DNA of 64,000 bases from Hymenobacter aquaticus (GTDB taxonomy: Bacteria > Bacteroidota > Bacteroidia > Cytophagales > Hymenobacteraceae), in NCBI RefSeq assembly GCF_004765605.1, contig NZ_SRLC01000001.1, forward strand, positions 310,001 through 374,000. The letters are read 5' to 3'. The position numbers and the translations under genes are program-made. Below the pieces are notes generated by a model. It had not been told where the DNA came from, searched no databases, and saw nothing but the letters and a program-made list of their open reading frames with translations. Shown in pieces: positions 1-64,000 of this stretch (position 1 is its first letter; each line of letters opens with the position of its first letter).

Positions 1-160
1 GCACCGTAACCATCGCCGCTTCGGGTTCGAGCAGCGGGTCCTGGTAGACGTGCACCAGCACCAGGCGGCCGCCGAGCTGCCGGGCCAGGTGAGTGGTGTA
101 GGTCAGGGCCGTTTCGGCGGCGGCCGTGAAATCGGTGAACACGACAAAGCAGGGTTGCAT
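1..160 (-). CDS. Universal stress protein, N-terminal part (cut by window edge)
   Basis: The reverse strand from 160 begins MQPCFVVFTDFTAAAETA and continues to HLARQLGGRLVLVHVYQD, the first strand-helix-strand of a UspA domain. About 53 residues are visible and the rest lies left of the window. It opens like the complete USP genes further right, including a conserved TDF motif near residue 9. UspA-domain proteins bind nucleotides or act as stress chaperone-like factors in the cytoplasm. The specific ligand cannot be told from this fragment. Confidence 0.8.
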   Translation of the reverse strand, partial: MQPCFVVFTDFTAAAETALTYTTHLARQLGGRLVLVHVYQDPLLEPEAAMVTV

Positions 161-226
161 ACGCGTCGGGAGGATGATGCCGGCTTGGCACCGGCGGTGA
201 GAGAAAGCCACTTGTGGCCGGGGAAG

Positions 227-940
227 CTATTTGCCCAGCGGCAGCAGGTAGCCCACTTGCAGCAGAAAGGCGTCGTTGAAGGCTTTCAGGTCGTTGTCCG
301 TGTCTTTGCTGTCAATCAGCGAGTTGAAGCCCCGGTTGTAGCGCAGGCTCAGGCTCAGGCCGCCCGGGGTTTGGTAGCCGATGCCGGCCACGCCCCCGAG
401 GTCGGCGCTGGCCAGATCCGACTTCCCGTCGCCGGTGCTGTCTTCCACCTTGTCCTTGTCGCCGTTGGCGTATTTGGTGGTGGTCTGGGTTTCGGAGCTG
501 GCCCGCACCAGGTAGCCAAACTGCGGCCCCAGTTCGAAAAACAGGCCGCCGGCATACACCCGGGCCAGCACCGGCACGTCGAGGTAGGTCAGCACCCGGG
601 TTTGCTCAAAGGAATACTTCGAAACGCCGGCGGGCAGGCCGCTTTTCTGGTCCACGTCGATGGTGTAGCCCCGGCGGTTGAGCAGCACTTCGGGCTGCAC
701 GCAGAAGGAACCGTCGCTGGAAACCGGGATTTGCACCGAGAGGCCGACATTGAAGCCAAGGTAGCGCTTGTCCAGGGCCGCGTCGTAGTTGGGCCCGGTG
801 ATTCTTTGCACGTCGTCGCCGACTAGGTTGGCGTAGGTGCCGCCGGCTTTCACGCCGATGCGCACGCCGCCCGGGCTTTGGGCAAGCGCCGGAGCCGCGG
901 CCAGGCAAAGAGGCAGGAGCAGAGGTAAGAGCTTTTTCAT
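227..940 (-). CDS. Outer-membrane beta-barrel (porin-like) protein
   Basis: A 237-residue protein with a clear signal peptide (MKKLLPLLLPLCLAAAPALA, cleavage after AQ). Alternating polar and hydrophobic strands follow, ending in DAFLLQVGYLLPLGK. The pattern GIGYQTPGGLSLSLRYNRG near the C terminus is typical of the outer-membrane beta-barrel 'porin family' (PF13568-like) of Bacteroidota. I placed the start at the methionine directly before the signal peptide. The reading frame stays open for 91 more codons upstream, but those are the antisense of the Hsp20 remnant. The transported substrate, if any, is unknown. Confidence 0.8.
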   Translation of the reverse strand: MKKLLPLLLPLCLAAAPALAQSPGGVRIGVKAGGTYANLVGDDVQRITGPNYDAALDKRYLGFNVGLSVQIPVSSDGSFCVQPEVLLNRRGYTIDVDQKSGLPAGVSKYSFEQTRVLTYLDVPVLARVYAGGLFFELGPQFGYLVRASSETQTTTKYANGDKDKVEDSTGDGKSDLASADLGGVAGIGYQTPGGLSLSLRYNRGFNSLIDSKDTDNDLKAFNDAFLLQVGYLLPLGK

Positions 941-1010
941 AGCTGGGAAAGAGAAAGGAAAAGGAGAGCGGAATAATAGGGCGTGGGCTGTCGGCCGGAG
1001 CCGCGGCGGT

Positions 1011-1038
1011 GGGGCCGCCAACTGGCGTTGGCGGCCCC
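1011..1038. terminator. Perfect 12-bp GC hairpin between porin-like and Hsp20 genes
   Basis: GGGGCCGCCAAC (1011-1022), loop TGGC, and GTTGGCGGCCCC (1027-1038) form an uninterrupted stem. It lies downstream of the Hsp20 remnant on the minus strand and upstream of the porin-like gene. No T-run follows on either strand, so it may be a Rho-type or processing hairpin and not an intrinsic terminator. Confidence 0.45.
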
Positions 1039-1106
1039 GGGGCGGGCGTAGCGTCGGCGGGCCGGTCGGGTGGCACGGGCGTGCTACCCGCCCGGTCCGC
1101 CGGCGG

Positions 1107-1382
1107 CTAGTTGCTGCGCGGTCCGGCGTGGATGGGAATCTGGTGCTGGGTGGGCTGGTGGCCGTTTTTGGGCACGTGCACATGCAGCACGCCGTTGGCG
1201 AAAGACGCATCAATTTCGCCCGGGTCGGCGGCGTTGGGCAGCTGGAAGGAGCGCTGAAACGAGCCGTAGGAGCTCTACTGGCCCCGCGTGGCGACGGTGT
1301 CGTTGAAGAAGCGGTCCAGCAGGGTGCTAAAGCTGCCGGGCATCACGTCAAAAAACGGGTCCTGATACTTCTGGATAGCCAT
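1107..1382 (-). pseudogene. Hsp20/alpha-crystallin small heat-shock protein, internally deleted with in-frame stop
   Basis: From 1382 the frame reads 35 codons of a typical Hymenobacter-like Hsp20 N terminus (start MAIQKYQDPFFDVMPGSFS, then LLDRFFNDTVATRGQ), then TAG. In the same frame another 55 codons follow. They contain YGSFQRSFQLP and FANGVLHVHVPKNG, which are the C-terminal half of the alpha-crystallin domain, ending at TAG 1107-1109. The family is normally about 140-150 residues; here only 92 codons remain, so roughly 50-60 central codons (the core beta-sandwich) are missing. The TAG sits at the deletion junction. It lies at the end of the BON operon. A functional product is unlikely unless the stop is read through. 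Confidence 0.8.
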
Positions 1383-1429
1383 GGCTTGAAAAGGGAAAAA
1401 GGTGAGAGAAAAGGGGATTGAAAGGCTGC

Positions 1430-1705
1430 TTACCGGTTGGCCAGCAAATGGTCGGGCCGGGTGGCTAAGTCGGCGGGGGGCGCCGGCTGGGGGGCCAGGG
1501 CCGCCGTGGGAGCCGGCGTCGGCGGGGTAGGGCGGCGCGCTGCTACCGGCCGGGGCCAGGTGCGCAGCCACTGCCGCACCGTGCGGCGCGTGGCCCGGCC
1601 CGAAGCCGGCGTCCACAGCACCAGGGCCAGCAGGCCGGCCACCGCGCCCAGGCCGAACGCGGGCAGCCACCGCCGCCGGATTCGCAAGGGAGAGAAGGTT
1701 TTCAT
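1430..1705 (-). CDS. Small single-pass membrane protein, YtxH-like
   Basis: A 91-residue protein. A basic N terminus (KTFSPLRIRRRW) precedes one hydrophobic helix (GLGAVAGLLALVLWTPASG). The helix runs into GRATRRTVRQWL, which resembles the 'G..aG.llaP.sG.etR' signature of YtxH (gas-vesicle-like) proteins. The C-terminal 45 residues are Pro/Ala-rich and look disordered. It is co-directional with the BON gene 70 bp upstream and the Hsp20 remnant downstream, which fits a stress operon. The family assignment rests on the short signature only. Confidence 0.55.
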   Translation of the reverse strand: MKTFSPLRIRRRWLPAFGLGAVAGLLALVLWTPASGRATRRTVRQWLRTWPRPVAARRPTPPTPAPTAALAPQPAPPADLATRPDHLLANR

Positions 1706-1775
1706 GGAGGAAAGGAATAGAGGCGTAGAGTGAGGCAGCGCAGGATAGCCCGGCGCTATTTGCCGGGGCCGGGGC

Positions 1776-3212
1776 CTACAGCGGCAGCTCGGTTTTGACG
1801 GCGAGGGAGTTGCTCACCCGCGTGGCCCCCGCGGCAAAGGCGCAGTGCACGGCCATCTGGCCCTGGTGCCACGACTCGACGGTGCCGTGCAGCGTGGCCC
1901 GGCCATTCTTAACCGTCACGCGCACGTCCTGGTCGTGCAAAAACGCATTCCAGGCCAGCTGGTGCGCAATGGTTTCGGCCACGGCCTCGTCGCTGCCCGC
2001 CTGCGGGGCCGGCTGGGCCTCGGTAGCCGGGCCGGGTATGGGGGCGGGCGGGGGCACCCGCAGCTGGTTGTCGAGCTGCACCACGCCCTCGACGCCGGCG
2101 GCGACCTGCTCGGCATGGTCGCGCAGGAAGTGGGTCCGCACGCAGCCCGTGAGCGTCACCGCGCCCTGCCGCGACTGGGCGCTCAGGGCCAGCCGGCCCA
2201 CGAACGGGTCACGGCCCAGGGCCGCCTGCACCCGCAGCTGGATGAACGGGTCTTCGGTGGGGTAGGGCGGGCGCACGTGCAGCTCGTTGCGCACCAGCCG
2301 GACGCCCACCACCGCGCGGGCGTCCTGCTCGGCGGCGCGTTTGGCGGCCAGGTTGCCCACGGTGCCGCTCAGACCTACCACGCCGTTTTGCACCGTGATG
2401 GTAGGCTCGAAAGAAACGACGCGCGGGTCGTAGAGAAACGCGTCGTGGATGGCCTGGGCAATGGCCGCGTCGGGGTGGTAGGTGTATTTGTCCTGCCGGA
2501 TGTCTTCGCCCGGCACCCAGGGCTCGACGCGCAGCTCCTGGCTGTCGACCTGCGTGACGCCCACCGTCCAGGCGGTGGCCACCACCTCGCTGCGCTCGGC
2601 CGCGCTGCCGACGATGCCGCTCAGCCGGGCCACGCCCCGCCGGACCGCCACGCGCACCAGCCCGGCGTGCACGCGCACGTTCCAGCGCAGCAGCTCCCGG
2701 ATCTGGGTGGTCAGCTCGGCGTCGGGGCGCGGGGCCAGGGTCGGGAGGGCGTGCAGGTGGTCGGTGAGGCGGCGGATGCCGCGCACGCCCTTCACGACGC
2801 GCAGGGCCAGCTGGCGCTCGGCCCAGGTGCGGATGCCGCCCCGCAGCTCTACTTCGCCGGCGTGGGCCCGGCACACCAGACCCAGAGCAGCCGTGGCCGG
2901 ATCGGCGGCCAGGGCCTCCTGCACCTCGCTGATGAGCTGGGCGTCGGGCATTTCAGAGGTCCGGATTTCCAGCTTGTTGACCACGCCCCGCACGCCCCGC
3001 ACCGTTTGGGCAATGGCCTCGGCCCGGTCGAGCGACAACAGGTTGTCGGTGAAGCCGGCCAGCGTGACGATGCCTTGCACCGTGCTTACCTCCAGCCAGG
3101 CCGTGGCCACGCCCCGCTTCAGAGCAAACAGGCGCTCAATGGCCGCGGTAATGGCCTCGTCGGGAAGCTCCCGCGGCGGGGCTGCGACAGTATAGGTTGC
3201 GGAGAAGTTCAT
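1776..3212 (-). CDS. Multi-BON-domain protein (copy 1)
   Basis: A 478-residue protein without a signal peptide, made almost entirely of about six BON domains in tandem. The repeating core is V.v..G.vtLsG.v.....r..A...a..v.GV..V.n.L.v, for example residues 45-85 (GIVTLAGFTDN), 115-155 (GEVELRGGIRT), 270-315 (GVVGLSGTVGN) and 435-478 (GRATLHGTVES). BON domains usually bind phospholipid or interact at the envelope, but the lack of an export signal suggests a cytoplasmic or peripheral role. It is a paralogue of the 16065-17525 gene, with the same domain order and the same LTLSG/HGTV-type ends. Neighbours are DUF2892-like, YtxH-like and Hsp20 genes. Confidence 0.85.
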   Translation of the reverse strand: MNFSATYTVAAPPRELPDEAITAAIERLFALKRGVATAWLEVSTVQGIVTLAGFTDNLLSLDRAEAIAQTVRGVRGVVNKLEIRTSEMPDAQLISEVQEALAADPATAALGLVCRAHAGEVELRGGIRTWAERQLALRVVKGVRGIRRLTDHLHALPTLAPRPDAELTTQIRELLRWNVRVHAGLVRVAVRRGVARLSGIVGSAAERSEVVATAWTVGVTQVDSQELRVEPWVPGEDIRQDKYTYHPDAAIAQAIHDAFLYDPRVVSFEPTITVQNGVVGLSGTVGNLAAKRAAEQDARAVVGVRLVRNELHVRPPYPTEDPFIQLRVQAALGRDPFVGRLALSAQSRQGAVTLTGCVRTHFLRDHAEQVAAGVEGVVQLDNQLRVPPPAPIPGPATEAQPAPQAGSDEAVAETIAHQLAWNAFLHDQDVRVTVKNGRATLHGTVESWHQGQMAVHCAFAAGATRVSNSLAVKTELPL

Positions 3213-3266
3213 GGCCAGGAAAGCAAAAACGGGGTGCGAAAGCCGGAAAGGAGGAAGCAGCCGGGC

Positions 3267-3467
3267 CTAGCCCGGGCGGCGGGTGCTGATGCCCAGCCAG
3301 GCGTACAAGGGGCAAAAGCCCACGGCGCTGGTCCAGACCAGCAGCAGAACCAGCAGCCCGCCCACCAGCCAGGACCACGTCAGGCTGGGTGTCAGCAGCG
3401 AGCTGAGCAGGTAAAACGCCAGCGCCGCGCGCAGCAGCCGGTCGGTGAAACTCATATTTGGTTCCAT
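3267..3467 (-). CDS. DUF2892/YgaP-type small inner-membrane protein
   Basis: A 66-residue protein starting MEPNMSFTDRLLRAALAF, the usual 'M..N....DR..R...a' opening of DUF2892. Two hydrophobic helices follow, around residues 11-27 and 31-48, then the family's C-terminal GFCPLYAWLGIST. The GxCPxY motif is the family hallmark. I chose the earlier methionine (3467) over 3455 because the MxxN opening is conserved. It is the first gene of the minus-strand group that continues to the BON gene, with a TGAC-N4-GTCA palindrome 167 bp upstream. Confidence 0.8.
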   Translation of the reverse strand: MEPNMSFTDRLLRAALAFYLLSSLLTPSLTWSWLVGGLLVLLLVWTSAVGFCPLYAWLGISTRRPG

Positions 3468-3633
3468 GCGTGACACGCGGGGTAAAAGGGTCGATGGAGA
3501 GCCGGCGGGAAAAACGTTCCGGCGGGCGGCGGCCCCGGGCCGGCGGGGTAGGGCACGAGGCAAAGCCGACAGCCGGTAGTAAATTTCGGCAACCCAGCTA
3601 CCGCCGGACATGATGGGCGTCAACCGGCCAGGA

Positions 3634-3645
3634 TGACTTCTGTCA
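3634..3645. promoter_or_regulatory. TGAC-N4-GTCA palindrome upstream of BON operon 1
   Basis: The sequence TGACTTCTGTCA is a perfect 4+4 dyad between the end of a P-type ATPase gene and the DUF2892 gene. The same dyad with another spacer (TGACTTTCGTCA) precedes the second BON operon at 17802-17813. The architecture resembles Crp/Fnr-family half-sites with a 4-bp spacer. That assignment is inference. Confidence 0.4.
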
Positions 3646-3664
3646 GTTGGTAAGTATCTGTCTG

Positions 3665-6316
3665 TTAATGCTTTGATTTCTTTGTCAAAGCAAAGCTCAG
3701 CACCTGTGCCAGCAGCAGCGTGGCGGCGGCGGGGGCCAGAATCAGGGCCAGTACCACCGGGCTCAGGGGCTGCACCCCGAGCAGGGCCCGCAGTGGGGCT
3801 ACCAGGTAGGTGAGCAGCAGCAGGCCGGTGCACAGGGCCAGGGCCAGCCAGACGTAGCCGTTGCGCAGCACGTCGTTGTGGCGCAGCGGCGTGCCCACGC
3901 TGGCCATGTTGAACACGTGCAGCAGTTGGGTGCCGGCCAGCCCGTAGAACAGAACGTTGTTGCTCTCGGCCAAGGTCGTCAGGCCGTAGTGCCGGCCCAC
4001 GTAGTAGCTGGCCAGCAGCAGCAGGGTCATCAGGGTGGCGTAGGTGGCGGCCAGGCGCCAGTCGCCGGGGCGCATGATGGGGGCCTGCGGGTTGCGCGGT
4101 GGGTGGTGCATCACCTTGGGGCTGCCTTTGCCCAAGCCCAGGGCCAGGGCCGGAAACACGTCGGTGAGCAGGTTCAGAAACAGAATCTGCAGGGGCAGCA
4201 GCCCCGCGCCGTGGCCGGCCAGGCCGGCGGCCGTCACCACCAGGATTTCGCTCAGGTTGCACGACACCAGGTAGAGCACGAAGCGGCGGATGTTGGTGAA
4301 GATAATGCGTCCCTGCTCCACGGCCGTCACGATGGAGGCGAAGGAATCGTCGCGCAAAACCAGCGCCGCCGCCTCGGCCGCTACCTGGGTGCCCCGCAGC
4401 CCCATAGCCACCCCGATATCGGCTTTTTTCAGGGCGGGCGCGTCGTTCACCCCGTCGCCGGTCATGGCTACCACGTGGCCCTGCTGCTGGTAGTAGCGCA
4501 CCATTTCCAGCTTCTGGGCCGGACTCACGCGGGCAAATACGGCCGTGTGCCGGAGCCGGCGGCGGCCCGCGCCGTTGGGGTGCAGCAGCAGGCTGGCCAG
4601 CTCGGGGCCGGTAATCACGGGCTGCCCTTCCTCCAGCGGCAAGTGCACCTGCCGGGCCACCGTCAGGGCCGTGGCGGGATGGTCGCCGGTAATCATCACC
4701 ACCCGGATACCGGCCCGGTGGCAGCTTTCCAGGGCGGGAATTACCTCGGGCCGGGGCGGGTCCAGAAAGGCCACCAGGCCCAGCCAGCTCAGCTCGTGGG
4801 CCCAGTCGGGCTGGCCGGCGCAGGGCACGATGCGGTAGGCCAGCGCCAGCGTCCGCAGGCCGGCCCGGGCCAGCTCGTCCACGCGTTGCAGCCAGCGGGT
4901 GTGCTCTTCCGGGGTGAGGAGCTGGGGGCCGTCGGCGGTGTGCACGCTGGTGCAGCTGCGCAATACTTCTTCGGCCGCGCCTTTCACCGCTACCCAGCCC
5001 TGCCCGTCGGCGTGGCGGTGCAGGGTGGCCATCAGGCGGGTGTCGGAGTTGAAGGGCTGCTCGGCCAGGCGGCCCACGGCCAGGGCCCCATCCACGTCGA
5101 ACTGGCTGCGGTGGGCCAACGACAGCAGGGCCACTTCCAGCGGGTCGCCGAGGGCAGCATCCGCGTCGGCCGGCGAATAGGTGGCGTTGTTGCAGAGCAC
5201 GGCCACGCGCAGCAGGTGGTCGTAGCCCAGGCCCCGCAGGCGCGGGTCGGGCACTATGCTGGGGGCGCCGGCGGCCAGCTCCACCCGGCCCTCGGGCAGC
5301 CAGACGGTGTGCACGGCCATGCGGTTCTGGGTCAGCGTGCCGGTTTTGTCGGTGAAAATAATGTCGGTGCTGCCCAGCGTCTCGACGGCGGCCAGGCGCT
5401 TGACCAGCACGTGGTGGCGGGCCAGGCGCAGCATCCCGTTGGCCAGGGCCAGGGTGGCCACGATGGACATGCCCTCCGGAATGGCGGCCACGGCCAGCAC
5501 AATGGCAGTTTGGAGCAGCCCCCCCACCGACGCGCCCCGCAGCAGGCCCACCACGACAAAGAGCAGGGCCAGGCCCACTGTAATGTAAATCAGCTGGCGG
5601 GCCAGGGCTTCCAGCTTTACTTCCAGCGGGGTGGCCGCGTGCCTGGCCTGCTGCACCAGGTGCGTAATGGCCCCGAGCTGGGTGGCGCTGCCCACCCCCG
5701 TAACGACGGCCCGCGCGGTGCCGTTGACGACGGCCGTACCCTTGAAAAGGCGGTTGACCTGCTCGGCCAGGGGCGCGTCGGGCTCAGTGGGGGTGAGCTG
5801 CTTGCTGACCGGCATCGACTCGCCCGTCAGCGCCGACTCGTTGACCTGCAGCTGCTGGGCTTCGAACAGCTCCGCGTCGGCGGCTACTACTTCGCCGGCT
5901 TCCAGCAGCAGCACGTCGCCCACCACCACCGCGTCGGCCGGCACGGCCCTGATCTGCCCGTCGCGCAGCACCCGGGCCACGCTCAGGCCCAGGCGGCGCA
6001 GGGCGGCCATCGAGGTTTGGGCATTCCATTCCAGCCAGAAGCCAATCAGCGCATTCACCAGAATAACGGCCAGGATGGCGTAGCCCTCGGCCCGCTCGTG
6101 GAAGGCAAATGAAAACCCGGCCGCCCCGCCCAGCACGGCCACCGTCAGGCTGCGGAACTGGCGCAGCAGCACGCGCGCCCAGCTGTCGTCGGCGGTGGTT
6201 TCCGTGGCGTTGGGGCCGTCGGCCAGCAGGCGGCGCTGCGCTTCGGCTTCGGTGAGGCCAAGGGCGCGGGGCGCGGGCGGGGCCTGGGTTTCGACGAAAG
6301 CAGGGGCGACGAGCAT
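3665..6316 (-). CDS. P-type cation-transporting ATPase, P2-like (copy A)
   Basis: An 883-residue integral membrane pump. It shows the actuator motif TGES (in SALTGESMPV), the phosphorylation motif DKTGTLTQNRM with the aspartate near residue 323, the hinge motif TGDGVNDAPALKKADIGVAMG, and a cation-binding helix 4 containing AAIPEGMSIVATLALANGM. The N-terminal cation-ATPase domain (GLTEAEAQRRLLADGPNATE) and about ten membrane helices complete a full-length protein. PEGMS in helix 4 and four C-terminal helices place it in the Ca2+/Na+/K+-ATPase-like P2 group. The ion cannot be named from sequence alone. It lies back to back with the globin-like gene and transcribes toward the BON operon. Confidence 0.88.
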   Translation of the reverse strand: MLVAPAFVETQAPPAPRALGLTEAEAQRRLLADGPNATETTADDSWARVLLRQFRSLTVAVLGGAAGFSFAFHERAEGYAILAVILVNALIGFWLEWNAQTSMAALRRLGLSVARVLRDGQIRAVPADAVVVGDVLLLEAGEVVAADAELFEAQQLQVNESALTGESMPVSKQLTPTEPDAPLAEQVNRLFKGTAVVNGTARAVVTGVGSATQLGAITHLVQQARHAATPLEVKLEALARQLIYITVGLALLFVVVGLLRGASVGGLLQTAIVLAVAAIPEGMSIVATLALANGMLRLARHHVLVKRLAAVETLGSTDIIFTDKTGTLTQNRMAVHTVWLPEGRVELAAGAPSIVPDPRLRGLGYDHLLRVAVLCNNATYSPADADAALGDPLEVALLSLAHRSQFDVDGALAVGRLAEQPFNSDTRLMATLHRHADGQGWVAVKGAAEEVLRSCTSVHTADGPQLLTPEEHTRWLQRVDELARAGLRTLALAYRIVPCAGQPDWAHELSWLGLVAFLDPPRPEVIPALESCHRAGIRVVMITGDHPATALTVARQVHLPLEEGQPVITGPELASLLLHPNGAGRRRLRHTAVFARVSPAQKLEMVRYYQQQGHVVAMTGDGVNDAPALKKADIGVAMGLRGTQVAAEAAALVLRDDSFASIVTAVEQGRIIFTNIRRFVLYLVSCNLSEILVVTAAGLAGHGAGLLPLQILFLNLLTDVFPALALGLGKGSPKVMHHPPRNPQAPIMRPGDWRLAATYATLMTLLLLASYYVGRHYGLTTLAESNNVLFYGLAGTQLLHVFNMASVGTPLRHNDVLRNGYVWLALALCTGLLLLTYLVAPLRALLGVQPLSPVVLALILAPAAATLLLAQVLSFALTKKSKH

Positions 6317-6399
6317 AAGACAAACGGGTTAGAAATCAGCGGCGTAAGCCCCGCCGAAACGCGGATTGCCCGGCCCGTAAAGCCGGCGGCAGGGAAGTA

Positions 6400-6825
6400 T
6401 CAGGCGGCCATTCGGGTGCTGCCGCTGCGGGTGGCCGGCGCTTGCGGGGCCGCCGACTGGCGCTGGTGCGTCAGCAGCCAGTGGGTGCGCATGGTGGCCA
6501 GGTTGCGCAGGCCGGCGCGGGCCGCCTGGGCGCGGGGGCCGGCAAAGTTTTCGGTCATGGTGTCGTCCAGCAGCTGGCACCAGCGGGCCAGCAGGGCGGG
6601 CATGAGCGGGGCGTCGGGCAGCGACGGGCGGCTCGGGCGGCCGCAGTAGCTGTTGCCGGTCAGGGCCAGCTCCCACCACGCGGCCTCCGCGCCGGCTGCC
6701 GCGGGGGCGACGGGGCCAAACCAGGAACCCAGCAGCGCGTCGGCGGCCAGGCGGGCCCCGAACAGGCGCGTAAAGCGGCGGCGCTGGGCCGTTGAGGACA
6801 GATCGGGGAAAAGCGGAGTAGGCAT
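6400..6825 (-). CDS. Degenerate group III truncated-haemoglobin-like protein
   Basis: A 141-residue protein. The middle resembles group III truncated globins: WWELALTGNSYCGRPSRPS around residues 49-67, then LLARWCQLLDDTMTENFAGP around residues 75-97, which fits the family's helix with W, T and F/GP positions. In the expected proximal-histidine region (GNP..H..LpL in the family) this protein has serines, so haem binding is doubtful. It sits between two P-type ATPase genes, and its start faces the other ATPase across a 257-bp divergent region. It could instead be an unrelated helical protein; the similarity is moderate. Confidence 0.5.
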   Translation of the reverse strand: MPTPLFPDLSSTAQRRRFTRLFGARLAADALLGSWFGPVAPAAAGAEAAWWELALTGNSYCGRPSRPSLPDAPLMPALLARWCQLLDDTMTENFAGPRAQAARAGLRNLATMRTHWLLTHQRQSAAPQAPATRSGSTRMAA

Positions 6826-6902
6826 GGCAGGGAAATGAAAAACAGCCGGCAGTCTGGGGCGGATGCGGGTATAAAGGTGGGGGAATTGCCCCGCCGGAAC
6901 CG

Positions 6903-6936
6903 TGACGACAATCAGCCTCCAACCTGATTTTAGTCA
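6903..6936. promoter_or_regulatory. Two near-matches to the TGAC-N4-GTCA palindrome
   Basis: TGACGACAATCA (6903-6914) and TGATTTTAGTCA (6925-6936) each differ by one base from the dyad in front of the two BON operons. Their centres are 22 bp apart, close to two helical turns. They lie in the 257-bp region between the globin-like gene (minus) and the P-type ATPase (plus), so one regulator could act on both. No clear -7/-33 Bacteroidota promoter was found here. Confidence 0.3.
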
Positions 6937-7082
6937 CCCTGCTGGCGCGCTTATTTAGGTGGTAGCGTGTTGATATTGAGGCGGTAAATATTCGGCGCGG
7001 CTGACGTGGCTCCTGCGGCTCAGTCAGGCCCCTTCACGGGGGCTTTCCACCCGTCGGGCCGCTTCATTTTTCCTGACTTGCC

Positions 7083-9644
7083 ATGACTGATTCTCTTCCC
7101 GATTCCCGGCTGCCGGGGCTTAGCGCGGCCGAGGTGGCGCAGCAGCAGCGGCGCTACGGCCGCAACATTCTGAGCGCCGCGCCGCGCTCGTCCCTGTGGC
7201 GCAGTCTGCGTCAGGCCGCCACCGAGCCGATGTTCGTGCTGCTGGTGGTGACGGCTGGCCTGTATCTGGTGATGGGCAGCCGCGCCGAGGCCCTGACGCT
7301 GCTGGCGGCCACCGGGCTGGTGGCCGGCATCTCGCTCTACCAGGAAGTGCGCAGCGACCGGGCCTTGCAAGCCCTGCAGGCCCTGACCCAGCCCCGGGCC
7401 CAGGTGCGCCGCGCCGGTCAGCTCCTGGATATTGCCGCCGCCGACGTGGTGGTGGATGACGTGCTGCTGGTGGCCGAGGGCGAGCAGGTGGTAGCCGACG
7501 CCCTGCTGCTGCAAGCCCACGACGCGCTGGCCGACGAATCGTTTCTGACCGGGGAGTCGTTGCCGGTGGCGAAGGCCGCCGACGGGCAGCAGCAGATCTT
7601 TGCCGGCTCCGGCCTCACGCGCGGCGCGGTGGTGGCCCGGGTGACGGCCGTGGGCGCCACCACCCGGCTGGGGCGCATCGGCGGCCTGATTGAGCAGGTG
7701 CAGGCCCCGCCCACGCCCTTGCAGCGCCAGATAGCCGACTTCGTGCGCCGCATGGCCGTGGTGGGCGCCGGCGCTTTTGTGCTGGTGTGGGGCTACAACT
7801 GGTGGGAGTCGGGCAGTTTGTCGCACGGCCTGCTGCACGGCCTGACCCTGGCTATGGCCGTGCTGCCCGAGGAAATACCGGTGGCCCTGACGGCCTTTAT
7901 GGCCCTGGGCGCCTGGCGTCTGATGCGCCTGGGTATTCTGGTCAAGCAGCCGCGCACGGTCGAAACCCTGGGCTCGGCCACGGTCATCGGCGTCGACAAA
8001 ACCGGCACCCTGACCCAGAACCGGATGACGCTCACCCAGCTGTACTGCCCCGGCGAGGCCGGCGTCCGGGAAGTTGGCGGCCCGGGCGCGGCTACCAGCG
8101 CGCAACAGCAGCTTATTGCCACCGCCATGTGGGCCAGTGAGCCCCAGCCCTTCGACCCCATGGAGCAGGCCCTGCACCAGGCCTACGCCGCCAGCAGCCC
8201 CACCGACCTGCGCCCCGCCTACCGCCTCGTGCACGAGTACCCGCTGGGCGGGCAGCCCCCGATGATGACCCACGTGTTTCAGGACGACGCCGGCACGCGG
8301 CTCGTGGCGGCCAAAGGAGCCCCGGAAGGCATCGTGGCCCGCTGCGGGCTGCCGCCGACTGAGCAAGCGGCGGTGCTGGCCGCGCTGCAGACGATGGCCG
8401 CCGCCGGCCTGCGCGTGCTGGGCGTGGCCCGCAGCGCCAGCCCGGCCGCTTACCCGGCCACCCAGGAAGAGTTTGCCTGGGAGTTCGTGGGGCTGGTGGG
8501 CTTCAGCGACCCGCCCAAGGCCAGCTCGGCGGCCGTGCTGCAGCAGTTTTACGCCGCCGGCATTCAGGTCAAGATGATTACCGGCGACAATGCCCTGACC
8601 GCGGCGGCCATTGCCCGGCAGGTCGGGCTGCGCCGCGCCGCGCCGGTGCTCACCGGGGCCGAGGTCATGGCCCTGGCTGCCCCGGAGCTGCGGCGGCGCG
8701 TGGGCCTGGTCAACCTGTACGCCCGCATGTTTCCCGAGGCCAAGCTGCGCGTGATGGAAGCCCTGAAAGCCAACGGGGAAGTGGTAGCCATGACCGGCGA
8801 CGGGGTAAACGACGCGCCCGCCCTGAAGGCGGCCCACATTGGGGTGGCTATGGGCCGGCGCGGCACCGAGCTGGCCCGGCAGGCGGCCTCCCTGGTGCTG
8901 CTCGACGATGAGCTGACCGGCATGGTAACGGCCATTGCCTACGGGCGCACCATTTATCGTAACCTGAAAAAGGCCGTGCAGTACATCCTGGCCATCCACG
9001 TCCCCCTGATTTTGACGGTGCTGGTGCCTTCACTGCTGGCCTGGCGGTTTCCGGTGCTGCTGGGCCCGGTGCACGTCATCTTTCTGGAGCTGCTGATGGG
9101 CCCCACCTGCTCCATCGTCTTCGAGAACGAGCCCCCGGAAGCCGGCACCATGCAGGAGCCCCCGCGCCCGGTGAATGCCACGTTTTTGTCCTTGCCCGAT
9201 CTGAGCGGCAGCCTCGGGCAAGGGGCCGTAGTGGCCGCGGGCGTGCTCGGCCTGGCGTATTATGCCCAGCAGCAGGGCGGGAGCGAAACCCTGGTGCGCA
9301 CCCTGGCTTTTACCACCCTGGTGTTGGCCAACGCGGCCCTGACGATAGTTAGTCGGTCGCGGCGGCACACGCTGGCCACCACCTGGCGCTACCCCAACCC
9401 GCTCGTGCCCGTGGCACTGCTCCTGACGCTGGCCCTGCTGGCGCTCTGCCTGGGGCTGCCGGCCCTGCGGCAGCTGTTTCAGCTCCAGGTTCTAACTGGG
9501 TCCCAACTGGCTTTCAGCGCGGCCGTGGCCCTGGTTAGCACTTTCTGGTTTGAAGGCTACAAAGCCTGGAAAAATGCCGTCGGCCCCCGGCCGCCGGCCC
9601 GTAGCACTGCCCCGCGCGCGGCACCGGCCAACCGGGCGGGCTGA
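7083..9644 (+). CDS. P-type cation-transporting ATPase (copy B)
   Basis: An 853-residue membrane pump with TGES (SFLTGESLPVAK), phosphorylation motif DKTGTLTQNRM with the aspartate at about residue 305, and hinge TGDGVNDAPALKAAHIGVAMG. Helix 4 reads AVLPEEIPVALTAFMALG, so the PEEIP motif differs from PEGMS of copy A and implies different ion selectivity. The N-terminal segment (GLSAAEVAQQQRRYGRNIL) is a normal cation-ATPase N domain. The last 25 residues are Arg/Pro/Ala-rich. This HAD-IC ATPase group is often found with stress genes; its substrate is not established. Confidence 0.87.
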   Translation: MTDSLPDSRLPGLSAAEVAQQQRRYGRNILSAAPRSSLWRSLRQAATEPMFVLLVVTAGLYLVMGSRAEALTLLAATGLVAGISLYQEVRSDRALQALQALTQPRAQVRRAGQLLDIAAADVVVDDVLLVAEGEQVVADALLLQAHDALADESFLTGESLPVAKAADGQQQIFAGSGLTRGAVVARVTAVGATTRLGRIGGLIEQVQAPPTPLQRQIADFVRRMAVVGAGAFVLVWGYNWWESGSLSHGLLHGLTLAMAVLPEEIPVALTAFMALGAWRLMRLGILVKQPRTVETLGSATVIGVDKTGTLTQNRMTLTQLYCPGEAGVREVGGPGAATSAQQQLIATAMWASEPQPFDPMEQALHQAYAASSPTDLRPAYRLVHEYPLGGQPPMMTHVFQDDAGTRLVAAKGAPEGIVARCGLPPTEQAAVLAALQTMAAAGLRVLGVARSASPAAYPATQEEFAWEFVGLVGFSDPPKASSAAVLQQFYAAGIQVKMITGDNALTAAAIARQVGLRRAAPVLTGAEVMALAAPELRRRVGLVNLYARMFPEAKLRVMEALKANGEVVAMTGDGVNDAPALKAAHIGVAMGRRGTELARQAASLVLLDDELTGMVTAIAYGRTIYRNLKKAVQYILAIHVPLILTVLVPSLLAWRFPVLLGPVHVIFLELLMGPTCSIVFENEPPEAGTMQEPPRPVNATFLSLPDLSGSLGQGAVVAAGVLGLAYYAQQQGGSETLVRTLAFTTLVLANAALTIVSRSRRHTLATTWRYPNPLVPVALLLTLALLALCLGLPALRQLFQLQVLTGSQLAFSAAVALVSTFWFEGYKAWKNAVGPRPPARSTAPRAAPANRAG

Positions 9645-9739
9645 GCGGGCCAACGCGCCACGCTCCGGGAAACGGCAGCGCACGCATTGCTCCCAGCGCG
9701 TGGTGGCCTGCACATTCTGCTGCTTGCGCAGCAGCGCCG

Positions 9740-10480
9740 CTACGAGGCGTCGGCGTCGGCTGCTTGGGCAATGCGGGCCAGAATGTCGTTCATCATGTCG
9801 ACCTGAATGCGTTGCAGCTCCAGCAGATCCTGCTGCTGGTGCAGAATCAGGTGGTCGAGCTTCTCGTGCAGCATCCGGATTTCCAGCTCCGACTTCAGAT
9901 TAATCATGTAGTCTTTGCGGGCCCGCTGCCGGTCCTTGTCTTCCTGCCGGTTCTGGCTCATCATAATCACGGGGGCCTGCAACGCCGCCACGCACGACAG
10001 CACCAGGTTCAGCAGAATGAAGGGGTAGGGGTCGAAGCCGGCGCGGCCCAGCCCCCAGGTATTCAGCCCGATCCAGGCCAGCATGGTGCCGAAAAACAGC
10101 AGGATAAACCGCCAGCTGCCCCCGAAAGCGGCAATCTGGTCGGCCAGGCGCTGGCCCAGCGTGAGCGGGGGCACGTCGTCTTCCAGCTTGTCGCTCAGGG
10201 TGCTGTCGGCCTGCAGGTGGTCGAGCACGGTTTGCTCCAGGGCCGACAGCTCGCCGACTTCGCGCAGCAGGTATTGCTGCATGTACTGGCGGCGGTAGCC
10301 GTTCAGCTCGCTTTGGGCCAGCACGTCGTCGGCCGTAAAGTTGGGGTGGGTCTGCCGGATCAGGGCCAGCAGGGCCGGTTGCAGCAGCTGGCCGCTTACC
10401 TGCTCCGTGAGCGGAAACTCGCGGCCCGAGCAAGCGCTGACAAAGGTGCGGGGCAGCGTGGGCGGTTGGGCGGGCGTCAT
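9740..10480 (-). CDS. DUF1003 membrane protein
   Basis: A 246-residue protein. An N-terminal soluble part of about 120 residues (with CSGREFPLTEQVSG) precedes two membrane helices, WRFILLFFGTMLAWIGLN around residue 135 and YPFILLNLVLSCVAALQAP around residue 165. The family-defining MMSQNRQ..KDR....DY..N...E.EI..LH.K.D motif follows, then a basic coiled tail. This is the DUF1003 signature. The function is unknown. The gene starts 9 bp after the stop of the beta-CASP hydrolase and is probably co-transcribed with it. Confidence 0.85.
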   Translation of the reverse strand: MTPAQPPTLPRTFVSACSGREFPLTEQVSGQLLQPALLALIRQTHPNFTADDVLAQSELNGYRRQYMQQYLLREVGELSALEQTVLDHLQADSTLSDKLEDDVPPLTLGQRLADQIAAFGGSWRFILLFFGTMLAWIGLNTWGLGRAGFDPYPFILLNLVLSCVAALQAPVIMMSQNRQEDKDRQRARKDYMINLKSELEIRMLHEKLDHLILHQQQDLLELQRIQVDMMNDILARIAQAADADAS

Positions 10481-10489
10481 GGGCGGGGC

Positions 10490-12025
10490 TTACAGGCCGG
10501 TAAAAAGCACGGCGGAATCCTGGTACTCGGGCACGACGACGTTGGGCCAGCCCCGGTCCTGGCGCAGGGCCAGGGCCAGGCTGGTCGCCGCCGCCGGCTC
10601 GCCGTGCACCACGAAGGTGACTTTGGGCGCCTGCTCAAAATTCTGCAGCCAGCGCAGCAGCTCGGTGCGGTCGGCGTGGGCCGAGAAGCCGTCGAGCTCG
10701 GCTACGTGGCAGCGCACCGGCACCCATTCCCCGAACATCTTGAGCTGCTGCTCCCCGTTCTGCAGGCTGCGGCCCCGGGTGCCCTCGGCCTGGTAGCCCA
10801 CCAGCACCACCGTATCCTGGGGGCGGGGCAGGCGGTGGTAGAGGTGGTGCAAAATGCGCCCTCCGGTGCACATGCCGCTGGCCGAGATGATAATAGCCGG
10901 CCCGGCCAGCCGGTTCAGGGCCTTGGACTGCTGCTGGTCGCTGACGAACTGCAGCCCCTCGAAGGCAAAGGGGCTGCCCGTGCCCAGGCGGTGGGCCGTG
11001 GGGTGGTGCCCAAACAGCTGGGTCACCCGAATGCCCATCGGGCTGTCGACGTAGATGGGCACCCGGGGCACGCGGCCTTCCCGGCGCAGCTTGCGCAGGT
11101 AATACAGCAGGGTCTGGGTGCGGCCCACGGCAAAGGCGGCCAGCAGCAGCACGCCGCCCCGGCCCAGGGCCTCATTGACCAACGCGGCCAGCTCGGCTTC
11201 CGGGTCCTGGGGCCGGGTGTTCCGGTCGCCGTAGGTCGATTCGACCAGCAGCACGTCGGCGTCCCGGATGGGGGTGGGGTCGAACAGCACCGGGTTGTCG
11301 TAGCGGCCCAGGTCGCCGGAAAAAACCAGCTTTTTGTGCTGCCGGGCGCCCTGCACCGTCATTTCCACGATGGCCGAGCCCAGAATGTGCCCCGCGTCGC
11401 GAAACACGACCTGCACCTCCGCGTTGATGCTGACCGGCTGATTATACGCCACCGGCTCGAGGTGAAGCAGCACCCGCTCGGCGTCGGCGGTGGTGTAGAG
11501 CGGCTCGGCGGGATGGTGCCTGGAGTAGCCCCGCTCGTTGGCAAAGCCCGCTTCCTCCTCCTGTAGCCGGGCCGAGTCGAGCAGCAGGATGCGCAGCAGG
11601 TCGGCGGTGGCCTCGGTGCAGTAGATGGGCCCTTGGAAGCCGTCCTTCACCAGCCGGGGCAGGTAGCCGCTGTGGTCGATGTGGGCGTGGGTGAGCACCA
11701 CGGCGTCCAGGTCGGCGGGTTCCAGCGGCAGGGGCTCCCGGTTGCGCAGGCGCAGCTCCTTCAGGCCCTGAAACAGTCCGCAGTCAATCAGCAGCCGCTG
11801 CTGGCCCAGGCGGTGTTGCAGGGTAAGCAGGTACTTGGAGCCCGTCACGCAGTGGGCCGCCCCCAGAAACGTCAGGCTGACGTTCAGCGCGGGCCGGGCC
11901 GGGAAGTCGGCCGCGCGCGGCCCGTCGGCCGCCGCCGAGTGGCTGCCTGGGGCCTGAGCCGGGGCGGAGGCCGTTAGGAAAGCGGGAAACTGCGGCAGGG
12001 CGGAAAAGGCTGGGGTTGGGTTCAT
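10490..12025 (-). CDS. Beta-CASP metallo-beta-lactamase-fold RNase/exonuclease
   Basis: A 511-residue protein with the zinc motif LTHAHIDHSGYLP, then DAGHILGSA, the beta-CASP motif ISASGMCTGGRI and the late zinc ligand region GFSAHADRTELLRW, in the order seen in the YSH1/CPSF-73-like RNA-processing family. The first 60 residues are Pro/Ala-rich and not conserved-looking. The hydrolase proper begins at LNVSLTFLGAAHCVTGSKYLL, so a shorter start is possible. I chose the methionine at 12025; the frame is open another 50 codons upstream but that stretch has no coding character. Its position among USP genes suggests RNA turnover during stress, which is inference. Confidence 0.85.
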   Translation of the reverse strand: MNPTPAFSALPQFPAFLTASAPAQAPGSHSAAADGPRAADFPARPALNVSLTFLGAAHCVTGSKYLLTLQHRLGQQRLLIDCGLFQGLKELRLRNREPLPLEPADLDAVVLTHAHIDHSGYLPRLVKDGFQGPIYCTEATADLLRILLLDSARLQEEEAGFANERGYSRHHPAEPLYTTADAERVLLHLEPVAYNQPVSINAEVQVVFRDAGHILGSAIVEMTVQGARQHKKLVFSGDLGRYDNPVLFDPTPIRDADVLLVESTYGDRNTRPQDPEAELAALVNEALGRGGVLLLAAFAVGRTQTLLYYLRKLRREGRVPRVPIYVDSPMGIRVTQLFGHHPTAHRLGTGSPFAFEGLQFVSDQQQSKALNRLAGPAIIISASGMCTGGRILHHLYHRLPRPQDTVVLVGYQAEGTRGRSLQNGEQQLKMFGEWVPVRCHVAELDGFSAHADRTELLRWLQNFEQAPKVTFVVHGEPAAATSLALALRQDRGWPNVVVPEYQDSAVLFTGL

Positions 12026-12269
12026 GACTTTCGGAAAGGAGAATAAGGCGCTGGGCAACACCCCGCGGCCGGCCCGCGCGGGGCCGGCGGGAGGCATTGC
12101 ATTGCGCCAGGATAGAGCAGAGCCCCGCGCCGGAACACGAGCTAGGGCCTGCTCTTCTAGTATATGGCCGGACAAGCCGGCCCTCTTTCGGTTGGGAAAA
12201 GCAGCCTGATTGCCGCTGCCCCGGGTGCCGGGCTCGTGGGCACGGGCCCGGCATCCGGAAAGGTGGGCG

Positions 12270-13151
12270 TTAGTGGACCGCGGCCGTTTTGCGGCTGCCC
12301 GGCCCGCCCGGCTTCACTTCGGTGGCCGTGGGCAGCACCAGCACCGGCACCGGGCTTTGGGCCAGCAGCCGGGCCGTGACGCTGCGGTGAAACAGCTCGC
12401 CGAGGTAGCTCCGCTCCCGGGCCAGCACGATGACCATGTCGGCCTGGGTATCCTGCGCGGCCCTGAGCAGGCCCGCGTCGGAGTGGTGGTGCACGTAGCC
12501 CCGCAGCTCGGGCGTGGTTATTCCTTCCACCAGGCCACTGGTTTGCACCGCGCGCAGGGCCGCCCCGCACCCGGCATCGTCGGCGGTGGTGCCCGATACG
12601 TGGGCTACCACCACGGCCGTGCCCAGCGTGGCCAGCAGCTGGCGCAGGGGCCGGGCGTTGGGGCCGAGCAGGAATGGCTCCCGGTCGGCGGCAATCAGGA
12701 AGCGGCGGGGTGGCTCCTGCACCGCCGCGCCGCGCGGCACGACCAGCACGGGATACTGCAGGGTGCGCAGCAAATCGGCGCAGTCGGCCTCCACGCTGGC
12801 CCCGGCCCCGCCGGGCTCGGGCTGGCCCAGCACAAACAGCACCGGGTGGTGGCGCTTGGCCAAATCCTGCGCCACCACCGGCAGCAGGTCGGTGGTGATT
12901 TCCACCGTGGCCGGCGTGGTCAGGCCCTCGGCCTGCCGGTAGAGGGCGGCGGCCGTTTCGGTTTGCCGGCGCAGCTCATCCTGCCGAAATTCCTCGCCCA
13001 GCATCTCGTAGGGGTCAAACATGGAGGCGCGGTTGACGTGCAGCAGCACCAGGGAGGTTTGCAGCGCCTGGGCTAGCGTATCGGCGTAGCGGACGGCCTG
13101 GCGGGCTCCCTCGTAGAAACCGGCGAAGGCAATGATGGTCAGTGACGACAT
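12270..13151 (-). CDS. Two-domain universal stress protein
   Basis: A 293-residue cytoplasmic protein with tandem UspA domains. The first opens SSLTIIAFAGFYEGARQAVRY. The second starts around residue 145 (RRFLIAADREPFLLG) and ends SVTARLLAQSPVPVLVLP, the classic UspA C-terminal strand. The 'LAERHHPVLFVLG'-like and RSYLGELFHRSVT segments match the nucleotide-loop region of bacteroidete two-domain USPs. It is the last of four adjacent USP genes, 47 bp after the previous one. A 243-bp gap separates it from the beta-CASP gene downstream. Confidence 0.85.
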   Translation of the reverse strand: MSSLTIIAFAGFYEGARQAVRYADTLAQALQTSLVLLHVNRASMFDPYEMLGEEFRQDELRRQTETAAALYRQAEGLTTPATVEITTDLLPVVAQDLAKRHHPVLFVLGQPEPGGAGASVEADCADLLRTLQYPVLVVPRGAAVQEPPRRFLIAADREPFLLGPNARPLRQLLATLGTAVVVAHVSGTTADDAGCGAALRAVQTSGLVEGITTPELRGYVHHHSDAGLLRAAQDTQADMVIVLARERSYLGELFHRSVTARLLAQSPVPVLVLPTATEVKPGGPGSRKTAAVH

Positions 13152-13198
13152 GGCAGCAGCAGCTAAGGAATGAGTGAAAAAACCGGGTTTGGGGCAAC

Positions 13199-14044
13199 TT
13201 AGGCCGGGGTGTCGGCGCGCTGCGCGGGCAGCAGCAGGAGCGGCACCGGCGTGTGGCGGGCCACGTAGCCAGTCACGCTGCCGGTGAAGAGTTTGTGCAG
13301 CCAGCCGTGGCCCTGGTCAAGCAGGGCCAGCACATCGGCCTCCAGCTCATCCACGCCCTGCAGAATGCCCGAGCCCGCCTGCTGCCCGAGGACCTTGTGG
13401 AGTCCGCACCGGGGCATGGCCGCCGCCAGCCCGCTGGTCTGCGCGGCCCGCAGCCCGTCCCAGCCGCCCGCCCGCTCGTGCGCGTCCAGCACCGTTACGG
13501 CCACGATATCCGGGCCCAGGGCATCGAGCAGCGGCGCCAGCGCCGTTGCGCCCGGGGTCAGCCGGAAAGGCCGGTCTTCCAGGGCCAGCGCCAGCTGCCG
13601 GGGTGGGCGCAGGCCGCTGGCCGGCAGGTGCTCGGGCACCAGCAGCACGGGGCAGTCCACGCGTTGGGGCACGGCCAGGACGCGGTTGCTTAGCCAGTCG
13701 TCGAGCAGGCCGTCGGTGGTGGTGAGGCCGGCCACGAGCAGCTGGGGCCGGTATTTCTCCACGGCCTGGCTGACGGCCAGGTCCCAGGAAGTGTCGAAAA
13801 CCTCGGCCGTGGCCGGCACCGGCAGGGCGGCGGCCAGCTGGTCGAGCCGTTGGCTGGTGCGCTGCCGGTACTGCGTGTCGGGCACGGGCAGGGTCAGGCC
13901 AAAATCCAGGGGCACGGGCTCCGGGGAATACACGTGTACCAGGTGCAGCTCGGCCGGCAGGGCGGCGGCCAGGGTGGCGGCATACCGGCGGGCCCGCTCC
14001 GCGGCGGCGGAGAAGTCGGTCAGAACAACAAGGCTGGAGTTCAT
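13199..14044 (-). CDS. Two-domain universal stress protein
   Basis: A 281-residue protein beginning NSSLVVLTDFSAAAERARRY, with a second UspA domain from about residue 145 (RQLALALEDRPFRLTPG) and the end FTGSVTGYVARHTPVPLLLLP. The start at 14044 is fixed by the conserved 'VVLTDFSAAA' opening shared with its neighbours. An open frame continues far upstream, but only as antisense or overlap of the next USP gene. It is the third of four tandem USP genes, diverged enough from the others to suggest old duplications. Confidence 0.84.
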   Translation of the reverse strand: MNSSLVVLTDFSAAAERARRYAATLAAALPAELHLVHVYSPEPVPLDFGLTLPVPDTQYRQRTSQRLDQLAAALPVPATAEVFDTSWDLAVSQAVEKYRPQLLVAGLTTTDGLLDDWLSNRVLAVPQRVDCPVLLVPEHLPASGLRPPRQLALALEDRPFRLTPGATALAPLLDALGPDIVAVTVLDAHERAGGWDGLRAAQTSGLAAAMPRCGLHKVLGQQAGSGILQGVDELEADVLALLDQGHGWLHKLFTGSVTGYVARHTPVPLLLLPAQRADTPA

Positions 14045-14094
14045 CGGAATACGGCAGCTTAAGGGTGGCGGAGGGAACAGTAACCGAGCTTTCT

Positions 14095-14961
14095 TCAGCT
14101 CAGATTCGGCATCCAGTCGGGCACCTCGGGCGCGGCGGCCGGCAGCAGCAGCACGGGCACCGTGGCGTGGCGCAGCACCTGGGCCGTGACGCTCTGGTGA
14201 AACAGCCGGCCCAGAAAGCTGCGGGGGCGGGCAATGAGCACCAGCACCTCGGCCTGGGTATCGACGACGGCCTGTAGAATCCCGGCCGCGGGCGTCACTC
14301 CCGACTCCTCGTAGAGCTCCAGCGGCTGGTCGGGCAGCAGCCGGCTCAGATGCACGTTGGCCAGGGCCCGCTGGCCCGGAAAGGCCTGTTGCTCGCCGGG
14401 CACTACCACGTGCACCACCGTAGTGGCCGCCTGCCAGGCCTGCAGCAGCGCAGCCGCCTCGCGGGTGGTGGCGTTGGGCGTGAACTCCTCGGCATCGACG
14501 GCAATGGCAATGCGGCGCGGCAGCTTGGTTAGCGGCGCCGGCTGCTCGGGCACCAGCAGCAGCGGCCGGTGGGTAGTGCGCAGCAGGGCCTGGGCCTGGG
14601 TGTGCGGCAAGTGGCCGAACGGGTGGTGCTCCTGGCTCAGGCCCAGCACCAGCAGCAGCGGCTGGTAGCGCCGCACGGCATTGGCCACGGCTTCCGGCAG
14701 GGCTTCCACGGCCGCTACCACGGTGGTATCGACGGGAAACGGCAGGTGATGCACCATAGCTTCCAGCGCCACGGCGGCCTGGGCCTGGTCCGTGGCCTGA
14801 TTCACCAGTACTTCGGCCAGCTCCGGGGCCAGTACTGGCGTGGCGCACTGGTGCAGCAGCGTGAGGTGGGGGCGCAGTGGGGCCGTCAGCAGGGCGGCCG
14901 TGCGCACCACGTGCTCAGCGGGGCCCGCAAGGCTGGTCAGGACAAGAATGGAGGGAGGCAT
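14095..14961 (-). CDS. Two-domain universal stress protein
   Basis: A 288-residue protein starting PPSILVLTSLAGPAEHVVRT. The second UspA domain starts near residue 143 (RRIAIAVDAEEFTPN), and the protein ends SVTAQVLRHATVPVLLLPAA before a short acidic tail. The RPRSFLGRLFHQSVT segment is nearly the same as in the USP gene at 22355-23179. It lies 18 bp downstream of the USP gene at 14980 and 50 bp upstream of the next one, so the block is very likely one transcript. Confidence 0.85.
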   Translation of the reverse strand: MPPSILVLTSLAGPAEHVVRTAALLTAPLRPHLTLLHQCATPVLAPELAEVLVNQATDQAQAAVALEAMVHHLPFPVDTTVVAAVEALPEAVANAVRRYQPLLLVLGLSQEHHPFGHLPHTQAQALLRTTHRPLLLVPEQPAPLTKLPRRIAIAVDAEEFTPNATTREAAALLQAWQAATTVVHVVVPGEQQAFPGQRALANVHLSRLLPDQPLELYEESGVTPAAGILQAVVDTQAEVLVLIARPRSFLGRLFHQSVTAQVLRHATVPVLLLPAAAPEVPDWMPNLS

Positions 14962-14979
14962 AACGAGCGGGTGTGGCGG

Positions 14980-15801
14980 TTAATCTTCGGCGGGCAGCAC
15001 CAGCACCGGAATTGGGCTTTCCTGGAGCACCTGGGCCGTAATGCTGCGGTGAAACAGGCTGCCCAGCAAGCTGTGGCGCCGGGCCACCACCACCACGACA
15101 TCGGCTTCCAGACGGCCGGCTTCCTGCAGAATGCCGCCCACGGCGGTGCGCTGCGACACGTCGTGCACCTGGCTTTCCGTCAGCTCGTCGGCCAGCTCAT
15201 TGGCGCGAATTTCCTCCAGCACCTCGGCGGCTCCCGGGCGGGCGTGCTCCTCGTCGGTGACGTGCACGATGTCCAGGGTGCCTTGCGTGGCTTCCAGCAG
15301 GCGGCGTATCACATCCTGGTGGGAACACAGGCGGAAGGGCTGCCCATCGACGGCCAACAGGAAGCGCCGGGGCGGAAACGAGTCCCACCCCACGGTGGGC
15401 ACTACCAGCAGCGGGTAGGGCGCGTTGCGCAGCAAATCCATGGCCGTGCTGGTAATGACCTCCTGGGGCGTGGTGGCCGAGCCGGGCCTGCCCAGCACCA
15501 GCAGCAGCGGGTGGTGGTGGCGCACGGCCTGCTGCACGGCGTCGGGCAGAAAGCTGTCCGAAATATCAACTTCGGTCGGTACGGGCTGCTCGGCGGCCAG
15601 GTGCTGCAGGGCGTGGGTGGTCTGGCTTTCTCCCTGCCGGGTATGGCGGGCGTGGTATTCTTCCGGGGCCAGCAGCCCGTCGCGGCGCACGTGCAGCAGC
15701 ACCAGCGGGGCCCCCAGCGGCACGGCCAGCTGCGCGGCGTAGGAAAGGGCCCGGTTGGAGACGGCGAAAAAATCGGTCAAAACGACAAGTGAGGGAGCCA
15801 T
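14980..15801 (-). CDS. Two-domain universal stress protein
   Basis: A 273-residue protein starting APSLVVLTDFFAVSNRALSY. The second domain begins around residue 145 (RRFLLAVDGQPFRLCS), and it ends SITAQVLQESPIPVLVLPAED. It is the first of the four tandem USP genes and is the closest in sequence to the separate plus-strand USP at 22355, sharing LLHVRRD and the opening. A 27-bp gap separates it from the small reading frame before it. Confidence 0.86.
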   Translation of the reverse strand: MAPSLVVLTDFFAVSNRALSYAAQLAVPLGAPLVLLHVRRDGLLAPEEYHARHTRQGESQTTHALQHLAAEQPVPTEVDISDSFLPDAVQQAVRHHHPLLLVLGRPGSATTPQEVITSTAMDLLRNAPYPLLVVPTVGWDSFPPRRFLLAVDGQPFRLCSHQDVIRRLLEATQGTLDIVHVTDEEHARPGAAEVLEEIRANELADELTESQVHDVSQRTAVGGILQEAGRLEADVVVVVARRHSLLGSLFHRSITAQVLQESPIPVLVLPAED

Positions 15802-15828
15802 AACAGTCAGGTGAGAAGATGCGGAAAA

Positions 15829-16041
15829 TCAGGCGTTCGGGGCTGCCGCGCCCGGGGTGGGCGGTGGCGGCGCGGCCGGGTTGTTGGCACTCAGTTCCGG
15901 CGCGGGCTGCCAGTCGGCCACTACCAAAAGCGAGTCGGCCTGCTGGGCCAGGTGCAGCGTGGCCGGGCTCGTAGGCCCCGGCCCGGGCCGCATTCCCGGC
16001 CGGTGGGTGCGGGAAGAGGAGAAGCGGGCGGAGAATCTCAT
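15829..16041 (-). CDS. Small hypothetical protein, doubtful
   Basis: A 70-codon frame (MRFSARFSSSRTHRPGMRPG at the start, a central LAQQADSLLVVADWQPAPEL, then a Pro/Ala tail) sits exactly between the BON and USP genes on the same strand, with 23 and 27 bp gaps. The spacing favours a real gene in the operon. The composition (Arg/Pro/Ala) is what non-coding GC-rich DNA also gives. No family is recognised. Confidence 0.3.
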   Translation of the reverse strand: MRFSARFSSSRTHRPGMRPGPGPTSPATLHLAQQADSLLVVADWQPAPELSANNPAAPPPPTPGAAAPNA

Positions 16042-16064
16042 GGCGCGTCCTGCAAAGCCGCCGC

Positions 16065-17525
16065 TCACAAGGAGGGCTTGTCCATCAGCACGCGCAGGTG
16101 GTTGTTCACGTCGCGGGCGCCCACTTCGTAGGCTTCGCGGGCCGCCAGCCGCCGCTCCAGCCAGGTATCGACGGTGCCGGTCAGCGTGGCCCGGCCGTTT
16201 TCCACCCGCACTTCCACGTCCTGGTCGTGCAGGCTGGCCGACCAGAAAAAGCGGGTGCGGATGCTTTCGGCCAGGGCGTGGTCGGGGTCGGGGCTGGCGG
16301 CGTGCCGGGCGGGGGCCGCGCGCAGAAAGTCGGGCCACGCGGCGTCGGGGCTTTCCTGGCCGGCCACCAGCACGCGGTTTTCCACGTCCAGCACGCCATT
16401 CACGCTGGCGGCTACCAGGCTGGCCTGCTCCTGCTCAAAATGGTTGTCGACGCGGCCGTAGAGGTACACTTTGCCATTGTGCACGTTTACCGTGAAGCTG
16501 AAGCGGTGCACGTAAGGGTCCCGGGCCAGGGCGTCGACGATGGTCTGCTGGATGTCGCCGTCGGGGGAAACCCGCTCGGTGCGCACCTTCAGCAGGTTGT
16601 GCACGTCCCACACGCCCACCACGTTGCGGGTATCCAACTCGGCGGCCTGCTTGGCCCGCAGGTTGCTCACGGGTCCGCTCAACGTCACCACGCCGTCGCG
16701 CACGCGCACCATCGGGTGGTAGGCCCGCACGCGGGGGTCGAGGCGGAGCACGTCGCGCACGGCCTGGGCAATGGCCTCGTCGGGCTTGGGGGCAAACTTC
16801 TCCTGGCGCAGCTCCCGGCCCAGGGCCCAGTACGCCACGAACAGGTCGCGGGCATCTACGCGGGTCGCGCCGGCCTGGTAGGCGGTGGCCACGATGCGGG
16901 TTTTTTCCGCCGCCGTGCCCACCGTGCCGGCCAGGTGCACTACCCGCTCGTTGGTGCGCACCTCCACCAGGGCGCTGTTCACCTGAATGTCCCAGTCGAG
17001 CTGCTCCCGGATCTGGGTGGTGATTTCCGCGTCGGAGTTCTGGATTTCGCCGCCCCGGATGCGGAGCTGCTCCTCCCGGATCTGCCGCACGCCTTTCACG
17101 CCGCGCAACACGCGCAGCACCAGCTGCTTTTCGGCCCAGGTCTGCACCGTGCCGGCCAGCGTCACTACCCCGTCGTGCACGGTGCAGCGCACGTCGTAGT
17201 CGTTGGTGGCCGCATCGTCGGTCAGGGCCTGCTCCACGTCGGTCAGCAGCCGGGCGTCGGGCACGTCTGAGGTCTTGATAACCAGCTCGTTGATGACTCC
17301 GCGCACCCCGCGCACGGCCAGGGCTATTTCCTCGGCGCGCTCCCGGGCCAGCAGGTTGTCGGCCGAGCCGGTCAGCTCCACGATGCCCTCCCGGGTGGCG
17401 ACGTCAATCAGGTGGGAGTTCACGCCCTTCTTGGTCAGAAAGAACATGTCGATGGCCGCGGTAATGTCCGCGTCGGCCACCTGCTCGGCCGGGGCCGAGG
17501 GCGTTAAGGTTTCAGAAACCAGCAT
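16065..17525 (-). CDS. Multi-BON-domain protein (copy 2)
   Basis: A 486-residue paralogue of the 1776-3212 gene, with about six tandem BON domains and no signal peptide. Cores include GIVELTGSADNLLARERAEE near residue 50, GVVTLAGTVQTWAEKQ near 120, RVVHLAGTVGTAAEK near 190, GVVTLSGPVSNLRAKQ near 270, GKVYLYGRVDNHFEQ near 350 and GRATLTGTVDTWLERR near 450. Both copies begin with the helix DADITAAIDMFFL or its equivalent EAITAAIERLFAL. It leads the operon that includes four USP genes. A 32-codon membrane-peptide gene lies just upstream. Confidence 0.86.
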   Translation of the reverse strand: MLVSETLTPSAPAEQVADADITAAIDMFFLTKKGVNSHLIDVATREGIVELTGSADNLLARERAEEIALAVRGVRGVINELVIKTSDVPDARLLTDVEQALTDDAATNDYDVRCTVHDGVVTLAGTVQTWAEKQLVLRVLRGVKGVRQIREEQLRIRGGEIQNSDAEITTQIREQLDWDIQVNSALVEVRTNERVVHLAGTVGTAAEKTRIVATAYQAGATRVDARDLFVAYWALGRELRQEKFAPKPDEAIAQAVRDVLRLDPRVRAYHPMVRVRDGVVTLSGPVSNLRAKQAAELDTRNVVGVWDVHNLLKVRTERVSPDGDIQQTIVDALARDPYVHRFSFTVNVHNGKVYLYGRVDNHFEQEQASLVAASVNGVLDVENRVLVAGQESPDAAWPDFLRAAPARHAASPDPDHALAESIRTRFFWSASLHDQDVEVRVENGRATLTGTVDTWLERRLAAREAYEVGARDVNNHLRVLMDKPSL

Positions 17526-17598
17526 GGGTACAGTAGGTTAGGAGGCAAAAGGAGCACAACATGGCCGGCCCGCGCGCGGCCCCGGGAGCCGGAGCCCG

Positions 17599-17697
17599 TT
17601 AGGCGGCGGTGCGCTGGTGGGTGCCGCGCAGATACATGCTGGCCAGGGCCAGGGCGGCAATCAACAGGGCCGAAAGCAGGAAGGAGGGCGTTATCAT
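17599..17697 (-). CDS. 32-residue single-pass membrane miniprotein
   Basis: The reverse strand from 17697 reads MITPSFLLSALLIAALALAS, then MYLRGTHQRTAA and TAA. It has one hydrophobic helix (residues 5-21) and a short basic tail, the usual form of regulatory membrane miniproteins. It is 73 bp upstream of the BON gene on the same strand and downstream of the TGAC-N4-GTCA site, so it would be the first gene of the stress operon. There is no homology evidence; hydrophobicity and position are the support. Confidence 0.5.
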   Translation of the reverse strand: MITPSFLLSALLIAALALASMYLRGTHQRTAA

Positions 17698-17801
17698 AGC
17701 GGTAGTCGGTTAGGGGCCGGGTGGCCGAAGGGAAGAAAAGAACTACTCCAAATGACGCCAATCGGGCGGGGTAACGCCCTGACTAACATTATTTTGCTGA
17801 C

Positions 17802-17813
17802 TGACTTTCGTCA
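17802..17813. promoter_or_regulatory. TGAC-N4-GTCA palindrome upstream of BON operon 2
   Basis: TGACTTTCGTCA lies about 105 bp upstream of the miniprotein start in an AT-richer stretch (17750-17820) that is otherwise free of genes. It matches the dyad at 3634-3645, which precedes the paralogous BON operon. This suggests a shared regulator. The rest of the 17698-17881 gap shows nothing else I can support. Confidence 0.4.
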
Positions 17814-17881
17814 TGTATACTTTCCGGTCGCCTCCGGCCCGGCGCCCACCGGTTGCCGCGCGGCTGGTGCCGCCGGGGGCG

Positions 17882-18868
17882 CTACAGCTCGTGGGCGGCC
17901 GGCTGGTTTTGCTCCCAGGCATCCAGGCTGGCGGCCGTGGTGGCGGCAATGTTGCCCAGCGCCTCCCGGGTCAGAAAGCCCTGGTGGCCGGTCACCAGCA
18001 CGTTGGGGTGGGCCAGCAGCTCGGCCAGCAGCGGGTCGGCGGGCGGCTCGTGCGAGTGGTCGGCGAAAAACAGGCCCTTCTCATGCTCATACACGTCCAG
18101 CCCCAGGTAGCCCAGCTGCCCGGCTTGCAGGGCCGCCAGGGCCGCGCGGGTGTCGAGCAGAGCGCCCCGGCCGGTGTTGATGAGCATGGCTCCCGGCTTG
18201 AGGCGGGCCAGCAGCTCGGTAGAAAACAGGTGGTGGGAAGCCGGCGTCAGGGGCGCGTGCAGGCTCACGATGTCGGCGGCCGCGCACAGCTCCGGCAGCG
18301 GCACGTACCGCAGGTCGTAGCGCCGGGTAAGCTCCGGGGTCGGGGCCACGTCGTAGCCCAGCAGCCGGCAGCCAAAGCCGTGCAGAATCTTGGCCAGTAC
18401 CCCACCGATCCGGCCGCAGCCCACGATGCCCACCGTTTTGCCGTGCAGGTCGAAACCCAGCAGCTGGTCGAGGCGGAAGTCGGCGCGGCGCACCTGCGCG
18501 TCGGCTTGCCGCAGCTGGCGGTTCAAGGCCAGCATCAGGGCCACGGCGTACTCGGCTACGGCGTAGGGCGAATATTCGGGCACGTTGCTGACCCGCAGCC
18601 CCAGCCGGTGGGCCGCCTCGGCATCCACCTGGTCGTGGCCGGCGGCCCGCACGGCCAGGTAGCGCACCCCCAGCGCGGCCAGGCGCTCCAGCACGGGGGC
18701 CGCCGCCGTGTCGTTGGTGAAAATCACGACGGCCTCGCTGCCCCGGGCCAGTTCGGCCGTGGTCAGACTCAGCGCTTCCGGCCGCCAGTGCACCGTGTGG
18801 CGGTTTGCCAGGGCCGGTTCCAGAAAGGGCCGCTCGTAGTCCCGGGCGCTGAAGATGGTAACGTGCAT
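17882..18868 (-). CDS. D-2-hydroxyacid (D-lactate) dehydrogenase, LdhA-like
   Basis: A 328-residue NAD-dependent enzyme. It has the substrate-domain motif VRAAGHDQVD (catalytic Arg), the Rossmann motif GIVGCGRIGGVLAKIL around residues 150-165, SLHAPLTPASHHL, INTGRGALLDT and the catalytic-His segment VTGHQGFLTREAL. Its length and order match fermentative D-lactate dehydrogenases (E. coli LdhA type), which reduce pyruvate to D-lactate with NADH. Placement in a stress gene block suits redox balancing under oxygen limitation. Substrate preference within the 2-hydroxyacid dehydrogenases is not certain, so no symbol is given. It is divergent from the LOG-family gene. Confidence 0.85.
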   Translation of the reverse strand: MHVTIFSARDYERPFLEPALANRHTVHWRPEALSLTTAELARGSEAVVIFTNDTAAAPVLERLAALGVRYLAVRAAGHDQVDAEAAHRLGLRVSNVPEYSPYAVAEYAVALMLALNRQLRQADAQVRRADFRLDQLLGFDLHGKTVGIVGCGRIGGVLAKILHGFGCRLLGYDVAPTPELTRRYDLRYVPLPELCAAADIVSLHAPLTPASHHLFSTELLARLKPGAMLINTGRGALLDTRAALAALQAGQLGYLGLDVYEHEKGLFFADHSHEPPADPLLAELLAHPNVLVTGHQGFLTREALGNIAATTAASLDAWEQNQPAAHEL

Positions 18869-18974
18869 AGAAAAAGGGAATAAGAGAAAAAAGAAAAGGA
18901 ACTGCCCGGGGGAAGATGATTACGCTTCCCCCCGGAATTATCGATTATTGCGGCGCGTCTCACACTGCTTTGTA

Positions 18975-19730
18975 ATGGCCCCGACGACTTCTCCACCACC
19001 CGGCCCGGCGGCTGGCCGCGCCGAGCGCCGCTTTCTGGCCGGCCCCCGCAGCCGCCGCACCGAGCTACGCTTTCTCTGGACGGTGCTGCGCGAGTTTGTG
19101 CGCGGCTTTCGGGCCCTGCACTTCGTGGGGCCCTGCGTGTCGGTGTTCGGCTCGGCGCGGGTGGCCGAAAACTCGCCGTATTATGCCCTGGCCCGGCAGC
19201 TGGGCGCGGGCCTGAGCCGCATGGGCTTCACCGTGCTGACCGGCGGCGGACCCGGTATCATGGAGGCCGCCAACCGCGGGGCCCGCGAGGCGGGCGGCCC
19301 TTCCGTGGGCTGCAACATCATCCTGCCCCACGAGCAGCAGCCCAACGCCTACCTCGACCGGTGGCTGGCCTGTCGCTATTTCTTCGTGCGCAAAGTGTTG
19401 CTGGTCAAGTATTCCTATGCCTTCGTGATTATGCCCGGCGGCATTGGTACCCTCGATGAGCTGTTTGAGGCCCTGACCCTGATTCAAACCAAGAAGATTC
19501 TGGATTTCCCGGTGGTGGTGGTGGGCCGGGCTTACTGGCAGCCGCTCACCCTGCTGCTCGCCCAGATGGAGCAGCAGGGCATGGTAGCGCCCCTGGACCT
19601 GCGGCTGCTCACCTACACCGACTCGGTGGAGGAGGCCCTGGCCCATATCGAGCAGCACGCCGTGGTCAAGTTCAAGCTGGTAGCCCGGCACCGGCCCCGG
19701 CCGCGGCGCTGGTGGTGGCTGGGCGAATGA
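18975..19730 (+). CDS. LOG-family protein (TIGR00730 Rossmann fold)
   Basis: A 251-residue protein with FGSARVAENSPYY, GGGPGIMEAANRGA and the family hallmark PGGIGTLDELFEALTLIQT. These are the nucleotide-binding and catalytic loops of the LOG (lonely-guy)/lysine-decarboxylase-like family, which includes cytokinin-riboside 5'-monophosphate phosphoribohydrolases. About 60 N-terminal residues are basic and Pro-rich, longer than in most members. I chose ATG 18975; the frame is open 40 codons further back but would overlap the divergent promoter. The bacterial role is probably nucleotide-monophosphate salvage. Confidence 0.85.
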   Translation: MAPTTSPPPGPAAGRAERRFLAGPRSRRTELRFLWTVLREFVRGFRALHFVGPCVSVFGSARVAENSPYYALARQLGAGLSRMGFTVLTGGGPGIMEAANRGAREAGGPSVGCNIILPHEQQPNAYLDRWLACRYFFVRKVLLVKYSYAFVIMPGGIGTLDELFEALTLIQTKKILDFPVVVVGRAYWQPLTLLLAQMEQQGMVAPLDLRLLTYTDSVEEALAHIEQHAVVKFKLVARHRPRPRRWWWLGE

Positions 19731-19740
19731 GCCTATATAA

Positions 19741-20577
19741 TTAGGGAAAAGGCTGGAGCGGGTCGTAGTCCAGCCTTTGCACCACGAAACGGGCGTAGGG
19801 CTGGCGCTGCCCGTCGTTTTGCACCCAGCTGCCTTCCAGCACCGTGGGCACCCACTGGCCGTGCCAGTCGCGGTAGTGGGTGGCGCGGCCCTGCCAGGTC
19901 AGCAGGCCGGCGTCGCCCTGGTAGCGCTGGGTTTCGAACTCCGTCAGCTCGTCCTGCTCGTTGAAGCGCACCCGGTACGATACGGTCAGGCCCTGGTGCT
20001 GCAAGGTGAGGCGGGCCGAGTGCTCGTCCAGGCTGGTCCAGCGCAGGTGGGCGGAAGGCAGCAGGGCGGTGGGCAGCCACACACACTCGCCCAGCCAGCG
20101 CAGCAGCTCCCCCTGGTCGTAGTGGGGGCCCTGGCCGTGGAGCAGCGGCACGGCCCCGAGCAGCAGCACGCGCAGGTGGCCGCGGCCGTCCACGTATTCG
20201 TCGCGGGCCGTAAACTGCCGGGTGCGGCCCTGCCAGATAAAGCCGGGCGGGTCGGCCCGCAGGTATTGCTCCCCCTCAATAGCAACCCAATCCTTCCCCA
20301 AATCGGTTTTGAACTGGCCGGTATGGCGCAGCCGCACGCCGCGCCGGTAGGGCTGGCCCGGCCGCAGCACGCGCCGAAAATAGCGCTGCACGGGGGCCGG
20401 CAGCCCCCGCAGCTGTGCTTCCTCATACACCGGGGGCGCGGGGTCGGGGGCCGGGGCAAACAGCCGGGTTACATCCTGCCGCAGCTGCCGCGCCGCCCAC
20501 GCCCGGCCCAGCCACACGGCCGCCACCGGCAGCGCCAGGGCCGCCGGGACGAGCAGGGCAATGGTTTTCTTTTTCAT
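19741..20577 (-). CDS. DUF6544-like protein with N-terminal membrane anchor
   Basis: A 278-residue protein. Residues 1-30 form a basic-hydrophobic anchor (KKKTIALLVPAALALPVAAV). The remainder contains LPAPVQRYFRRVLRPGQP, VRLRHTGQFKTDL, EGEQYLRADPPGFIWQGR and a late WVPTVLEGSWVQNDG. The 'P.pVqRYfr.vl..gqp.v..vrl.q.G' opening is that of the DUF6544/DUF6920 family. The function is unknown. It converges with the LOG gene, stop to stop within 10 bp. Confidence 0.65.
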   Translation of the reverse strand: MKKKTIALLVPAALALPVAAVWLGRAWAARQLRQDVTRLFAPAPDPAPPVYEEAQLRGLPAPVQRYFRRVLRPGQPYRRGVRLRHTGQFKTDLGKDWVAIEGEQYLRADPPGFIWQGRTRQFTARDEYVDGRGHLRVLLLGAVPLLHGQGPHYDQGELLRWLGECVWLPTALLPSAHLRWTSLDEHSARLTLQHQGLTVSYRVRFNEQDELTEFETQRYQGDAGLLTWQGRATHYRDWHGQWVPTVLEGSWVQNDGQRQPYARFVVQRLDYDPLQPFP

Positions 20578-20613
20578 CTGGCCAGACGCAGTGAGCAGGC
20601 GGCGGGAAAACTG

Positions 20614-22107
20614 TTAACGCGTGGCGGCAGTAGAAACGGCCGGACTTTGCTGGGCCGCCCGCTCGGCATCGGCCGCCAGCGCGGCCAGCGCCGCGCGGTC
20701 GTACAGGCGGCCGCGCAGCACCACGGCCCGCACCTGGCGCAGGTTGCGGATGTCGTCGAGCGGGTTGTCGTCGAGCAGCACTAAGTCGCCGTGGAAGTCA
20801 ACGTCGATCTGGCCCTGCTCGTAGCGGTGCCCCGTGGCGGCGGCCGGCACCACCGTAGCGGCTCGCAGGGCTTGCGCGGGCGTCAGGCCGGCGGCTACTA
20901 AGTGCTCCAGCTCGTTGAGTAGGCCGCTGCCGTACCCCTGGAAAGGGTGGGCCCCGCCGGCATCCGACCCGGCTAGTAGCGGCACGCCCTGCCGCTGCAA
21001 CGTGGCTATCAGGTGGTTCTGCAAGGAATCCAGGGTCCGAAGCTGGGCCTCCTGCTCCGGTCCGCGCGCTGTGCGTCGGTCGGGGCGGGCCTGCTCCCGG
21101 TGGCGGCGGACGCCGGCGGGCAGGTAGCGCAACCGGGCCGCGTTGGCCGCCGCTGCGGGAAGTGCGCTGGCAGTGGCTTGCAGCAAGGGCACCACAAATG
21201 CTTTTTCCTGCACCAGCGCCTGCGCCAGGTGAGCCGCGCGGCTGGTGCTGAAGGTAGTAGCCAGGGCCGCCTGCCGCAGGCGGGCCAGCTCGGCCAGCGT
21301 GGCGCCGGATTGTGCCTTGGCCAGGTAGTGAATCTGGGCGGCTACCAGTTCCTCTTCGCGGCCAGAGCAGCCAAGCAGCAGCTTATCGGCCGGCTCGATG
21401 ATCTGGTGGCCGGCGGCTACGGCCTGCAGGGCCGTCACCGATTCGGGAATGGGGCCCACCAGCGGGACGTGCCACGTCTGGGCGGCGTCGGCAATGCCCA
21501 TATAGGCGTCCCGGGAAAGCTGCGGCGACGACTGCAGGGCCCGCCAACCCTGTTGCAGGCGGGCGGTGGCCCATTCTTCGCCCTGCGCGTAGGTGGTCGG
21601 AAACGCCCCGGCTTCCTCGCCGAGGGGAGCGTCGAAGGAGGCGCCGGCCAGCTCAATGCGCGGCCCCACGCGCTGCCCGGTTTCCACGGCCTGCACGGTG
21701 GCCTGCAAATCGGCCCGCGTGCGGCCCGTGTTCAGCACCCGGATGCTGGTAATGCCGGCGGCCACGCACCGGGGCAGGGCTACCTGCTCTTCGGCGGCTG
21801 ATGCCAGGGCGTGGGTGTGCCCGTCCCACAGGCCCGGAATCAGGTATTTGCCCCGGCCATCAACGCGCTGCACGGCCCGGCCCGCCGGGGCCCGGTGGCC
21901 CACCGACACGATGCAGCCGTCCAGAATCACGACCGTCTGATTCGGCAGCACCCGCTCACTCACCACGTCCACCACGTTCACGTTGGTAATGACCAGGGAG
22001 CCGGCCGGCGGCAAGGTAGGGGCCGATTGCACGGGGCGCTGGCAGGCCGCCGGCTGCGCGGTCAGAAAGAGAACCGCCAGGAGCAGAGACGTAATAAGCT
22101 GGTTCAT
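20614..22107 (-). CDS. Exported amidohydrolase (imidazolonepropionase/prolidase-like)
   Basis: A 497-residue protein with an N-terminal signal sequence (NQLITSLLLAVLFLTAQPAA). It has the metal motif LIPGLWDGHTHALAS near residue 95 (HxH) and the late metal-aspartate region LLAGSDAGGAHPFQGYGSG, then ELEHLVAAGLTPAQALRAAT, the standard C-terminal order of amidohydrolase-superfamily enzymes. The N-terminal small beta-sandwich (LVITNVNVVDVVSERVL) and the late DLVLLDDNPLDDIRNL also fit. It probably acts in the periplasm on a small amide or dipeptide-like substrate that cannot be specified. It starts 37 bp before the DUF6544-like gene on the same strand. Confidence 0.82.
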   Translation of the reverse strand: MNQLITSLLLAVLFLTAQPAACQRPVQSAPTLPPAGSLVITNVNVVDVVSERVLPNQTVVILDGCIVSVGHRAPAGRAVQRVDGRGKYLIPGLWDGHTHALASAAEEQVALPRCVAAGITSIRVLNTGRTRADLQATVQAVETGQRVGPRIELAGASFDAPLGEEAGAFPTTYAQGEEWATARLQQGWRALQSSPQLSRDAYMGIADAAQTWHVPLVGPIPESVTALQAVAAGHQIIEPADKLLLGCSGREEELVAAQIHYLAKAQSGATLAELARLRQAALATTFSTSRAAHLAQALVQEKAFVVPLLQATASALPAAAANAARLRYLPAGVRRHREQARPDRRTARGPEQEAQLRTLDSLQNHLIATLQRQGVPLLAGSDAGGAHPFQGYGSGLLNELEHLVAAGLTPAQALRAATVVPAAATGHRYEQGQIDVDFHGDLVLLDDNPLDDIRNLRQVRAVVLRGRLYDRAALAALAADAERAAQQSPAVSTAATR

Positions 22108-22354
22108 GATGCGGTCAGATCAAAGGGTGGATGCGCGGGTAAGCCGCCGAAAACAGCCCGGCCGGCAGCGGGTGACTATTGGTCCGTGCGCGAAAAACAG
22201 GCTTGGTAACCAATAGAATACCAGGGCAAAAATACCGCTAAGCCGACGCCGGGAGCATGATGAAAATCAGGTTAAGCCCTAACCTTCGGCATGTTCCGGC
22301 CCGGGCAAAGCCCGGTTCTTTGTCCTGCACTTCTTTCCCTATACTTGCTGCGCT

Positions 22355-23179
22355 ATGGCTGTTTCGCTGCTGATTCTGACCGACTTCTTCCAGGCCGCCA
22401 ACCGGGCCCTGGATTACGCCAGCAACCTGGCCGGGGCCATTGGGGCCCGCCTGGTGCTGCTGCACGTGCGCCGCGACTCGGTGCTGGACCCGGAAATGTT
22501 TACCGGGCAGCTGTCCAACCTGAGCAAGGAAGCCATTGACCTGGCCCTGAGCAGCGTGGCTCACAACCTGGCGGTGCCCGTGGTGGCCGAAATCGGGCAC
22601 GGGCGGGTGGCCTACGCCGTAGCCGACGCCGTGAGCCGGCACCACCCGGCCCTGGTCGTGCTGGGCCGCCCCGACTACTCCGACATGCCCGATGAGCTGG
22701 TGCAAAGCACCTCGCTCGACATTCTGCGCACCTCGCCCTATCCCATGCTGGTCGTGCCGCATACCCTGGCCTCGACCAAGCCGCCGCGCCGCCTGCTGCT
22801 GGCCGTCGATGGGGAGGATTTTTCGCTGGGCGAACACGCCGGCGCCGCCCGCCGCCTGCTCGCGGCCCTGGATGCCGAGCTGACCGTGCTGCACGTGGCC
22901 ACCAGGCCCACGCCGGCCGAGCCCGACCCGGCCGTGTGGGACTCGGTGCTGCAAACGGGCCTGGCCGTCGACCTGCCCACGCAAGTGCACACGCGCACGG
23001 TGCGCTACCGCAGCGCGGCCGAGGGTATTCTGCAGGTCGCCCGGCCCGAGGAGTTCGACCTGGTCGTGCTGATTGCCCGGCCCCGCAGCTTTTTGGGCCA
23101 GCTGTTTCACCAGAGCGTCACGGCCCAGGTGCTGCTGCGCAGCCCCATTCCGGTGCTCGTGCTGCCGGCGGCCGAGTAA
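22355..23179 (+). CDS. Two-domain universal stress protein (separate copy)
   Basis: A 274-residue protein starting AVSLLILTDFFQAANRALDY. The second UspA domain is around residue 147 (RRLLLAVDGEDFSLGEHAG), and it ends SVTAQVLLRSPIPVLVLPAAE. It shares TDFF.A.NRAL.YA and LLHVRRDS.L.PE with the 14980-15801 gene, so it is the nearest duplicate of that gene moved to the other strand. Two hairpins follow downstream. The 246-bp region upstream (22108-22354) holds no gene I can support. Confidence 0.86.
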   Translation: MAVSLLILTDFFQAANRALDYASNLAGAIGARLVLLHVRRDSVLDPEMFTGQLSNLSKEAIDLALSSVAHNLAVPVVAEIGHGRVAYAVADAVSRHHPALVVLGRPDYSDMPDELVQSTSLDILRTSPYPMLVVPHTLASTKPPRRLLLAVDGEDFSLGEHAGAARRLLAALDAELTVLHVATRPTPAEPDPAVWDSVLQTGLAVDLPTQVHTRTVRYRSAAEGILQVARPEEFDLVVLIARPRSFLGQLFHQSVTAQVLLRSPIPVLVLPAAE

Positions 23180-23254
23180 CGCCCCGCAGTGTTGCCCGTC
23201 GCGCTTCTTGCGGTCGAAGCACAAGCGTAAGGCGGAACTGGCGCTGGGCCTAGC

Positions 23255-23275
23255 GCGCCCCGGCGGGCGTTTTTT
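23255..23275 (+). terminator. Intrinsic terminator after USP gene
   Basis: CGCCC (23256-23260), loop CGGC and GGGCG (23265-23269), followed by TTTTTT, 76 bp after the USP stop. A short GC stem with six T residues is a standard Rho-independent signal. It is preceded by the small dyad GCGCTgggcctAGCGC. Confidence 0.6.
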
Positions 23276-23299
23276 CGGGCTGCTGAGCAAGAGCAACGT

Positions 23300-23339
23300 A
23301 GCGCCCCGGCCGGGCCCAATATGGGCCTGCCGGGGCGCT
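23300..23339. repeat. Large GC hairpin (perfect inverted repeat)
   Basis: AGCGCCCCGGC (23300-23310) pairs with GCCGGGGCGCT (23329-23339), and an inner dyad GGCCCA-ATA-TGGGCC fills most of the loop, giving a nearly continuous 40-nt cruciform. It has no T-run. It lies between the USP terminator and the nuclease-like gene. Confidence 0.5.
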
Positions 23340-23425
23340 GCCGCGCCTGGGCAAGCTACCGCAGTGGCGAAAATATCGTAGACTTCCGGGACAATGACCC
23401 GGTTCTGGTTGTTGCCTTATTCGCT

Positions 23426-24127
23426 ATGCCTACAAACGACTCCTTTCGTCGGCCCGACCTGCTCCGGCTGCCCTACGACGACTACCGCGCCCTGCCCGCC
23501 ATTGCCAACTCCGACCTGTCGCGCCTGCGCGATGCCCTGAACGGCCGCTACCAGAAATCCTCCTCCCTGACCGGGGCGCTGGGCCTGGGTACGGCCTTCC
23601 ACACCGCGCTGCTGGAGCCCGAACTCTACCAGGCCGGCCAGCCGGGCATCAACGACACGCTGATCTGGTGGATGGTGGAAGGCGTCAAGCTCAACCCCTA
23701 CCTGCTGAACCTGCTGGAAAACGGCGTGCCCGAGCCCAGTTGCATCTTCACCGAGCCCACCACCAACACCGTCTGCAAGCTGCGCGCCGACCTGGTAGCG
23801 CCCACCACCGACCGGGGCTACACCATCGTGGACTTCAAAACCACCATGGCCCGCGACTACAACCACTTTCTGGCCCAGTGCAGCGGCTACGACTACGACC
23901 GGCAGGCCGCTTTTTACCTCGATGCCCTGCAGGCCGACCGATTCCTGCTCGTGGGCGTGCAGAAAGTGGAGCCCTTCAGCGTATTCACGGTAGAAGTGCC
24001 GGCGCACATGCTCGACGAAGGCCGGGCCAAATACCTGCGGCTGCTGCGTATGCTGCTGCCCGAAGCCGAACTGCCCGGCTACGTGACCGAGGCCGTGCGG
24101 GAAGTGCGCGACGGGCTGATGGGCTAG
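23426..24127 (+). CDS. PD-(D/E)XK nuclease-like protein (RecE/exonuclease VIII-like)
   Basis: A 233-residue protein. The N-terminal LGLGTAFHTALLEPELY matches the 'G.A.H.lllep' motif of the RecE/PDDEXK_12 family. The catalytic core is visible as KLRADLVAPTTDRGYTIVDF and then KTT, giving the D...(D/E)xK residues near 128, 139 and 141. The later QAAFYLDAL resembles the QxxxY motif of RecB-like nucleases. Phage members are 5'-3' DNA exonucleases, but here no single-strand annealing partner is adjacent, so the role is open. The start is the first methionine after the AT-rich promoter-like stretch. Confidence 0.72.
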   Translation: MPTNDSFRRPDLLRLPYDDYRALPAIANSDLSRLRDALNGRYQKSSSLTGALGLGTAFHTALLEPELYQAGQPGINDTLIWWMVEGVKLNPYLLNLLENGVPEPSCIFTEPTTNTVCKLRADLVAPTTDRGYTIVDFKTTMARDYNHFLAQCSGYDYDRQAAFYLDALQADRFLLVGVQKVEPFSVFTVEVPAHMLDEGRAKYLRLLRMLLPEAELPGYVTEAVREVRDGLMG

Positions 24128-24265
24128 GCCCGGGTAGGACTGTACCCGCTTCTGACGGTATTATGGCCGCTATTTTGAAAAAAAATAATTAAAAACTGAG
24201 GCAATATTTGGTTGTCTTAATTATTGTTTCTTTATTAGCAACGCAAACGACAATAGGCACCCATC

Positions 24266-24376
24266 ATGCAAGTTTTCAGCAGCAGCTTTTTCGCCAATAA
24301 CTCGAATAATAATCTATTCCGGGAATGGAAGGCTGTTGTTCATATAAAAGAAAAAAGAGCAATGATCCAGTTATAA
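24266..24376 (+). CDS. Asn-rich leader peptide of asnA (36 residues)
   Basis: The frame is ATG-CAA-GTT-TTC..., ending TAA 24374-24376. The peptide starts MQVFSSSFFANNSNNNLFRE. Residues 11-16 are N-N-S-N-N-N, five asparagine codons in six (24296-24313), the signature of an attenuation control region. It sits in the 420-bp AT-rich gap between the nuclease-like gene and asnA. Its stop codon overlaps the first base pairs of an intrinsic terminator. No other strong gene features are seen in the gap and the promoter was not recognised. Confidence 0.75.
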   Translation: MQVFSSSFFANNSNNNLFREWKAVVHIKEKRAMIQL

Positions 24377-24407
24377 GCCTTCCATCGTTTTGGAAGGCTT
24401 TTTTTTT
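24326..24407 (+). promoter_or_regulatory. Attenuator of asnA: antiterminator segment plus intrinsic terminator
   Basis: The terminator is AAGCCTTCCA (24375-24384), loop TCGTTT, TGGAAGGCTT (24391-24400), then a run of T to 24407. A second copy of the right arm, TGGAAGGCT, lies upstream at 24326-24334, 12 nt after the last Asn codon, and can pair perfectly with AGCCTTCCA (24376-24384). The two structures are therefore mutually exclusive. A ribosome stalled on the Asn codons would leave the upstream copy free to form the antiterminator. A ribosome translating on would mask it and let the terminator form. The terminator is 140 bp before the asnA start. Confidence 0.78.
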
Positions 24408-24547
24408 ACCTAACTATTTAATTATTCATTAAACACTATGCTGGAAAAAATAAAAACTGCCTTGTAGGCGGACGGCATTTTATTGCCTTTTCCGTCCCGA
24501 TTTTCACTGACATCTACATTCAAACAAAACCAAAAACTTTTTTACGC

Positions 24548-25585
24548 ATGGAAACTACCTTCACCCCCGGCGTCCTGACGACGCCCGCCGACTTGCTGAA
24601 AACCGAAGAGGCTATCAGCTTCGTCAAAGACAGCTTCGCCAAGGAGCTGAGCCGCCAGCTGAGCCTGGTAAAAGTATCCTCGCCCATTGCCGTGCTCGAC
24701 GGCACCGGCATCAACGACGACCTGAACGGCATTGAGCGCCCCGTGCACTTCCCCATCAAGGCCCTCGACGAGCGCCGCGCCGTGGTGGTGCACTCCCTGG
24801 CCAAGTGGAAGCGCGTGCGCCTGCAGGAGCTGGGCATCGAAGCCGGCAAAGGCCTGCTGACCGACATGCGCGCCCTGCGCCCCGACGAAGACTATTCGCC
24901 CATTCACTCCATCTACGTGGATCAGTGGGACTGGGAAAAGCACATTAGCCCCGAGCAGCGCACCATTCCCTTCCTCAAGGCTACGGTGGAGAAAATCTAC
25001 TCGGCCCTGAAAACCACGGAGTTGATGGTGTGCGAGCAGTATCCTGAAATTGAGCCGGTGCTGCCCGAAGCCATTACCTTCATCTACGCCGAGGACCTGC
25101 TCCGGCAGTACCCCGACCTGACGCCCAAGCAGCGCGAGCACGAGGCCGCCAAGGAGTTTGGCGCCATCTTCCTGATCGGCATCGGCGGCGAGCTGAGCCA
25201 CGGTGAGGCCCACGACGGCCGCGCCCCCGACTACGACGACTGGAGCACCCAGAACGAAGCCGGCCACTACGGACTGAACGGCGACATCGTGCTGTGGCAC
25301 CCCGTGCTGGAAACGGCTTTCGAAGTATCCTCGATGGGTATCCGGGTCGATAAAACGGCCCTGACGCGCCAGCTGGAGCTGCGCGGCTGCCCCGAGCGCA
25401 AAGACCTGCACTTCCACAGCCTGCTGCTCGCCGACGGCCTGCCCCAGAGCATTGGCGGCGGTATTGGTCAGTCGCGCGTGGTAATGTTTATGCTGCGCAA
25501 AGGCCACATCGGCGAAGTGCAGGTAAGCATCTGGCCCGAGGCCGTGCGGCAGGAATTGGCCGCTAGCGGAATCGAGCTGCTGTAA
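24548..25585 (+). CDS. asnA: Aspartate--ammonia ligase (asparagine synthetase A)
   Basis: A 345-residue enzyme that makes L-asparagine from L-aspartate, ammonia and ATP in the cytoplasm. It shows the class II aminoacyl-tRNA-synthetase-like fold of AsnA: SSPIAVLDGTGINDDLNG, PIHSIYVDQWDWEKHI, EFGAIFLIGIGGELSHGEAH, HGRAPDYDDW-type loop and the C-terminal motif-3 segment SIGGGIGQSRVVMFMLRKGH. Length and order agree with E. coli AsnA (about 330 residues). It is single, with its own leader (24266-24407) and a shared hairpin downstream. The leader implies control by charged tRNA-Asn. Confidence 0.95.
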   Translation: METTFTPGVLTTPADLLKTEEAISFVKDSFAKELSRQLSLVKVSSPIAVLDGTGINDDLNGIERPVHFPIKALDERRAVVVHSLAKWKRVRLQELGIEAGKGLLTDMRALRPDEDYSPIHSIYVDQWDWEKHISPEQRTIPFLKATVEKIYSALKTTELMVCEQYPEIEPVLPEAITFIYAEDLLRQYPDLTPKQREHEAAKEFGAIFLIGIGGELSHGEAHDGRAPDYDDWSTQNEAGHYGLNGDIVLWHPVLETAFEVSSMGIRVDKTALTRQLELRGCPERKDLHFHSLLLADGLPQSIGGGIGQSRVVMFMLRKGHIGEVQVSIWPEAVRQELAASGIELL

Positions 25586-25604
25586 TTTAGTAAGCCGCAA
25601 AAAA

Positions 25605-25638
25605 GAATAGCCGTGTAAAGAAATTTACACGGCTATTC
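25605..25638. terminator. Bidirectional terminator between asnA and the xylanase gene
   Basis: GAATAGCCGTGTAAA (25605-25619) and TTTACACGGCTATTC (25624-25638) form a 15-bp perfect stem with a GAAA loop. On the minus strand the stem is followed by TTTTTT, making it the intrinsic terminator of the xylanase gene (stop at 25728). On the plus strand it closes asnA, though without a strong T-run. Confidence 0.8.
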
Positions 25639-25727
25639 CTGTTGCTAATCAGTACGAAAGTTAATTTAAAATCGACTGCAACGCAGCTGCGTTTATCGTA
25701 ATAGCTCCGCCTGATTTCGGGCTTATT

Positions 25728-27575
25728 TTATTGTATGGTCAGCTTTTTAGAGGAAATAGTCGTGCCGCTGAGCAGCTGTACTATGTATAAGCCCGGCCGC
25801 AGATTTAATTTAATAGCTACAGAAGATTGATTGCGCGGCGCTATTTCCCGCAGCAGCTGCCCCCGCATATCCACCACCCGAATGGTATGTACATTCTCGG
25901 TGCCTCGCAGCGTGAAATAGCCGTTGGTAACCGGGTTGGGATACAGGCTGACGGCCGAGTTGTCGGCGGGAGTGGTGGCCAGGGTAGTGGTGCGCACGTA
26001 GCTGCGGAGCCAGACCAGGGCCGTACGCTCGGTGTTGTCGTCGTTGACGAGCTGCGCACCCTGGGCCGTGCGCCAGTGGCCGGGGCGGTAGCCCCACATC
26101 GTGACGCCCTTCACGGCCGGGTGCTCCCAGAAAACCGGGAATACGCGCTGGTACTCGGCCAGCTGCACCTGGTCGTCGAGCTGCCCGGCGGTGTTCACGC
26201 CGTCGATATCCAGCTCGGTGATGTAGAGCGGCAGGCCCGCCGAGGCCAGCAGGTTCAGGTTGGCGGTGAGCGTGGCGGCGGGCGTGGGGCGGGTAGAAAA
26301 GGCGTGGCCCTGAATGCCGACCACGTCAAGCAGGTTGCGGGCCTTGAGCAGGTTCACGATGTCGAGGTAACGCTGGGCGCTGGCGCTGGTGTTTTCCACG
26401 CTGTAGTCGTTCATCATCAGCTTGGTGGAAACCGGGAAATACTGGCGGGCCAGCTGGAAGGATTTGATAATCCAGTCCCAGCCCGTGGCGCCGCTGCCGC
26501 CCAGCGCGTTGAGGTAGTTGCCGCCGCCCCCAGTGGTGTTCGGGGGCTGGTGGGTGGGCTCGTTCACTACTTCCAGGAAGTCGATGGCGGGGTAGCGCTG
26601 GGCCACGGCCGCAAACCACTGGTTGATTTCGGTGAGCTGCTCGGCGGCGGACAGCGTCTCCATCCAGGTGGGCTGCTGACTGCCCCACACCAGCACGTGC
26701 ATGCGGAAGGGGTAGCCATTGTCCTTGGCCAGCTTGTAGGCCGCGTCCAGCTCGGTCCAGTTCATCACGTCGCGGGTGCCTTCCACGCTGCCCCACTTGC
26801 CGGCGTTTTCGGGCACTACCTGGTTCCAGTAGGCCGTGAAGTTGGGCAGCTGCGGGGTGCTGTACACGCCGCCCAGAAATTTGGGCTTGCCCGTCGCCAG
26901 CGGCGGACCCACCGGCGTAAACGGCGGCGGGGGCGGATTGACGGAGCCCTGCTGCCCATTGTCGAGGTTGGTGACGGTGAAGTACAGGCCCGTTTGCCCA
27001 AAGACGACTTTGTCGATGTCGAAGCCGTCTTCGCGGGCCCCGAGCTGGAAAATCTGCGTGAGGTTGCCGGCCGTGACGGTAAAGGAAATCGGCGTTTCCG
27101 CGCCCCCGATTTTCGACATGTTCACCCATTTCCAGACGTTGCTCTGGGCTGAGCCGGCCCCGTCCACCACCTGGGAGCCGGTGGTGTAGCCCACGCCCGC
27201 CACCTGATTGATGGTAATCCAGTCGTTGTCGTTGGTGGGCGACTTGAGGCCGAAGCCGTTGCCGTAGTAGAAGCTGTCGTCGTTGGCCCCGGCGCTGCCC
27301 ACCCGCACGCGGGCGTAGAGGTCGTAGGTGCCGGGGCCGGGGAAGGTGACGCTGTAGGTGGCCACGCGGGCCGCGGTGCCCGGGTTTTGGGCGGCAATGG
27401 TGGCCGTGGGCACCACCGAAATGTACTGCACGCCGGCCTGGATGGGCGAGGTCCAGTCGGTGCCCAGGGTGCCGGTTTCGGCCTGCTGCACCACGGGCGC
27501 ATTCTGGGCCTGCGCGGCCGTAAGACCGGCAAAGAGCAGTGCCGGGGTAAGAAATAGGAGTCGAGGTTTACGCAT
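25728..27575 (-). CDS. Secreted GH10 endo-1,4-beta-xylanase with T9SS sorting tail
   Basis: A 615-residue protein. Residues 1-23 are a signal peptide (ending TAAQAQ). Residues 28-200 form a carbohydrate-binding-type beta-sandwich (TYDLYARVRVGSAGANDDSF, GFDIDKVVFGQ). A Pro-rich linker (PPPPPF) follows, then the GH10 barrel with PENAGKWGSVEG, acid/base Glu in VVNEPTH (about E339) and nucleophile Glu in YITELDID (about E454), then MWGYRPGHWRT. The last 75 residues (SLYPNPVTNGYFTL ... GLYIVQLLSGTTISSKKLTI) are a Por/type A C-terminal sorting domain, so export by the type IX system to the surface or medium is expected. It degrades xylan. It is a single gene with operator-like sites upstream. Confidence 0.92.
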   Translation of the reverse strand: MRKPRLLFLTPALLFAGLTAAQAQNAPVVQQAETGTLGTDWTSPIQAGVQYISVVPTATIAAQNPGTAARVATYSVTFPGPGTYDLYARVRVGSAGANDDSFYYGNGFGLKSPTNDNDWITINQVAGVGYTTGSQVVDGAGSAQSNVWKWVNMSKIGGAETPISFTVTAGNLTQIFQLGAREDGFDIDKVVFGQTGLYFTVTNLDNGQQGSVNPPPPPFTPVGPPLATGKPKFLGGVYSTPQLPNFTAYWNQVVPENAGKWGSVEGTRDVMNWTELDAAYKLAKDNGYPFRMHVLVWGSQQPTWMETLSAAEQLTEINQWFAAVAQRYPAIDFLEVVNEPTHQPPNTTGGGGNYLNALGGSGATGWDWIIKSFQLARQYFPVSTKLMMNDYSVENTSASAQRYLDIVNLLKARNLLDVVGIQGHAFSTRPTPAATLTANLNLLASAGLPLYITELDIDGVNTAGQLDDQVQLAEYQRVFPVFWEHPAVKGVTMWGYRPGHWRTAQGAQLVNDDNTERTALVWLRSYVRTTTLATTPADNSAVSLYPNPVTNGYFTLRGTENVHTIRVVDMRGQLLREIAPRNQSSVAIKLNLRPGLYIVQLLSGTTISSKKLTIQ

Positions 27576-27718
27576 GTGGGAGGAAGGATGGAGGTTGAGG
27601 TAAAGTATGCGGCGGCGACTTGGCCGGAGGGCCGTTCAAACCGCCGTAGAGACTAAAAATACGGTCCGGAGCTTTCGGTGGAATGGCCTGTAAAGCAGAT
27701 AATTAGCAGAAAAACTAT

Positions 27719-27753
27719 GCAACCGTTTGTGATAGGGAGTTGCAAACGGTTGT
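27719..27753. promoter_or_regulatory. Paired LacI-family-like operators upstream of the xylanase gene
   Basis: GCAACCGTTTGT (27719-27730) and GCAAACGGTTGT (27742-27753) both fit the AAnCGnTT core of LacI/GalR-family operators, are each followed by GATAGG, and have centres 23 bp apart. They lie 144-178 bp upstream of the xylanase start. No LacI-type gene is in the window. The rest of the 27576-27898 gap shows a TTCCGG-CCA-CCGGAA dyad at 27860-27874 and no gene. Confidence 0.45.
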
Positions 27754-27898
27754 GATAGGCAGGCGGGAGAAAATAATTGTTACTCAGCGTTAGTAAGCGC
27801 GCACTCACCCAGTAAGACCCTCAGTAATTACCGACTTGTTGTGGTAGTGCAGTCTGGTGTTCCGGCCACCGGAATCAAAACCGGCCGGACGCAAAAAA

Positions 27899-27937
27899 AG
27901 CCTGTTTACGCGCACCGTACTGGCGCGTAAACAGGCT
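27899..27937 (-). terminator. Intrinsic terminator after the S1/P1 nuclease gene
   Basis: AGCCTGTTTACGCGC (27899-27913) and GCGCGTAAACAGGCT (27923-27937) make a 15-bp perfect stem with a 9-nt loop. Read on the minus strand it is followed by TTTTTTT, 28 bp after the stop codon of the 27966-28982 gene. Confidence 0.85.
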
Positions 27938-27965
27938 GAGAAAATGCGTCGGCTTCAGCCGCGGC

Positions 27966-28982
27966 TTAGAACTCCATAAACGAGGAGAAATCGACCAGCT
28001 TGCCGGTTTGAAGCAGCTTGAGCTCCTCTTTCAGGTTGGCCTGGCTGCTGCGGGTCGTGTACTCGGTGTCGAGCTTGGTCAGGTCGGGCTTACCGGCGTT
28101 GACCCAGGCCGTGTACCAGTAGTTGGCCGCGGCCTGGGCGGCGGTGCGCAGCTGCCGCTCTTCCATGCGCTTGAGGGCCTTGTGGAAGCTTTCGGTGTAG
28201 GCCGCCGTGCGAATGTTGCTGTTGAACACGTTCTTTTTGGGCTGGCCCTGGGCATCAACCTCCAGCACGCCAGCGGCCGGCGTTTCGGTTTGCAGCTTTT
28301 TCTCAATGGCCAGCAGCGTATCGGCCGAGGCGTGGCTCTGGGCAATCAGGCGCCAGGTTTCGGCCACCGGGTCCTGAATCAGCTGGGGCTCCTTGAGCTT
28401 GAAGTTGTAGGTCTTGCCGAACTTTTCCACCATCTGCGACTCGTAAAAGGCGTGAATACCCTTCTGGCCCGTGAGCTGCCCGTCGTGGTTCTGGGAGGTG
28501 TGCAGGGGCTGGGTGGCGTCGCCGAGGTAGTGGCCCAGGTCGGCGGCAATGAAGAGAATGTCTTCCTTGCGGCCGTTTTTCATGGCGGTGGTCAGCTTGC
28601 CCAGCATGTCCTGAATAAACCAGGGCAGGCGGCCGTTTTTATCCAGGAAAGCCGGCTCGTACTGGGCGTAGGCCTCCTGCGAGGTCTGGGGCAGCTGGCT
28701 GATGGGCTGGTCGCCGTAGTCTTCCAGGTCGATGAAGTGGCGCGGCCCCTCGGCGCGGTCGTTGAGCGTGTACTTGCGCAGGTCGGGCACCACCGACTCC
28801 TGCACTATGAAATCGACGTGGTTGTAGAAGAAGGTGCGTAGGGCTGGCGGCAAGGCCAGCACCGCCGCGCGGTTGATTCGCTCGTGGCCCCAGGTGCCCC
28901 AGGCAAACAGGATGGAAGGTGCGGTCAGCAGCAGCGCCGTAACGGCCAGCGCGCGGCGGGCCCGGCGGGTGAAATGTTGCAT
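27966..28982 (-). CDS. Secreted S1/P1-type nuclease / zinc-dependent phospholipase C-fold protein
   Basis: A 338-residue protein with a basic start (QHFTRRARRALAVTALLLTA) and signal cleavage predicted just before W in LFAWGTWGHERINRAA. In this fold the mature N-terminal Trp supplies a zinc ligand. Further ligands are seen in RHFIDLEDYGD, AADLGHYLGDATQPLHTSQN and HDGQ. These match S1/P1 nucleases and zinc-dependent phospholipase C. It would act outside the cytoplasm, hydrolysing single-stranded nucleic acid or phospholipid; sequence alone does not settle which. It is a single gene with its own terminator. Confidence 0.8.
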   Translation of the reverse strand: MQHFTRRARRALAVTALLLTAPSILFAWGTWGHERINRAAVLALPPALRTFFYNHVDFIVQESVVPDLRKYTLNDRAEGPRHFIDLEDYGDQPISQLPQTSQEAYAQYEPAFLDKNGRLPWFIQDMLGKLTTAMKNGRKEDILFIAADLGHYLGDATQPLHTSQNHDGQLTGQKGIHAFYESQMVEKFGKTYNFKLKEPQLIQDPVAETWRLIAQSHASADTLLAIEKKLQTETPAAGVLEVDAQGQPKKNVFNSNIRTAAYTESFHKALKRMEERQLRTAAQAAANYWYTAWVNAGKPDLTKLDTEYTTRSSQANLKEELKLLQTGKLVDFSSFMEF

Positions 28983-29114
28983 AGTGGGTGGATGTTGAGA
29001 ACAGACAAGAAGGCAAATGTCCGGGCTTTAGGGCCAGAAAAAAAGCCTTCCGCCCGAAAAGCGCCGCCCGCCGTTTCGGATGCCTTAAGCATCCAATTTC
29101 GTGTGGGTTGACTA

Positions 29115-30453
29115 CTATTTTTTGCCTTCTTCCAACGCTTCATCTGCCGGCCCCAGCAGCTGCCGGGCCACTGCGTCGGCGCTGGCCAGGGCGGCTTCCA
29201 CGGTGCCCATAGCGGGGCCTTCGTACAGCCCTTCGCCGGCAAAAAACACGGTGTCGGCCAGCGGCTCACTCAGCACCCGGCGCGCCCCGGCCGAGCCGAC
29301 GGTGGCGTAGGCGTAGGCCCCGCGGGCAAATGGGTCGGCGCCCCAGTTCACGACGCGGTGCGCCACCAGCTGGGGCCGGAGCCAGGCGGTAGAGGTGCCG
29401 AATAAGTACGCCAACGATTCGAGGGCCTGGGTGAGGACGTCCTCGTCGGGAGTGGCGCGCAGCCGGGCGGCGGCGGGGCCCGCCACCCAGCCCGTGAGCA
29501 GGGCGCGCGGGTCGGGCAGCTGGCTCCACCAGGTGGGCACGGCGGCATCCGAAAACAAAAAGCCCAGGGCCGGCATGGCATGATGTAACTCCTTCGACTC
29601 CTGCTCCCAGAACGGCCACTCAAATTCCAGCAGCACCTTGACCACCGGCCCAAACCCCAGCGCTTGAGCCGCCGCCCGCCGCTCGGGAATCTCGGGGACG
29701 AAGGCGACGTAGCCCAGCGTGCCAGCTTCGGCCTGCAATACGCCCAGCGGCACCGTAACCAGGGCCTGCGGGGCGGAGTAGCGGCGGTTGTGGTCGCACC
29801 GGATTTCCACCTGCCCGCGTTGCCACCGGATAGTTTCCACCACGGTCGAGAGCTGAATCCGGCCGCCCGCGTCCTGCACCTGCCGGGCCAGATATGCCAG
29901 CAGCGGCCCGTAGCCGCCCACCGGCCGGGGCGAATCCTCGGCCCCGCCCCCCCGACCACTCCGCGCGCAGGGCAAACGAGCTGGCCCGGCGGGCATCGGC
30001 CGCGTCGTAGCCCTCGGCGAAGCGCGTCACGGTGAGGCGCAGCTGCTGGTAGTCGTCGCCGGGGAAGTGCGTAGCCAGGAACTCGGCCAGCGGCACGTCG
30101 TGGGACAGGGCGTGGAGCTTTTCCAGCAGCAGGGGCATTTCCTCCAGGAAAGTTTCGGTGGTCTGGACCCGGCCGGCCAGCACCTCGTAGGTGTCGCCGC
30201 CCATGTCGTGGCAGTCGGTATGCAGGTCGGCCAGCAGCTCGCGGGTCAGGGGTACGTCGCCGTGCAGAAACTCGGCCCCGGCCTCGGTGGGGCCCGAAAA
30301 GCCGGCGTCGGTGAAGGTGTGGACCCGCCCGCCGATGCGGCTGCGGGCTTCCAGCACCAGCACGCGCCGGCCGGCCTGGGCCAGGCGGCGGGCCGCCAGC
30401 AAACCGGCCGCCCCCGCGCCGATAATCAGAATGTCAGCGTCAAATTCAGTCAT
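29115..30453 (-). pseudogene. Flavin amine oxidase (MAO-like), frameshifted in a G7 tract
   Basis: The N-terminal part (30453 down to about 29955) has the FAD motif ADILIIGAGAAGLLAARRLA, EARSRIGGRVHTF and GPTEAGAEFLHGD. The C-terminal part (about 29950 down to 29115) has GGYGPLLAYLARQVQDAGG, LVTVPLGVLQAEAG and the FAD end motif VFFAGEGLYEGPAMGTVEAA. Together they make one normal monoamine-oxidase-type flavoenzyme of about 445 residues. The two parts are in different frames, and the switch falls at seven G residues (C7 on the plus strand, 29947-29953). Six G would read WSGGGAEDSPRPVGGYG through the joint. It is either a true frameshift, a phase-variable tract, or a sequencing error. Confidence 0.85.
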
Positions 30454-30477
30454 AAAAAGAATAGAGAGAAAAAAGCC

Positions 30478-33400
30478 TCAGCGCAGCAGCCGCAGGGTGG
30501 TGTCGAGGCGCTGGGTGAGCAGAATCTGGCGGAGCTGCTGCTGCAACAGGGCCTGCTGCTGGCGCTGCTCGTTGCCCTTGAACAGGCGCACGGAGTAGCG
30601 GGTGCCGGCCGCCGGCCGCTGCAGGTTGATGTAGGTGAGCTTGTGGTTGGGGCGGCGCAGTGGCTCACTCTGCTGAATCCGCTCGATGCGCTTGTCGTTG
30701 TCGCCGAACAGGGCCTGCATCGGGTTCAGGCCAATGTAGAGGTTGGCGCGGCCGTCCAGGAAGTAGTTGCCGCTGACCTGCATGTTGCTCAGGTTGCTGT
30801 TCAGGTTCAGGTTGGGAATCAGCAGCTCGCCCCGGTTGAGGACGAACTCACTGCTGAAGGGCTCGAAGAACAGGTGGCGGGTGCGCTCCTCGCGCATGAA
30901 TTTCAGGGCCTGCGACAGGGCTTCCACGTTGAGCAGCTCCAGGTCGCGCAGGTCGGCCTTGAGGTAGCAGCGGGTTTGGTCGAGGCGGGGCAGGAAGGCC
31001 GAATCCAGGTCGGTGTGCAGGTCGGTGGCGCAGCGCATGCTGCCCCGCACGTTGTCCTGCTCGGGCACGCTGAGGCCAATGGCGGTGCCGGCGGCCAGCA
31101 GGTCGGGCAGCTCCACGTCTTGCAGGCGCATCTGCACGTGCAGCGGGTGGTGGTGGCGGTCCACGTTGAGCAGCATGCGGCCCCGCAGCTCAATCGTGCC
31201 CTGAAATGCCTGCAACGAGCAGTTATCAACCCGGGCCACCCCGTCGCGCAGGTGTGACTCCAGCGCGAAGCCGCGGCCCCGCACGGCCCCGTAGTTTACC
31301 CGGTCGGCCTGCACCCGCACCACGGCCCGCAGAATGCCGTTGGTGAGAATGGAGCCCGGCGCCTGCTGCTGCCGCCGGGCGCGCCGCTCGGCCCGCCGCT
31401 CGACCAGCGCGGCCGGCAGCGGCACCGACTTATCCTCCGGATTCAGGCTGGCCAGCAGCAGCAGCAGGCGCTGCACGTCGAGGGTGGCGTAGCGCAGGTC
31501 CAGGTTTACGTGGGCGGCCCGCAGGCGGGTGCCGTCCAGCCGGATCAGGGCCGACGCCTGGCCGGTGCCGCCCCGGCTGGTGGCGAAGCTCAGGGCGGGC
31601 AGGTTGATTTCGGAGCCGTTTTTACGCATCTGCACCCGCAGCCGGCGGATGTTTTCACTGCCTTCCAGCTGCAGGGTCTGGATGTTCCAGGTCAGCTCGC
31701 CGTTGGCGGCCAGCAGCAGCTCGCGCAGGGCCGGGCTGGCCGGGGCGGCGGCCGAGCGGCGCGGCGGGCGGGCCAGGCGGGCCACGAGGCGGCGGTAGTT
31801 CATCGTGTCGAAGTCGACGGCCAGGTGAAACTGGATGGGCGCCACCTGTTGCAGCGTATCGGTGGGCCACGACACCCGGCCGTGCACCGTCGCGCCCCAG
31901 ATGCGGGCCGCCAGCTTATCGAGCTGCACCTGCTGGCCGTCGTGGTGCACCGTGGCGGCTACCTGCTCGAGCGTGTCGGTGGGCAGCACGAGGCGGGTGC
32001 AGCGCAAATCCACGTTCAGGCGCACGCCCGGCGGAATCAGGCTGCCGCCCAGGGTGGCCAGCTGGTTGGAGGCCGTGGCGGCCCGCTGCCGGGCCACCTG
32101 CCGCGTGCTGGCCGAGGGAGGGCGTAGCAGCTCGCGCAGGCGCTGCACGCGCAGCTCTTCCACGGCAAAGCGGCCGACCACGGCCATGTTGAGCGCCTGG
32201 CCGGTCACGTAATCCAGCAGGCCCGTGGTGGTAGCTGAGGCCCGAAACCGCATCTGGTCCAGCACGCCCGAGGCGTGGGAAAGCGTCCAGATACTGTCGC
32301 GCAGGCCGACGCGCACGTTCAGGGCGGAGAAGTCGGCCCGGCGGCTCAGCACCACGAACGACGCGTCGCGCAGGGTCACGAAGCCGCGCACCGACAGGCT
32401 TTTCTGGGCGACTGCCAGGTCGGTGCCGTCGTCGGTGGGGGGTAGCAGGCCGTGCAGGCGCACGTCCATTTCGGCGGTGCCGTGGCGGGCCTGCCACCGG
32501 CCGGGAGCCAGCACGGCGGCCAGCTGGGGCAGCTCGGTTTTGCCCCGGAAGCGCCCACTGACGAAGGGCCGGGAAAAGTCGCGCAGCGTGAGGGCCACGT
32601 TCAGCTGGCCGGCCGAGGAGTAGAGGCGGCAGTGCTGCACGGTCAGCACGGTGGTGGTCAGGTTGTGGGCCGGGCCGTTGTCGTAGGTAGCCAGCAAATC
32701 CCAGTGGTTGATGCGCCGGGCCGAGCCGGGCCACAGCAGCTGGGCCCGCCGCAGCGAGAAGGTGAGAATGTTGCGCGGGCGGCGGGTGGGGCCGGTCAGC
32801 CCCGAAATCTGGTAGCGGATGCGGGCTTTGCTGGGGCTGGTGGCCTCGGCGAAATAGGCCGTCTGGCTGGGCGGCAGCGCGGCCCGCAGCACTTCCATCA
32901 GGGGCTGCTGCCCGTCGAACCGGAAGTTGAGGCGGGTGCCGGGCTGGTTGGCAATGGTGCGGTGGGAGCCCCGAATCCGGATGGTGTCGCCGTTGAGCGT
33001 GGCCCGAGTGTGGTGGAGCGTGCCCTCGTGCTTTTTAAACTCCAGCGCGTAATTGACCGAGGCCCACACCGGCTTGCGCCGGAACAGCGTGCCCCGGTTG
33101 TTGCGCAGATAACTCAGCTCGCCGTGCAAGGTGCCGTGGGCCCGCAATACTCCTTTGGCAATGGTGGCCGACAGGTGAGCCCGCCGCACTTCGGCCCCGA
33201 AGGCGCTGTGGGCGTAGTCGTTGCGGGTTTGGATGCGGAAGTGGTGCACCAGCAGGGAGTCCAGGGCAATATCGAGGGGCGGGCCGGTGCCGGCGCTGGT
33301 GTGGCGGCGCTTGCCGTGCAGGCCCCAGCTGCGGCCCAGCGAATCGACCCGCTCCCGGAAATCCACGTTCCAGACCACCAGGCGGGTGATGCGCACCTGT

Positions 33401-33720
33401 TTGCGCACCAGGCTGGCCAGCTCCAGACGCAGGTCGGCGCGGCCCACGGCCAATACCGGGTGCTGCTGGCCAAACGAAGTATCGGTGAGGCTGACGTGGT
33501 GAATGGAGGCCGTCAGGTGGGGAAAGTCGCGCCAGGGCGAGAGGGTAACTTCGAACGGGGCCAGCACCAGCTCCGAGTTGCGCCTCACCTGCTGGCGCAC
33601 CCAGTGCTCCAGCTGCCGCTGACCCCAGCGCGTGCCCAGCAGCCAGCCACCCAGGCCCAGCGCAACAAGCATCAGCAGGAATCCGGCCAGCAGGAAGCGC
33701 CGGAAAAGCAACAATTTCAT
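30478..33720 (-). CDS. Large AsmA-like envelope protein
   Basis: A 1080-residue protein with one N-terminal membrane helix (LLLFRRFLLAGFLLMLVAL), then a very long beta-rich periplasmic region. It opens TRWGQRQLEHWVRQQVRRNS and ELVLAPFEVTLSPWRDFPHL, and the C-terminal part contains LELLNVEALSQALKFMREER and NMQVSGNYFLDGRANLYIGL, the AsmA-C-like pattern of Bacteroidota. AsmA/TamB/YhdP-type proteins form lipid-conducting bridges between the two membranes; a role in phospholipid transport is inferred. I start at MKLLLF (33720) because the 10 codons before it disrupt the signal-anchor. The minus-strand gene downstream is the amine oxidase, 24 bp away. Confidence 0.78.
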   Translation of the reverse strand: MKLLLFRRFLLAGFLLMLVALGLGGWLLGTRWGQRQLEHWVRQQVRRNSELVLAPFEVTLSPWRDFPHLTASIHHVSLTDTSFGQQHPVLAVGRADLRLELASLVRKQVRITRLVVWNVDFRERVDSLGRSWGLHGKRRHTSAGTGPPLDIALDSLLVHHFRIQTRNDYAHSAFGAEVRRAHLSATIAKGVLRAHGTLHGELSYLRNNRGTLFRRKPVWASVNYALEFKKHEGTLHHTRATLNGDTIRIRGSHRTIANQPGTRLNFRFDGQQPLMEVLRAALPPSQTAYFAEATSPSKARIRYQISGLTGPTRRPRNILTFSLRRAQLLWPGSARRINHWDLLATYDNGPAHNLTTTVLTVQHCRLYSSAGQLNVALTLRDFSRPFVSGRFRGKTELPQLAAVLAPGRWQARHGTAEMDVRLHGLLPPTDDGTDLAVAQKSLSVRGFVTLRDASFVVLSRRADFSALNVRVGLRDSIWTLSHASGVLDQMRFRASATTTGLLDYVTGQALNMAVVGRFAVEELRVQRLRELLRPPSASTRQVARQRAATASNQLATLGGSLIPPGVRLNVDLRCTRLVLPTDTLEQVAATVHHDGQQVQLDKLAARIWGATVHGRVSWPTDTLQQVAPIQFHLAVDFDTMNYRRLVARLARPPRRSAAAPASPALRELLLAANGELTWNIQTLQLEGSENIRRLRVQMRKNGSEINLPALSFATSRGGTGQASALIRLDGTRLRAAHVNLDLRYATLDVQRLLLLLASLNPEDKSVPLPAALVERRAERRARRQQQAPGSILTNGILRAVVRVQADRVNYGAVRGRGFALESHLRDGVARVDNCSLQAFQGTIELRGRMLLNVDRHHHPLHVQMRLQDVELPDLLAAGTAIGLSVPEQDNVRGSMRCATDLHTDLDSAFLPRLDQTRCYLKADLRDLELLNVEALSQALKFMREERTRHLFFEPFSSEFVLNRGELLIPNLNLNSNLSNMQVSGNYFLDGRANLYIGLNPMQALFGDNDKRIERIQQSEPLRRPNHKLTYINLQRPAAGTRYSVRLFKGNEQRQQQALLQQQLRQILLTQRLDTTLRLLR

Positions 33721-33956
33721 ACAGCAGGCCGCTACTTCCGGGTGCGGCACCGCCGCCGCTTTGGTTCAGGCAGGAATTACCTGACATACGGGAAAAGTAA
33801 GGCCGTAGCTGCTTCCGGGCAAGGGCCCGGCGGCCGGATCAGGAACAGAAAACGCCGGGCCGGGGGCAACGGGCTTGAAAATCAACCCGGAATAGCCGGC
33901 CTACGTTGTAAGCGCAACGTTTGTCGTACCCAACCGCCCGCCGGGCACCCTTCCTG

Positions 33957-34205
33957 ATGACGCTTCCCGCCCCAACCCCCGCACCCGCCGCGCCCACCGA
34001 CCCGAAAGACAAGTCCCAGCAGCAGGGCCCCACCCCCGATACGGCGCCCACGCCGGCCCCCGCGGCCCCGGAACCGGCCGAGCCCATCGAGCCAGCTTCA
34101 TCCGATACCGCCGCCGCCGACCCCGCGCCCGATACGGCCGCCGCCAGCGCCGACGAGTTGACCGACCCCGGCGCCAGCTCCACCGACGACGCGCACCCGC
34201 TGTAG
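33957..34205 (+). CDS. Pro/Ala/Asp-rich low-complexity protein
   Basis: An 82-residue frame starting MTLPAPTPAPAAPTDPKDKS and ending with an acidic AsaDELTDPGASS-type tail. It has no Trp, Cys or hydrophobic helix, and it would be intrinsically disordered and acidic. No family is recognised. Codon use (strong GC at third positions) supports coding, but GC-rich low-complexity DNA can look similar. It lies between the divergent AsmA gene and the secreted protein at 34291. Confidence 0.4.
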   Translation: MTLPAPTPAPAAPTDPKDKSQQQGPTPDTAPTPAPAAPEPAEPIEPASSDTAAADPAPDTAAASADELTDPGASSTDDAHPL

Positions 34206-34290
34206 CCCGCCCCGCCCGATGGAATGCTTTGGCCGGAGCCGGGGTTTTGCCGGAGTTCGCGCATCTTTGCCGCTCTACCTACTCTGCTGA

Positions 34291-34788
34291 ATGAACTACC
34301 TGCTGCTTTCCCTGGCTGGCCTGCTGGCGCTGCCGGCCCTGGGTCAGAAAAAACACGTGCCCGCCCGCAAGCCGGTGCACGCCACGCCGGTGCGGCCCGT
34401 GCCCGTTGCGGGGCCCCAGCCCATCCTGGTTTCCCTGGCCATGCTGCAGGGCAAATGGCAGTCGGTGGACGACAAGCGCGAGTTCTGGATTGTGAAAGGC
34501 ACCGAGCTGACGATGCGCTACGTGACCAGCGGCACCAGCACCGACGACGACGTGCTGCGCCTGCAGGTGACGGATACCTGCGCGGCCACCTGCGCAACGC
34601 TGGCCGCCCACACCGTGGCCAAGGGCGACTACCTGGCCGTCGTCGACGTGGCCTGTAGCGCCCCGCTGTGCTACAGCGTGGTCGACGTTTCGGCGGCCGC
34701 CCTGACCCTGAGCTACACGGCCCGGGGCAACACCCTGCGGTTTCGGCGGGTGAAAGAGGCCGTTGAGCCAAAGCTGCGGCTGCCGTAA
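34291..34788 (+). CDS. Secreted lipocalin-like hypothetical protein
   Basis: A 165-residue protein with a signal peptide (NYLLLSLAGLLALPALGQ). A Pro/basic linker follows (ARKPVHATPVRPVPVAG), then a roughly 110-residue domain beginning LQGKWQSVDDKREFWIVKG and ending LTLSYTARGNTLRFRRVKE. The 'l.G.W.s.dd' start and closing strands suggest a small lipocalin-type beta barrel, and four cysteines (CAATC, C, LC) could form disulfides. Function unknown. Confidence 0.65.
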   Translation: MNYLLLSLAGLLALPALGQKKHVPARKPVHATPVRPVPVAGPQPILVSLAMLQGKWQSVDDKREFWIVKGTELTMRYVTSGTSTDDDVLRLQVTDTCAATCATLAAHTVAKGDYLAVVDVACSAPLCYSVVDVSAAALTLSYTARGNTLRFRRVKEAVEPKLRLP

Positions 34789-34892
34789 AACGAAAAAACG
34801 CAATTTTGCCGGGCCGCAGCCGAGGTGCGCCTAAAGTGCGTAGGTTGGCCGGCGCAACTCCCGTGTTTTCTCCCGCCTATTTTTTTACCCCG

Positions 34893-35480
34893 ATGAAGTT
34901 TTCCTCCCTGACCCTGGCGGCTGCCAGCGCCCTGCTGCTGGCCAGCTGCAACCAGACGCCTCCCGCCGCCGAGCAAACCAGCCCCGACGCCACCACCGCC
35001 ACCGCGCCCGCCGCCGATACCGCGGCGGCCCCCGCCGCTGCCGCCGCCGACACGGCCACCGCTGCCGCGACTCCGGCCGCGGCCCCCGCCGCCAGCACCA
35101 CCGAAAACCTGAAAATCAGCTTCAGCTTCAAGCCCGGCCCCAGCTCCGAAGAGCGCAAAACCAGCGCCCACCTGCTGCTCAAAGGCTCCAAAGACCAGGA
35201 CATCGACCTGGGCCAGTTCAGCGGCAAGCCCGACGTGGTCGACAAGGCGAAAGCCAAGCTGGCCGGCTTCCCTGGCGACATGCTCATGGGCTTCCGCAGC
35301 TACGACCCCGGCTCGGGCACCAGCTACGATCTGGCCGTGATGAACGTGGGCGGCCGTACGCTGCGCATTGTGCAGCGCAAGGTGGAGGAGACGGCCGACA
35401 AGGCTCCCGAATTCCAGACCTCGCGCGAAATTCCGCTGCCCGCCAATGCCGTAGTGGCCGTGGCGCCCAGCAAGAAGTAG
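34893..35480 (+). CDS. Lipoprotein with Ala/Thr-rich spacer, hypothetical
   Basis: A 195-residue protein. The lipobox LLLASC (Cys at about residue 19) marks a lipoprotein. Residues 22-70 are an Ala/Thr/Asp/Pro-rich flexible linker. The C-terminal 120 residues form a compact domain (ENLKISFSFKPGPSSEERK, SYDLAVMNVGGRTLRIVQRK). It would be anchored in the outer or inner membrane facing the periplasm. The domain is unknown to me. A perfect bidirectional terminator follows 56 bp after the stop. Confidence 0.7.
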   Translation: MKFSSLTLAAASALLLASCNQTPPAAEQTSPDATTATAPAADTAAAPAAAAADTATAAATPAAAPAASTTENLKISFSFKPGPSSEERKTSAHLLLKGSKDQDIDLGQFSGKPDVVDKAKAKLAGFPGDMLMGFRSYDPGSGTSYDLAVMNVGGRTLRIVQRKVEETADKAPEFQTSREIPLPANAVVAVAPSKK

Positions 35481-35535
35481 TTTTTGCGCCGGCCCGGCGC
35501 CGCGCCTCCAGCCCGGACGGGGTGAAGCGCTGCGT

Positions 35536-35573
35536 AAAAAAAGCCCCGCTGACCTAGGTCAGCGGGGCTTTTT
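35536..35573. terminator. Perfect bidirectional intrinsic terminator
   Basis: The sequence is A5-AGCCCCGCTGACC-TA-GGTCAGCGGGGCT-T5, so A-run, GC stem and T-run are symmetric. It closes the lipoprotein gene. The rest of the 358-bp gap (35481-35838) holds no gene; an AT-rich TATATTTA at 35724-35731 resembles a -7 box without a well-spaced TTG. Confidence 0.9.
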
Positions 35574-35838
35574 GGCGGGGCAGGAGCAGCTACCGTTCCG
35601 CTTCGAGCACAGCATATGAATACCTGCTGGTTGGCGTCTTCCAGGGAGTTGCTGCCGCCGGTGGCCCGGGTCAGTCTTGTTTTGTTCCCGGGTGGCGGGT
35701 AAGGATTCATCCCGTATTTTTTCTATATTTAGCTGAGGGCTAGCTGCTACAATGGCCTTGCAAAGGTGATTTCGCCGGAAGCTAGCCTTGTTGATCTGGT
35801 AAATTGTCCTATTTCATGGTTTACTTTAACTGCGCGGT

Positions 35839-36237
35839 ATGAATCAGAATAACACATTGCTCGGCCCGATGAAAGATGCCGACCACCGGGAAGTAGGCGG
35901 GGTGCAGGTCGACGTGGTGCGCACCGGGGCGGCCCGCGTCAAGCGCATCGTGTATCCGGTTGGGTTTCGGTGGTCCCAGAACCTGAAGGCCATTGTGGGC
36001 ACGCCCTTGTGCATGCACGCCCACGTGGGCTTTCTGGCCCAGGGCCAAATCAATATTCAGTATGCCGATGGGGTGGTGGAAACGTTCGTGGCGCCCCAGG
36101 CCGTGGCCATCGAGCCGGGCCACGACGGCTGGGTAGTGGGCGAGGAGCCCGCCATCCTGATTGAGTTTGACTTTGAGCGCGACACCGTGGAGCGGCTCGA
36201 ATTGCCCCTCACCCACAGCCCCAGCGCCATTTCCTGA
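35839..36237 (+). CDS. Small cupin-fold protein
   Basis: A 132-residue protein. VRTGAARVKRIVYPVGFRWS, CMHAHVGFLAQGQINIQYAD and AVAIEPGHDGWVVGEEPAIL give the beta-barrel pattern of a single-domain cupin, with HAHVG, the later H (PGHDGW) and E residues as possible metal ligands. Members of this small cupin group are uncharacterised. It starts shortly after an AT-rich region and converges with the DinB gene. Confidence 0.68.
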   Translation: MNQNNTLLGPMKDADHREVGGVQVDVVRTGAARVKRIVYPVGFRWSQNLKAIVGTPLCMHAHVGFLAQGQINIQYADGVVETFVAPQAVAIEPGHDGWVVGEEPAILIEFDFERDTVERLELPLTHSPSAIS

Positions 36238-36262
36238 CCTGCCGCCCGCCGCCCCAACGCCA

Positions 36263-36297
36263 CGCAACCCCGACCAGCACGTCTGGTCGGGGTTGCG
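36263..36297. terminator. Strong hairpin between convergent cupin and DinB genes
   Basis: CGCAACCCCGACCAG (36263-36277) and CTGGTCGGGGTTGCG (36283-36297) form a 15-bp perfect stem with loop CACGT. No T-run follows. It lies between two convergent stops and probably ends both transcripts. Confidence 0.55.
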
Positions 36298-36317
36298 GAA
36301 CGGCGGCCCGGTAGGCG

Positions 36318-36842
36318 CTACGCTACCCAAGTAAATTCGTCGGCCGAGGGGCCGTAGATATAGGGCAGGGGCACGTCGAGCAGGCGCAGGTACACGGTCA
36401 GCTGGCCGCGGTGGTGAATCATGTGGCTGATCAGGTGGCGCACGATTTCGGCCCGGGTCTGCTCCAGCAGTACTTCCTCGCCCCGGCGCAGCGTCCAGAG
36501 CACGTCGAAGGCTTCGGCCGGCGCGGCGGTCAGGGCCGCGGTGGCGGAGGCGCCGTTGGTGGCCAGGCGCTCCAGCAGCTCAGCGACGCTGGCCGCTTTG
36601 GCGGGGTTTCCCGTCTCAAACTGGTTCAGGTCCAACTCCGTCGCCTGCATGGTCATGTCGATGCCGCCCAGCAAGTCGGCAATGTGGGTGGCCAGCACCG
36701 TCAGCGTCATGGATTTGGGGTGGGGCTGCCAGCCGAGCTGGTCTGCCGGAATCCGGGTCAGTAGGCGGCGGGTCAGCTCCAGTTCGTGGTCAATTTCGGA
36801 AACCAGGGCCTGGGCAAGGGGAGTGAGGGTGGCAGTCAGCAT
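36318..36842 (-). CDS. DinB-family protein
   Basis: A 174-residue four-helix-bundle protein. It has LVSEIDHELELTRRLLTRIP and QLGWQPHPKSMTLTVLATHI (first metal His), then EIVRHLISHMIHHRGQLTVYLRL with the H...HH..Q pattern near residue 150. These are the DinB metal-binding positions. In Gram-positive relatives such proteins act as bacillithiol/mycothiol-dependent transferases; in Bacteroidota the reaction is usually unknown. I start at MLTATL (36842), because the longer frame runs into non-coding DNA. Confidence 0.85.
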   Translation of the reverse strand: MLTATLTPLAQALVSEIDHELELTRRLLTRIPADQLGWQPHPKSMTLTVLATHIADLLGGIDMTMQATELDLNQFETGNPAKAASVAELLERLATNGASATAALTAAPAEAFDVLWTLRRGEEVLLEQTRAEIVRHLISHMIHHRGQLTVYLRLLDVPLPYIYGPSADEFTWVA

Positions 36843-36970
36843 CTGCGGAAGTAGGTTTGGGGTGAATGATGGCTCAAACCTAGCGGCCCCCAGTGACAGC
36901 CCTATGTCAGCAGGCGGCGGGTATGTTGAAAAAAATATCCGCGGCCTACTGCCGGCGGCTGGCGTCGGGC

Positions 36971-37924
36971 TTAGCCAAAGCACGCATACGCCCTGTGGGC
37001 CAGCTCGCGCACCCGCTCCCGCAGCTCCACCGGCGCGACGATGGTGACCTGCCCGGCGAAGAGCAGCAGCCAGCGGGCCAGGTACTCGGGCTGGCCGGTG
37101 AGAAAGGTGATTTCCAGCTCGCCCGCGGCCGTGGTTTGCTCCTGCACCGCGCCGAAATGGTGCTTGTTTTCCTGCACCCGGGCCGCCGCTTCCGGGGCGA
37201 AGCGCACCAGCATGGGCTGGGCCTGCCGCCCGGCGGCCTGCTGCGCCCAGTACGACTGCAGCGTCTCGGGCCGGGGGGCAAACTGCTCGTCGCGCAGGTG
37301 CAGGTTCACGATTCGGTCGAGGCGGAAGTCACGGAACTCCTGGCGCAGCCGGCAAAAGCCCACCACGTGCCAGTAGTGGCCGAAGTAGATGCCGATGGGC
37401 TCCAGCTCGCGCTGGGAAGCCGTGCCCTGGTAGCCGGCCCGGTAGTCGAGGCCCACCACGCGCTGGTCGGCAATGGCCGTGAGCAGGCGCTGATGGATGT
37501 TGGCGGGCGGCGCGTGCGGCGTGCCGCCGGGCCGCCCGGTGGGCAGAATCGTGATGCGCGGACCCAGATCTTCGAGGTAGTCCCGGTCGGTGCGGCGCAG
37601 CACGGCCCGCAGCTTGTCCATGGCCGCGCTGCTGAGCTGGGCCGAGTGCGCATCGGTAAGCCGGCTCACCAGCTTTTCGGCCGTGAGCAGGGCCGTGGCT
37701 TCCTCGCGCGAGAACATGACCGGCGGCAGCCGGTAGCCATCGGCCAGGCAGTAGCCCACGCCCGCCTCCCCGCTCAGGGGCACCCCGGCTTCTTCCAGGG
37801 TGCGCAGGTCGCGGTAGATGGTGCGCAAACTCACGCCGTAGCGCTGGGCCAGCTCGGGGCCCTTCACCACGCGCTTGGCCTGCAATTGAATCAGAATGGC
37901 GGTGATACGGTCGAAGCGGTTCAT
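36971..37924 (-). CDS. WYL-domain transcriptional regulator (YafY-type)
   Basis: A 317-residue protein. The N-terminal winged HTH reads NRFDRITAILIQLQAKRVVK, ELAQRYGVSLRTIYRDLRTL. The middle WYL domain begins RVVGLDYRAGYQGTASQREL and has FYFGHYWHVVGFCRLRQEFR-like strands ending in DFRLDRI, and a C-terminal WCX domain follows. WYL proteins sense small ligands or nucleic acid and often control the adjacent gene. Five copies of an ATAAGGTACA-type site lie in the 303-bp divergent region between it and selO. Confidence 0.88.
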   Translation of the reverse strand: MNRFDRITAILIQLQAKRVVKGPELAQRYGVSLRTIYRDLRTLEEAGVPLSGEAGVGYCLADGYRLPPVMFSREEATALLTAEKLVSRLTDAHSAQLSSAAMDKLRAVLRRTDRDYLEDLGPRITILPTGRPGGTPHAPPANIHQRLLTAIADQRVVGLDYRAGYQGTASQRELEPIGIYFGHYWHVVGFCRLRQEFRDFRLDRIVNLHLRDEQFAPRPETLQSYWAQQAAGRQAQPMLVRFAPEAAARVQENKHHFGAVQEQTTAAGELEITFLTGQPEYLARWLLLFAGQVTIVAPVELRERVRELAHRAYACFG

Positions 37925-37965
37925 AGCGGCCGGAAAATTACCGATTCTGCCCGAAGCCCACCGAG

Positions 37966-38106
37966 TGTACCTTGCGGCGGGGTAGCCGGGCCGCCGGCTT
38001 CCGGCAGCTTTCCGGGAGTATGGAGTTGTACCTTATGCGGCCGGCTTTTCTAGAATAAGGTACACATCTGTACCCTATTCCGGCAAAGCTGTTCGGATAA
38101 GGTACA
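37966..38106. promoter_or_regulatory. Array of five ATAAGGTACA-type sites between WYL regulator and selO
   Basis: TGTACCTTGC (37966), TGTACCTTAT (38027), ATAAGGTACA (38055), TGTACCCTAT (38069) and ATAAGGTACA (38097) are copies of one 10-mer, two of them inverted. The 38055/38069 pair makes a dyad GAATAAGGTACA-N4-TGTACCCTATTC. They fill the region between the divergent regulator and selO, as expected of operators for an autoregulated WYL protein. Confidence 0.5.
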
Positions 38107-38227
38107 GCTACGGGCCCGGCCCGGCCGCCCAAACAAGCCCACCGAAACCTTGTTGGCGAACTTGCGGCCTCGTCCCTGCTGTTGCCAGGTGCTGCGCTGC
38201 TTCCAGCTTACTTTCTTTTCTCTACTG

Positions 38228-39829
38228 ATGCCCACTTTGCCAACGATAGATCAGGCCGCTTTTCAGAACTCCTTCGTGGAGGAAATGCGCGGCGACGACT
38301 CCCTGCACAACGTGCCCCGGCAGGTGCCGGGCTACCACTACTCCCGGGTGCGGCCCACGCCGGTGGCGGCTCCCCGGCTGCTGGCCTGGGCCGATGAGCT
38401 GGCCGATTTTCTGGGCTTGCGCAAGCCCGCCGAGCGGGGCCCGGCCGTGGAAGCCCTGGCCGGCAACCGCGTCACCGACACCATGAAGCCCTTTGCCGCC
38501 CGCTACGGGGGCCACCAGTTTGGCTCCTGGGCTGGGCAGCTCGGCGACGGGCGGGCCATTTCCCTGGGCGAAATCGTGGCCTCCGATGGCCGGCCCTGGG
38601 AAATTCAGCTCAAGGGCGCGGGCCCCACGCCCTACTCGCGCCGCGCCGACGGCCGGGCCGTGCTGCGCTCCTCGGTGCGGGAGTTTCTGTGCAGCGAGGC
38701 CATGCACTACCTGGGCGTGCCCACCACCCGCGCCCTGAGCCTGGTCAGTACCGGCGACGCGGTGGTGCGCGACATGTTCTACAACGGCAACCCCCAGGCC
38801 GAGCCCGGCGCCATCGTGGCCCGGGTGGCGCCCACGTTTGTGCGGTTTGGCAACTTTCAGCTGCTGGCCGCCAGTGGGGAGCTCGACAACCTGCGGGCCC
38901 TGGCCGACTACGTTATCCGGCGCTACTACCCCGAGCTGGGCGCGCCGACGGAGCCGACGGTGTACGTGCGCTGGTTTGAGGAAATCTGCCGCCGCACGGC
39001 CGTCATGATTGCGCACTGGATGTCGGTGGGCTTCGTGCACGGGGTGATGAACACCGACAACATGAGCATTCTGGGCCTGACCATCGACTACGGCCCCTAC
39101 GGCTGGCTGGAGCCCTACGACCCCGACTGGACGCCCAACACCACCGACTTCGGCACCCGCCGCTACGCCTACGGGCAGCAGCCCAACGTGGGCCTCTGGA
39201 ACCTGTGGCAGCTGGCCCGGGCCCTGGCCCACCTGGTGCCCAACCCCGAGCTGCTGCGCCCCGCCCTGGATTTGTACTCGGCCACGTTTGCCGCCACCCG
39301 CCACGAAATGCTGCTGGGCAAGCTGGGCCTCACCGACCAGGCCGACGCCGCCGACCAGGCGCTGTTTGAGGACCTGAACGAAGCCCTGGCCGCAGCGGAA
39401 GCCGACCTGACGCTGTTTTTCCGCCGCCTGTCGCACGCCGCCCCGGCCGTGCTGGCAACGCCCGAGGCAGAAGCGGCAACCTGGCAGGAGCTGCTGGCCG
39501 CCGCGTGCTACACCGACCAGCCCGAAGCCCAGCAGAAGCTGCGCCAATGGCTGCCGCGCTACCTGCGGCGGCTCCGGCAGGAAACGGCCGCGCCGGCCGC
39601 CATCCGGGCCCAGATGCTGGCCGCCAACCCCAAGTACGTGCTGCGCAACTACCTGGCCCAGCAGGCCATCGAAGCCGCCGAGGCCGGCGACCTGTCGGTG
39701 CTGAACCGCCTGATGCAGGTGCTCAAAACGCCCTTCGCCGAGCAGCCCGAACACGACGAGCTGGCCGCCAAGCGCCCCGAATGGGCCCGCGAAAAGCCCG
39801 GCTGCGCCACGCTTTCGTGCAGCTCGTAG
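38228..39829 (+). CDS. selO: Protein adenylyltransferase SelO (YdiU/UPF0061), Cys form
   Basis: A 533-residue pseudokinase-fold enzyme that transfers AMP from ATP to protein side chains. It has KPFAARYGGHQFGSWAGQLG, GRAISLGEIV, ELQLKGAG-type IQLKGAGPTPYSRRADGRAV, SVREFLCSEAMHYLGVPTTR, HGVMNTDNMSILGLTIDYGP and the metal-binding YDPDWTPNTTD. The C terminus is ATLSCSS, with Cys at the antepenultimate position where eukaryotic SelO carries selenocysteine. In E. coli it is linked to redox stress. The start at 38228 gives the usual family N terminus. Confidence 0.92.
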   Translation: MPTLPTIDQAAFQNSFVEEMRGDDSLHNVPRQVPGYHYSRVRPTPVAAPRLLAWADELADFLGLRKPAERGPAVEALAGNRVTDTMKPFAARYGGHQFGSWAGQLGDGRAISLGEIVASDGRPWEIQLKGAGPTPYSRRADGRAVLRSSVREFLCSEAMHYLGVPTTRALSLVSTGDAVVRDMFYNGNPQAEPGAIVARVAPTFVRFGNFQLLAASGELDNLRALADYVIRRYYPELGAPTEPTVYVRWFEEICRRTAVMIAHWMSVGFVHGVMNTDNMSILGLTIDYGPYGWLEPYDPDWTPNTTDFGTRRYAYGQQPNVGLWNLWQLARALAHLVPNPELLRPALDLYSATFAATRHEMLLGKLGLTDQADAADQALFEDLNEALAAAEADLTLFFRRLSHAAPAVLATPEAEAATWQELLAAACYTDQPEAQQKLRQWLPRYLRRLRQETAAPAAIRAQMLAANPKYVLRNYLAQQAIEAAEAGDLSVLNRLMQVLKTPFAEQPEHDELAAKRPEWAREKPGCATLSCSS

Positions 39830-39890
39830 GCCGTCAAGGATAAGGCGGCTTTCTGCCGCTGACTCTAAAGCTTACCGCGCCCTGAACGCG

Positions 39891-39928
39891 CAAACGCTCC
39901 TTACCGCCGCAGTGGTAAGGAGCGTTTG
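39891..39928. terminator. Hairpin terminator after selO
   Basis: CAAACGCTCCTTACC (39891-39905) and GGTAAGGAGCGTTTG (39914-39928) form a 15-bp perfect stem with an 8-nt loop. The stem ends in AAA/TTT but no long T-run follows. It is 62 bp after the selO stop and faces a convergent gene, so it may serve both. Confidence 0.65.
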
Positions 39929-40023
39929 TATGTTCAAGACTAACCGGGAAAAGCCTGCTGCGCGGCTAAGGGCAGCGCGGGGCGGAGTTGGCCTGCAAGA
40001 TGCCGCCGGCTAGGCAAGTGGGG

Positions 40024-40542
40024 TTAGCGGTAGTCCTTGTCCTTGAGCTTGCCCATAATGGCCCCGGGAAAGGCGTGGCTGAGGTCGTAGTCGACCAGGG
40101 CCGCGTAGAGCTTCTCGTTGTTGAAGCGGGCCAGCTTACCAATGCCCACGCCCCCGAATACGCCAAATAAAAGGCCCCAGCCCAGCGGCGTCACCTCGAC
40201 GGTGGTCGTGCCCGAGTCGGTGGTTTTGGTGCCGGTTTGGCTGGCTACGGCCCCGATAACGCCGGCCCCGGTGAGCAGCCATACCACGCCGCCCGTATGC
40301 TTGCGGCTGAACAGGTGCACCACGGCGCGGGCTTCTTTGTCGTCGGCGTAGCGCTGGTAGAGGTAGTCCTTGTACTTCTGGCCTTTCACCTGGGCCGGCC
40401 GCAGCAGCGGGGTGGCGCGCGTGGCCACGGAGGGAGCTGCGGGCCCGGTTTCGGCGGCCGGGGTAGTGGTTTGGGCGAAGCTGCCCACGCTCAGGCTGCC
40501 GACAAAAGCAGCGGTAATGATGCTGCGACGTAAAAATGACAT
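40024..40542 (-). CDS. Secreted/membrane hypothetical protein
   Basis: A 172-residue protein with a signal peptide (SFLRRSIITAAFVGSLSVGS, cleavage after FAQ). A soluble part (KGQKYKDYLYQRYADDKEAR) follows, then two hydrophobic Gly-rich helices (TGGVVWLLTGAGVIGAVA and LGWGLLFGVFGGVGIGKLAR) and a tail LYAALVDYDLSHAFPGAIMG. The helical pair around a polar turn suggests a small membrane protein. An alternative start one codon upstream (40545) is equally possible. No family is recognised. Confidence 0.65.
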   Translation of the reverse strand: MSFLRRSIITAAFVGSLSVGSFAQTTTPAAETGPAAPSVATRATPLLRPAQVKGQKYKDYLYQRYADDKEARAVVHLFSRKHTGGVVWLLTGAGVIGAVASQTGTKTTDSGTTTVEVTPLGWGLLFGVFGGVGIGKLARFNNEKLYAALVDYDLSHAFPGAIMGKLKDKDYR

Positions 40543-40663
40543 CAACTAAGGGAGTAAAGAGAGGAAAAATCGGGAAGGCAATGCCGCTAATATACCGGGT
40601 TTTGGCCCAGGCTTCAGGACTCTTTTCCAGTTTGGTGCCCCGGTCGCGGCGGCGGGCCCGGCG

Positions 40664-41146
40664 TCAGGACCAGTTGCCGAGCAGGCGGCGCAGCAGCACC
40701 AGCTGGCCCATGTGGTAGGAGGTGTGGTCGGCGATGAGCATGGCCTCGCGCAGCAGGTTCTGGCCCGTGCCGTGGGGCAGGGGCGCCAGCAGGTCGCGGG
40801 CCGGGTCCTGGAGCAGGGCCAGAAACTGGTTCCGGTCGTGCCGGATACTGCGGAGCGTGGCCTGGAAGGTGGCTTCGTCGGCTTCGTTAGCGGCGGCGGG
40901 CCAGTAGCCGGCGGGCCACTCCGGGGAGCCGTGGGTGGCGTCGCGGCAGAACTCCAGGATATCCCACTGGGCAATGCGGATGTGCTCGACCAGCTCCCAA
41001 AGCGTGTAGGGCACCTGGGGCACGCGGCGGTTGAGGTCGGCGGCGGGAATGTCGGCGCAGGCTTCTTCGAGCGAGGCGTGGGCAAAGCCTTTTTCGAGCA
41101 GGCTTTTCAGCTCGGCCACGATGGTGGCGCGGGTGGATGATTCCAT
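40664..41146 (-). CDS. DinB-superfamily protein
   Basis: A 160-residue protein. RRVPQVPYTLWELVEHIRIA gives the first metal His region and ADHTSYHMGQLVLLRRLLG the second (H..YH..Q), matching the DinB fold. Q..ll..lrhDRNQFLALLQD lies between. It is 114 bp from the neighbouring secreted-protein gene on the same strand and only distantly similar to the DinB protein at 36318. Start chosen at MESSTRAT. Confidence 0.84.
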   Translation of the reverse strand: MESSTRATIVAELKSLLEKGFAHASLEEACADIPAADLNRRVPQVPYTLWELVEHIRIAQWDILEFCRDATHGSPEWPAGYWPAAANEADEATFQATLRSIRHDRNQFLALLQDPARDLLAPLPHGTGQNLLREAMLIADHTSYHMGQLVLLRRLLGNWS

Positions 41147-41327
41147 AAGGAGAAGAGCGGGGAAGCAGGATAAAACTACTGGGCCAGCGGCGGCATTCAG
41201 CCGCCAAGCCAGCTCAAAGATGCGCACAAGCAAGCGGCCGGAATATACAGGTGCCGGCAATTAATTCTGTACTTTTCAACCCTATCTGTTGCAACGACTC
41301 TTTACTACAGCCATTTTTTACCAGCCC

Positions 41328-42065
41328 ATGAAACCGACTTATCTACTCCTGATGACCGGTCTGGTGGCCGCTTCCTGCCAAAAGCAGGCCGCAGTCGAGC
41401 CCGCTGAAGTGCCGGACCCGAACTGGGTGAAGCTGGAAATTTCCACTGAATTTTCCAGTGACGCGGCCTATTCCGTTGCGGGCGACCTGGACCGGACGCT
41501 GCTGGTGGCCACCAAGCAGAAAGTGTATGCCTCCAGCGACCAAGGGAAAACCTGGCGGGAAAGCCACGACTTTAATGGCCCCGTCCCCGGCCTGCTGCAG
41601 CGCCACGACACGGTATTTGCCCTGACGTTCACCCAGACCAATGCGCTGGGCCAGACGGTAGCCTCCTTCGCCGACATATATACCGCCGACTTTGGCACCA
41701 CCTGGCACTACACCGCCGAGAACTACGCCTACGACGAGTATCGCACCATGAGCCGGCCCATCGGACTGGTAACCACGGCGGCTACTACCACCTACCGGAT
41801 CCGGGAAAACTCCAAGCCTATGCCCAACTCCACCTCCCGGCTAAATACGGCTTCTGATCTGCTGCGGCTGGCGGGTGCGGTCCAGAAGGAGCTGGGCTTA
41901 CCCGCCCGGCACTACCTCAACAACCTGCACCTCGATGCCCAAAACCGCCTGTACGTGGCCGCTTCAGGGCTGCGCTTCGATGCCACGACCGGCGAGGCTA
42001 TTCCGCCGGAAAAAGGCAAAAAGCAGCCGGCTATCCTCTACGTGTCGCGCCAGCCGCACCCCTAG
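41328..42065 (+). CDS. Lipoprotein with BNR-type motif, hypothetical
   Basis: A 245-residue protein with lipobox LVAASC at about residue 16. It includes KQKVYASSDQGKTWRESHDF, whose SSDQGKTW is a BNR/Asp-box, and a second weaker DFGTTWHYTAEN. These suggest one or two blades of a beta-propeller-like domain, though the protein is too short for a full sialidase-type propeller. The C-terminal NLHLDAQNRLYVAASGLRFD repeats the same strand pattern. It is surface- or periplasm-exposed; function unknown. Confidence 0.65.
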   Translation: MKPTYLLLMTGLVAASCQKQAAVEPAEVPDPNWVKLEISTEFSSDAAYSVAGDLDRTLLVATKQKVYASSDQGKTWRESHDFNGPVPGLLQRHDTVFALTFTQTNALGQTVASFADIYTADFGTTWHYTAENYAYDEYRTMSRPIGLVTTAATTTYRIRENSKPMPNSTSRLNTASDLLRLAGAVQKELGLPARHYLNNLHLDAQNRLYVAASGLRFDATTGEAIPPEKGKKQPAILYVSRQPHP

Positions 42066-42100
42066 CGGTAGGCATCCGCCCTTGGGCTTTTACCCCCGCG

Positions 42101-42128
42101 AAGCCCCCGGCATGTGCCGGGGGCTTTG
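42101..42128 (+). terminator. Intrinsic terminator
   Basis: AAGCCCCCGGC (42101-42111), loop ATGT and GCCGGGGGCTT (42116-42126) followed by TTG, 35 bp after the lipoprotein stop. The stem is strong and the T-run short. Confidence 0.75.
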
Positions 42129-42238
42129 TCGTTATTGCCGGCCTCGGCCACTGCCCCGGCTGAAAGCAGACTGCCGGCTTGCTGCAACCCCGGAGCATAA
42201 TGGCGTTACATTTAGCCTGCACCACCAACTCTACTTCC

Positions 42239-44020
42239 GTGAAGCACCTGTTTTTGTCGGCTACGCTGGCGGCGGCCCTGCTGGGCCCCCTAATGAGCCA
42301 CACCGCCGCCCCCGCCGCGGCCGATTCGCCCCAGCTGGCGGCCCTGTTCGATTCGTACTGGGACGAGCGCGCCCGCCTCTACCCGGTGGAAGCCACCGGG
42401 CAGGGCGACAACCGCTACAACGACCAGCTGCCCAACGACGGCACCGTGGCCCACCGGGCGGCCCAGCGGCAGTTTTTTGAGCAGTACCTGGCTAAGCTCA
42501 AGCAGTTTGACCGCTCGAAGCTCTCCGACAACGACCGGGTCAGCTACGACATCTTTCTCTACGAGATGCAGATGCGCCTGGAAGGCCTCCGGCAGAACAG
42601 CTGGATGATGCCCTTCACCCAGTTCAGCGGCCTGCCCATTGGGCTGGCGCAGCTGGGCGCGGGCTCCGGCAACCAGCCCTTCAAAACTACCCAGGACTAC
42701 GACAACTGGCTGAGCCGGGTGCGGGTCTACCCCGTGTGGGCCGATACGGCCATCAGCAACTTCCGGCGCGGCATGCGGGCCGGCGTGGTGCTGCCCCGGC
42801 CCCTGGTGGAAAAGATGCTGCCCCAGCTCCAGGCCCTGGTCACGCCGGACCCCACCAAGAGCATTTTCTACGGGCCGGTAGCCAAGTTTCCGGCCGGGGT
42901 GCCGGCCGCCGAGCAGCAGCGCCTCACGGCCGCCTACCAGCAGGCCATCCGGGAGCAGGTGGCGCCCACCTACCAGAAGCTGCACGACTTTCTGCAGAAC
43001 GAGTACCTGCCCAAGGCCCGCACCAGCACCGGCATTTCGGCCGTGCCCGGCGGGGCCGACATGTACCGCTACGCCGTGCGCTACTGGACCACCACCGACA
43101 AAAAGCCGGAGGAAATCTACCAGACGGGCCTGGCGGAGGTGAAGCGCATTCGGCAGGAGATGGAGAAAATCAAGGCGGAGACGGGCTTCAAGGGCGACCT
43201 GAACGCCTTTTTCGCTTACCTCAACACCGACCCCAAGTTCATGCCCTTCAAAACGGCCGACGAGGTGCTCGGCGTGTACCGGGGCATTCAGGCCAAGATT
43301 GACCCCAACCTGAAAAAGATGTTTGGCCGGGTGCCCAAAACCGGCTTCGAGGTGCGGCAGACGGAGGCTTTCCGGGCCGCCTCGGCCTCGGCCCAGTACA
43401 ACCGCGGCCTGGCCGACGGCTCCCGTCCCGGCATTTTCTACGTGCCCATCGTCGATGCCACTAAGTACAACGTGACGCGGGGCATGGAGTCGTTGTTTTT
43501 GCACGAGGCCATTCCGGGCCACCACTACCAGATTGCCTTGCAGCAGGAAAACGAGCAGCTGCCCAAGTTCCGGCGCTTCGCCTTCTACAGCGCCTTTAGC
43601 GAGGGGTGGGCCTTGTATACCGAGAGTCTGGGCCGGGAGCTGGGCCTCTACACCGACCCCTACCAGCGCATGGGCGCCCTGAACGGGGAGATGCACCGCG
43701 CTATCCGGCTGGTGGTCGACGTGGGCATGCACACCAAGAACATGACCCGGGAGCAGGCCATCCGGTACATGATGGACAACCGCGCCATCGACGAGCAGGC
43801 CGCCACGGCCGAAATCGAGCGGTACATGGCCTGGCCGGGGCAGGCGCTGGCCTACAAAACCGGGCAGATGAAGATCATCAGCCTGCGCGGCAAGTACCAG
43901 AAGCAGCTCGGCTCCAAGTTCAAGCTCAGCGCCTTCCACGACCAGCTGCTGCAAAACGCGGCCATGCCCCTGGACCTGGCCGAAAAGTCGATGGACGCCT
44001 GGGCCGCCACGCAGAAGTAG
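42239..44020 (+). CDS. DUF885 zinc-peptidase-like protein, exported
   Basis: A 593-residue protein starting at GTG: VKHLFLSATLAAALLGPLMS, a signal peptide. The catalytic-type motif LFLHEAIPGHHYQ (HExxGHH, near residue 425) and the downstream FSEGWALYTESLG (the third zinc ligand region) define the DUF885 family, related to M2/M3-like metallopeptidases. NRPGIFYVPIVD-type strand GSRPGIFYVPIVDATKYN also fits. It probably hydrolyses peptides in the periplasm. The ATG at 42200 is an alternative start, but it would put 13 polar residues before the signal peptide. Confidence 0.83.
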   Translation: MKHLFLSATLAAALLGPLMSHTAAPAAADSPQLAALFDSYWDERARLYPVEATGQGDNRYNDQLPNDGTVAHRAAQRQFFEQYLAKLKQFDRSKLSDNDRVSYDIFLYEMQMRLEGLRQNSWMMPFTQFSGLPIGLAQLGAGSGNQPFKTTQDYDNWLSRVRVYPVWADTAISNFRRGMRAGVVLPRPLVEKMLPQLQALVTPDPTKSIFYGPVAKFPAGVPAAEQQRLTAAYQQAIREQVAPTYQKLHDFLQNEYLPKARTSTGISAVPGGADMYRYAVRYWTTTDKKPEEIYQTGLAEVKRIRQEMEKIKAETGFKGDLNAFFAYLNTDPKFMPFKTADEVLGVYRGIQAKIDPNLKKMFGRVPKTGFEVRQTEAFRAASASAQYNRGLADGSRPGIFYVPIVDATKYNVTRGMESLFLHEAIPGHHYQIALQQENEQLPKFRRFAFYSAFSEGWALYTESLGRELGLYTDPYQRMGALNGEMHRAIRLVVDVGMHTKNMTREQAIRYMMDNRAIDEQAATAEIERYMAWPGQALAYKTGQMKIISLRGKYQKQLGSKFKLSAFHDQLLQNAAMPLDLAEKSMDAWAATQK

Positions 44021-44064
44021 GTAGCGCGGAGGGCCGGGAGTCGTTGTTTACCCTGTCATCCTGA

Positions 44065-44202
44065 GCCCCGCGAAGGACCTTCCTCGCCTCAGTGACAAAC
44101 ACGAATCAATGTGCAAAGCCCTTTACCGCTGGCGTGGTAAAGGGCTTTTGTGCGTTGGCAACAAACGGTAGTGGGGTAGGCGAGGAAGGTCCTTCGCGGG
44201 GC
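44065..44202. repeat. 25-bp perfect inverted repeat enclosing a terminator
   Basis: The arm at 44065-44089 (starting GCCCCGCGAAGGACCTTCCT) and its exact reverse complement at 44178-44202 are 88 bp apart. Their sequence is the 'CCTGAG-CCCCGCGAAGGACCTTCCTC' intergenic repeat type. Between the arms lies the 13-bp terminator hairpin at 44115-44148, so the two hairpins are nested. Confidence 0.8.
44115..44148 (+). terminator. Intrinsic terminator of the DUF885 gene
   Basis: AAAGCCCTTTACC (44115-44127), loop GCTGGCGT and GGTAAAGGGCTTT (44136-44148) followed by TG. The stem lies 95 bp after the stop codon and is nested in a larger inverted repeat. Confidence 0.7.
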
Positions 44203-44252
44203 CGTAGGGGGGAGACGGGCGGGCGGGCGGGCGCCTCACCCCGCGCGGACGG

Positions 44253-44388
44253 GCGCCTCACCCCCCCGGCCCCCTCTCCGAAAAAGGAGAGGGGGAGCCA
44301 GGCGAAACGTCTTACAGGAGTGGGACTCTAAGCCCCTCTCCTTTTTCGGACTCTGCGCATCAAGCAGATGCGGGTTGGGGTGAGGCGC
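44253..44388. repeat. Paired-repeat element (CACCCCCCGGCCCCC family), diverged copy
   Basis: GCGCCTCACCCC at the left end and GGGGTGAGGCGC at the right end are inverted. Inside, CTCTCCGAAAAAGGAGAGGGG is matched by CCCCTCTCCTTTTTCGGA. The core is the repeat CACCCCCCGGCCCCCTCT that recurs at 45751, 52667, 52776, 56206 and 56785. No gene is present. The following 44400-44432 stretch (GAGATGCTTCGG...CAGCATGACG) belongs to another repeat family seen at 49296-49490. Confidence 0.7.
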
Positions 44389-44525
44389 AACGGCAGCACG
44401 CGAGATGCTTCGGCTGCGCTCAGCATGACGGGCTAAATACTACTGCTTGGCAGATCAATACCTGTGTAGAAACGCCTCGTGACGTGAGTTGCGGGGCGTT
44501 TTGGTGGGTGGGTGGCGGGGGAAGG

Positions 44526-44714
44526 GTGGCGACGTGCGGGAGGCAAGTGGCGGGTTGCGGGAGAGGTCTGGCGGTGTGCGGGTGATAAGTGGCGGGCTGC
44601 GGGAGATAGGTGGCGGTGTGCGGGTGACAAGTGGCGACGTGCGGGAGACAAGTGGCGGTGTGCGGGAGACAAGTGGCGGGCTGCGGGGAATAGGTGGCGG
44701 CGTGCGGCGGATGG
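44526..44714. repeat. Minisatellite: nine tandem 21-bp units
   Basis: Nine consecutive units of the form GTGGCG-(GT/AC/GG)-GTGCGGG-(A/T)GA-CAA, each exactly 21 bp, for example GTGGCGACGTGCGGGAGACA(A) and GTGGCGGTGTGCGGGAGACA(A). Units differ at the same few positions. It lies 90 bp before the start of the 44804 gene. Since 21 is divisible by three it stays open in several frames and gives spurious heptapeptide-repeat translations on both strands; I do not call these genes. Confidence 0.88.
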
Positions 44715-44803
44715 GGTGGAGGTTAGAGAGAAAATGGGTAGCTTTTGCAGCCGGTCGTGATGAGCCGGATCTAGTTCACCCTTATTTATTTACCAGTTGC
44801 TTT

Positions 44804-45745
44804 ATGAATACCAAACAGCAGAATCAGGTCACGATGTATGGAGCGGTGCTGCGCTTCCTGGAGGAGGCGGGCAGCCCGCTGATGACCATTAAGCGGATTG
44901 CGACGGGGCGGGCGGCGCTGGCCGGGCTGGTGGCCCGTATCGGGCAGACTATCGCCGCGCAGGACCACACCACGACGGAGGTGACGCGGGACCGGCAGGC
45001 GGTGAAGGCGGAGGCGGCCCAGAAGGCCGAGATACTACGGTTGCTGACGGTGGCCCTGACCTCGGACGCGGCGCTGCGCGGGGAGCTGCGGGAGCCCCTC
45101 AGCCGGGTGGTGAAAGCCAAGGATGCCGACCTGCTGGCCTACCTGACCAAGATTGACGCGGCCCTCGACACGCTGGCCCCGGCCGACCTGGCCGACGCGG
45201 GCTACGACGCGCGGGTGCGGCAGACATTGCGCGCCGACCTGACGGAGCTGACGACCACGCAGGGCGCGGCCCGGCAGATTGAGACGGGCACGAGCACGGC
45301 CACGGCTACGCTGCCGGAGCTGCTGGCGGCGGCCAAGGAAACCCTGGAAACGGCCCTGGACCCCTTCGTGAGGGCCCAGGAGCTGGCCCAGCCGGAGCTG
45401 GTGCGCCAGTATGAGGCCGTGCGGATGCTGGTGAAAACGGCGGCCCGGCGCAAGGCCGAGTACTGGGGCACGGCCCAGTACGGCAAGCCGGTGCTGGTGT
45501 ACGACCGGCGCGAGGCGGGCGTGGTGGCGCCCACGCTGGGCAACCGCAGCGGCAAGGGCCTGACACTGCGCTTCTACACGGCGGTATCGGCGGGGGCGGC
45601 CCCGGCCCCGGGGCAGGGCGTGGTGGTGAAGCACAAGACGGACGCGCACCTGTCGGACTACAGCAAGCTGGGCGCGGCGGATGCGCCGTATCTGCTGGTG
45701 GTGCTGGAGCAGGTGGATGGGGAGGGGCGGTGGGTGGTGCGGTAA
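44804..45745 (+). CDS. Helical hypothetical protein
   Basis: A 313-residue protein starting NTKQQNQVTMYGAVLRFLEE. The first 200 residues are Ala/Leu/Glu/Arg-rich helices with heptad-like spacing (AAQKAEILRLLTVALTSDAA and TLPELLAAAKETLETALDPF). The C-terminal 100 residues are mixed beta (GKGLTLRFYTAVSAG, VVVKHKTDAHLSDYSKLG). No export signal. The start at 44804 follows an AT-rich stretch; the frame continues open upstream only through the minisatellite. Function unknown. Confidence 0.65.
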   Translation: MNTKQQNQVTMYGAVLRFLEEAGSPLMTIKRIATGRAALAGLVARIGQTIAAQDHTTTEVTRDRQAVKAEAAQKAEILRLLTVALTSDAALRGELREPLSRVVKAKDADLLAYLTKIDAALDTLAPADLADAGYDARVRQTLRADLTELTTTQGAARQIETGTSTATATLPELLAAAKETLETALDPFVRAQELAQPELVRQYEAVRMLVKTAARRKAEYWGTAQYGKPVLVYDRREAGVVAPTLGNRSGKGLTLRFYTAVSAGAAPAPGQGVVVKHKTDAHLSDYSKLGAADAPYLLVVLEQVDGEGRWVVR

Positions 45746-45750
45746 CCCCA

Positions 45751-45824
45751 CCCCCCGGCCCCGGGACCCCACCCCCCGGCCCCGCATCTGCTTTATGCGC
45801 AGAGTCCTCCGGGAGAGGGGGAGC
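45751..45824. repeat. CACCCCCCGGCCCC repeat, partly duplicated copy
   Basis: ACCCCACCCCCCGGCCCCGG occurs twice in tandem (from 45748 and 45769). Then GCATCTGCTTTATGCGCAGA follows, the inverse of a segment in the 44253-44388 copy, and GGGAGAGGGGGAGCC. It lies directly after the stop of the 44804 gene. It is a rearranged member of the repeat family. Confidence 0.65.
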
Positions 45825-45845
45825 CTAACGATTTTTGGGTATGAG

Positions 45846-45880
45846 AAAGGCCCCGGCGCGGTTGCGGCGGGGCCTTTTTT
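45846..45880 (+). terminator. Terminator module, shared with 50258-50290
   Basis: AAAGGCCCCG (45846-45855) and CGGGGCCTTT (45868-45877) with T-run to 45880. The surrounding stretch (ACGATTTTTGGGTATGAG, hairpin, loop GCGCGGTTGCGG) is nearly repeated at 50241-50290. It ends the 44804 gene. From 45881 to 46138 the DNA shifts to AT-rich and no gene is seen. Confidence 0.75.
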
Positions 45881-46159
45881 GGTTGGAGGCTGCACGCTTG
45901 AGTAGCTGTGCTGCGAATTGGAGTGGCCGCTTGTGTTGTTTGCCCGGCTGTCGGAGGACGTTAGCGGTACAGCTGCTCTGGCGTGGTGGTCACTCAGGGG
46001 AAGTATGGTAAAGATAGATAACTGTATGACGACTTAAGGTTAGCTGAATGTAGTGATATAGTTAAACTATTAATTGCGAATATAATGAGGGTAATGTGTC
46101 ATTTATGTTAGATTTGTATTGCGTATTAATATAGATACGTGTCAATAAATATAATTACG

Positions 46160-47071
46160 ATGGGAGACTTTCTTGCAAAATTCGAGAATTTTATATTTGA
46201 TATATTGGGCTTGGCTTTGCCTGGTCTAATATTGCTTGTTTTTATTGTTTTTCCAGCTTATTTGTTTGACTTTGATTCAATATATTGTCCGGAAATTAAA
46301 TCTTCAGGATTTATTTCTTCTCTGTACTATCTGTCTATATTATTTAAAGATGAAATTAAATTTGATAATATGAATCACATTGTTTTATTCATACTTGCAT
46401 GTTACATGATAGGGCATGTTGTGAAGGTGTTGTCTATAATTTTATATGAATTAATGGTTGCTTTGTTTGATAAAGGTATAAATATTGTTTTCAATAATAT
46501 TTATTACCGAGTGAGATATGAGTTTTATATGGATTGGTGGTTTGTAACAGGTAGAAATTTTAGAACAACAATATTTTATATTATTATAAAGAATTTTATA
46601 CGATTTATAAAGAATACTATAAAGAAAATATTTTCTTTTAAAGGTGAAAAATATGATTTGAATAATGAGATTATGAACAAAAAATCCATTGAAATTATCA
46701 ATAGAAAGTTAAACATGTCTTTTCCTCGAAACTGGTATTCAACGTACAAACTATCGGTAATAATTAGCAATCAAGAAAATCTTAAGTCTCTGGCTGGTAA
46801 CTATTTGTCTAAATATAACTTATATCGCTCACTGTCGTTCATAAATTTGGTTATATTTGTATATGCATGCTTGTTCTTTTCCTACTTTTCGCCTTATCTA
46901 GATAAAGGGATTTTGAACATCAAAAACTATATTTACACTATTATTCTTGTATTGTGGTTTGTGTTTAATTATAAGTACAAAAGATATTGGACCCTTTGTG
47001 GTAATGAATCCCTCGTTTCGTTATTTTATTTTTTAAACAAGGAAAAACTCAAAGCGAATGAAATCCAATAA
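46160..47071 (+). CDS. Multi-pass membrane protein of an AT-rich island
   Basis: A 303-residue protein (or 310 if GTG 46139 is used). Hydrophobic helices occur near residues 10-36 (DILGLALPGLILLVFIVFPA), 75-100 (IVLFILACYMIGHVVKVLSI), 225-250 (FINLVIFVYACLFFSYFSPY) and 256-278 (YIYTIILVLWFVFNYKY). A long basic cytosolic loop lies between helices 2 and 3. The base composition is strikingly AT-rich against the GC-rich surroundings, a sign of transfer. The last 14 bp overlap the exonuclease gene, so the pair is translationally linked. No family recognised; the architecture resembles membrane effectors of defence modules, which is only analogy. Confidence 0.7.
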   Translation: MGDFLAKFENFIFDILGLALPGLILLVFIVFPAYLFDFDSIYCPEIKSSGFISSLYYLSILFKDEIKFDNMNHIVLFILACYMIGHVVKVLSIILYELMVALFDKGINIVFNNIYYRVRYEFYMDWWFVTGRNFRTTIFYIIIKNFIRFIKNTIKKIFSFKGEKYDLNNEIMNKKSIEIINRKLNMSFPRNWYSTYKLSVIISNQENLKSLAGNYLSKYNLYRSLSFINLVIFVYACLFFSYFSPYLDKGILNIKNYIYTIILVLWFVFNYKYKRYWTLCGNESLVSLFYFLNKEKLKANEIQ

Positions 47072-47636
47072 AATTTTATTCTTGGACACTGAAACTGGTG
47101 GTTTGGATCCTGAGATAAATAGCTTGCTATCTGTTGGTTTTATAGTGTGGCAAGAAGGTAAAATCTTGGATGGTATAGAAATTTTGATTAATGATGAAGT
47201 GTTGAATGTGAGTGAGTATGCCTTAAAAATAAACAAAATTAATATTGCTGATCACAGAAAAAATGCTTTTAAGTCTGTTGATGCTATAAATAAAATAAAT
47301 GAATTTATTTCTAAACACTTTAGTAAGACGCATCATGTTACATTAGCTGGTCATAACGTTGGTTTTGATGTTTCTTTTTTAAGAAAATTTTATGAAATAA
47401 ATAAAATATCTTTTAAAGATAGATTTTCTCATAGATACATCGATACGTCATCTATTATTAAATTTCTGTATTTATCTGGTGTGCTTGATATAGATGTTAG
47501 CTCGTCAGATGCAGCATTTAAATATTATTCAATTAATGTAGAGGGTAGGCATTCAGCGCTGGGAGATGCTACTGCTACTGCTCTTTTGTTTAATAATCTA
47601 ATGCGTGAAGTGGATAAAAGCAGGAAATATATTTAA
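47058..47636 (+). CDS. DEDDh 3'-5' exonuclease (DnaQ/RNase T-like)
   Basis: A 192-residue protein with all catalytic residues of the DEDDh family: D10 and E12 in ILFLDTETGG, D104 in AGHNVGFDVSF, and H165 and D170 in GRHSALGDATATA. It is a single exonuclease domain, as in DnaQ epsilon subunits, RNase T and oligoribonuclease. It starts inside the end of the membrane-protein gene (14-bp overlap) and is similarly AT-rich. Substrate (DNA, RNA or nucleotide signal) unknown. The coupling to a membrane protein is not usual for housekeeping members. Confidence 0.88.
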   Translation: MKSNKILFLDTETGGLDPEINSLLSVGFIVWQEGKILDGIEILINDEVLNVSEYALKINKINIADHRKNAFKSVDAINKINEFISKHFSKTHHVTLAGHNVGFDVSFLRKFYEINKISFKDRFSHRYIDTSSIIKFLYLSGVLDIDVSSSDAAFKYYSINVEGRHSALGDATATALLFNNLMREVDKSRKYI

Positions 47637-47748
47637 TCGATTTTCGATGTATTTATATTTGATATGTTTGTAAGTAAACTGCAAAAAATATAATAACCAG
47701 CTTGCGTGTAATATTTGCAATGATAAATATATTACGTATGAATTTAAT

Positions 47749-47829
47749 ATGAAATTAACGCTTGGATTAATTGTAGTTGGTCTTTTTGGTATCAGTAATA
47801 CATTTGCCGTAGTCACTATTAATGAATGA
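47749..47829 (+). CDS. 26-residue orphan signal-peptide-like frame
   Basis: MKLTLGLIVVGLFGISNTFA followed by VVTINE and TGA reads as a complete Sec signal peptide with an AxA-like end, then stops. It may be the remnant of a truncated secreted-protein gene or a small membrane peptide. It sits at the right of the AT-rich island. The rest of 47637-48160 is AT-rich with no other support for genes. Confidence 0.35.
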   Translation: MKLTLGLIVVGLFGISNTFAVVTINE

Positions 47830-48163
47830 AAATAGAAGGGGAGTTGAAGATGGAATCAATAGATAGTATTTTTTTGATTTAAGCGAATTTAAAATGATTC
47901 AATAGTGCAGTAATTCATAGTATATTTTATCGTTGTCTGAACTTTCCAAATACGATTATTATCTGATGTTTAGGATATTATCTGCCGTTGAGACTGTTGC
48001 CCAAACTAATCGGAAATAGTTCAGACCCGTTTAGTAGGGCTCAAGAACTGGCTTGCTTAGCCGAAGTTAGTACCTCGTACCTCTTACTTCTGGTTTCGAA
48101 CTGCTTTATGTATAGCGGCCGCTGGGCACGAATGCCTCCGGGCAGGGCTAGGATAAGTCGCCA

Positions 48164-48194
48164 TTGATTCCCGGTCCCGGACGTGGTATATTTA
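48164..48194 (+). promoter_or_regulatory. Candidate Bacteroidota promoter of the AraC gene
   Basis: TTG at 48164-48166 and TATATTTA at 48187-48194 are 20 bp apart. They match the -33 TTG / -7 TAnnTTTG form of the Bacteroidota primary sigma factor with one mismatch. It precedes the AraC-type gene by about 150 bp. No other element is clear in 48195-48344, which is GC-rich. Confidence 0.35.
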
Positions 48195-48344
48195 AGAGTT
48201 GCCGCTGACCCGGGACGGACCTGTGCCGCATCGGCGGGAGGCGGGAGGCGGCTGGGGTTTTGGTCGTTGCCGGGGTGCCGGGGTGCGCCGACCCACGGCC
48301 CGCGCCCGGGGCGGCGGGGGCCTCTCACGCTACTGCCGCTGGTT

Positions 48345-49175
48345 ATGATGCTCCAGGATTTTTTGCCCAGCCCGCCGCTGCGTGACTACGTCCGGGTTAT
48401 CCAGGTGATTCACTTCGTGTTTCCGGCCGGGGCCGTGCTGCCCTTCAAGGCCTACCCGCCCCGGCCCGAGCAGTGCCTCGCGTTTTACCCGCGCGATGCC
48501 GAGGCGGTGGCCTACGCCGGCGGGGCGGCCCGGCAGCAGCGGCCCCGCGCGGCCCTGATCGGGCAGCACGCGGTGGTGAGCAACCGCTACGTGGGGCGCG
48601 AGTTTCTGGCCTTGCAGGTGGTGTTGCAGCCGGGGGCGCTGCACCGGCTCACGGGCATTCCGCAGCCGGAGCTGACCAACACCTTTGTGGATGCCGAGGC
48701 CGTGTGGCCCACCGAGCTGCGCTGCCTCAACGAGCGGCTGAGCAGCACCGAGTCGCCGGCCGAGATGCTCACGCACATTGAGGCGTTTCTGCTGGAGCGG
48801 GCGCGGCGGGTGCGACGGGCGGCCCACCCGGCCGATGCCGTGGCCCGGCTGCTGCTGCAACCCCAGGCCCCGGCCTCCCTCGACGCGCTGGCCGACCAGG
48901 CCTGCCTGAGCGCCCGCCAACTCGACCGTAAGTTCACGGAGCACATGGGCGTGGGGCCCCGGCTCTACGCCCGCATTGCCCGCTTCGACCGCGCCTTCCG
49001 CCTGAAAAACAGCCACCCCCAGCTCGACTGGCTCAGCATTGCCCTGGCCTGCGGCTACTACGACCACCAGCACCTGGCCAAAGACTACCGGGCCTTCACG
49101 GGCCAGTCGCCGGGCGACTTCTACCGCCAGGATACCCAGGCCCCGGAGCGGCATTTCGGCCTGCTGGAGCGGTAG
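48345..49175 (+). CDS. AraC-family transcriptional regulator
   Basis: A 276-residue protein. The N-terminal DUF6597-like sensor domain (LQDFLPSPPLRDYVRVIQVI, FPAGAVLPFKAYPPRPEQCL, ALIGQHAVVSNRYVGREFLA) is typical of bacteroidete AraC regulators. The C-terminal double HTH begins at about residue 185 (SLDALADQACLSARQLDRKF) and has the second-helix signature LDWLSIALACGYYDHQHLAK and the closing DYRAFTGQSPGDFYR. ATG 48345 gives the conserved start; the upstream open frame is GC-rich non-coding. The target is unknown, possibly the cupin gene downstream. Confidence 0.86.
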   Translation: MMLQDFLPSPPLRDYVRVIQVIHFVFPAGAVLPFKAYPPRPEQCLAFYPRDAEAVAYAGGAARQQRPRAALIGQHAVVSNRYVGREFLALQVVLQPGALHRLTGIPQPELTNTFVDAEAVWPTELRCLNERLSSTESPAEMLTHIEAFLLERARRVRRAAHPADAVARLLLQPQAPASLDALADQACLSARQLDRKFTEHMGVGPRLYARIARFDRAFRLKNSHPQLDWLSIALACGYYDHQHLAKDYRAFTGQSPGDFYRQDTQAPERHFGLLER

Positions 49176-49295
49176 GGTAGTGGGGGGGCACTGCGGCCCG
49201 ATAGCCCGTCATGTCGAGCAGAGCGAGACATCTCGCGTGCTGACGTCGCAGGAGTAATCAAGAGGCTGTTTAGAAAGTCGCCTAAAACTCGCTGG

Positions 49296-49490
49296 AACGT
49301 CATGCTGAGCATGTGGCGCATCAAGCCAGGAACGAAGCATCTCGCGGGCAATGGTACTCAGAGAAGTTTCCAGTGGGGTACATCATGTAGAGACGCAAGA
49401 TGTTGCGTCTCTACCTCCTCTGCCAGCCCGGGAAGTGCTCTGATTACCATTGCCCGTGAGATGCTTCGGCTTTCGCCTCGGCATGACGTT
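49296..49490. repeat. Nested inverted-repeat element (AACGTCATG...CATGACGTT)
   Basis: The left arm 49296-49356 (AACGTCATGCTGAGCATG ... GAAGCATCTCGCGGGCAATGGTA) and right arm 49445-49490 (TACCATTGCCCGTGAGATGC ... GGCATGACGTT) are imperfect reverse complements. In the middle a 12-bp hairpin GTAGAGACGCAA-GATG-TTGCGTCTCTAC occupies 49387-49414. A related half-copy (CCGTCATGTCGAGCAGAGCG) is at 49207. It has the form of a small non-autonomous mobile or intergenic repeat. No gene is present in 49176-49589 otherwise. Confidence 0.65.
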
Positions 49491-49589
49491 CTGTTTGGGC
49501 GTCGGCGGAAAAACGTCTATTTCTTACCAATACGCCGGGGCGCGGCGGGTGCATGTTTGCGGGGTATGTATCACCTAACCCTGCTGACT

Positions 49590-50159
49590 ATGAAACGCCG
49601 TCAATTTCTGGTTACCGCTCTGGCCGCTACCCCGGCCGTGGCCCTGGCTGCCTTGCCCGGCCTGCCGCCGCTGCCCGACGAGGCCGCCGCGCCTGGTCCT
49701 GCCTTTGTGGTGGGGGCGGGGGTGGGGCGCTTTCGGGAGAAAACCCTGGTGGGGCCCAATCCCAACGACATCAAAATCTCCACCCGGGATACGGGCGGGG
49801 CCTTGTCGGTTTTCGAGTACACGGGCGTGGCCAAGGGCGGGCCGTCGTTGCACGTGCACCTGCGGCAGGATGAGATTTTCTACGTGCTGGCCGGGGAATA
49901 CCTGTTTGTGGTGGGCGAGGAAACGCACCAGCTCCGGCCCGGCGACACGATTTTCCTGCCCCGGCAGGTGCCCCACACCTGGACCCAGCTCACCGACGCC
50001 GGCAAGCTGCTCTACTGGCTGCAACCCGCCGGCCAGATGGAGGACTTTTTCCGGACCATGCCCACCGGTCCCACGCCCCCGACCCTGGAGCAGCGGCAGC
50101 AGCACTCGTTGCGCTACGGCATGAAATACCTCGGGCCGCCCCTGCCCATCAAGGCCTAG
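49590..50159 (+). CDS. Exported cupin-domain protein
   Basis: A 189-residue protein with a signal of the KRRQFLVTALAATPAVALA type (twin Arg followed by hydrophobic stretch). The cupin motifs are SLHVHLRQDEIFYVLAGEYL (first motif, with HxH and E) and LRPGDTIFLPRQVPHTWTQL (second motif with the final His). This is a single-domain metal-binding cupin resembling quercetinase-like or mannose-isomerase-like cupins. It probably acts in the periplasm. The gene follows the AraC gene in direction, separated by a repeat element. Confidence 0.8.
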   Translation: MKRRQFLVTALAATPAVALAALPGLPPLPDEAAAPGPAFVVGAGVGRFREKTLVGPNPNDIKISTRDTGGALSVFEYTGVAKGGPSLHVHLRQDEIFYVLAGEYLFVVGEETHQLRPGDTIFLPRQVPHTWTQLTDAGKLLYWLQPAGQMEDFFRTMPTGPTPPTLEQRQQHSLRYGMKYLGPPLPIKA

Positions 50160-50257
50160 GCCGCGGGCGGGCAACCTGCCGGGGTGGGCACTGGACTACA
50201 CCGCCCCGACAGGCTTCGTCGGCCGTTGTGCGGGGGGCTGACGATTTTGGGCATGGG

Positions 50258-50290
50258 AAAGGCCCCGGCGCGGTGGCGGCGGGGCCTTGT
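50258..50290 (+). terminator. Terminator module, second copy
   Basis: AAAGGCCCCG (50258-50267) and CGGGGCCTT (50280-50288). With its flank (ACGATTTTGGGCATGGG from 50241) it is nearly the same as 45829-45880. It follows the cupin gene by 99 bp. Only two T follow here before a G, so it may be weaker than its twin. Confidence 0.55.
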
Positions 50291-50348
50291 TTGTAGTGGC
50301 CCCGCCGAGCAACTGTGGAGCCTGCGGGGGATGAGCAGGCTTCGTTTT

Positions 50349-50659
50349 CTATAGCTGCACGGATAGTTGCCAGCTGGAGGACTTGGCCCGGCTGATGATT
50401 TCCGGCACTGTGGTCATGTAAGTTTCACCCGTGAGGTTATTGCGCAGCGCTACCCGATGACGGGAACCGAGTGCGTCGGCGGCGGCTATTTCGCTTTCGG
50501 TCAGGCCACCCGGTTGGCATCGAACACGCGCAGGGTGTCCTGGCCCTTGGGCGAGATATTGACGCGCCCATCCGCGGCGGCCGTGCCAACGAAGAAGATG
50601 TGCTGTTGTTCGATGAAGGTCTGAATGTCGGCGTTGATGCCGGGGTATTGCTTGCCCAT
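50349..50659 (-). pseudogene. Chimeric remnant: PPOX-family N terminus joined to another C-terminal fragment
   Basis: From 50659 the minus strand reads MGKQYPGINADIQTFIEQQH, IFFVGTAAADGRVNISPKG, QDTLRVFDANRVA and then TGA at 50501-50503. This is the N-terminal third of a pyridoxamine-5'-phosphate-oxidase-family (split-barrel) protein. Directly beyond, in another frame, coding-like sequence continues (LTESEIAAADALGSRHRVAL, NNLTGETYMTTVPEIISRAK, SSSWQLSVQL) to TAG 50349-50351. That second part is not the rest of the PPOX family as I know it. It looks like a deletion fusion of two genes. Confidence 0.65.
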
Positions 50660-50743
50660 GCGGAAGAAGCGTTTAGCAGTAGGTCAAGGTAGAATAGGTG
50701 GGCGCGGGGCGCAAGAGAAGAACAGGTAATGAGTGTTTTTGTA

Positions 50744-51166
50744 CTAGGGGAGCAAATAAGCCAGCCAGAAAGAGTAACCTATGCATCCTAGGCCTCCAAG
50801 CATAAGAACTATAGGACTGTAACTGTTAGCATAAGAGCCAACAGTAAACTCTTCGGGATTGGTCTGATTGTAAACTATGTCAATAGATTCACCTTCGCGG
50901 TAGCGGCTATCAAATTTATCAACGAAAGTCGTAAAGCTTTTAGAAATCCAACGTTGATCGGCAGTCACGAAACGGATAGAGTAGTGGAATAGACCTTGAT
51001 CATCAAATAGCTTTAGCCAAGAATTATCAATGACACTAGTGACGATGCCAGTGGTTTTCTGACCGCACCGGGCTAAGTTCTCATGTTTATTGCGCAGTAT
51101 ATTGCCCCGCAGTAAGCACATTGCACCTACAGAAAACCACAGGAAGAGTTGAATTTCAGGGGCCAT
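50744..51166 (-). CDS. DUF3592-like two-helix membrane protein
   Basis: A 140-residue protein with an N-terminal helix (EIQLFLWFSVGAMCLLRG) and a C-terminal helix (IVLMLGGLGCIGYSFWLAYL) flanking a soluble domain. The domain contains TTGIVTSVIDNSW, YSIRFVTADQRWISKSFTTF and EGESIDIVYNQTNPEEFTVG, the 'a.G.V.......yp.v.F.t..G' and 'G..v.V.YdP.nP....' pattern of DUF3592. Its codon use is less GC-rich than its neighbours, suggesting recent arrival. It lies 8 bp after the large ATPase gene, likely in the same transcript. Confidence 0.7.
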   Translation of the reverse strand: MAPEIQLFLWFSVGAMCLLRGNILRNKHENLARCGQKTTGIVTSVIDNSWLKLFDDQGLFHYSIRFVTADQRWISKSFTTFVDKFDSRYREGESIDIVYNQTNPEEFTVGSYANSYSPIVLMLGGLGCIGYSFWLAYLLP

Positions 51167-51174
51167 TTTGCAAG

Positions 51175-54100
51175 TTACTCGCGTTTTAGCGCTTCCCGGA
51201 TGCCGCTTAGGCCGCCGGCAATGTTTTCCAGTTTCTCGAGCATTTGGAGGAGCTGGGCGGGGCCGGAGTGGCGGAGGTTGTCGAGGTAGGTTTGCTTGAT
51301 TTGCTGCCAGCGGGCGGCTTGCTCGGGGGTGAGCCAGCCGAGCAGCTCGCGCAGCTTGAGCAGGTTGGCTTCGGTGGCGCTGGTCAGGGTTTGGGCTTCG
51401 CTTTCGTAGTGGGCGGCCAGCAGGTCCGTTATTTCCTGGTCATTCATCACGGGGCGGACTTTCTCGGCCAGCTTGTTCATGTTGCGGTAGGAGCCCTGCA
51501 GCTTGAACGGTGGCTCGGTGCGGTAGGCGTCGGCCTGGGCGGCGCTGGCAATGTAGGCGGCATTTACCTGGGCCACCACGTCGCGCAGGCGCAGCAGCTG
51601 GCCGAGCACCGCTACGTACTCGTTGAGCTCCTCGGGGGAGTGGTTTCCCTCGAAGCTGAGGCCGTCCTGCTGGCCGGTTTCGGCGAGGCGGATGAGGGCG
51701 GGCACGTCCTGGGGGCTTTGGGTGGCGAGGCGAGCCAGGGCCGTGTTGCTGGTAAGGGCGTTTTCGAGGTAGGAGAGGCGGAATGCGTCTTCGGAGCCGG
51801 CCGTGAGGATGTCGCCGAGGTTGTAGATGTCGGCGCGGTTGGCCAGCATGTCGGGCAGCTGGAACACGTCGCCGCTTTCGGTGTAGGGGTTGCCGGCCAT
51901 TACCACGGCCACTTTGCGGCCCCGGAAGTCGTAGGTGCGGGGGCGGCCCTGGTACACGCCCTCAATCTTGCGCTGGGCGTCGCAGAGCGAGATGAACTTC
52001 TGCAGAAACTCGGGGTGGCAGTGCTGGATGTCGTCGACGTAAATCATCACGTTGTCGCCCATCTCGAAGGCCAGATTCAGCTTCTCCAGCTCCTGCCGCG
52101 CCCCGGCGTTGGGGGCCTGGGCGGGGTCTACGCTGGTCACGGCGTGGCCGATGGCCGGGCCGTTGATTTTCATAAAGATGAGGCCCAGGCGATTGGCCAC
52201 GTACTCCATGAGGGTGGTTTTGCCGTAGCCGGGCGGCGAAATCAGCAGCAGCAGCCCCATCAGGTCGGTGCGCTTGCCCTCGCCGGCCGTCCCGATCTGC
52301 TTGGCTAGGTTGGCCCCGATGATGGGCAGGTACACTTTATCAATCAGCTGATTGCGCACGAAGGACGTGAGCACGCGGGGCCGGAAGTCTTCCAGGCGCA
52401 TTTCCTCGGCGGCCCGAGCCAGCAGCTGCTTTTTCGTCTCCTGAAACTGCTCGAACTGGGCCACGGTGGCGCGGTCGTAGTGCAGCAGGCGGCGGCGGAA
52501 ATCGGGGAAGTTGAGGTGGTATTCGTTTTTCGTTGTTTGGTTTTCGTTGTTCGTGGTGATGCGCGGGTGGGTGCCCTGGAAACCTTCGAGGGTTTCGGTG
52601 GTGGGCGTGTGGACTACGCGGGCGGGGTCGAAGGTGTGGGTGAGGAGTAGGACGGCGGTTTCGAGGACCCCACCCCCCGGCCCCCTCCCCTCCGGGAGAG
52701 GGGGAGCCTGATGATTATCGTTGGTGGGATTTTGTAGTTGGGTTAGTGTTAAACCAGAGCCGTCTGCTGACGCGAGGCTCCCCCTCCCCACCGGGGAGGG
52801 GGTTGGGGGGTGGGGTCTGGCCGCCTGCACCCACTGGCGCACCAACTGGAACTGGGCTACGGGCTGGTCCTGGAGCTGGGTGATGGACTGTTGGAACAGG
52901 TCGGTGGCGTGGCGGGCGTGGAGCTGCTGCTCGAACTTCTGGTAGAGGTCGGCGGCTTCGTGGGAGATGATGAAGGAGCCGGTGTGGGTGAGCTCGTGAA
53001 ACAGGTAGTCTCCGGCTTCCTGCACCTGTTCTGGCGTGAAGAGGCCGGTTTGGGCGGCAAAGGTTTCGACCGCGGCTTGCAGCTCGGCTTTAAGCTGGTC
53101 GAACTCCTGCGAATCGGGGAAGACCTGCAGTAGCACGCCGATGCCCTGCAGCTGCCGCTCCCAGTGGGCGCGCTGGTCGGGGTCGGCGAAGCGCAGCCAG
53201 TAGAGGGCGGCTGCGGCGCGGGTATCTGCCGGGTAGCGGAGCAGGTCGGCGGTGCGGGTGAGGCGCACCAGGGCCATGAGCAGCAGGGCGGCGTCGTGGT
53301 CGTGCACGCCTTTGAGGTAGCCTTCCTGGTAGCGCGCAGCCATAAACTGCTGCACGTAGGTGAGCAGCTCGGCGGCGCTCAGATGAGTTAGCTCGGGCAC
53401 CGACAACACGGCGGTGCGGCCGGCCTCGGGGTTGGCGGGGGCGGGATGGTGGGCGGCCTGCAGGATGCGCCAGGCCAGAAATTCGGCCCGGTACACGTCC
53501 TGGTTTTCTGATACCACGGTTTGCTCCCACACGGGCCGGGAGGCCAGCAGGGCCGGGTCGGTTATCTTCTGGAAGAAGTTGGTGCCGGTGAGGTGGTAGT
53601 GCAGGTCGCCGTCGCGCAGCACCACGGTCAGCTCCAGGGGCTGGGTGTTCACGGTAAAGGCGTGGGAGCCGAAGCGCAGGGTCTGGCCGCCGTCGGCGAA
53701 CAGGTCGGCCCGGTCGCGGAGCTGGCGCACGGCGTTTTCGCGCAGGGTTTTCAGGCGGCTCTGCACGTCGTCGGCCTTCACCGAGTCGCCGAGGCTGAGC
53801 AGGTCCTGGGCGGTCTGGCGCACCTTTTTCACCATCACGTCGGCGGCAAAGTAGCCGTTGATGTTGGCCACCGATTCCAGCCGGCTGACGCGGCTCTGCA
53901 CTGCCTTCAGCAGCCGCTCCGCGCTTTGCAGCAGGGCGGTGGCGCGCTGGTTGCGGGCGGCCACCAAGGCGGTTTTCTTCGACTCGAAGGCTTCCACCAC
54001 CTGCTCGCGGCGGGTGGTCAGCTGCTCAATGAACTGGTCGAAGTCGGGAAACTTGCCTTCCAGCTCTTCCAGCTGCACCATGAGCTTGGTCAGGTACTCG

Positions 54101-56199
54101 TCGCACTTGGCGGGGGTGTCGGCCAGGTCGAGGTAGTTGGTGAGGGCCTGTTCCAGCAGCTTGAGCTGGGCCGTAAATTCGGCCTGGGCCTCGGTGCCGG
54201 CCAGCGCCTGCCGCCGCCGCTTCAGGGCCGCCCGAATCTGGTTGAAGCGGGCGTACACCGTCGAGATGTTGTCGATGATGGCCGTGGTCTGGGTGGGGTC
54301 GGGGATGGGTAGGTTGCTCACCACCTCAATCAGCAGCTCCAGCTCCTGGGCCACGGCGGCGGTTTCCTGCTCGCGCTGGTCGGCTTCGATGGTTTTCTGC
54401 ACCTGCTCTACGCCGTCGGCAATGGCCTGCACGCGCTGGGAATAGGGCAGAAGGGCATCGGGCCGGAGCAGGAACTCCACGGTTTGCAGCGCCACCTCCT
54501 TGCTCAGCGCCTCCAGGTCCTGGGCGTGCTTTTCCACGGCCGGTAGCTCCACGTAGCGCAGCTCCTTCAGCGAAATAACCTCGCCCCGCACCCCGCGCAG
54601 CTCGCCCAGCAGCTGCACAAACTCCGTGACGGTATCGGGAGCCGAGCGGCGGATGCGGCCGGTCAGCTCGTCGGCTTTCTGAAACACGGTGGCCGTTTGC
54701 TGGGCCGTGTTCTTGCGCAAGCTCTGCACCTTCTCGAACTCCTCCACGGCCGCCGTGGCCGTCTGGCGGATTTCGGCCAGGGGCTCGGCCAGGGCCTGGG
54801 CCGCGGGCTCGCGCAGCCAGTGGTAGGCGTCGGTGAGGGCGGTGGTCTGGCGGATCAGGTCGAGGTAGAGGCCGGCGTAGGAGTCGTCCTTGCCGGCCAG
54901 GGTCAGGACTTCCTGCACCTCGCTCATGGCCCGCACGATTTCCTTGTTGCCCAGCTTGTAGAGGTAGGAGTCGGAGGTGACGGGCAGTTGGAAATCGGGG
55001 GCGGTGTAGGGCGTCTGCCAGATCTGCACGGCGTGGTGCTTCTTGGGCTCGTCGTCGGCGCGGAAGTAGCACAACTCGCCGTTCTCAAACAGCGCGTAGC
55101 CGTGGCACACAATGGGGTTATCCACGCGCTGGGCAATGCGGTTGTAGCTCAGCAGCAGGTAGGTGCCGTGGTCCTTGTTGAAGAACACGTACAGGAAATC
55201 CTCCCCGTTCGGCGACACCACGCGCTTCTCAAACAGCATCTCGCGTAGGCCGTTGTCGAACAGCTTGTTGTCGCCGGTTTGCAGGTAGAAGCCGTGCGGG
55301 AAAATCAGGCCCTGGCCATCAGGCAGCAGCACGCAGGCATCGGCCAGGGCGTCGAGGCGCTGGGCGGTTTTGAGCCGGTGATTGAAGATGAAGTAGCGGT
55401 ACTGCTGCTCCTGGTAGGGCCGGATCTTGAGCAGAATCAGGTTGCCGACCACGGCGAAGTAGATTTCCGAGTCGTCGAGGGTCTGGTCCTTGTCGTCCAC
55501 CGGCTCGCTCAGAATGCCCTGCCCGGTGCTGGTGTTGTCCTCGATTTTGATGGTCAGGTCGCCGCCCACGGTTTCGACGAACACCTTATCCTCGATGCTG
55601 ATGTGGGGGTGCCGGCCGCCGCGCTGCATGTCGCGGGTGGCGCGCTTCCACTGGAACTCGTGCTGGGGCGGGAAAGTGTACTCGTGGTCGGAGCGGTTGT
55701 CGAGGTAGCTCAGCGTATCGCCCTGCACCAGCCACTTAAACGTCTTCACATCCGACGCACTCTTGCCCACCCGAAACACCATGAACAAGTGCACGCCAAT
55801 GACGGCGAACTTCACGAACTGGGTGTTCTTGTAGTAGCGGTACAGGTTGCGGAACTCCTCCAGAAACTGCGGGTGCTGCAGCAGCTCCAGCCCCAACGGC
55901 CGGAAATCGTGCCCGGCGTACTCGTACACCCCAAACACGTCGGCCAGATCCGGCTCGGCCTTCAGCCCCAGCACCACGTTGTAGCCAAAGATGAACCGCT
56001 GGCCTACCGGCACCATATCCCAGGCCACGCAGTTGTTTTCGGTGCTGATGCGGCCGGTGCCAATTAGGCGCGTATCCACGGCCCCGAACACCTGCTTGCG
56101 CTCCGCATTGAGCGTATCGAGGCGCTGGCGCAGGTCGGTGCTGCTCTTGAGCAGGCGGTTGCGCAGGATTTCGTAGGTGCCGGTTTCGAGTTGGTTCAT
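51175..56199 (-). CDS. Very large AAA ATPase ('DNA repair ATPase'-type)
   Basis: A 1674-residue cytoplasmic protein. Residues 1-420 are a beta-rich domain (ENNCVAWDMVPVGQRFIFGY, YRYYKNTQFVKFAVIGVHLF). Residues 440-870 are long coiled coil, and 870-1120 a further mixed domain. The C-terminal 480 residues hold an AAA module: Walker A in LISPPGYGKTTLMEY near 1322-1330 and Walker B in NVMIYVDDIQHCHPE near 1384-1392, with a sensor MAGNPYTESGD. Databases call this family 'DNA repair ATPase' without experimental proof. Residues 1129-1178 are encoded by an inserted repeat element. It belongs to the PspA-flotillin cluster; the start lies 6 bp from another repeat. Confidence 0.82.
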   Translation of the reverse strand: MNQLETGTYEILRNRLLKSSTDLRQRLDTLNAERKQVFGAVDTRLIGTGRISTENNCVAWDMVPVGQRFIFGYNVVLGLKAEPDLADVFGVYEYAGHDFRPLGLELLQHPQFLEEFRNLYRYYKNTQFVKFAVIGVHLFMVFRVGKSASDVKTFKWLVQGDTLSYLDNRSDHEYTFPPQHEFQWKRATRDMQRGGRHPHISIEDKVFVETVGGDLTIKIEDNTSTGQGILSEPVDDKDQTLDDSEIYFAVVGNLILLKIRPYQEQQYRYFIFNHRLKTAQRLDALADACVLLPDGQGLIFPHGFYLQTGDNKLFDNGLREMLFEKRVVSPNGEDFLYVFFNKDHGTYLLLSYNRIAQRVDNPIVCHGYALFENGELCYFRADDEPKKHHAVQIWQTPYTAPDFQLPVTSDSYLYKLGNKEIVRAMSEVQEVLTLAGKDDSYAGLYLDLIRQTTALTDAYHWLREPAAQALAEPLAEIRQTATAAVEEFEKVQSLRKNTAQQTATVFQKADELTGRIRRSAPDTVTEFVQLLGELRGVRGEVISLKELRYVELPAVEKHAQDLEALSKEVALQTVEFLLRPDALLPYSQRVQAIADGVEQVQKTIEADQREQETAAVAQELELLIEVVSNLPIPDPTQTTAIIDNISTVYARFNQIRAALKRRRQALAGTEAQAEFTAQLKLLEQALTNYLDLADTPAKCDEYLTKLMVQLEELEGKFPDFDQFIEQLTTRREQVVEAFESKKTALVAARNQRATALLQSAERLLKAVQSRVSRLESVANINGYFAADVMVKKVRQTAQDLLSLGDSVKADDVQSRLKTLRENAVRQLRDRADLFADGGQTLRFGSHAFTVNTQPLELTVVLRDGDLHYHLTGTNFFQKITDPALLASRPVWEQTVVSENQDVYRAEFLAWRILQAAHHPAPANPEAGRTAVLSVPELTHLSAAELLTYVQQFMAARYQEGYLKGVHDHDAALLLMALVRLTRTADLLRYPADTRAAAALYWLRFADPDQRAHWERQLQGIGVLLQVFPDSQEFDQLKAELQAAVETFAAQTGLFTPEQVQEAGDYLFHELTHTGSFIISHEAADLYQKFEQQLHARHATDLFQQSITQLQDQPVAQFQLVRQWVQAARPHPPTPSPVGRGSLASADGSGLTLTQLQNPTNDNHQAPPLPEGRGPGGGVLETAVLLLTHTFDPARVVHTPTTETLEGFQGTHPRITTNNENQTTKNEYHLNFPDFRRRLLHYDRATVAQFEQFQETKKQLLARAAEEMRLEDFRPRVLTSFVRNQLIDKVYLPIIGANLAKQIGTAGEGKRTDLMGLLLLISPPGYGKTTLMEYVANRLGLIFMKINGPAIGHAVTSVDPAQAPNAGARQELEKLNLAFEMGDNVMIYVDDIQHCHPEFLQKFISLCDAQRKIEGVYQGRPRTYDFRGRKVAVVMAGNPYTESGDVFQLPDMLANRADIYNLGDILTAGSEDAFRLSYLENALTSNTALARLATQSPQDVPALIRLAETGQQDGLSFEGNHSPEELNEYVAVLGQLLRLRDVVAQVNAAYIASAAQADAYRTEPPFKLQGSYRNMNKLAEKVRPVMNDQEITDLLAAHYESEAQTLTSATEANLLKLRELLGWLTPEQAARWQQIKQTYLDNLRHSGPAQLLQMLEKLENIAGGLSGIREALKRE
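52667..52816. mobile_element. 150-bp paired-repeat (MITE-like) element inside the ATPase gene
   Basis: The left arm ACCCCACCCCCCGGCCCCCT... (52667-52708) and right arm ...GGGGGTTGGGGGGTGGGGT (52776-52816) are inverted copies of the window's GC-rich repeat, around a 67-bp spacer. The element is 150 bp, exactly 50 codons, and contributes RPHPPTPSPVGRGSLASADG and HQAPPLPEGRGPGGGV to the protein without breaking the frame. The inserted peptide is Pro/Gly-rich, unlike the helical sequence on both sides. No target duplication is clear. Confidence 0.78.
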
Positions 56200-56205
56200 A
56201 GCGGG

Positions 56206-56835
56206 ACCCCACCCCCCGGCCCCCTCCCCTCCGGGAGAGGGGGAGCCACGGCGGCGCGGATGATTTAAGTTGTTGGTTGGTGGGGAGCGGCTGTAGTGTT
56301 GGGTTAGCCTTGGGAGGTTGGGAGCAGTAGTTGTAGATGCTCCCGGATGGTTTGGAGCACTTGGGGCGTGTTGTGCAGTACTTCCTCGTTGGTGAACCGC
56401 AGCACTAGAAATCCGGCTTCCTGTAAGTTGTGAGTGCGGCCGCCATCGTATTCGGCCTGGTCGATGTCGGCATGAATGCTGCCATCAACTTCAATAATTA
56501 GCCAGGCCTGCAAGCAAACGAAGTCAACGATAAATTGCTGAATAGCGTGCTGGCGGCGGAACTGCACACCTAGCTTGTGGGCGCGCAGTTCTTGCCAAAG
56601 GTGGTTTTCAGCCGGAGTTGGGTTCTTGCGATTAGCACGAGCATATTCCTTTAAGCTCTTAACCCACCGCTTCGCATCCGTCGTGTACATGCCAAACGGG
56701 TAAGGCGACTGCTCATCAGAATCCTGATCCATAATCAATAGCTTTTATCACTACAATCTCAAATCAAGATATCAAAATCACCCGCGCCGCCGTGGCTCCC
56801 CCTCTCCCGGAGGGGAGGGGGCCGGGGGGTGGGGT
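56206..56835. mobile_element. DUF559 gene cassette bounded by 61-bp inverted repeats
   Basis: 56206-56266 (ACCCCACCCCCCGGCCCCCT ... GGCGCGGATGATTT) and 56775-56835 are reverse complements with one mismatch in 61. The last base of the right arm is part of the flotillin stop codon (56835-56837). The left arm ends 6 bp before the ATG of the ATPase gene (56199). The 630-bp unit contains just one gene, the DUF559 protein at 56304-56732, and sits exactly in an intergenic joint of the cluster. No transposase is present. Confidence 0.7.
56304..56732 (-). CDS. DUF559 endonuclease-like protein
   Basis: A 142-residue protein. The family core is visible: RKNPTPAENHLWQELRAHKL, GVQFRRQHAIQQFIVDFVCL, LIIEVDGSIHADIDQAEYDG and GFLVLRFTNEEVLHNTPQVL. 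DUF559 has a very-short-patch-repair (Vsr)-like PD-(D/E)XK fold. D in FIVDFVC and E-x-D in IIEVDG are the probable catalytic positions. I start at ATG 56732, not the TTG six bases earlier. It lies inside the inverted-repeat cassette and interrupts the flotillin-ATPase order, so it probably travels with the repeats. Confidence 0.85.
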   Translation of the reverse strand: MDQDSDEQSPYPFGMYTTDAKRWVKSLKEYARANRKNPTPAENHLWQELRAHKLGVQFRRQHAIQQFIVDFVCLQAWLIIEVDGSIHADIDQAEYDGGRTHNLQEAGFLVLRFTNEEVLHNTPQVLQTIREHLQLLLPTSQG

Positions 56836-58994
56836 TACAGCATCCGCGCCGGCTTATCCCCGATGCCCAGCGCCACAGCCGTGCCGGCCAGCTGCGTGAT
56901 GGTGGCGCGGGTGGCGTCGTCGCCGGCCTGGTTCATCATTTTGAGCAGCAGGGCCGAGACGCTCAGGTTCTTGATTTCCTCCGAGCTGAGGCCGAACTGG
57001 TCCACGAAGCGGCGCAGGTTGGTTTTGAAGTCGCCGCCGCCGTCGGGGCTGAAGAAGGCGTCCTTCACGGTGCCCAGCACTTCGGAGTTGTGCACCGTGC
57101 GGTCAATCATCTTGCCCTTGGTGATGGAGCCGATGATCTGGTCGAAGAACATCGTCTCGCCGCCCACAATGTCGATTTTGGCGGCCTTGAGGGCCTCGCC
57201 GATAACACCGGCTTGGGAGGCGGCAATGTCCTTCTGAATGTTGATCTGGGCCAGCTCCACCGATTTGTCCTTGTCGAGGCGCAGCTTGAACTCCTCGTGG
57301 TCTTTGCCCACACCGTCGAGCTTCTTCATGGCGTCGGCCTTGGCTTCGATGCCCTTGGCTTCCACCGCGAATTTCTGCTCCGATACGGCCGCTTCGGCCA
57401 AGCCTTTTTTCTGGTCGGCGTCGGCGCGGAACTGGATGATGTCGGCGTCGGCCTGGCCTTTCTCGCGGTTCACTTTGGCGGCAACCAAGCCCAGCTTCTC
57501 GTCGGCTTCGGCCTGGGCGCCGGCTTTGGCCTGGATGGCCTGGGCCTCGGCGGCGGCGGTGAGCTGGAGCACGGCGGCTTCGGTTTCGCCTTCCTTCTGG
57601 CGGGCGGTGGCTTTGGCCTGCATCACCTGCGCTTCGGCCAGACCCACGGCCGTGGCTTTGCTGGCCTCAGCTTCGGCCAGCGTGCGGATGGCCTGGCCCT
57701 TGAACTCGGCGGCGGCCTTCTCGGCTTCGGCATCAATGAGGGCCTGCTTGGCGCGGAACTCGGCGGCCTGGCGCTCCATATCGGCATTGCCTACCAGCGT
57801 GACGGTCGCGGCTTCGGCCTGCTGCTTGGCGGCCGTCAGGGCCACCAGCTTTTCGCGCTCGGCCAGGGCCTGGGCGCGGGTATCCTTGATTTTTTCTTCT
57901 TCCTGCACCGTGGCCTTTTCCACCGTGATTCGCTCCCGGATAATGGTCTGGATGTTCTTTTTCTCTTCTTCCAGGGCCTTCTCCTTTTCAATCTGGGCCA
58001 GGGCCACAATCCGCTCCCGCTCGTTTATTTCCAGGGCTTTGGCCTGGGCTACGCGCTCGGTTTCCACGGCGTCGGTGCGCTGTTTGTTGCGCTCGGCCAC
58101 CAGCACCTGCCGGTCGCGGTTCTGCTCGGCAATGCGGACTTCCTCCTCGGTGGCAATGCGCGCCTTCTCCGATTTCAGGGTTTCTTCCTGCTGCACCTTG
58201 GCCGCCTCGGCCACTTCCCGGGCCTTGATGTTGGCAATTTCGCGCTTCTGCTTTTCCTGGTTTTCAATCAGCTGCTTTTCCAGCTGCAGAATGGTTTCCT
58301 GGGCTTCCACATCCTGCTTCTTGATGGTTTTCTGCTGCTCGCGCTGGATGGAGTTGGCCTGGATTTTCTGCTCCGAAGTCAAAGCAATAATCTTCTTGAT
58401 ACCCTCGGCGTCCAGAATGTTGTCCTGGTTGAGGGCCGTGAGCGGGGTTTGCTCCAGGTAGTCGATGGCGCAGTCGTCGAGCACGTAGCCGTTGAGGTCG
58501 GTGCCGATGATGCGCAGGATTTCCTGCTTGAACTGCTCGCGGGAGTTGTAGAGCTCAATGAAATCGAAGTGCTTGCCCACGGTTTTGAGGGCTTCGGAGA
58601 ACTTGGCGTCGAAGAGGTTTTCCAGCGCGGCCGGGTCGGAGGCGCGGTGTGCCCCGATGCTCTGGGCCACATTCAGCACGTCGTCGTGGGTTTTGTTGAC
58701 GCGCACGAAGAAGTTCACCTTCACGTCGGCCCGCAGGTTGTCTTTGCACACCAGCCCCTCGGAGCCGGCCCGCTGGATGATGATGGTTTTGAGCTTGATG
58801 TCCATCACCTCCAGCTTGTGCAGCACCGGCACAATGAAGATACCAGTAAACGACACCTTCGTGTCGCCCATGCCGGTGCGCACCAGGGCCTCGCCCTGCA
58901 CGGCCTTTTTATACATGCGCGCCACCACGGCAATAATGCCGAGCAGGAATACGCCGAGCAACACCAGCACGGCGAGGGAAAGTTGACCAATCAT
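56835..58994 (-). CDS. Flotillin-family (SPFH/Band 7) protein, YqiK-like
   Basis: A 719-residue protein. One membrane helix at residues 5-26 (LSLAVLVLLGVFLLGIIAVV). The SPFH domain spans about 35-215 (GEALVRTGMGDTKVSFTGIF, VNFFVRVNKTHDDVLNVAQS, LNGYVLDDCAIDYLEQTPLT). A very long Glu/Ala/Lys/Gln coiled coil covers about 215-600, and a C-terminal domain (AAKIDIVGGETMFFDQIIGS) closes it. Flotillins form ring-like membrane scaffolds that organise fluidity and complexes. It sits between the YqiJ-like gene and the DUF559 cassette, matching the yqiJ-yqiK pairing in enterobacteria. Confidence 0.92.
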   Translation of the reverse strand: MIGQLSLAVLVLLGVFLLGIIAVVARMYKKAVQGEALVRTGMGDTKVSFTGIFIVPVLHKLEVMDIKLKTIIIQRAGSEGLVCKDNLRADVKVNFFVRVNKTHDDVLNVAQSIGAHRASDPAALENLFDAKFSEALKTVGKHFDFIELYNSREQFKQEILRIIGTDLNGYVLDDCAIDYLEQTPLTALNQDNILDAEGIKKIIALTSEQKIQANSIQREQQKTIKKQDVEAQETILQLEKQLIENQEKQKREIANIKAREVAEAAKVQQEETLKSEKARIATEEEVRIAEQNRDRQVLVAERNKQRTDAVETERVAQAKALEINERERIVALAQIEKEKALEEEKKNIQTIIRERITVEKATVQEEEKIKDTRAQALAEREKLVALTAAKQQAEAATVTLVGNADMERQAAEFRAKQALIDAEAEKAAAEFKGQAIRTLAEAEASKATAVGLAEAQVMQAKATARQKEGETEAAVLQLTAAAEAQAIQAKAGAQAEADEKLGLVAAKVNREKGQADADIIQFRADADQKKGLAEAAVSEQKFAVEAKGIEAKADAMKKLDGVGKDHEEFKLRLDKDKSVELAQINIQKDIAASQAGVIGEALKAAKIDIVGGETMFFDQIIGSITKGKMIDRTVHNSEVLGTVKDAFFSPDGGGDFKTNLRRFVDQFGLSSEEIKNLSVSALLLKMMNQAGDDATRATITQLAGTAVALGIGDKPARML

Positions 58995-59066
58995 ACGGGG
59001 GAGGAGTAAAGTAGAATCAGAAGAAGAGGTATTGGAGGAAGAAACTTCGGCCCGCGCTACCGGTGG

Positions 59067-59717
59067 TTAGCGGGCATCGTCGTAGGGCTCAATTAAATAG
59101 CAGCGGCTGCGGGCACTGTAGTCGATAATCAGGGCGGTGTCGCCCTTGTGCAGCTCGGTGGCGGCCGAGGCGGCCTTCACGTTCAGCATCAGCGTGTCGC
59201 CGTTGGCCTTCACCACGGCCTGGCCCAGGTGCTCGTGGGAGGCGGGCAGCAGCACCGTGCAGATTTTACCGATGGGGTTGGTACCCGCCTGGTCTTTTTC
59301 CAGCGTGGCGAAAAGCTTCACAAACGGGGTGGTCAGCACCTTGGCCACCAGCAGGCTGCCGACCAGCAGCGGCAGGCAAAAGACTAAGCCGAGCAGCCAG
59401 GAAGTGTTGTGGGTGTAATAGTTGGTCAGGATGCTACCCACCCAGAGCGGCAGGGCCACGAAGCTCACGAACACCATCAGCGGCACCCGGCCCAGGTTGA
59501 AAAAGGCCAGGGCGCCGTTCAGCCAGGCTACGCTCAGGTGCGGGTCGTGGGGCGCTTCGGTCAGGCCGCCGTCGGCGTCTAGGTGCAGGTCCAGGGTTTT
59601 AAAGTCGAGCAGCCCGAGGATAACCGTGAGCCAGTAGAGCAGCACGAAAATCAGCAAGCCCGAAGCCACCAGATTAGGCGGGGAAAGCGCGGCTTGGGCT
59701 AATTCGGTCATGGGCAT
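59067..59717 (-). CDS. YqiJ-like membrane protein with C-terminal OB fold
   Basis: A 216-residue protein. Three hydrophobic helices near residues 15-38 (NLVASGLLIFVLLYWLTVIL), 78-98 (VPLMVFVSFVALPLWVGSIL) and 105-126 (WLLGLVFCLPLLVGSLLVAK) precede a soluble beta domain (GKICTVLLPASHEHLGQAVV, GDTALIIDYSARSRCYLIEP). The latter is an OB/NfeD-like fold. This architecture is that of YqiJ proteins, usually encoded next to flotillin. It probably complexes with the flotillin 72 bp downstream. Starts at 59717 or 59711 are both possible. Confidence 0.8.
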   Translation of the reverse strand: MPMTELAQAALSPPNLVASGLLIFVLLYWLTVILGLLDFKTLDLHLDADGGLTEAPHDPHLSVAWLNGALAFFNLGRVPLMVFVSFVALPLWVGSILTNYYTHNTSWLLGLVFCLPLLVGSLLVAKVLTTPFVKLFATLEKDQAGTNPIGKICTVLLPASHEHLGQAVVKANGDTLMLNVKAASAATELHKGDTALIIDYSARSRCYLIEPYDDAR

Positions 59718-59774
59718 ATACGGGGCAGCTTAAAGGTAGAGAAAATGCTGCGCGGGCCAACCATGCGGGGGGGC

Positions 59775-60491
59775 TTAATGCGGCGGCGAGTTCAGGCCCA
59801 GCTTGTCCTTCAGCGCCTGCAAGTCGGTGGCGGCCTGCCCGGCCCCGCTCCGTTGCAAAGCCTGGTCGATTTCCTGGTCGACGGAGCGGCTTTCCTGGGC
59901 AATCTGCCCGTAGGATTCGGCCAGGGCTTCCTCGGCGGCCACGCGCTCCTTCATCCGCTCCAGCAAGCTCACCGTGCCCGAGGAGTCGATCTGGGCCAGC
60001 TGCTGGTTGATTGTCTTGGTGGCGGTGCTCACCGTGACGCGGGCCTTGAGCGTTTTCAGCTCGTTGTCCCACTGGCTGATGGTGGTTTTGAGCTGCTGCA
60101 CGTTCTGGTCGAGCTGGGCGGCCGAGGCGGCAAACTTCTCCTGGTCGGCGGCCGCGCGGGCGGCGTGGGCTTCGTTTTCGGCCTTTTTCAGCAGGGCCTC
60201 GCCGGCCAGCCGGTCGGCCTCGGCCGCGGGCAGGTCGCCCTTGTGGGCGCGCTGGAGCAAAAGCACGGCCTTGTTTTCGTAGTCCAGGGCCTTGGCCCGG
60301 AAGTCGGCGCCCTCGTTGCGGGCCCGAATCACCATGGCCTTCACCTCGGCCAGGGCGTGCAGACTCTTGTCCAGGTCCTGGCGCAGGTCGCGCAGGCCCT
60401 GCTCGGTCATCTTGATGGGGTCTTCCAGTTGGTCGACGGCGGAATGGGCTTCCGACTGCCCGATTTTGAAGAGGCGGCTGAAAATGTTCAT
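59775..60491 (-). CDS. PspA/IM30-family protein
   Basis: A 238-residue, almost fully helical protein beginning NIFSRLFKIGQSEAHSAVDQ, with LEDPIKMTEQGLRDLRQDLD, then long coiled coil (KALDYENKAVLLLQRAHKGD, AQLDQNVQQLKTTISQWDNE). These are the PspA/Vipp1 (ESCRT-III-like) hairpin and the conserved 'EDP.k.l.q.i.dl...l' stretch. Such proteins assemble on damaged inner membrane. The acidic-residue-rich tail ends LKDKLGLNSPPH. Its start at 60491 lies 20 bp from the YbjN-like stop, so the two are likely co-translated. Confidence 0.87.
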   Translation of the reverse strand: MNIFSRLFKIGQSEAHSAVDQLEDPIKMTEQGLRDLRQDLDKSLHALAEVKAMVIRARNEGADFRAKALDYENKAVLLLQRAHKGDLPAAEADRLAGEALLKKAENEAHAARAAADQEKFAASAAQLDQNVQQLKTTISQWDNELKTLKARVTVSTATKTINQQLAQIDSSGTVSLLERMKERVAAEEALAESYGQIAQESRSVDQEIDQALQRSGAGQAATDLQALKDKLGLNSPPH

Positions 60492-60510
60492 GGCGAAGTG
60501 GGCTACGGGG

Positions 60511-60909
60511 TTAGGCTTTCGAAAAGGCAATCAGCTCGTCGCTGAATTCGCTCAGCAGCAGGGCCAAAGAGTTGAACACCGCTTCCAGCTCGGGCAAATC
60601 GAGGTGTTCGAGCTGCAGCGTGTCGCGGAAAATGACCTTGCGGCCCGAGTCGTCGAGCACGAAGGCGCCGTGGATGATGTCGCGGTTTTTCTGGAGCAGG
60701 CGCTGGTACACCTCGCAGCTCGGGCCGGGCAAATCCAGCAGGTGCTGCTCCAGAATGAGCAGCGGCTCGCCGCAGCCCAGCACCAGATGCTCAATGCCCA
60801 GCTCGGGCCGGCTCACGACCAGAATGTTGACGGCTGGGTCCTGGTGGTGAATGTCGAAGCCGAGCTCCAGTAAGTAGCGGTGGATTTTGGTGAAGTAGGC
60901 GTCGGCCAT
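60511..60909 (-). CDS. YbjN/CesT-like chaperone-fold protein
   Basis: A 132-residue protein (start ADAYFTKIHRYLLELGFDIH). An alpha-beta fold with VNILVVSRPELGIEHLVLGC, SCEVYQRLLQKNRDIIHGAF and VLDDSGRKVIFRDTLQLEHL resembles YbjN or type III secretion chaperone (CesT/Tir) domains: an N-terminal helix, antiparallel sheet and C-terminal helix ending FSDELIAFSKA. It opens the minus-strand cluster that continues with PspA. It probably acts as a partner-binding module. Upstream is a 204-bp region shared with the XRE gene. Confidence 0.68.
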   Translation of the reverse strand: MADAYFTKIHRYLLELGFDIHHQDPAVNILVVSRPELGIEHLVLGCGEPLLILEQHLLDLPGPSCEVYQRLLQKNRDIIHGAFVLDDSGRKVIFRDTLQLEHLDLPELEAVFNSLALLLSEFSDELIAFSKA

Positions 60910-61055
60910 AAAGAGCAATAAGGTGAGAGAATCAGCAGAAGGTAGGAAAGATGGAGCGGGTGGCCGGCGGGACAGAGCAGCGCTTATTGGCTGGGTGCTC
61001 AAAAAAATAGCGGACTACTAAAGCGGGTTGGGCGTAATGTGGTAGCTTTACGGTG

Positions 61056-61094
61056 CAAGTGTACTCAAAGTTTGAGAGGTGCTCAAGCTTTGAG
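61056..61094. promoter_or_regulatory. Two XRE operators overlapping a leftward promoter
   Basis: CTCAAAGTTTGAG (61064-61076) and CTCAAGCTTTGAG (61082-61094) are perfect dyads with centres 18 bp apart, directly before the XRE gene start at 61114. On the minus strand a possible -7 box TACACTTG (61056-61063) and a TTG inside the second dyad (61084-61086) are 20 bp apart. If real, this promoter drives the YbjN-PspA-flotillin cluster and would be blocked by the bound regulator. Confidence 0.5.
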
Positions 61095-61113
61095 CGAAAT
61101 ATTTTTCCCCGCT

Positions 61114-61905
61114 ATGTCCTACGTTGGTAAGAACATCCGCAAGATCAGAACGGTCAAGAAGCTGAGTCAGGCCGCTTTTGCCGAATTATTCGGCCTGGCC
61201 CGGCCCAGCGTGGGCGCTTACGAAGAAGGCCGCTCCGAGCCGAAAATGGAGACGCTGATTCAGATTGCTCAGCATTTTGGCTTATCCGTCGACTTGCTAC
61301 TAACGAAAGAGCTGACGGTAAATGAGCTCTACCACTTCGATATTTACCAGAAGGAAGCCGCGCCCGCGCCGGCCGCTCAGCCCGCCGCCCGGGCCGACCA
61401 GCAGGCCCACGTAACGCCCTTCGTGCCGGCCGCCCGCCTGCTCGAATACATCGTGCAGCACCACGACTCAGCCTTTCTGGATGCACTGCCCCCGCTCACG
61501 TTTCCGCACACGCTGGGGCCGGCCACCCGCGCCTTCGAGATAGTAGGGGCCGAAATGCAGCACCAGCAGCAGGGCCTGCGCCACCAGGACGTCATCCTGT
61601 GCCGCCGCGTCGATTTGGCCGCGCCCAACCTGCGGGTGCAGCGCGTCTACGCCTTCGTAACCCAGAGCAAGCTGCTGGTACGCCGCCTGGCCGAGCGAAT
61701 TTCGCCCACCCACCTGCGGCTGCGGGCCGATAACCCCGACTACGGTACCGAGGAGTTTGCCCTCGACCAGGCCCTGGAAATCTGGGAGGTGAAGGCCGTG
61801 TTTACCACCCACTTGCGGCCCCCGTCCACGCTGGAGGAGCGCCTCACGCGCCTGGAGCGGCAGGTAGAGGAGCTGCTGGCCCGCCTCAGCGAGCAGGACG
61901 ACTAA
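61114..61905 (+). CDS. XRE-family transcriptional regulator
   Basis: A 263-residue protein. Residues 1-65 are a Cro/C1 HTH (SYVGKNIRKIRTVKKLSQAA, FAELFGLARPSVGAYEEGRS, EPKMETLIQIAQHFGLSVDL). A Pro/Ala linker follows, then a domain around 110-225 (ALPPLTFPHTLGPATRAFEI, QHQQQGLRHQDVILCRRVDL) resembling the peptidase S24/LexA-like C-terminal fold of bacteroidete XRE proteins. A short coiled coil (TLEERLTRLERQVEELLARL) ends it. It is divergent from the membrane-maintenance cluster, with paired operators in between, so it is the likely regulator of both itself and that cluster. Confidence 0.87.
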   Translation: MSYVGKNIRKIRTVKKLSQAAFAELFGLARPSVGAYEEGRSEPKMETLIQIAQHFGLSVDLLLTKELTVNELYHFDIYQKEAAPAPAAQPAARADQQAHVTPFVPAARLLEYIVQHHDSAFLDALPPLTFPHTLGPATRAFEIVGAEMQHQQQGLRHQDVILCRRVDLAAPNLRVQRVYAFVTQSKLLVRRLAERISPTHLRLRADNPDYGTEEFALDQALEIWEVKAVFTTHLRPPSTLEERLTRLERQVEELLARLSEQDD

Positions 61906-61953
61906 GCCCGCCAATGGGGCTCTGAGTCGGCGGGAGTGCGGATATTTGCCCCC

Positions 61954-62820
61954 ATGACTACTGCTACCACCCCCGCGCCGCCCCCGGCCCTGAAGCTGCT
62001 GCGCCTGAAGTTTCGGCTGCTGGCGGCCGTATCGACGACGCTGGCGTTTCGCTCGGCGTGGCGGCTGTTTACCACCCCGCGCCGGCTGCCGCTGAAAGCC
62101 TGGGAAACCGCGGCCCTGGCCGGGGCGCGCCGCTTCGAGGTGGCGTTTGGCAGCGGGCAGCTGGTGGCCTACGAGTGGAACCCGGCCGGGGCCCGCACCG
62201 TGCTGCTGGTGCACGGCTGGGAGCACCGGGCCAGCTTCTGGGGCGCCATGGCCGCCGGGCTGGCCGCCACCGGCTACCGGGTCGTGGCCTTCGACGGGCC
62301 CGCCCACGGGGCCTCCTCGGGGCGGCGCACCACGCTGCCCCAGTTCGGGGCCGCCATTCAGGCCGTGGCCGACGCGGTAGGACCCATCTGGGGCGTGGTG
62401 GCGCACTCGTTTGGGGCGGCGGCCACGGCGGGGCTGCCGGTGCAGTTCAACGGCGAGGGGCAACTGCTGCCGCGCCTGGTGCTGCTGAGCGTGCCGGGCA
62501 GCACCCCGGCCGTATTCGGGCGCTTTGCCGAGCTGTTGCGGCTGCCGGCCCAGGTAGCGGCCCGCATGGTGCGGTTTGCCGAAGCCCGCCACGGCCGCAC
62601 CTCCGAAAGCTACAGCCTCACGGAAGTGGGCCACCAGGTGCCGGCCGCGCGGGCTCTGCTGCTCCACGACCAGGCCGACGAAACTATTCCGTTCGAGGAA
62701 GCCGAGGCCATTGCCCGCAGCTGGCCGGGGCTGGACTTCCGGGCCACCACGGGCCTGGGCCACAACCGTATTATGCGCGACCCGGGCGTGTTGGGGCAGA
62801 TTGAGGCATTTTTGCGGTAG
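61954..62820 (+). CDS. Alpha/beta-hydrolase
   Basis: A 288-residue protein. The strand-turn-helix HGWEHRASFWGAMAAGLAAT, AFDGPAHGASSGR, the nucleophile elbow VVAHSFGAAATAG (Ser near residue 160), the acid region ALLLHDQADETIPFEEA and the catalytic His in TTGLGHNRIMRDPGV form a complete esterase/lipase-type fold. The N-terminal 60 residues are basic and hydrophobic (LKLLRLKFRLLAAVSTTLAF) and could associate with membrane. Substrate unknown. ATG 61954 is preferred over the GTG 18 bp upstream. Confidence 0.83.
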   Translation: MTTATTPAPPPALKLLRLKFRLLAAVSTTLAFRSAWRLFTTPRRLPLKAWETAALAGARRFEVAFGSGQLVAYEWNPAGARTVLLVHGWEHRASFWGAMAAGLAATGYRVVAFDGPAHGASSGRRTTLPQFGAAIQAVADAVGPIWGVVAHSFGAAATAGLPVQFNGEGQLLPRLVLLSVPGSTPAVFGRFAELLRLPAQVAARMVRFAEARHGRTSESYSLTEVGHQVPAARALLLHDQADETIPFEEAEAIARSWPGLDFRATTGLGHNRIMRDPGVLGQIEAFLR

Positions 62821-62905
62821 CGCGCCCCGGCAACGCGGGTCATTCGCGCCGCGTAGGCACTTTTCTCTTTTTCAATCATTTTTTACCACACCTAGCATTC
62901 ATTTC

Positions 62906-63361
62906 ATGCCCCATTCGTATCCGCCGCCGCGCGGCACCGTTTTGCTGCTGAGCTGCATGGATCTGCGCCTGCTCGACGAAACCGTGCAGTTTATGGCCAG
63001 CGACAACCTGATTAACCGCTACGACCAGTTTATCCTGGCCGGCTGCGCGTTGGGCGCCGACGTGAATCAGCACTGGGAAGAGGCCTTCTTCGACCACCTC
63101 GACGTGGCCTGCAAGCTCCACAACGTGGAAGACGTGTACCTGCTGGAACACCGCAACTGCGGGGCCTACCGCGTATTTCTGGGCGAAAATGGCGACTTCG
63201 ACGACTCGGACGAGGCCCAGGCCCGGGAGCAGGTCCTGCACACGCAGTACGCGCGCAAGCTGACCGAAAAAATCCACGCCTGGGGCCAGGAGCACGGCCG
63301 CGCCCTGCGCGTGCGCAGCTTCCTGATGGACCTGCGCGGCCACGTCGAGCTGCTTTCGTAA
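62906..63361 (+). CDS. Small beta-carbonic-anhydrase-like protein
   Basis: A 151-residue protein. SCMDLRL gives C17, D19 and R21, the CxDxR motif of beta-class carbonic anhydrases. LLEHRNCGAYRVF gives H82 and C85, the HxxC motif. Together these are the zinc ligands and the catalytic dyad. It is shorter than typical beta-CAs (about 200 residues), closer to the mini-clade, and lacks the usual long C-terminal helix. It may hydrate CO2 or bind zinc for another purpose. The start is supported by the poly-pyrimidine AT-rich stretch before it. Confidence 0.72.
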   Translation: MPHSYPPPRGTVLLLSCMDLRLLDETVQFMASDNLINRYDQFILAGCALGADVNQHWEEAFFDHLDVACKLHNVEDVYLLEHRNCGAYRVFLGENGDFDDSDEAQAREQVLHTQYARKLTEKIHAWGQEHGRALRVRSFLMDLRGHVELLS

Positions 63362-63373
63362 GGTGAGAGTAAG

Positions 63374-63558
63374 GTGCTAATGTGAGGAATGTGCTGAGGG
63401 GAGAATAATGTGCTAATGTGAGGAATGTGCTGAGGTGCTAATTTCCTCGTGTCATTGCGAGCTGTGCATCAGCACATTTCTCACATTTCCCACATTCCCC
63501 ACATTCCCCACATTCCCCACATTCCTCACATTCCCCACATTAGCACTTCAGCACATTC
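63374..63558. repeat. CACATTCCCC tandem array with flanking inverted and direct repeats
   Basis: GTGCTAATGTGAGGAATGTG (26-bp unit) occurs at 63374-63399 and 63410-63435. From 63473 to 63541 a 9-10-bp unit CACATT(C/T)CCC is repeated about seven times. GAATGTGCTGAGGTGCTAAT (63423-63442) pairs with ATTAGCACTTCAGCACATTC (63539-63558) at 19 of 20 positions, enclosing the array. No gene is present in 63362-63574. Confidence 0.8.
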
Positions 63559-63574
63559 AAAACACATTAGCACC

Positions 63575-64000
63575 TTAAATATTGTTTCCCTCGGCGGCGA
63601 GCTGGCGGAGCAGGTCGCGCAGGTTTTCGGGGTCCTGAATGAGTTGTTCGATGTGCTGGAGGTACTCGGCTTCGGCCCGCAGGTGGCGCTTCACCTGGCG
63701 CAGCTCGGCTTCCTGTTTTTTGCCGGTGGCGGCGAAGGCGCTGCTGGTGCCGTACTTGAGCTCGTTCATGCGCTGCTTGAGCTCGTCCTGCTGCTTGCGC
63801 AGGGCCTGGGTGTAGCGGGCCAGCAGGTCTTCTGACTCGGTATCGGTGCGGCCGGGGGCGTGTTCGGAGAGCAGCTGGAGCAGGGTGTACAGGTCGTTGG
63901 CCTCGTAGGCTTCCGTGATGCGCTGCATCCGGGCCGTTTTTTCCTGGGCCCGGGCCGGGTCGCGCTCCAGGTCGGGGTGGTTGGCGCGGGCCAGCTGCCG
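63575..64000 (-). CDS. J-domain protein, C-terminal part (cut by window edge)
   Basis: The minus strand enters the window with RQLARANHPDLERDPARAQE, which contains the HPD motif of DnaJ/J domains. It continues KTARMQRITEAYEANDLYTL, then a helical coiled region (RYTQALRKQQDELKQRMNEL, QVKRHLRAEAEYLQHIEQLI) to the stop at 63575. About 141 residues are visible and the N terminus lies right of 64000. J-domain proteins stimulate Hsp70 ATPase; this one has a coiled-coil tail and not the usual DnaJ C-terminal domains. Confidence 0.78.
   Translation of the reverse strand, partial: RQLARANHPDLERDPARAQEKTARMQRITEAYEANDLYTLLQLLSEHAPGRTDTESEDLLARYTQALRKQQDELKQRMNELKYGTSSAFAATGKKQEAELRQVKRHLRAEAEYLQHIEQLIQDPENLRDLLRQLAAEGNNI

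Follow-up and report, generated by a model that had tools for sequence, protein, structure and literature searches.

What controls the asparagine-making gene asnA of Hymenobacter aquaticus (Bacteroidota), when a short reading frame filled with asparagine codons and a terminator lie directly in front of it? The locus is found in the window, by which we mean the whole stretch of 64,000 nucleotides of genomic DNA that was analysed. Genes for asparagine are controlled by Asn T-box leaders in Firmicutes, and asnA of E. coli is controlled by AsnC. These systems resemble the unit described here in that asparagine genes respond to the asparagine supply. They differ from it in their sensor, which is a regulatory protein or an RNA that binds tRNA, and not a translated leader. 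In the classical attenuators of the enteric trp/his type, the leader RNA comprises regions I to IV with the pairings 1:2, 2:3 and 3:4, as described in sections of PMC1183508. Here we report comparative evidence that asnA is very probably preceded by a four-segment leader-peptide attenuator, which would let RNA polymerase proceed into the gene only if charged tRNA-Asn is in short supply.

The features of the locus are collected in Table 1. The protein encoded behind the leader scored 408.3 bits against TIGR00669 in a profile search (cut-off 292.8), the terminator stem at 24375-24400 has 10 pairs followed by T's, and the upstream copy TGGAAGGCT (24326-24334) pairs perfectly with AGCCTTCCA (24376-24384). 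A first-pass annotation of the same DNA had described a leader of 36 codons containing N-N-S-N-N-N, a 10-bp terminator followed by a T-run, a perfect upstream copy of the right arm of this terminator, and an asparagine-making gene behind the leader, all of which we recovered at the same positions.

Table 1. Coordinates of the asnA leader features in the window and of the attenuators found in Hymenobacter genomes without asnA
Feature	Position	Strand	Basis or remark
Leader ORF, 36 codons, asparagine-rich	24266-24376	+	Translation MQVFSSSFFANNSNNNLFREWKAVVHIKEKRAMIQL; Asn leaders in 50/50 genus loci
Control codons AAT AAC TCG AAT AAT AAT (N-N-S-N-N-N)	24296-24313	+	Codon table, 63 leaders
Segment 1 (24278-24289 and 24294-24296 pair with segment 2)	24278-24296	+	Predicted protector/pause hairpin 1:2
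Apical hairpin of 1:2 (24301-24308 pairs with 24315-24323), which includes some of the Asn codons	24301-24323	+	Predicted fold, pair counts
Segment 2, antiterminator arm (24325-24334 pairs with 24376-24385; 24335-24341 pairs with 24357-24363)	24325-24341	+	Predicted fold
Segment 3, left arm of terminator	24375-24384	+	Terminator scan, alignment pair counts
Segment 4 (24391-24400) and T-run, intrinsic terminator	24391-24407	+	99.3% of cells paired, 63 leaders
asnA, aspartate--ammonia ligase, behind the leader	24548-25585	+	TIGR00669
Orphan attenuators	L112:720-870, L113:3543-3692, L114:816-962, L115:3696-3846, L116:3472-3621

Such an arrangement rarely arises by chance. No other ATG-initiated frame 10-60 aa long, on either of the two strands of the 64-kb window, reaches five Asn within eight codons. 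When the 420-nt intergenic stretch was shuffled with its dinucleotides preserved, a comparable Asn frame appeared in 2 of 5000 sequences, and a comparable terminator with an upstream copy of at least nine Watson-Crick pairs in 1 of 1000 shuffles of the same stretch. The Asn run pattern AAYAAYNNNAAYAAYAAY occurs once in the 5.5-Mb genome, at the leader, and its backwards control gave no match; across the genus, it matches in 82 of 120 genomes, including at other places and with similar control counts in some, so it serves as a marker in its own genome only. As a side observation from the same kind of search, runs of five His codons had 11 sites in this genome and 4 in the backwards control, as a pattern only.

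A sigma-70 scan found no promoter at the leader of the window. The Bacteroidota promoter box TAnnTTTG is perfect in 10 of 74 leader upstream regions versus 3.6% of shuffles and agrees at five of six positions in 55 of 74 versus 43% of shuffles; ahead of the window's own leader it is not convincing. The upstream neighbour on the plus strand (23321-24124) weakly resembles exodeoxyribonuclease VIII (PRK09709, with a score far below cut-off). In 49 of 63 loci a match to this neighbour adjoins the attenuator, and the other 14 have none within the flank compared. Beyond the 3' end of asnA, the minus strand encodes a protein with a T9SS sorting tail and a xylanase likeness below cut-off (25728-27575). 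The genome also carries an asnB gene; asnB, checked as a substitute for asnA, was above cut-off in 60 of 61 Hymenobacter genomes.

Across the genus, asnA is present in 50 of 120 genomes and absent in 70, and an Asn leader precedes it in all 50 loci. The neighbouring genus that adjoins Hymenobacter in the AsnA tree has an Asn leader, a terminator and an antiterminator copy before each of its eight asnA loci, in a variant with interrupted Asn runs, mostly NNQNRNN(N). The unit is absent in all nine asnA loci from two further genera of the same family. Among the best 80 of 188 relatives, the closest loci come from Hymenobacter species, with those of Solirubrum next to them; all 39 loci from these two genera have the unit, a count that largely overlaps with the genus and neighbouring-genus set. 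A covariance model of the unit matched once in each of the 50 asnA-bearing Hymenobacter genomes and in five without asnA. Weaker matches in four other genomes (G002, G063 twice, G076 and G093; E 1e-5 to 0.009) have a terminator and no Asn frame and were judged to be chance. The first-pass annotation had read the locus as asparagine attenuation and had named relatives without the Asn run and the arm complementarity as evidence against this reading; all 58 asnA loci of the genus and its neighbour have both, which supports it.

The 50 genus, eight neighbouring-genus and five asnA-less leaders were combined into one alignment (A2) of 63 leaders, and counts over this set are not independent because the leaders are related. 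Their first 20 codons include 465 Asn codons (364 AAT and 101 AAC), at least five in each leader, and the other two frames have 10 and 0. In the genus leaders, Asn is kept under AAT/AAC exchange as other residues drift, and it is the residue kept across the run. The last Asn codon lies 13 nt from the GGAAGGC-type core of segment 2 in 45 of 63 leaders (range 9-16), and the stop codon lies 8-19 nt past this core in 47 of 63. Relative to the GCCTTCC core of segment 3, the stop codon is at least 6 nt before it in 60 leaders, 3 nt before it in two, and beyond it in one. The window's own stop codon is placed 40 nt past the segment-2 core, overlapping the terminator stem and 3 nt before the segment-3 core, a gap shared only with L003. 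The contact between stop codon and terminator pointed out earlier is present in the window and is a local peculiarity. The leader frame of L045 (1764-1911) has no stop codon ahead of the terminator and continues beyond it. Together, the stop position in the window and L003 and the frame in L045 suggest that timing matters there.

Folding revealed four segments, in which the start of the leader frame pairs with the antiterminator arm (1:2). For the window, the predicted fold pairs 24278-24289 and 24294-24296 with 24326-24340. The order of control codons, antiterminator and terminator had been recognized in the first-pass annotation, which missed this additional arm. Using helices taken from one member (L011), we counted pairs over the 63 leaders. 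The lower 1:2 helix has at least six of seven pairs in 62 leaders and is absent in L044, and its pairs differ by clade (for instance AACAACG/TGTTGTT, AGCAATA/TATTGCT and GCCAATA/TATTGGT). The 1:2 helix with its apical hairpin is paired in 86.1% of cells versus 29-44% in slid controls, with 39 both-side-changed cells versus 13.4 +/- 2.8 in shuffles and a covariation of 0.206 versus 0.140 +/- 0.007, neither value being reached in 500 shuffles; two of the five measures, pairs with both-side change (80/500) and further pair types (130/500), were not above shuffles. When segment 3 is still to be made, the lowest-energy fold pairs at least five of seven segment-2 bases upstream in 47 of the 63 leaders and not in the other 16.

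The core of the 2:3 pairing, with arms located by motif and segment 4 left out of the fold, has seven of seven pairs in 62 leaders and six of seven in one. The 2:3 arm is paired in 99.8% of cells and the 3:4 terminator in 99.3%; both are conserved and not covarying, with one both-side-changed pair each, and versions of 2:3 slid by +2 and +3 have higher covariation scores than the true register. An alignment with relatives, earlier proposed as a check for conserved Asn codons and compensatory changes in the arms, bore out the Asn codons; compensatory changes are seen in the additional 1:2 arm, and 2:3 and 3:4 are conserved and hardly covary. The features of an attenuator found in the sequence include an intrinsic terminator, a 2:3 arm, a predicted 1:2 hairpin over the control codons and the spacing to segment 2.

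Sequence comparison demonstrates the Asn-rich frame and the predicted alternative pairings 1:2, 2:3 and 3:4, with their order, spacing and conservation, and a mechanism can be proposed on this basis. In the leader without a ribosome, the lowest-energy fold is 1:2 plus 3:4 (1 of 200 shuffles was as stable); segment 2 would be taken up by segment 1, the terminator would form, and asnA would be off. If asparagine is plentiful, the ribosome would pass the Asn codons and cover segment 2, so that 3:4 forms and asnA again stays off. Under asparagine scarcity, the ribosome would stall on the Asn codons and open 1:2, with its front edge just short of segment 2, and 2:3 would form before segment 4 is made; the terminator would then be lost and asnA transcribed. 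The usual footprint of a ribosome fits these distances: on the last Asn codon it leaves segment 2 just free, and at a stop codon 8-19 nt past the core it sits on or beside segment 2. Once segments 2, 3 and 4 are exposed together, predicted free energy favours the terminator, and read-through must therefore depend on timing, as in a kinetic switch. The AsnA made in this state would replenish asparagine from aspartate and ammonia, alongside asnB.

Beyond the two genera, the majority of the Bacteroidota asnA genes covered have no such unit. The best 80 of 188 relatives include 41 asnA loci outside Hymenobacter and Solirubrum, of which 10 have an Asn leader with terminator and 31 lack the unit. 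Searches at the order and phylum levels found the unit absent in 31 of 32 asnA loci, with L162 as the one bearer. Eight loci (L215, L216, L217, L221, L222, L223, L238 and L253), all from metagenome-assembled Bacteroidota records, have two units in series before asnA. Each of their Asn-rich leaders has its own T-run terminator, and the second leader begins 21-48 nt behind the first terminator, a gap that makes a shared transcript likely. Pro-stop closes the second leader at six of the eight loci, and at the remaining two Pro-Pro is found close to the run. The two-unit form before asnA would be a new variant of attenuator. All 19 units outside the two genera, which were found by their Asn content, have 5 to 11 Asn codons. 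Their 2:3 fold ranked 10th or better among 200 mononucleotide shuffles in 13 of 19 units and was not outstanding in the other six (L215b, L216b, L217b, L222b, L253a and L253b).

All three asnA loci found in 27 genomes of one family, f55 (G813 included), also have Asn leaders and terminators. These leaders (L162, L270 and L271) are GC-rich and 47-57 aa long, contain Asn runs and are accompanied by a terminator and a copy of its arm before asnA; compared by eye, they have the Asn codons and arm order in common with the Hymenobacter unit and no evident sequence likeness to it, and a separate origin is possible. An upstream frame in L157, with four scattered Asn codons and a terminator near a presumed, unclear gene start, was not counted as a unit; it could be a decayed or a different leader. 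A partial asnA match was seen in G253.

To place these loci, we built a tree of 99 AsnA proteins from 17 of the 50 genus loci, 4 of the 8 neighbouring-genus loci, 7 of the 9 loci from the two further genera of the family, 30 of the 32 order and phylum loci, and 41 others, namely all the loci outside Hymenobacter and Solirubrum among the best 80 of 188 relatives. The tree was rooted at the midpoint for drawing only, and its long rows are placed unsurely, above all the long branch of L162. A single group of 71 proteins (98/99) contains all 32 bearers of the unit together with 39 proteins that lack it, and the two-unit form is dispersed within this group; six changes on the tree are required for the label 'no unit'. 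Both an old unit lost many times and several gains fit this distribution.

The five Hymenobacter genomes that keep the attenuator without asnA (G049, G100, G112, G116 and G118) retain a promoter-like box, the leader, the arms and the terminator, beside the same upstream gene. In a tree of this upstream neighbour they form one clade inside asnA-bearing species (99/95), which makes a single loss of asnA likely. Their attenuators are 82-95% identical. Identity is 57-78% in the stretch from 200 to 45 nt upstream, 45-87% over the 200 nt that follow downstream, and 81-91% in the coding stretch upstream. No AsnA remnant was found in them by tblastn, which gave chance-like matches only (E 2.6 and above). 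In two of the five, one Asn codon is changed to Ala or Thr with the pairing kept. Selection on the remaining RNA is a fair inference from these comparisons, with a putative function.

Behind the orphan attenuators lies a conserved hairpin element of about 116 nt (z -4.2), which we considered as a new RNA gene and dropped. Its model matches 36 of 120 Hymenobacter genomes, namely the five orphans, 26 in which it lies at the 3' end of asnA or closely follows it, and five with the match at another location; the genome of the window has none. From the matches at the asnA 3' end, we infer that the element represents the remains of the asnA end with its terminator. Taking these lineages together, we tentatively propose, with somewhat less than even confidence, an old family of Bacteroidota Asn-codon attenuators, with the window's unit as one member, that was doubled in some lineages into two serial gates for the same signal before asnA, the second of them usually with a Pro-stop brake at its end, and that in one Hymenobacter clade outlived its gene as a free-standing asparagine-responsive RNA.

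Could the hairpin simply be the ordinary terminator of the upstream gene, with the Asn run as an incidental companion? A same-strand gene does end at 24127, terminator-like sites are common (12 in 10 kb versus 9.5 expected), and the window's leader has no clear promoter. Yet all 58 loci preserve the Asn codons, segment 2 and their spacing, and show synonymous codon exchanges and compensatory changes, the unit is found in all 63 loci although 14 of them have no upstream-gene match in the compared flank, and it recurs before asnA in other Bacteroidota; we regard this explanation as exceedingly improbable. Another alternative is a sensor RNA that itself binds asparagine, or uncharged tRNA-Asn in the manner of a T-box, with the frame left untranslated. 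Riboswitches and T-boxes would likewise be compatible with a structured, terminator-bearing leader ahead of a biosynthetic gene, but neither a T-box nor any other cis-regulatory Rfam family matched the window or the loci at gathering score. The sole match was a tRNA in L238, and the best sub-threshold match within 23900-25000 was Phe_leader (RF01859; 27.4 bits versus 55, E 0.038). The conservation of Asn under AAT/AAC exchange amid drifting residues also argues for a translated frame, as do the GC-rich f55 leaders, whose common Asn codons and arm order come with no evident shared sequence by eye, and we consider an RNA sensor very unlikely.

The orphan attenuators raise another alternative, in which the main role is one in trans, played by the short terminated RNA or by the leader peptide, and the control of asnA is secondary. 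It would account for leaders kept without asnA and better conserved than the stretch from 200 to 45 nt upstream, and trans-acting attenuator products from Sinorhizobium are reported in sections of PMC7298713. The unit model, however, matches only once in each of the 50 asnA-bearing Hymenobacter genomes, the Asn to Ala or Thr changes with pairing kept in two orphans argue against a fixed peptide, and the identity of the upstream coding stretch indicates that the attenuator is no more conserved than the neighbouring gene, leaving a primary role in trans highly improbable. Segment 2 would also be freed by a ribosome slowed on segment 1 for whatever reason, and the leader might thus report the general translation state instead of asparagine; given the Asn codons in all 19 outside units, even if these were found by Asn content, their position before an Asn-making gene, and Asn as the residue kept across the run in the genus, we find this scarcely credible.

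The putative asparagine-responsive four-segment attenuator can be compared with known systems. With the enteric trp/his-type attenuators it has in common control codons for its own product, the 1:2 pause hairpin, the 2:3 antiterminator, the 3:4 terminator, and their order and spacing, as far as these are laid out in sections of PMC1183508. It differs from the enteric attenuators in its predicted amino acid (asparagine) and its gene (asnA), in its Bacteroidota host, in control codons that lie partly in the apical hairpin of 1:2 and, in the window, in a stop codon that touches the terminator. A putative cis-regulatory leader from the same phylum, the Bacteroid-trp motif, carries Trp codons and so concerns another amino acid and gene. 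This motif (RF01692) is presented as likely cis-regulatory in Bacteroidetes in part of PMC2864571; its covariance model has no match in the window, where the codons are for Asn, not Trp.

Leader-peptide attenuation has been inferred for amino-acid operons of Flavobacterium psychrophilum, with conserved 5' elements before pheA and hisG among others, in sections of PMC9723704. These elements belong to the same phylum and mechanism class, and the amino-acid-operon section of that paper has no asparagine element; 'asn' has no occurrence in its main text. Among the papers listed by full-text searches of the open-licence literature, none concerned an Asn leader attenuator, and no Asn leader is mentioned in the parts of PMC2965389 and PMC6429828 covered; Lopatovskaya 2010 (Mol. 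Biol.), cited in PMC4833913, may contain an earlier Asn prediction. The earlier statement that no Asn leader of this kind is described agrees with these searches, but leader-peptide attenuation as such had already been reported for Bacteroidota amino-acid operons, according to the same sections of PMC9723704. The unit of the window would be an attenuator of a known kind with asparagine as a new signal. The tandem asnA loci outside Hymenobacter recall the mgtCBR leader of Salmonella, described in sections of PMC3641672 as tandem attenuators for two different signals with hairpins unlike intrinsic terminators, in having two leader ORFs in series; unlike mgtCBR, both leaders of a tandem asnA locus would respond to the same amino acid, and both have a T-run terminator.

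If this reading is true, asparagine is added to the amino acids that are sensed by translated leaders, with comparative support far better than a single locus gives, and a complete 1:2/2:3/3:4 attenuator is placed in Bacteroidota. The tandem loci provide a natural test of whether two gates in series for the same signal sharpen the response. The asnA-less Hymenobacter clade allows a direct test of whether an attenuator can persist after the loss of its gene, as an RNA that has a function of its own.
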